From Deltaproteobacteria bacterium (lineage in GTDB: Bacteria; Desulfobacterota; Syntrophia; Syntrophales; UBA5619), in contig JAPLJW010000233.1 of NCBI GenBank assembly GCA_026388365.1, positions 1 to 15,972 on the forward strand: a stretch of 15,972 nt of DNA, written 5' to 3'. This document shows, piece by piece, positions 1 through 15,972 of this stretch. The position numbers were made by a program, and so were the translations under genes. Every line of letters starts with the position of its first letter. Within the stretch, counting starts at the first letter, position 1. The notes under the pieces are model-generated. The model had not been told where the DNA came from and did not search any database. It saw only the letters and a list, made by a program, of their open reading frames with translations.

Positions 1-893
1 GCAATACGAAGGATGAGCGCACCGCGGCCCTGAAGGAGCTCTACCCGTACGTGAAGAAGGACATCAAGGAGACCCTCGAGGCCATGGAAGGCCTGCCGGT
101 CACCATCCGTCTGCTCGACCCGCCGCTGCACGAGTTCGTGCCGCAGGGCGCCGAAAAGCAGGCGGAACTGGCCCTGGCGCTGGGCATCGCGCCGGAGGAG
201 GTCCGAAAGCGCGGCGAAGACCTGCATGAATCCAACCCGATGATGGGTCACCGCGGCATCCGCCTCGGCATTACCTATCCGGAGGTGAGCGAGATGCAGA
301 TCCGCGCGATCTTCGAGTGCGCCGCCGAGCTGATCCGGACCGGCAGGAAGTGCGTTCCGGAGATCATGGTGCCGGTCACCTGCGACGTCTCCGAACTCGA
401 CGTCACCCGAAAGATCGTGGACCGCGTCCACGCCGAAATCCTGAAGCAATTCGATCTGAAGGCCCTGGAGTACAAGTACGGCACGATGATCGAAATCCCG
501 CGCGCCGCGCTCCTCTCCGACCGCATGGCAAAGAGCGCCGATTTCTTCTCCTTCGGCACCAACGATTTAAGCCAAATGACGTTCGGATTCAGCCGCGACG
601 ACATCGGTGCATTCATGAACGAATACCTCGACCAGAAACTCCTCGCCGCCGATCCGTTCCAGACGATCGACCAGGACGGCGTCGGCCAGCTCATCACGAT
701 GTCCGTCGAAAAAGGCCGCGCCACCCGGCCGGACCTTAAGGTCGGCATCTGCGGCGAGCAGGGCGGCGACCCGGCCTCCGTCGAGTTCTGTTACAAAACC
801 GGACTGAATTACGTGAGCTGCTCGCCGTTCCGCGTGCCGATCGCGCGCCTCGCGGCGGCCCAGGCGGCGATCAAGGTCCGTGTGAAACAGTAA
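1..893 (+). CDS. ppdK: Pyruvate phosphate dikinase, C-terminal part (5' end outside window)
   Basis: This is the C-terminal PEP/pyruvate-binding barrel of pyruvate phosphate dikinase, which interconverts pyruvate + ATP + Pi and PEP + AMP + PPi in the cytoplasm. The reading frame is open from base 3 to the TAA at 891-893, so about 296 residues of a protein of roughly 880-900 are present. The family block GLPVTIRLLDPPLHEFVP appears near the start. SFGTNDLSQMTFGFSRDD, typical of PEP-utilising enzymes, follows, and then GICGEQGGDP, whose Cys (codon 750-752) matches the family's active-site acid/base cysteine. No truncation is visible at the 3' end. A GTG at 51 is internal, not a start. No clear hairpin terminator follows. 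PEP synthase and PTS enzyme I share this fold, but the C-terminal block and the LLDPPLHEF motif favour PpdK. Confidence 0.95.
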   Translation, partial: NTKDERTAALKELYPYVKKDIKETLEAMEGLPVTIRLLDPPLHEFVPQGAEKQAELALALGIAPEEVRKRGEDLHESNPMMGHRGIRLGITYPEVSEMQIRAIFECAAELIRTGRKCVPEIMVPVTCDVSELDVTRKIVDRVHAEILKQFDLKALEYKYGTMIEIPRAALLSDRMAKSADFFSFGTNDLSQMTFGFSRDDIGAFMNEYLDQKLLAADPFQTIDQDGVGQLITMSVEKGRATRPDLKVGICGEQGGDPASVEFCYKTGLNYVSCSPFRVPIARLAAAQAAIKVRVKQ

Positions 894-1226
894 CGGTTTC
901 ACGCACCACGACTTGATCGAGGGCGCATTTTGAATCTTCCGTCCCAAAAGATTGCCGATGGATGAGGACAAATCATAACCTATTGGTGAACAGGACCGTG
1001 GAAAGCTGAAGAAACAAATGGGCTGGACCTTTTTATCCTTGATCGGATATCATAAATCATATACGATCCGATCGTAATACAATCGATCATTTCCACAGAC
1101 GAATCCGGGATTGGTCACCGCCGGGTATTCCGATGATGGAGAGGATGCTGAGGTCATACAGACCGATACCGCCCTGTATGAGGTCAAGAACAGAGAACGG
1201 AACAGCAATCAGCGCTGCGGGGAGAA
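894..1226. other. Intergenic region with an 8-bp inverted repeat
   Basis: No gene is convincing in this 333-bp stretch. Its most regular feature is an inverted repeat: GATCGGAT at 1041-1048 and ATCCGATC at 1066-1073, separated by 17 AT-rich bases. It lacks the T-run of a terminator, so an operator or a structured leader is as likely as transcription termination of ppdK. A 50-codon open frame in 1078-1228 resembles nothing I recognise. Confidence 0.4.
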
Positions 1227-1853
1227 ATGATCACACGGAGCGGGGCACTGCGCCGCAAGATAGAAAGAAATGGATTGATCATCATTGCCGGTATGATCAC
1301 GTTGCTCTACTGGCTGTTTGACTCCCTCATCGCGGGTCAGATGATCACCCGAACGATTATTGCCCTGTCCATCGGTATCTATGGCGCCTTGACCCAGTTT
1401 CTGATCAGTTCACAGAGGACCGCAAAAAAGGCCTTGCAGGAAGCCCATCGGGAACTGGAGCAACGGTCCCTCCAAATTGAAACAGCGAACAAGGAACTGG
1501 AGCTCGCCTATTCCTGGATGCGGGACAGCAGAGACCATTTGAGACAATACATGTATGAAGAGGATATTGGTTTTTTAACGGATAAAGAGGGGAAAATCGA
1601 AGGGATCACGGAGCGCGCACTCAACCTTACGGGAAAATCGCGTGAAGCCCTGATGGGAAACAATATCATAGATCTTCTGCATGAGAGTTCTCGGGAAAAT
1701 TTCAAGCGGGAATTGACGCAGGCCTGGAACGGCCTTACCCTGCATCTGAATGTTCGATTGGAGCGGCAGAAAAATCCCGAGAAAATTTTTGAGGCCAAAT
1801 TAACCCGGATGACCGTGTCGGAAAAAAGGCTGCTGCTGGCCATCCTGCGCTGA
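1227..1853 (+). CDS. Membrane-anchored orphan PAS-domain protein
   Basis: The 208-residue protein has two hydrophobic segments (about residues 16-36 and 42-61), then a charged helix likely to form a coiled coil (62-105), then one PAS-like domain (about 108-208, with GFLTDKEGKIEGITERALNL and the closing strand RLLLAILR). Such architectures normally continue into a histidine kinase, GGDEF or other output domain. Here the frame stops at the end of the last PAS strand, and no continuation is visible in the other frames just downstream. The ATG at 1227 has a GGGGAGA ribosome site close upstream. It may be a stand-alone sensor that partners another protein, or the surviving N-terminal half of a decayed sensor kinase. 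Ligand and partner are unknown. Base composition is clearly lower in GC than the flanking ppdK and cyclase genes. Confidence 0.7.
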   Translation: MITRSGALRRKIERNGLIIIAGMITLLYWLFDSLIAGQMITRTIIALSIGIYGALTQFLISSQRTAKKALQEAHRELEQRSLQIETANKELELAYSWMRDSRDHLRQYMYEEDIGFLTDKEGKIEGITERALNLTGKSREALMGNNIIDLLHESSRENFKRELTQAWNGLTLHLNVRLERQKNPEKIFEAKLTRMTVSEKRLLLAILR

Positions 1854-2097
1854 TTGCTATCGATTTGATCTGCAAAAACAACGACCCAATTTGTTGTGAC
1901 AGAATCTCATCGATCTACAAAATCGCTTCTCGTATCCTCACCTCGCATAAAAGCAAGCTCTGATCAGCCAGTATCAGTTAATGCCCGTTCACATCAGCCA
2001 ATGTTATAACGTGAAAAAAATTATGATTTTCTGAATAGGATAGGCCTTATGAAACTTGCCGAGACGATCTTAGCCGACCGCGTGCGGACCACCGAAG

Positions 2098-3597
2098 TTA
2101 CGGCTCTCGCTTCCAGATTCCCTTGATTGGGAAATCATTCTGATGCCACTTACCCGCTGTGGTAATCGTGTCATCAGACCATGTGCCCGTCATCGAGCCG
2201 CTTGTCGGTTTGCCCTCCCGGGTGGTAGACTCAAGTGCAAGTTTCACCGCACCCTCCGACGTGATTGTTCCCTTCAAATAGGTGCGCGTGTCGGTAATCG
2301 CGGAGAGCCAGGAAGCAGAAACCGTACCTTGCTTTACGGTCACCGTCACCGGCCGGCATGAATACATGCAGAATTGACCTCGGTAGGTTCCGTCGTAGCG
2401 GTCCGGACCAGCACCGGTAGATGATACGGTTTTTTGCGGAACCGCCACAGTCACGGCGGCCTGCTGCGCGGCCTGTTTCTTCGCCGCCTCCGCCTGCTGA
2501 AGCTCGACCTGCGCGGCCTTGAGTTCGGCCTGCAGTTTGGCTTCACGCTGGGTGGCCTCTCTGGCGATGCGCTCCTGCTCGGCCTGCAGTTTGGCTTCGC
2601 GCTGGGCGGCTTCCCTGGTGATGCGCTCCTGCTCCGCCTGCTGTTTGGCTTCGCGTTGGGCGGCTTCCCTGGCGATGCGCTCCTGCTCGACCTGCAGTTT
2701 GGCTTCACGCTGGGCGGCTTCCCTGGCGATGCGCTCCTGTTCAGATTTTCCTTGCGCAGTCAACAGTTCGGCCCGCAATTTCGCTTCACGCTCGACCGCT
2801 TCTCTGGCCGTTCGCTCCAACTCGGCCTTGCGCTGTTCCTCCACCGTCAGGCGTGCCTGGTCAGCGGCGGTGCGTTTGGACTCTGCTTCCGTTGCGCTGC
2901 GCGCCTCCTCGATCCGTTGCATGTCATGGGCGCGGTACGCCCAATAGCCGACGGCGGCAATCAGAACCAGGGCGGATATCCCTGCGGCGATCAGCCGCTG
3001 TTTAGCGTATCTGCGCCATATCGGGATCGACGGCAGCGTGCCGGCCGCCGTCCCGGTGATGGAGAAGGTGCGAATCGGCTCCGCGATGTTCTTGAAGCTT
3101 CGCTCGCCCAGTTGCTTGAACTGCAGCGACAGCTTGTTGCGGATCTGATCGTAGACGCTGCCCGACAGACAGATACCTCCGGGCTCCGCAATCGCCTGGA
3201 TGCGTGACGCAACGTTGACGCCGTCGCCCAGCAGATCGTCGCCCTGAATGATGACGTCTCCCAGATTGATGCCGATGCGAAAAAGCATCCGCTGTTCCGG
3301 CGGCAGGTGCTCGTTCCGCGTCCGCAACGCGGTCTGGATTTCGGTCGCGCACCGCACCGCTTCAACCGCGCTCGGAAACTCGACAAGGACCGCGTCTCCC
3401 GCGGTATTGAAGATCCGTCCGTGGTGCTGCCTGAGCAGCCCGTCGAAAACCTCGCGATGGCCCCGGAAGATCTCGACGGTGCGCTCCTCGTTCTCCTGCA
3501 TCATCCGGCTGTAACCGAAGACGTCGGCCACCAGGATCGTCGAAAGCCTGCGCTCGAGTGGCGGCGGGCTGTCCGTGGAGGGTTTGTCGTCCTGCAT
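2098..3597 (-). CDS. Class III adenylate/guanylate cyclase, membrane-bound, copy A
   Basis: This 499-residue protein probably makes cAMP from ATP at the inner membrane. Residues 15-180 form a class III cyclase domain: metal-binding Asp25 (LVADVFGYS) and Asp68 (NTAGDAV), and Asn128/Arg132 of GVNVASR at the transition-state positions. Of the usual substrate pair, Asp121 is present but the Lys is replaced by Asn64. One membrane helix follows at about 201-221. Next is a long E/R/K/A-rich helix (225-380) with four 18-residue repeats (286-357). The last domain (400-499) is beta-rich, starting DGTYRG and containing a CX3C pair (Cys410/Cys414). Topology would be cytoplasmic catalytic domain and periplasmic C-terminus, so the C-terminus may sense or anchor. 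The ATG at 3597 follows GGAGCGAGAC. It lies 148 bp downstream of its paralogue. Guanylate cyclase activity cannot be excluded. Confidence 0.9.
   Translation of the reverse strand: MQDDKPSTDSPPPLERRLSTILVADVFGYSRMMQENEERTVEIFRGHREVFDGLLRQHHGRIFNTAGDAVLVEFPSAVEAVRCATEIQTALRTRNEHLPPEQRMLFRIGINLGDVIIQGDDLLGDGVNVASRIQAIAEPGGICLSGSVYDQIRNKLSLQFKQLGERSFKNIAEPIRTFSITGTAAGTLPSIPIWRRYAKQRLIAAGISALVLIAAVGYWAYRAHDMQRIEEARSATEAESKRTAADQARLTVEEQRKAELERTAREAVEREAKLRAELLTAQGKSEQERIAREAAQREAKLQVEQERIAREAAQREAKQQAEQERITREAAQREAKLQAEQERIAREATQREAKLQAELKAAQVELQQAEAAKKQAAQQAAVTVAVPQKTVSSTGAGPDRYDGTYRGQFCMYSCRPVTVTVKQGTVSASWLSAITDTRTYLKGTITSEGAVKLALESTTREGKPTSGSMTGTWSDDTITTAGKWHQNDFPIKGIWKREP
2527..2742 (-). repeat. 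Four 54-bp coding repeats in cyclase copy A
   Basis: Four consecutive 54-bp units encode EQERIAREAAQREAKLQV and close variants (residues 286-303, 304-321, 322-339, 340-357). Eighteen residues equal five alpha-helical turns, so charges and small residues recur on the same face of the helix. Confidence 0.9.
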
Positions 3598-3745
3598 GTC
3601 TCGCTCCAGAACGCTGCCGATCGAAATTGTATAGATAACCTTAACTTATTGTACGCCAACTGTCGGGGTTCCGATTTACCCTGCACCGCCCAGTGGTGCT
3701 ATCCCCCTAATTTCTATCTTAACGAACGTGCGCGGGTCGCCGAGG

Positions 3746-5296
3746 TCACGGTTCACGTACCAAGATCACCTTGAGTGGAATGCTATTATGATTCCACGTA
3801 CCCGCTGCTGTAATCGTGTCATCGGACCACTTTCCCGTCATCGTGCCGGTTATCGGTCTGCCTTTCTGGTCGAAAGCCTCAACTGCAAGTTTCACCGCAC
3901 CCGTGGGCGAGATCGTTCCCTTCAAGGCGCGCCTGCCGGTGCCGGAGAGCCAGGAGCCAGAAACCGTGCCTTGTTTTACGGTCACCGTCACCGGCAAGCA
4001 TGCCTGCCCGCACCATTGACCTCGGTAGGTTCCGTCGAAGCGGTCCGTGGCGGCGCCGGCGGGCGATGCGACCCGTTTCTTCGCCTCCTCCGCCTGCTGC
4101 AGCGCGGCCTGCGCGGCCTGTTTCTTCGCCGCCTCCGCCTGCTGAAGCTCGACCTGCGCGGCCTTGAGTTCGGCCTGCAGTTTGGCTTCGCGCTCGGCGG
4201 CCTCTCTGGCGAGGCGCTCCTGCTCGGCCTGCAGTTTGGCTTCGCGCAGGGCGGCTTCTCTGGCAATGCGCTCCTGCTCGCCCTGCTGTTTGGCTTCGCG
4301 CTCGGCGGCTTCCCTGGCAATGCGCTCCTGCTCGCCCTGCTGTTTGGCTTCGCGTTGGGCGGCTTCCCTGGCGATGCGCTCCTTCTCGACCTGCAGTTTG
4401 GCTTCACGCTGGGCGGCTTCCCTGGCGATGCGCTCCTGTTCAGATTTTCCTTGCACAGTCAACAGTTCGGCCCGCAATTTGGCTTCACGCTCGACCGCTT
4501 CTCTGGCCGTTCGCTCCAACTCGGCCTTGCGCTGTTCCTCCACCGTCAGGCGTGCCTGGTCAGCGGCGGCGCGGTCGGCCTCTTTTTCCGCCGCCATGCG
4601 CGTCTCTTCGATCCGTTGTGTGTCATGGGTGCGGTACGCCCAATAGCCGACGGCGGCCATAAGAACCATGGCGGACAACCCTGCGGCGATCATCCGCTGT
4701 TTAGCGCTTCTACGCCATGTTGGGATCGACGGCAGCGCGTCGCCCCCCACATCGGTGATGGAGAAGGTGCGAATCGGCTCCGCGATGTTCTTGAAGCTTC
4801 GCTCACCCAGTTGCTTAAACTGCAGCGACAGTTTGTTGCGGATCTGATCGTAAACGCTGCCCGAGAGGCAGATGCCGCCGGGCTCGGCAATCGTCTGGAT
4901 GCGCGCCGCGACGTTGACGCCGTCACCCAGCAGATCATTGCCCTGAACGATGACGTCGCCCAGATTGACGCCGATGCGAAAAAGCATGCGTTGTTCCGGC
5001 GGCAGGTGCTCGTTCCGCGTGCGCAACGCGGTCTGGATTTCCGTTGCACAACGCACCGCCTCCACCGCGCTCGGAAACTCGGCGAGGACCGCGTCCCCTG
5101 CGGTATTGAAAATTCGTCCATGGTGCTGCCTGAGCAGCCCGTCGAAAATCTCGCGATGGCCCCGAAAGATTTCAACGGTCCGCTCTTCGTTCTCCTGCAT
5201 CATCCGGCTGTACCCGAAGACGTCGGCCACCAGGATCGTTGACAGCCTGCGCTCGAGTGATGGTGGACTGCCCGCCGGGAGTTTGTCGTCTTGCAT
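3746..5296 (-). CDS. Class III adenylate/guanylate cyclase, membrane-bound, copy B
   Basis: This is the paralogue of the neighbouring cyclase, 516 residues from the ATG at 5296. That start matches the start of copy A and sits 7 nt after GGAG. A TTG four codons earlier (5308) is open but lies within the ribosome-site region. The cyclase domain is nearly identical, with metal Asp25 and Asp68, Asn64 in place of the usual Lys, Asp121, and Asn128/Arg132 (GVNVAAR). The membrane helix is at about 201-221. The charged helix holds five 18-residue repeats (residues 286-375) and an extra AALQQAEEAKK stretch. The C-terminal domain again starts DGTYRGQ, keeps a CX3C pair (Cys429/Cys433) and the KQGTVSGSW and GTMTGKWSDDTIT blocks, but differs more from copy A than the catalytic domain does. 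Class III cyclases work as dimers, so homo- or heterodimers with copy A are possible. Confidence 0.9.
   Translation of the reverse strand: MQDDKLPAGSPPSLERRLSTILVADVFGYSRMMQENEERTVEIFRGHREIFDGLLRQHHGRIFNTAGDAVLAEFPSAVEAVRCATEIQTALRTRNEHLPPEQRMLFRIGVNLGDVIVQGNDLLGDGVNVAARIQTIAEPGGICLSGSVYDQIRNKLSLQFKQLGERSFKNIAEPIRTFSITDVGGDALPSIPTWRRSAKQRMIAAGLSAMVLMAAVGYWAYRTHDTQRIEETRMAAEKEADRAAADQARLTVEEQRKAELERTAREAVEREAKLRAELLTVQGKSEQERIAREAAQREAKLQVEKERIAREAAQREAKQQGEQERIAREAAEREAKQQGEQERIAREAALREAKLQAEQERLAREAAEREAKLQAELKAAQVELQQAEAAKKQAAQAALQQAEEAKKRVASPAGAATDRFDGTYRGQWCGQACLPVTVTVKQGTVSGSWLSGTGRRALKGTISPTGAVKLAVEAFDQKGRPITGTMTGKWSDDTITAAGTWNHNSIPLKVILVREP
4172..4441 (-). repeat. Five 54-bp coding repeats in cyclase copy B
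   Basis: Five consecutive 54-bp units encode variants of EQERIAREAAEREAKQQG, one more than in copy A. The flanking helix sequence is the same in both proteins, so the array itself gained or lost a unit after or during the gene duplication. Confidence 0.9.
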
Positions 5297-5835
5297 ATCT
5301 TGCTCCAAAACACTGCCGATTGGAATTGTGCCGATAATCTTAACCCATCGTGCGCCGGCTGTCGGGGTTCCGATTCGCCCTGCGCCGCCCCGGCAGAATG
5401 AAGTGAATCAACGCGCACCGCAGTCGCACGTGATTGGTGGATAAGGCATTGTTTTTGACGGGGGTAGTGTAAGCAGAGCGAATTTGCATGTCAAGAAAAT
5501 AATGGCCACAAAAATGTGGGGTGCGACGCCGATGATCATGGCACGGATGTATCCGGGAACCCGTCCTATCATGAGAGCGATTCGCTTTTCGCCATTTCAT
5601 TCGTCACGAAGGCCTTTTCGCGTATAATCCGGATAGGCCTGTCATGTGCGGTCATTATTCGAGAACTTTGAATCGCTTCGGGTTTTATTCCCCGCCGCTT
5701 GCTGCGAAATACGGCTGGCCATCAGGACTGATGAAACAAGGGCCTGTGTCGGGAAGAGATGCGGCGGCCCATCGAACGTTCCGCTTCAGAATATATAAGG
5801 AGATCCTCCCCGCGTGAGCAATATCACACAGATAA

Positions 5836-5851
5836 TGTGAGGATGTTCACA
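5836..5851. promoter_or_regulatory. CRP-type operator (TGTGA-N6-TCACA)
   Basis: TGTGAGGATGTTCACA is a perfect match to the two pentameric half-sites and 6-bp spacing recognised by CRP/Vfr/Clp-type cAMP receptor proteins. A further half-site (TCACA, 5824-5828) lies just to the left. The centre (5843.5) is about 61-62 bp before the start expected from the -35 element at 5871, which is the classic class I activator position. No receptor gene is in the window, so the identity of the binding protein is inferred. Confidence 0.65.
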
Positions 5852-5870
5852 TAGTTTACCTTATGATGGC

Positions 5871-5899
5871 TTGACAATACCCCAAAAGTGTCGTTACCC
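5871..5899 (+). promoter_or_regulatory. Putative activator-dependent promoter of the riboswitch operon
   Basis: A consensus TTGACA (5871-5876) is followed after 17 bp by TTACCC (5894-5899), a poor -10 element. A good -35 with a weak -10 and a CRP-type site upstream fits a promoter that needs an activator. Transcription would start near 5905 and give a leader of about 208 nt containing the c-di-GMP aptamer. Confidence 0.45.
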
Positions 5900-5913
5900 T
5901 GCAATCAAGAGAA

Positions 5914-5950
5914 ATGATCAGGGAGTTTGATCTTTTTATTTTTTGATCAT
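5914..5950 (+). other. Leader hairpin with T-run, upstream of the aptamer
   Basis: GATCA (5916-5920) and TGATC (5928-5932) can form a 5-bp hairpin followed by TTTTTATTTTTT (5933-5944). Alternatively ATGATCA (5914-5920) can pair with TGATCAT (5944-5950), mutually exclusive with the first. It could be a weak terminator or attenuator between the promoter and the aptamer. The short stem makes this uncertain. Confidence 0.3.
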
Positions 5951-5962
5951 ATTGGCACATAG

Positions 5963-6053
5963 GACCTGAAAAGGGCAAACCATTACGAAAGTATGGGACG
6001 CAAAACCACTGACCTAAGTCCTCACGGGGATAGGGTGGCAGGGTTGCCAGGCG
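5963..6053 (+). ncRNA. Cyclic di-GMP-I (GEMM) riboswitch aptamer
   Basis: The sequence has the family's conserved blocks in order: AAAGGGCAAACC, a hairpin closed by a GAAA tetraloop (CCATTAC-GAAA-GTATGG), GGGACGCAAAACCAC, CCTAAG and GATAGGGTGG forming the tetraloop-receptor hairpin, and finally GGGTTGCC. CCTG (5965-5968) and CAGG (6048-6051) can close the P1 helix. The layout matches the Vibrio cholerae Vc2 class. It lies in the leader of a four-gene operon and should bind the bacterial second messenger c-di-GMP. An open frame that starts inside it at 5993 is a by-product of the RNA. Confidence 0.93.
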
Positions 6054-6059
6054 ATAGCA

Positions 6060-6109
6060 GCATCTCCAGAGTGTCTGTTTCGCAGGGCAGCAAAGAGAAA
6101 TGGAGGTGC
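6060..6109 (+). promoter_or_regulatory. Riboswitch expression platform: SD-sequestering hairpin
   Basis: GCATCTCCA (6060-6068), starting 9 nt after the P1 helix, can pair with TGGAGGTGC (6101-6109) over 9 bp with one G-U pair. This buries the Shine-Dalgarno sequence of the small ORF at 6113. GGGGAT (6026-6031), inside the aptamer's second hairpin, can instead pair with ATCTCC (6062-6067). Aptamer folding and SD masking are therefore linked, and ligand binding may favour the masked form. No T-run terminator is present, so control is probably translational. Confidence 0.6.
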
Positions 6110-6112
6110 GCC

Positions 6113-6316
6113 ATGAAAGTCATTAAGAACCCTTCCAGCATACCGCAATTCATATTTCCTCCAAATCTGTTTTATCTCCTCTTGTTGATCCTTCCATGCC
6201 GAAGGTGTTTTAGCCGGGTCGTACATTTTATGGGCGGGGATGTCGCGTGGTCCGAACAGGAAAAACAGAAAATGAGAGGGGGGAAGCATGGAGAAGATTT
6301 GCATTGTGAAGCTTAG
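6113..6316 (+). CDS. Small membrane peptide, first ORF under the riboswitch
   Basis: This 67-residue ORF starts at ATG 6113, five nt after a strong GGAGGT. One hydrophobic segment (about residues 12-28, around FYLLLLIL) is followed by basic residues and Cys29/Cys32 (CRRC), then a hydrophilic tail. It overlaps the next gene's start (6288) by 29 bp in a different frame, so translation of the two may be coupled. I recognise no family. Support for real coding is the ribosome site, its masking by the riboswitch platform and the overlap. The alternative is a leader peptide whose translation opens the next start. Confidence 0.5.
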   Translation: MKVIKNPSSIPQFIFPPNLFYLLLLILPCRRCFSRVVHFMGGDVAWSEQEKQKMRGGKHGEDLHCEA

Positions 6317-6869
6317 AAAAAGAATGACAAATCCCGTCGATGTTCAGAAAGCGTGGGGGGAGCGAGACGTCGCAAACGAAGACAGAAGGTTAAAAGGCCT
6401 ATCTTTAGCCGGTGCCGACAACCGCTGCATCAGAGAAATAGATGACGGAAGTTTTCGTCCCGATGATAAAAAAGACGCGGCAGACAGGACCGTTTTATTG
6501 ATGCTGACGCAGGATCAAACGAGAGCGCTGCGAACCAATCCCCACATCGTATCCTTCTTAAGCACAAAGTCCGCCGAAGGATCGGAAGCCCTGAGAGATC
6601 GGGACGGGACGATTGTGGTCAAATTTGAATTCGGGTCGATACCCCCTATGCGATTATTGAAAGTGGAAGAAGTGATTCAGATGCTCAGAATCAGCAGGAG
6701 TTATCTCAACAAGCTTGTCAGGCAAGGGAAGTTGAAGAGCTACAAGCTCGGGCGGCTCCGGCGCCTTATACTCGATGATATTCTTTCCTATCTTGAAGGC
6801 AGCCGGGAGTTGACCAGCATGCGGCAACAGGATTCGGAATCGAAAATAATCCAAAAAGGGACTGCGTAA
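6288..6869 (+). CDS. Excisionase/MerR-like helix-turn-helix protein
   Basis: The 193-residue protein starts at ATG 6288 after a purine-rich GAGAGGGGGGAAGC ribosome site. The C-terminal part (about 122-172) is an excisionase-type winged helix: LLKVEEVIQMLRISRSYLNKLVRQGKLKSYKLGRLRR, here split as LLKVEEVIQMLRISR and SYLNKLVRQGKLKSYKLGRL, then a domain closing with ILDDILSYLEGS. This fold binds DNA in excisionases, transposon regulators and MerR-type regulators. The N-terminal 120 residues are hydrophilic and not recognised. It lies 27 bp before the ATPase gene and in the same transcript as the riboswitch, so it is more likely an operon-specific regulator or assembly accessory than a phage excisionase. 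No integrase is nearby. Confidence 0.7.
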   Translation: MEKICIVKLRKRMTNPVDVQKAWGERDVANEDRRLKGLSLAGADNRCIREIDDGSFRPDDKKDAADRTVLLMLTQDQTRALRTNPHIVSFLSTKSAEGSEALRDRDGTIVVKFEFGSIPPMRLLKVEEVIQMLRISRSYLNKLVRQGKLKSYKLGRLRRLILDDILSYLEGSRELTSMRQQDSESKIIQKGTA

Positions 6870-6896
6870 CGTTATATCAGACAGGAGGTATGAATC

Positions 6897-8243
6897 ATGT
6901 ATTATGAATATTGGGGTCTGAAAAAACCAGCCTTTGACAATGTTCCCGACCCGTCCATGTACGTGGAATGCCACGCTTCCATGGAAAATGCCATCGCGGA
7001 AACGCTCTTTGCTATTGAGGAAGGCGATGAGTGCATCGCGGTGATCGTTGGCGACGTCGGTCTGGGAAAAACAATGTCCATACGAATGATGATTGACGCT
7101 CTGGATCAGGACAAATATAAAATCGCCCTCATCACAAATCCGGGCATCAGCTTTGTGCAGATCCTTCAGGAGATTATCGGTCAACTCACGGGGAAGCAGT
7201 GCGAGGAAAAGAGGAAGGTGGATCTGTTGGAAATCTTCAATCGCCTCCTCTTTTCGACCCTGGAGGAGGGCAGGAAAATACTTATTTTCATTGATGAGGC
7301 CAATGCCATTACCCCCATGAATCTGGAAAATCTCCGTTTGCTGACGAACATGCAGGGCGATAAAAGAAATCTCTTTACGATGGTGCTTGCCGGGCAGATT
7401 GAGTTTGCCCGGAGGCTTGAACACCCGAAGCGGGCCAACCTTTTTCAACGGGTTGGAACCTACAGCAGAATCGACAAACTCGAATCGGTCGACAAGGTCA
7501 GAAAGTATGTTGAAACCAGAGTGGCGCTGGCAGGGGCGACGAAAAGGATTTTTGCAGACGATGCCTTTGATATCCTTTGGGAACAGTCTGATCATGGCGT
7601 CCCGCGCTTGGTCAACAAGTTGTCCAAACTCTGCCTGAAGGCCGGCGAGACGAACCATTTTGAATGGATCACCGGTGAAATTGTGGGGCAAATCAGTTCT
7701 CGTTTTCATAAATTGACGGGACCCGCCATCCAGAAAAGAAAATCGCGCAGATGCATTCCAACGGAAGTTCAGTCAGGTGGGAACCCAAAAGCGGAGGGGA
7801 ACGAGGCTGCAGACGTTACCCATCCGGAAGAAGAATGGTCAGGCCGGATTGAAAATGAACAAACGGCGTTTATCACGCAGCAGACCTTGCCGCAGGAAGA
7901 GCGAAATGCGGAGGGGGAAGCGTCGGACCCGGCAGCAAAAGACGCCATGTCATTCACACCACCACAACAGTCTCATGAGGAACCGGAACACGCAAAGAGG
8001 GATTCCGAAGCGGAGATGTGCATCGGCCATGTCAGAATAAAAATAAATTTCCCCGAACACTTGATGAAACAATCCTTGTCATCCAGTCAGGAATACCGTT
8101 TTAAATTGGCCGGCGGGATCGCTGCCGAAACGCTGAGAAAATATCCTCACCTGGTAACGTCTCATTCCACAGATCCTGTTCCGATTTGGCTGGAGATCCG
8201 GGATTTTGTACTGAACCGGATTACGCATACAAGCCGTATGTAA
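6897..8243 (+). CDS. ExeA/GspA/MshM-family AAA ATPase
   Basis: The 448-residue protein opens with the family signature MYYEYWGLKKPAFDNVPDPS. It has Walker A GDVGLGKT (52-59), Walker B ILIFIDEA (128-135) and a sensor-2-type GVPRLVNKL (234-242). The ATPase domain ends near residue 275. Relatives include ExeA/GspA of type II secretion, MshM of MSHA pilus biogenesis and the ATPase of PEP-CTERM loci. Unlike ExeA, no membrane helix or peptidoglycan-binding domain follows. Instead there is an acidic, probably disordered linker (about 285-375) and a small C-terminal block of about 70 residues that I do not recognise. The ATG at 6897 lies 7 nt after AGGAGGT, an excellent ribosome site. It would act at the cytoplasmic face of an envelope assembly machine. 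The closest role is inferred from the following TPR gene, as in mshM-mshN. Confidence 0.88.
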   Translation: MYYEYWGLKKPAFDNVPDPSMYVECHASMENAIAETLFAIEEGDECIAVIVGDVGLGKTMSIRMMIDALDQDKYKIALITNPGISFVQILQEIIGQLTGKQCEEKRKVDLLEIFNRLLFSTLEEGRKILIFIDEANAITPMNLENLRLLTNMQGDKRNLFTMVLAGQIEFARRLEHPKRANLFQRVGTYSRIDKLESVDKVRKYVETRVALAGATKRIFADDAFDILWEQSDHGVPRLVNKLSKLCLKAGETNHFEWITGEIVGQISSRFHKLTGPAIQKRKSRRCIPTEVQSGGNPKAEGNEAADVTHPEEEWSGRIENEQTAFITQQTLPQEERNAEGEASDPAAKDAMSFTPPQQSHEEPEHAKRDSEAEMCIGHVRIKINFPEHLMKQSLSSSQEYRFKLAGGIAAETLRKYPHLVTSHSTDPVPIWLEIRDFVLNRITHTSRM

Positions 8244-8269
8244 ATGCTTCCGAGAGGGGAGATAGATTT

Positions 8270-9190
8270 ATGAACCATCGGGATCGGGTCTCTGCCCGCC
8301 GGTCGTTTCATAAGGAAGGCACGCAGGATAAGGCAGAAGACGGCCGTTATGAGGACATGCAATCTTATCCTGCGGGCACCGGCTGTGAGGATTCCCATGC
8401 CGACACCCATGCGAATCTGGGATTCTTTTATCTGGAACAGGGGAAACCCGAAGAGGCTTTAGTCTGTTTCAGCAAGGTCATTGAGTTGGAGCCCAATAAT
8501 CCGGAAGCTTACAATAACATGGGATATGTCCATGAAACGATGGATCGCCTGTCCGGTGCGCTGCACCTGTATCAAAAGGCCCTGGCGCTGGACAAAAATA
8601 ATGTGGAAGCATTCATCAACATTGCGCATATCCGCGATATGGAGGGCAACTACCCTGGAGCCCTTCAGAACTATAAAGCGGCGCTGGCCATCGAACCGGA
8701 TCATGTCAATGCGCACTTTTGTCTCGGCGTCCTTTACGACCGGTATGATATGTTCGATGAGGCCATTGATCAGTATCAACAGGTTCTGGATCTCGATCCC
8801 CTGCACCGAAAGGCCATCTTCAATCTGAGCAATCTCTATATTCAAACGGGAAATGACCCTGCGGCTATTGAACTTTTGAAACTTCTACTCGAACAGGATC
8901 CGGATTATGCGGAGGCCTGGAACAATATGGGCTCTCTCTACGAAGAACTCGGTCAAATCGACATGGCCTTGAGTGCTTGGCAGCAGTGCCTGACATTGCA
9001 GCCCACGCAGGTCAAGGCGAACATTAATCTGGCGCGCATCCAGTATCGTTTATGGAAATCGGGTGGCAGCGGCTACCGCAAAGAAGAAATCATCAACAGA
9101 CTTAAATTTGTCCTTTCTCTTGATCCGCTCAGTGATCAAGCAAAAAACCTTTTAGAACGGGTTGAGGCAAGCGAGGAGGAGATTACTTAA
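8270..9190 (+). CDS. TPR-repeat protein, partner of the ExeA-type ATPase
   Basis: The 306-residue protein has a hydrophilic N-terminus (1-43) and six regularly spaced 34-residue tetratricopeptide repeats (about 44-77, 78-111, 112-145, 146-179, 180-213 and 214-247), then a weaker helical tail. No signal peptide or membrane helix is visible from this start. The ATG at 8270 has GGGGAGA 7-8 nt upstream. The frame is open further back into the ATPase gene, but that has no better ribosome site. It is separated from the ATPase gene by 26 bp. TPR proteins scaffold complexes, and in MSHA and PEP-CTERM loci one sits beside the same ATPase family. It is the last gene of the riboswitch operon; the next gene is on the other strand. 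Confidence 0.85.
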   Translation: MNHRDRVSARRSFHKEGTQDKAEDGRYEDMQSYPAGTGCEDSHADTHANLGFFYLEQGKPEEALVCFSKVIELEPNNPEAYNNMGYVHETMDRLSGALHLYQKALALDKNNVEAFINIAHIRDMEGNYPGALQNYKAALAIEPDHVNAHFCLGVLYDRYDMFDEAIDQYQQVLDLDPLHRKAIFNLSNLYIQTGNDPAAIELLKLLLEQDPDYAEAWNNMGSLYEELGQIDMALSAWQQCLTLQPTQVKANINLARIQYRLWKSGGSGYRKEEIINRLKFVLSLDPLSDQAKNLLERVEASEEEIT

Positions 9191-9284
9191 TTTTTTTCAA
9201 TCTGATGGAGCTTTCGTGGCCCCGCCGCTTTTTACGTCGTCCAGCCCATCGGGAAGCAGCGGAAATGTGGACGGGACCGTGCTT

Positions 9285-10211
9285 TCAGACCGCCCGGGTC
9301 TTCCAGATCCCGTCCTCCATGATGATCCGCGTCGTCTTGCCGGGACGGGGCGGCTGCCGGTATGCGGCGAGGGTGTATTCCGAATCGTGGGGGAGGCGGA
9401 TGCCGAAACTGTCCGCCGTCCGGAAGGCCTCGGGGTAGATTGTGAAGATCCGCTGCGCCCGGGCGACGTCAAAGAGCTGCCTGGTATTGGAAAAGGCCAG
9501 CAATTCTTCGATCGTCTTGAGGGTGGGCGGCATCAGGACGATCCGCCCCGCCGCGTGCTCCGCCAGCGCGAAGGCAGGGGTCAGCCAGCGGGACTCCGTC
9601 AGCTCCATCCGGTCGTGGACGGGGACCTGACCTTCCGGGAGTCTGGCCAGGAAAAAACGGGCGTCGAACCGCCGGGGCTCGATCTCCGGGGTGATCCAAT
9701 GGGAATAGGGGACCAGCAGATCGGGGGCGAAGAGGAGTCCTTCCCGCCGGACCATCTCTAAAAGGGTGAGTCTCCCCTCGTGGAGTTCCAGACGATAGGC
9801 GGCGAATCGGGCGGCCGTTTCCGGAGCGGACAGATCGACCACGCTTCCGCGGGCGTCGCGGGCAAGAAGCACCCCCGCCTCCTCGAAGGTTTCCCGGATG
9901 GCCGCCACAAAGAGACTGAGGGCAGTCGCCTCCGGAAGGTCCGTTTCCTGGATCAGGCGTTTAGCATCGGCCACGCGGAAACCGTCAAAGCAGGCCACCA
10001 GTTCCGGGGCCGCATCGGCGTCGTCCAGGCGGCCTCCGGGAAAGACATAGGCCCCGCCCATGAAGACCTGGTTCCGACCGCGCCGCATGAGGAAGACCTC
10101 ATAGGGCCCTCCTGCCCGGTCGCGGAGCAGGATAACCGTTGCGGCATCCCGCGGTGTCCGGTCCACTCTGGTTCTGCCTTCGCTTTTCGTGAAAAAGCTG
10201 CCCGTCCCCAA
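9285..10211 (-). CDS. NUDT19-like Nudix hydrolase
   Basis: From a TTG at 10211 the protein has 308 residues; the TTG sits 8 nt after GGAG. An ATG at 10250 is open but lies inside the SDR gene's last codons with no clear ribosome site. The Nudix box is split: GGRLDD (about residues 59-64) and, after roughly 40 inserted residues, RETFEEAGV (106-114). This gap is characteristic of the NUDT19/RP2 branch, whose mammalian members hydrolyse CoA and acyl-CoA diphosphate bonds. The core also shows TPRDAATVILLRD and FMGGAYVFPGG. It is 16 bp downstream of the SDR gene and probably co-transcribed. A role in CoA or acyl-CoA turnover is an inference from the family; other nucleotide-diphosphate substrates are possible. 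Confidence 0.85.
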   Translation of the reverse strand: MGTGSFFTKSEGRTRVDRTPRDAATVILLRDRAGGPYEVFLMRRGRNQVFMGGAYVFPGGRLDDADAAPELVACFDGFRVADAKRLIQETDLPEATALSLFVAAIRETFEEAGVLLARDARGSVVDLSAPETAARFAAYRLELHEGRLTLLEMVRREGLLFAPDLLVPYSHWITPEIEPRRFDARFFLARLPEGQVPVHDRMELTESRWLTPAFALAEHAAGRIVLMPPTLKTIEELLAFSNTRQLFDVARAQRIFTIYPEAFRTADSFGIRLPHDSEYTLAAYRQPPRPGKTTRIIMEDGIWKTRAV

Positions 10212-10227
10212 TGGCTTTTCTCCACAA

Positions 10228-11016
10228 TTACTTGGCAAGCAGGCCGCCATCGTTCACCAGGATCTGGCCCGTCATGTAAGCCGAAGCGTCCGAGGCGAGA
10301 AAGACGGCAAGCCCCTTCATGTCGTCGCAATCCCCGATCCGCCCGAGGGGAATGTCAGCAAGCGCGAGGTCATAGGCGGCCTTGAATTCCGGCTTTTCGA
10401 TGTACGCCATCATATCGGTCCGGAAGAAACCGGGGGCGATCGCGTTCACGCGGATCCTGCAGGGCGCAAGCTTTACGGCGAGGTTCATCGTGAGCAAGTT
10501 GATTGCGGCCTTCGTCGAGTTGTAGGGGACGGCCGGGTGGACCATCTCCTCCGAACCCCGGAATCCCATGACCGACGAGATGTTGATGATATTGCCTCCG
10601 CCCTGGTTCTTCATGACGTTGGCGACCTTCTGGGTGAGGATCCAGACGCCGCGGACGTTTACGTTGAAGAGCTGATCCCATTTCTCCAGCGGGAATTCCA
10701 GCGTGGGCGCGCCCCATGTCGCCCCGGCGTTGTTCACCAGGATGTCGATCCGGGGAAATTTCTTCAGCGCCGCTTTGAGCATGGCGTCGATGGCCTCCGG
10801 ATTCGCCATATCGCAGGCAACGGGGAAAACCTTCACACCGAATCCCTCGGAGAGGGCCTGCGCCGTAGCCTCCAGGTTCTTCATCTTCCGGGAGGTGAGA
10901 ATCAGATCCGCCCCCGCCTCCGCGAGCCCCGTGGCGATGAACTTCCCGATCCCCCTGCCCCCGCCCGTCACGAGGGCGACCTTGCCGCTCAACCTGAACA
11001 GATCGTACAATTTCAT
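10228..11016 (-). CDS. Short-chain dehydrogenase/reductase (SDR)
   Basis: This is a classical SDR of 262 residues. It has the nucleotide-binding TGGGRGIG (17-24), NNAG (95-98), and the catalytic Ser region at 147-148 with Tyr165 and Lys169 (YNSTK). It closes with NDGGLLAK. Arg43 after the second strand (LTSRK) suggests NADP(H). A few extra residues lie between the catalytic Ser and Tyr, as in gluconate 5-dehydrogenase/RhlG/DHRS4-like members. The substrate cannot be read from the sequence; 3-oxoacyl thioesters or ketones are likely. The ATG at 11016 follows AGGAGG with a 5-nt spacer; a TTG five codons earlier lies before that ribosome site and is rejected. It heads a two-gene unit with the Nudix gene, divergent from the thioesterase. 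Confidence 0.9.
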   Translation of the reverse strand: MKLYDLFRLSGKVALVTGGGRGIGKFIATGLAEAGADLILTSRKMKNLEATAQALSEGFGVKVFPVACDMANPEAIDAMLKAALKKFPRIDILVNNAGATWGAPTLEFPLEKWDQLFNVNVRGVWILTQKVANVMKNQGGGNIINISSVMGFRGSEEMVHPAVPYNSTKAAINLLTMNLAVKLAPCRIRVNAIAPGFFRTDMMAYIEKPEFKAAYDLALADIPLGRIGDCDDMKGLAVFLASDASAYMTGQILVNDGGLLAK

Positions 11017-11185
11017 GCGAACCTCCTGCAATAGGTTATTGGGCCCGCGGGAAACGGGCGAACCTTACCTCTTCATAAATAAATTTGAAACCATGGGTGG
11101 ATCTCCCGGGGAGACGGAAGCGATTGATCATCGATCATAACGTCCCCGATGTCAATGTCAAAAAACCTCGGATGCATAACATCCC

Positions 11186-11214
11186 TTGACAAGCAAAAAC
11201 AGCCTTCCTATACT
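11186..11214 (+). promoter_or_regulatory. Sigma70-type promoter for the thioesterase gene
   Basis: TTGACA (11186-11191), 17 bp, TATACT (11209-11214) is a near-consensus housekeeping promoter. Transcription would begin near 11221, giving a leader of about 180 nt before the chosen start at 11403. Confidence 0.7.
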
Positions 11215-11402
11215 TCAGATCATTGAAAGCCCTGCCTTATTAAAAAAGGTTGCGATAATAATATCTTGCGCTGGTCATGACCATTCTTCCCAGCATAATA
11301 TTAAAAAACGCACTGTACGAAAAGATACGGGCTTTTGTTCTTCACAGAAAACGAGGAATCTGCTATGGGTTGGCTCAACCAATCGTCAGGGATATTCCAT
11401 CT

Positions 11403-11858
11403 ATGAAGCTGCATCCGATGTCTGATTACGAAGAGATCTCTCCGCGATTCAAAGAAGCCCTCATTCGTCGCATGAAGATGGATTCACCCTTCTGGCAACT
11501 CCTCGGGATGGAACTTGTAGATGTAAAGAAGGGCTGGGCTAAGGTCCGGCTTCCCTTTCACCACAAACTTGTCCAACCTCTGGGGATCGCCCATGGCGGT
11601 GCCGTCTTTGCATCCGCCGATTCCGCTGTTGCGATGGCGCTGATCGGTCTCGTGGACCGCGGCGACAGCTTCACGACTGTTGAGATGAAAATCAATTTTC
11701 TGCGGCCTTTCGACGGCGGTGAGATCTTTGCCGAGGCGAGAATCGTCCACTTGGGAACCAAAACGGCACTGGGAGAGATCGAGGTCCGCAACGGCACGGG
11801 CGACCTTGTCGCCATGGCCTTGGCGACATATATGATTATCAAAAAAACCGGGGTTTAG
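11403..11858 (+). CDS. PaaI-type hotdog-fold acyl-CoA thioesterase
   Basis: The protein has 151 residues from ATG 11403. The hotdog helix carries GIAHGGAVFASADSAVAMAL, with HGG at 64-66 and Asp73 where PaaI/YdiI-type thioesterases have their catalytic acidic residue. The strands TTVEMKINFLRP and AEARIVHLGTKTALGEIEV fit the same fold. It hydrolyses acyl- or aryl-CoA thioesters in the cytosol; the exact substrate is not predictable. The open frame extends back to 11277, but those 42 residues do not resemble the family and lie in the leader. A second ATG at 11418 (MSDYEE) is an alternative start. The ribosome site is weak (AGGGA about 11 nt upstream). Together with the divergent SDR and Nudix genes it suggests local acyl-CoA metabolism. 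Confidence 0.85.
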   Translation: MKLHPMSDYEEISPRFKEALIRRMKMDSPFWQLLGMELVDVKKGWAKVRLPFHHKLVQPLGIAHGGAVFASADSAVAMALIGLVDRGDSFTTVEMKINFLRPFDGGEIFAEARIVHLGTKTALGEIEVRNGTGDLVAMALATYMIIKKTGV

Positions 11859-11867
11859 TGTCCTCCG

Positions 11868-12005
11868 CAACGGGGCGGAACCTTTGTCCAGATCTACAAC
11901 TATCATTTCTCGCGGCAGTACGGCTTCTGGTAGCCCTATGTCGAGCAGGTGATCTATCGCTATCTCGATTGCGGCGACCTGAATAACGGCTTTGCCCGTG
12001 TGAAA
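11868..12005 (+). pseudogene. Remnant of an IS91-type transposase N-terminus
   Basis: In frame 11868 the translation reads FVQIYNYHFSRQYGFW, a TAG stop (11931-11933), then PYVEQVIYRYLDCGDLNNGFARVK. This resembles the zinc-binding N-terminal region of IS91-family transposases (YGFWRP...V..V...YL.CGDL..GFARV). The similarity ends exactly where the Cys cluster (R-C-x2-C) should begin and runs into unrelated sequence. No intact transposase or ends remain. It lies between the thioesterase stop and tRNA-Leu. Confidence 0.7.
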
Positions 12006-12048
12006 ATGTTGTTTATTAAGAGTAACGCTTATTGACTACCGTTGTTTA

Positions 12049-12080
12049 CACTTTTTTAAAAAGTGGGGCTATCGTGGGGC
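12049..12080. repeat. AT palindrome and paired GTGGGGC repeats beside tRNA-Leu
   Basis: CACTTTTTTAAAAAGTG (12049-12065) is a near-perfect palindrome. It runs directly into two copies of GTGGGGC (12063-12069 and 12074-12080) spaced 11 bp, one helical turn, apart. Such arrays occur as recombinase arm sites near tRNA attachment sites, but no integrase remains here. Confidence 0.35.
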
Positions 12081-12096
12081 AAAATGACCAATGACT

Positions 12097-12126
12097 GAAA
12101 AAGCAAAAGGGCGTTACGGTTGCCCT
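12097..12126 (-). terminator. Terminator downstream of tRNA-Leu
   Basis: On the minus strand AGGGC, an 9-nt loop, GCCCT and then TTTGCTTTTT form a short hairpin with a U-rich tail, 27 bp after the end of tRNA-Leu. Confidence 0.5.
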
Positions 12127-12152
12127 ATTGCCCGCAAGCCCTTGATTTCATT

Positions 12153-12240
12153 TGGTGCCGGAGGTCGGAATCGAACCGACATGATCGCAAGGACCGGGGG
12201 ATTTTGAGTCCCCTGCGTCTACCAGTTTCACCACTCCGGC
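12153..12240 (-). tRNA. tRNA-Leu (anticodon CAA)
   Basis: The 88-nt gene on the minus strand has acceptor GCCGGAG pairing with CTCCGGC, and an anticodon arm GGGGA-CTCAAAA-TCCCC giving anticodon CAA (codon UUG). It has the long variable arm of a class II tRNA, the T-loop GGTTCGATTCC, and an encoded CCA. A promoter and a terminator frame it. Confidence 0.96.
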
Positions 12241-12250
12241 GCGGCGCTGA

Positions 12251-12279
12251 TTATTAAAAGGGGGGCATTCAAAAGTCAA
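12251..12279 (-). promoter_or_regulatory. Promoter of tRNA-Leu
   Basis: On the minus strand TTGACT (12274-12279), 17 bp, TAATAA (12251-12256), 10 bp before the tRNA 5' end. Confidence 0.5.
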
Positions 12280-12289
12280 GAAAAATGTA

Positions 12290-12318
12290 TTGACAAGGCT
12301 CGAAACCCTGTGTTAGGG
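12290..12318 (+). promoter_or_regulatory. Putative promoter of tRNA-Ala
   Basis: A perfect TTGACA (12290-12295) lies 17 bp before TTAGGG (12313-12318), a weak -10. It is back to back with the tRNA-Leu promoter, and the tRNA starts 29 bp further on. Confidence 0.35.
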
Positions 12319-12347
12319 GCTTATCCGTTCCGCAAACGGAAACATGT

Positions 12348-12423
12348 GGGGTTGTAGCTCAGCTGGGAGAGCGCTTGAATGGCATTCAAGAGGCCGCGAG
12401 TTCGATCCTCGCCAGCTCCACCA
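12348..12423 (+). tRNA. tRNA-Ala (anticodon GGC)
   Basis: The 76-nt gene has acceptor GGGGTTG pairing with CAGCTCC, including the G3-U70 pair that marks alanine tRNAs. The anticodon arm CTTGA-ATGGCAT-TCAAG gives GGC (codon GCC). The T-loop is GTTCGATCC and CCA is encoded. Confidence 0.96.
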
Positions 12424-12431
12424 AGTCTATC

Positions 12432-12464
12432 AAAGGGGTTAACGGAAAACGTTAACCCCTTTTT
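12432..12464 (+). terminator. Rho-independent terminator of tRNA-Ala
   Basis: AAAGGGGTTAACG (12432-12444), loop GAAAA, CGTTAACCCCTTT (12450-12462) is a perfect 13-bp stem ending in TTTTT, 8 nt after the tRNA. Confidence 0.93.
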
Positions 12465-12667
12465 CTTGGAATGTTCGTCCTCGATCACCGTCACGCAGTT
12501 GATGACGGTTTCCCGCAATAAAAAACCCGAATCTCTCCAGAAACGGCATTGCTGAAAGCTCCGCCTCTTTCTCCTGCCCTGCGTTCATCTAAAAAGATAT
12601 CCAGAAATGGTCCTTTGGGAATGAACATGAAAGGCAGGAGGAGGTGCGGTTTCCCACTGCGTTTCAT

Positions 12668-12696
12668 TTGACATGGCCTTTAAGAAAGCGTAAATA
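12668..12696 (+). promoter_or_regulatory. Putative promoter of mscL
   Basis: TTGACA (12668-12673), 17 bp, TAAATA (12691-12696). The -35 is perfect and the -10 weak. The rest of the gap from 12465 to 12742 shows nothing further that I can name. Confidence 0.4.
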
Positions 12697-12742
12697 TCGT
12701 ATCTGATGTTGAAGTTATATTGAACGCGATGAGGAGGATAAA

Positions 12743-13144
12743 ATGAGCATATTAAAGGAATTTAAAGAGTTCGCCGTTAAAGGGAATGTCATTGACATGG
12801 CCGTTGGTATTATTGTCGGAGTGGCCTTCGGCAAGATCGTTTCTTCTGTGGTCAGCGATGTGATTATGCCCCCCATCGGTCTCATCATCGGCGGGATAGA
12901 CTTCAGTAAGCTCTCTATCATCTTGAAGGGAGTGCCGGGCGACCCCGCTGCCGTGGTCATTGCCTATGGCAAGTTCATCCAAACGGTTGTCGATTTTACC
13001 ATCGTGGCATTCATCATATTTATGCTGTTAAAAGCGATTAACACATTAAAACGAAAGGCAGAAGCCGTTCCCGCTCCGCCGGCGCCTTCAAAGGAAGAGG
13101 CGCTGCTTGCGGAAATACGGGACATCCTAAAGGAAAAACGGTAA
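12743..13144 (+). CDS. mscL: Large-conductance mechanosensitive channel MscL
   Basis: MscL forms a homopentameric inner-membrane pore that opens under membrane tension and releases solutes during hypo-osmotic shock. The 133-residue protein is the usual length. It has the amphipathic N-terminal helix ([15 protein letters not shown]), first membrane helix (about 15-45, with the small-residue pore face [15 protein letters not shown]), a short periplasmic loop (46-70), the second membrane helix (about 74-99), and the charged C-terminal bundle helix ([14 protein letters not shown]) after a Pro/Ala linker. The ATG at 12743 is preceded by GAGGAGG. It is a single-gene unit between tRNA-Ala and a strong terminator shared with the convergent chaperone gene. 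Confidence 0.96.
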
Positions 13145-13179
13145 GCAATTCATAGAATAGGCGTGAATAACAATCGCAC

Positions 13180-13218
13180 AAACCCGGGCCGGCGATTCCG
13201 CCCGGTCCGGGTTTCTTT
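13180..13218 (+). terminator. Terminator of mscL, between convergent genes
   Basis: AAACCCGGGCCGG (13180-13192) pairs with CCGGTCCGGGTTT (13202-13214), 13 bp with one G-T, followed by CTTTT on the plus strand. It ends at the stop codon of the convergent gene and may also slow transcription arriving from that side, although no T-run follows on the minus strand. Confidence 0.8.
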
Positions 13219-14819
13219 TACAGATCTTTGAAATCCTTCATGAACTCGAGCCGTCCCTCCTTGACCAGGGCGGCCTTGCTCCCCTCGATCCAACCCTTGA
13301 CTGTCTCTGTTTTCTTCGTCCGGACCAGGTAATCTGCAATCATATTTTTTTGGGACGCGAACTCCGCGTCGTCTACGCTTCCCCTCTGTTTGAACCGGAG
13401 GATCACATAATTCCCATCCACCAGATAGGTCTGTTCCGGATAAGGTTTCTTCTCGGAGATCTGGAAGAGCGCCTCGGTCAGCTCCGGGGAGGCTCCCAGT
13501 CTGGGGATGGCGCCTCCGGGCTGGAAGAGCCCCGTTTCCATAACCTTCAGCCCTTTCTCCTTGGCCACGTTCTCCAGACCTTCGCCTTTCTTCAACCGGA
13601 CGAGGAGGTCATCCGCCCCCTTCTTTGCCAGGCGCTTCGCCTCCGTATCCCGATACTGTTTTTCCACCTCGGTTTCGATCTCTTTCAAGGCGGGCACATA
13701 GGGTGCCTTCCGTGCGGTCACCTGAACGATATAATATCCTTTCTCTGCCTGGAGTACGCGGCTGATCTCCTTTTGATCCAAACGCGAGACGATCTTGGCA
13801 AAATCCGTGATCGGCTTGAATTCCGGAGGCGCATCGCTGATCCGGAAAAGCGGGGTCGTGTGGATCGTCAGCTTTTTCTGCGCCGCATAGGCATCAAAGT
13901 TTTCGTCCTGGTAGATCGTATCATGCGCCTTCTTGGCCTCATCGGCGGCCGCATACATTCCGCCAATCTGTCCCAACTCGTCTATGATCCTGTCCCGGAC
14001 TTCGGCCAGGGACTGCACCTTGTCCCCCTTCTTCCACCGGGACTTGTTCCTTTCGTAGTAATCGCTGATTTCCGCTTCGGTGATCTTGGTGGTCGCGGCA
14101 TAATCTCTGGCCATGAATGCCAGGTACTTGACCTGTACCTGCTCGGGATTGCGGAATTGCCCTTCCCGGGCCTTCAGAAACGCCTCCAGATCGGCCCGGG
14201 CCGGCTTGAGTCCCGCAACAAAACTCTGGGAAGAAATCTGAATGAAATCGATGTTTATCTTTTCCTTCTGCATCAGGTAGAGGTCATGGATCTCCTGATC
14301 GAACACCTTCACGCCATCCTGGATGAGGTTCTCCACCTTGGTGGTGATCAGCATCTTTTTCTGGATATCCTCGAACTCCTCCGGCGACATCTTGTTGGTT
14401 CGGAGCGTCTGCTCGTAGATCCGTTCGTTGAAAACGCCGTTCCCCTGGAAGGCGGGATAGGACAGAATGGCCGCTTTGACGTCCTCGTCGGTCACCCGGA
14501 TGTTCATCTCCTCCGCCTTCTTCTGGACAATCGCCTGGTTGATCAGATTATCCAGCGCCTTCTGCTTGAGGTTCAGCGTCTTGAGCATCTCCTCCGTCAA
14601 TCCCTGGCCGAGGCGCTGGCGGTACATATCCAGCAGGTTCTGGTATTCCCGTTGAAAATCGACATAGACGATGGGCTTGCCGTCGATCATGGCGATCCGC
14701 TCTGCCCTCTGCCTCCCGCCCATCGAACCGAAATAAAATACAAAAACGACCACGATAATCCCCAGCACGATCTTCATGAGCCAATTTCTGGCATGCTTCC
14801 GCATGAGGTTGAGCAGCAT
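13218..14819 (-). CDS. ppiD: PpiD/SurA-like periplasmic chaperone, membrane-anchored
   Basis: The 533-residue protein has one N-terminal membrane helix (about 13-32, KIVLGIIVVVFVFYF) after a basic cytosolic tip, then a large periplasmic part. Residues 35-200 form the SurA/PpiD-type chaperone domain (MIDGKPIVYVDFQREYQ, LNLKQKALDNLINQAIV). PpiD helps newly exported proteins fold near the Sec translocon. The middle region (about 225-400), where PpiD has a parvulin domain, lacks the parvulin hallmarks (HILI and GGDLGWF-like blocks). It instead shows a charged segment and a shortened parvulin-like end (ISRVLQAEKGYYIVQVTARK), so isomerase activity is doubtful. The ATG at 14819 is preceded by GGGGGAAG; a GTG one codon earlier is possible. 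It is divergent from mreB with 188 bp between. Confidence 0.82.
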   Translation of the reverse strand: MLLNLMRKHARNWLMKIVLGIIVVVFVFYFGSMGGRQRAERIAMIDGKPIVYVDFQREYQNLLDMYRQRLGQGLTEEMLKTLNLKQKALDNLINQAIVQKKAEEMNIRVTDEDVKAAILSYPAFQGNGVFNERIYEQTLRTNKMSPEEFEDIQKKMLITTKVENLIQDGVKVFDQEIHDLYLMQKEKINIDFIQISSQSFVAGLKPARADLEAFLKAREGQFRNPEQVQVKYLAFMARDYAATTKITEAEISDYYERNKSRWKKGDKVQSLAEVRDRIIDELGQIGGMYAAADEAKKAHDTIYQDENFDAYAAQKKLTIHTTPLFRISDAPPEFKPITDFAKIVSRLDQKEISRVLQAEKGYYIVQVTARKAPYVPALKEIETEVEKQYRDTEAKRLAKKGADDLLVRLKKGEGLENVAKEKGLKVMETGLFQPGGAIPRLGASPELTEALFQISEKKPYPEQTYLVDGNYVILRFKQRGSVDDAEFASQKNMIADYLVRTKKTETVKGWIEGSKAALVKEGRLEFMKDFKDL

Positions 14820-14908
14820 CACACTTCCCCCGTGTTTGAATTAAAGAAATTACGTTTGGTTTACTAATATAGTCATCCCCAAAATGCAATGATTTTTTGG
14901 AAAAATGA

Positions 14909-15972
<1,064 letters not shown>

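Follow-up and report, generated by a model that had tools for sequence, protein, structure and literature searches.

The closest described relative of the arrangement reported here is the leader of gbpA in Vibrio cholerae, in which a CRP site lies upstream of the Vc1 c-di-GMP-I riboswitch; in the available part of that report, binding of CRP is cAMP-dependent and the effect of c-di-GMP on transcription is independent of the Vc1 riboswitch (Kariisa et al. 2015, PMC4545359). Because gbpA joins a CRP site to Vc1 in this way, the stacked kind of leader is already known, and the earlier note on the present DNA overstated matters in holding that few operons have both inputs so arranged. The Vc2 riboswitch, treated together with a pilM riboswitch, is a translational OFF switch according to the accessible portion of its source (PMC9262584). 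Among CRP relatives, Vfr of Pseudomonas is described, in the part of the source available, as a homologue of CRP that drives genes for type IV pili, and Clp of Lysobacter as a CRP-like effector of c-di-GMP (PMC11139211).

We analysed a 15,972-nt stretch of a Deltaproteobacteria bacterium of the Syntrophales (contig JAPLJW010000233.1), hereafter the window, where a CRP-type site precedes a c-di-GMP-I riboswitch in one leader, with the same order of elements as in gbpA. As far as the accessible text on gbpA goes (PMC4545359), the two differ in that one CRP site is listed there whereas the window has a pair spaced by 23 bp, in the downstream gene and lineage, and in a recurrence over multiple leaders that is seen in this order and not described for gbpA. 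The window shares with Vc2 and the pilM riboswitch the RNA class and, as we propose, the OFF direction, and one stacked leader of the order (L292) also precedes a pilM gene; in contrast, the available part of PMC9262584 makes no mention of a CRP operator. What is shared with Vfr is control of genes for type IV pili by a CRP-family protein, with pairs of the order adjoining pilin-like, PilX-like, prepilin peptidase and PilM genes, whereas a riboswitch link is not mentioned in the accessible part of PMC11139211. With Clp the Crp relatives of the order share the CRP-like fold, c-di-GMP sensing being only a possibility for them. A search of part of the open-access literature, by title and beginning of the abstract, returned no work on tandem CRP operators combined with c-di-GMP-I riboswitches in this group. 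The main new point is the recurrence of the stack across leaders.

We favor, with moderate confidence, a reading of the operon head as two-step control, in which activation by a Crp/Fnr-family protein is followed by a c-di-GMP-I riboswitch that adjusts the output. A Crp/Fnr-family protein would bind the tandem, 23-bp-spaced operator and activate the adjoining downstream promoter, with class I the likeliest position. From a start near 5906 the transcript would carry the riboswitch, which would in turn tune the HTH_17-AAA-TPR operon, the likeliest mechanism being that the ribosome site at 6102–6109 is freed or masked. Of the wiring proposed in the earlier note, a CRP-family operator ahead of a promoter and a predicted start just upstream of the aptamer are supported, while a link to the neighboring cyclases is not. 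Points that weigh against the two-step reading are the weak −10 and the negative generic promoter scan, the many operon rows and riboswitches that lack the pair, the absence of a crp homologue from the window, three regions around Crp homologues that have no pair, the RNAs ending at 6160 in which the aptamer hardly affects the ribosome site, and, at gbpA, an effect of c-di-GMP on transcription that does not require Vc1.

The tandem operator and its predicted promoter

The perfect TGTGA-N6-TCACA palindrome from which the earlier reading took its operator is present at 5836–5851 (site 2, no strand assigned; letters rechecked). A single perfect match occurs in the window where 0.02 are expected, and 4 of 200 shuffles contain one. 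Site 1, CGTGAGCAATATCACA at 5813–5828 (no strand assigned), was overlooked in the earlier note; it lies 23 bp upstream of site 2, at a spacing that is conserved, and departs from the motif at one position. The resulting 39-bp pair, allowing up to 3 mismatches, is matched once in the window and in 0 of 200 shuffles. Palindrome and pair are both better than chance in these shuffle tests, and the case for an operator rests on them because the motif with up to 2 mismatches shows no enrichment in the window (4 vs. 4.41 expected).

We compared 53 rows for the HTH_17 operon and found the pair (up to 5 mismatches, a level reached by at most 1 of 100 shuffles) in eight, namely the window, L001, L002, L003, L003b, L078, L080 and L087; it was missing from the other 45. 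With the limit set at 4 mismatches, the pair occurs at spacing 23 in six rows, and at any other spacing from 16 to 59 in two rows at most. Over 20 scored positions the pair has 1 mismatch each in the window and L001, 3 in L078, 4 in L003 and 5 in L087. The loci L001 and L002 keep the pair (site 2 included), the −35 box and the operon, and a Crp homologue is divergent from the operon in both (complete in L001, partial at a contig end in L002). L024 was not counted; it has only one site, with a Crp homologue (25%) ~1 kb upstream.

The position and promoter test yielded a −35 box at a fixed distance in relatives, a weak −10, and no promoter reported by a generic scan of 5780–6300. The box 19 nt past site 2 is TTGACA in the window (5871–5876, plus strand) and TTGACG in both L001 and L002, and it is followed after a spacer of 18 by TACCCT (5895–5900, plus strand; 3/6), which would place the start near 5906; the best −10 scores 4/6 with a spacer of 17 in each of the two relatives. 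For a start near 5905–5907, site 2 would be centered at about −61 to −64, which agrees with the −61.5 or so estimated earlier. This geometry points to activation, not repression, at the operator, and binding there by a Crp-family protein is strongly indicated.

A class II arrangement, in which GACAAT at 5873–5878 would serve as the −10, site 2 would sit near −41.5 and transcription would begin near 5885, draws on the 11 other leaders of the order with a pair stacked on a riboswitch: there a TATAAT-like hexamer scores best at the class II offset (mean 3.27/6, reached by 36 of 2000 permutations), and the window scores 4/6 at the same offset. However, the nearest operon relatives, L001 and L002, score 2/6 and 1/6 there, compared to 5/6 for the −35 and 4/6 for the −10 in the class I frame, and for the window we consider class II improbable and retain class I. 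With the class II offset in the 11 leaders and the class I frame in the window, L001 and L002, the geometry of the promoter seems to vary from lineage to lineage. The end of the operator and the aptamer are separated by 59 to 124 bp in stacked leaders, which therefore have space enough for a promoter.

The riboswitch and the operon behind it

The c-di-GMP-I aptamer that had been recognized in the leader from the letters alone was borne out by an Rfam match (RF01051) at 5964–6051 on the plus strand, with 75.4 bits against a cut-off of 35 (E 1.3e-13) and model positions 1–87 of 87 matched. In a hand reading of the model alignment, G at 5974 occupies the position equivalent to G20 of Vc2, which, according to the available part of the source, governs preference between c-di-GMP and cGAMP (PMC9262584); a cGAMP-specific aptamer was ruled out from the G at this selectivity position.

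A terminator-type expression platform was set aside and translational control preferred because the scan downstream of the aptamer gave a single plus-strand terminator-like site, a weak one at 6190–6205. Control at the level of translation is plausible from the folding predictions. The Shine-Dalgarno GGAGGUGC (6102–6109, plus strand), which precedes an ATG at 6113, pairs with a candidate anti-Shine-Dalgarno, GCAUCUCC (6060–6067, plus strand), in a run of nine consecutive pairs that 142 of 5000 shuffles reach. Enforcing the aptamer reduced the predicted exposure of the ribosome site from 0.15–0.39 to 0.01–0.11 in RNAs ending at 6113–6135 and barely shifted it, from 0.16–0.17 to 0.12–0.16, in RNAs ending at 6160. 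Tentatively, these models suggest that c-di-GMP switches off translation starting at 6113, the direction of the effect, a lowering of translation by c-di-GMP, being a guess.

The ATG at 6113 opens a putative 67-aa leader ORF (6113–6316, plus strand), the in-frame part of an ORF at 5993–6316, which overlaps the start of the HTH_17 gene, is hydrophobic, has a strong ribosome site and had no Pfam match. A longer membrane ORF occupies roughly the same place in L001 (127 aa) and L002 (129 aa). The first operon gene with homologues encodes an excisionase-like HTH_17 protein (6288–6869, plus strand; Pfam HTH_17, E 4.5e-11) and is followed by an AAA ATPase gene (6897–8243, plus strand; AAA_22), whose product resembles the XrtA-associated ATPase at a score under the cut-off of that model, and by a TPR-repeat gene (8186–9190, plus strand; Pfam). 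This HTH_17-AAA-TPR cassette (6288–9190) is widespread, occurring in Smithella, Syntrophorhabdus, Brocadiaceae and Scalindua MAGs, and no constant gene neighbors that would hint at the function of the operon were seen among five such loci compared.

Metagenomic relatives, P0002–P0009, reach 69–90% identity. For the HTH_17 protein, the best match among named homologues (62%) carries a Nitrospirota label, while the adjoining PpiD-like protein points to Deltaproteobacteria and Syntrophales, MAGs of which supply its named homologues at 78–80% identity; this mismatch possibly reflects transfer or a mislabeled bin. In the nearest genome searched (G144), which has the PpiD-like protein at 90% identity, the order mscL-ppiD-mreB is kept, yet the HTH_17 alignment matched over 55 residues only.

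Recurrence of the stack and spread of the operator

What is observed directly is the set of elements, how they are spaced, and that they recur in relatives. Of 155 genomes of the order, 79 have c-di-GMP-I riboswitches. For 140 of these riboswitches, taken from 74 genomes among the matches listed, and for the window, we assessed as much as 300 bp of upstream sequence (141 leaders, one of which had less than 100 bp); 12 riboswitches that were members of arrays or lay at contig ends were left out, as were genomes outside the order. The 23-bp pair (up to 5 mismatches) was stacked on the riboswitch in 12 of the 141 leaders, while shuffling the leaders base by base left an average of 0.11 and never more than 2. 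Each of the other spacings between 17 and 39 turned up in 0 to 4 leaders; three leaders with a spacing of 21 bp and no more than 4 mismatches were set aside. No leader had the pair at spacing 23 in the 300 bp downstream of the riboswitch. The remaining 129 of 141 riboswitches were not stacked on the pair. Apart from the window, stacked leaders came from five genomes, accounting for six of six leaders in G110, two of four in G003, one of one in both G112 and G127, and one of two in G123. In relatives that keep both riboswitch and operon, where the earlier note held that loss of the operator would count against it, the pair is present in three of three (L003, L078 and L087), with aptamers of the c-di-GMP-I-GGC subfamily.

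Genes following the stacked leaders include pilM (L292), a gene for a fibronectin/PKD-domain protein (L258) and HTH_17 (L003, L078, L087); the L232 leader runs into the start of an ORF resembling that of L258, and ORFs after L283, L202, L048, L245 and L267 had no Pfam match. All six c-di-GMP-I riboswitches found in G110 lie directly behind a tandem operator (L232, L267, L283, L292, L202 and L087). The L003 contig carries two copies of the HTH_17 operon (2637–3167 and 8001–8513), with a riboswitch before only one of them. The Scalindua entry L007/L039, in which a riboswitch lies near an HTH_17 gene on the opposite strand, was not counted as stacked.

Operator and riboswitch need not co-occur, because L001 and L002 have the operator and a crp gene and yielded no c-di-GMP-I riboswitch at the locus or elsewhere in the genome, in searches of which one had a built-in control that gave no match, although the same search matched 17 of 29 genomes. 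Across the 155 genomes of the order, a search for the pair that tolerated up to 3 mismatches gave 71 sites in 45 genomes, compared to four sites in three genomes for a reversed-pattern control; the 23-bp tandem pair is a real and widespread operator.

The Crp of L001 was searched in 19 near-kin genomes, six of which have a homologue at 60% identity or above (G001, G002, G134, G136, G137 and G142; the genes of G136 and G002 are partial), and in all six the pair lies within ~110 bp of this Crp/Fnr-family gene. The pair is situated between crp and divergent genes with a pilin N-methylation motif in G142 and G137 (of four ORFs, three score above the cut-off and one narrowly misses it), the genes divergent from crp include a PilX-type ORF in G136, and in G003 the pair separates a Crp gene from a prepilin peptidase gene, both on one strand. 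Because pairs adjoin crp and pilus genes, a Crp-family protein is the putative binder and a tie to type IV pili is suggested; a pilus regulon of this Crp lineage is likely. The 20 regions examined for pair context were partly picked for closeness to crp and are a biased sample. Loci L183–L187 and L196 have the 23-bp pair near crp, pilin-like, PilX-like, prepilin peptidase and PilM genes, and three regions around Crp homologues of 48–51% identity (L188, L194, L195) had none.

The signal sensed and the neighboring cyclases

In nine Crp relatives the GE...RS phosphate cassette is invariant, and the C-helix positions that we take to be the adenine contacts of CRP hold M, T or A and an invariant D, a divergence that sets the Crp relatives of this order apart from Vfr. 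Among solved structures, the CRP/FNR-family chains 3mzh, 3d0s, 3h3u and 3i54, presumably mycobacterial CRP, match best over the full length. We consider the case for cAMP as the ligand of the Crp-family protein to be evenly balanced.

If the Crp-like protein itself answered to c-di-GMP, a single messenger would be read twice in one leader. The M/T/A and invariant D at the adenine-contact positions would allow this, and the accessible part of the literature on Clp of Lysobacter describes a CRP-like protein that responds to c-di-GMP (PMC11139211). The invariant GE...RS cassette nevertheless fits a cyclic mononucleotide, and the operator and Crp gene of L001 and L002 come without a c-di-GMP-I riboswitch, so that we rate this reading as unlikely. 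We give a similarly low probability to a broader proposal, that in part of the order c-di-GMP-I riboswitches and a Crp-family regulator whose ligand pocket is unusual make up a hard-wired, genome-wide two-checkpoint module for surface and pilus genes, one that extends in a single genome to all the riboswitches found there and may read one messenger twice.

The two membrane cyclases next door that the earlier note described correspond to two cyclase-domain genes on the minus strand, the start of the nearer gene lying ~500 bp from the operator. The nearer, divergent gene (3746–5308) encodes a class III cyclase domain whose part in the control is doubtful, and the second (2098–3597) is 78% identical to it; the catalytic domains match Pfam Guanylate_cyc with 44.6 and 50.1 bits, the cut-off being 21.9. 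Both genes encode membrane-anchored proteins with long runs of a EQERIAREAAQREAKLQ-like repeat, and the tandem probably arose by local duplication. When the nearer cyclase was aligned with 3mr7, it had IFNTAGD in place of IVKTTGD, with N instead of the expected lysine that we assume to be the adenine-specifying residue. No cyclase match was found at the other HTH_17 operon loci compared, many of which have only ~1.5 kb of flanking sequence, and at E 1e-30 a cyclase homologue was present in one of 23 related genomes, on a contig different from that of the operon.

The exact wiring proposed in the earlier note, in which these two cyclases make the cAMP for a cAMP-CRP complex at the operator, has in its favor the proximity of two membrane-anchored cyclase-domain genes. 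Against it stand their absence from the other operon loci and near absence from related genomes, the missing lysine, a promoter-like site of the cyclase gene's own (5494–5466) and, in a scan of the window, no CRP-like site for the cyclase gene itself. A link between cyclases and operon was rejected on the ground that the adjacency is not conserved in relatives, and we regard the wiring as a whole as very unlikely. It is just as hard to credit that the operator is a leftover of a lost divergent crp from an ancestral L001-like layout, or serves repression only, since the divergent Crp gene of L001 and L002 does have no counterpart in the window, where no crp homologue was found, but the window and L001 sites are of equal quality (1 mismatch each) and comparable pairs lie far from crp in several genomes.

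The 39-bp tandem operator upstream of c-di-GMP-I riboswitches in several genomes turns what was a one-off guess about a single leader into a comparative pattern, in which combined transcriptional and RNA-level second-messenger logic becomes testable across several promoters. Its recurrence also raises the question of which signal is sensed by this pilus-tied Crp lineage.
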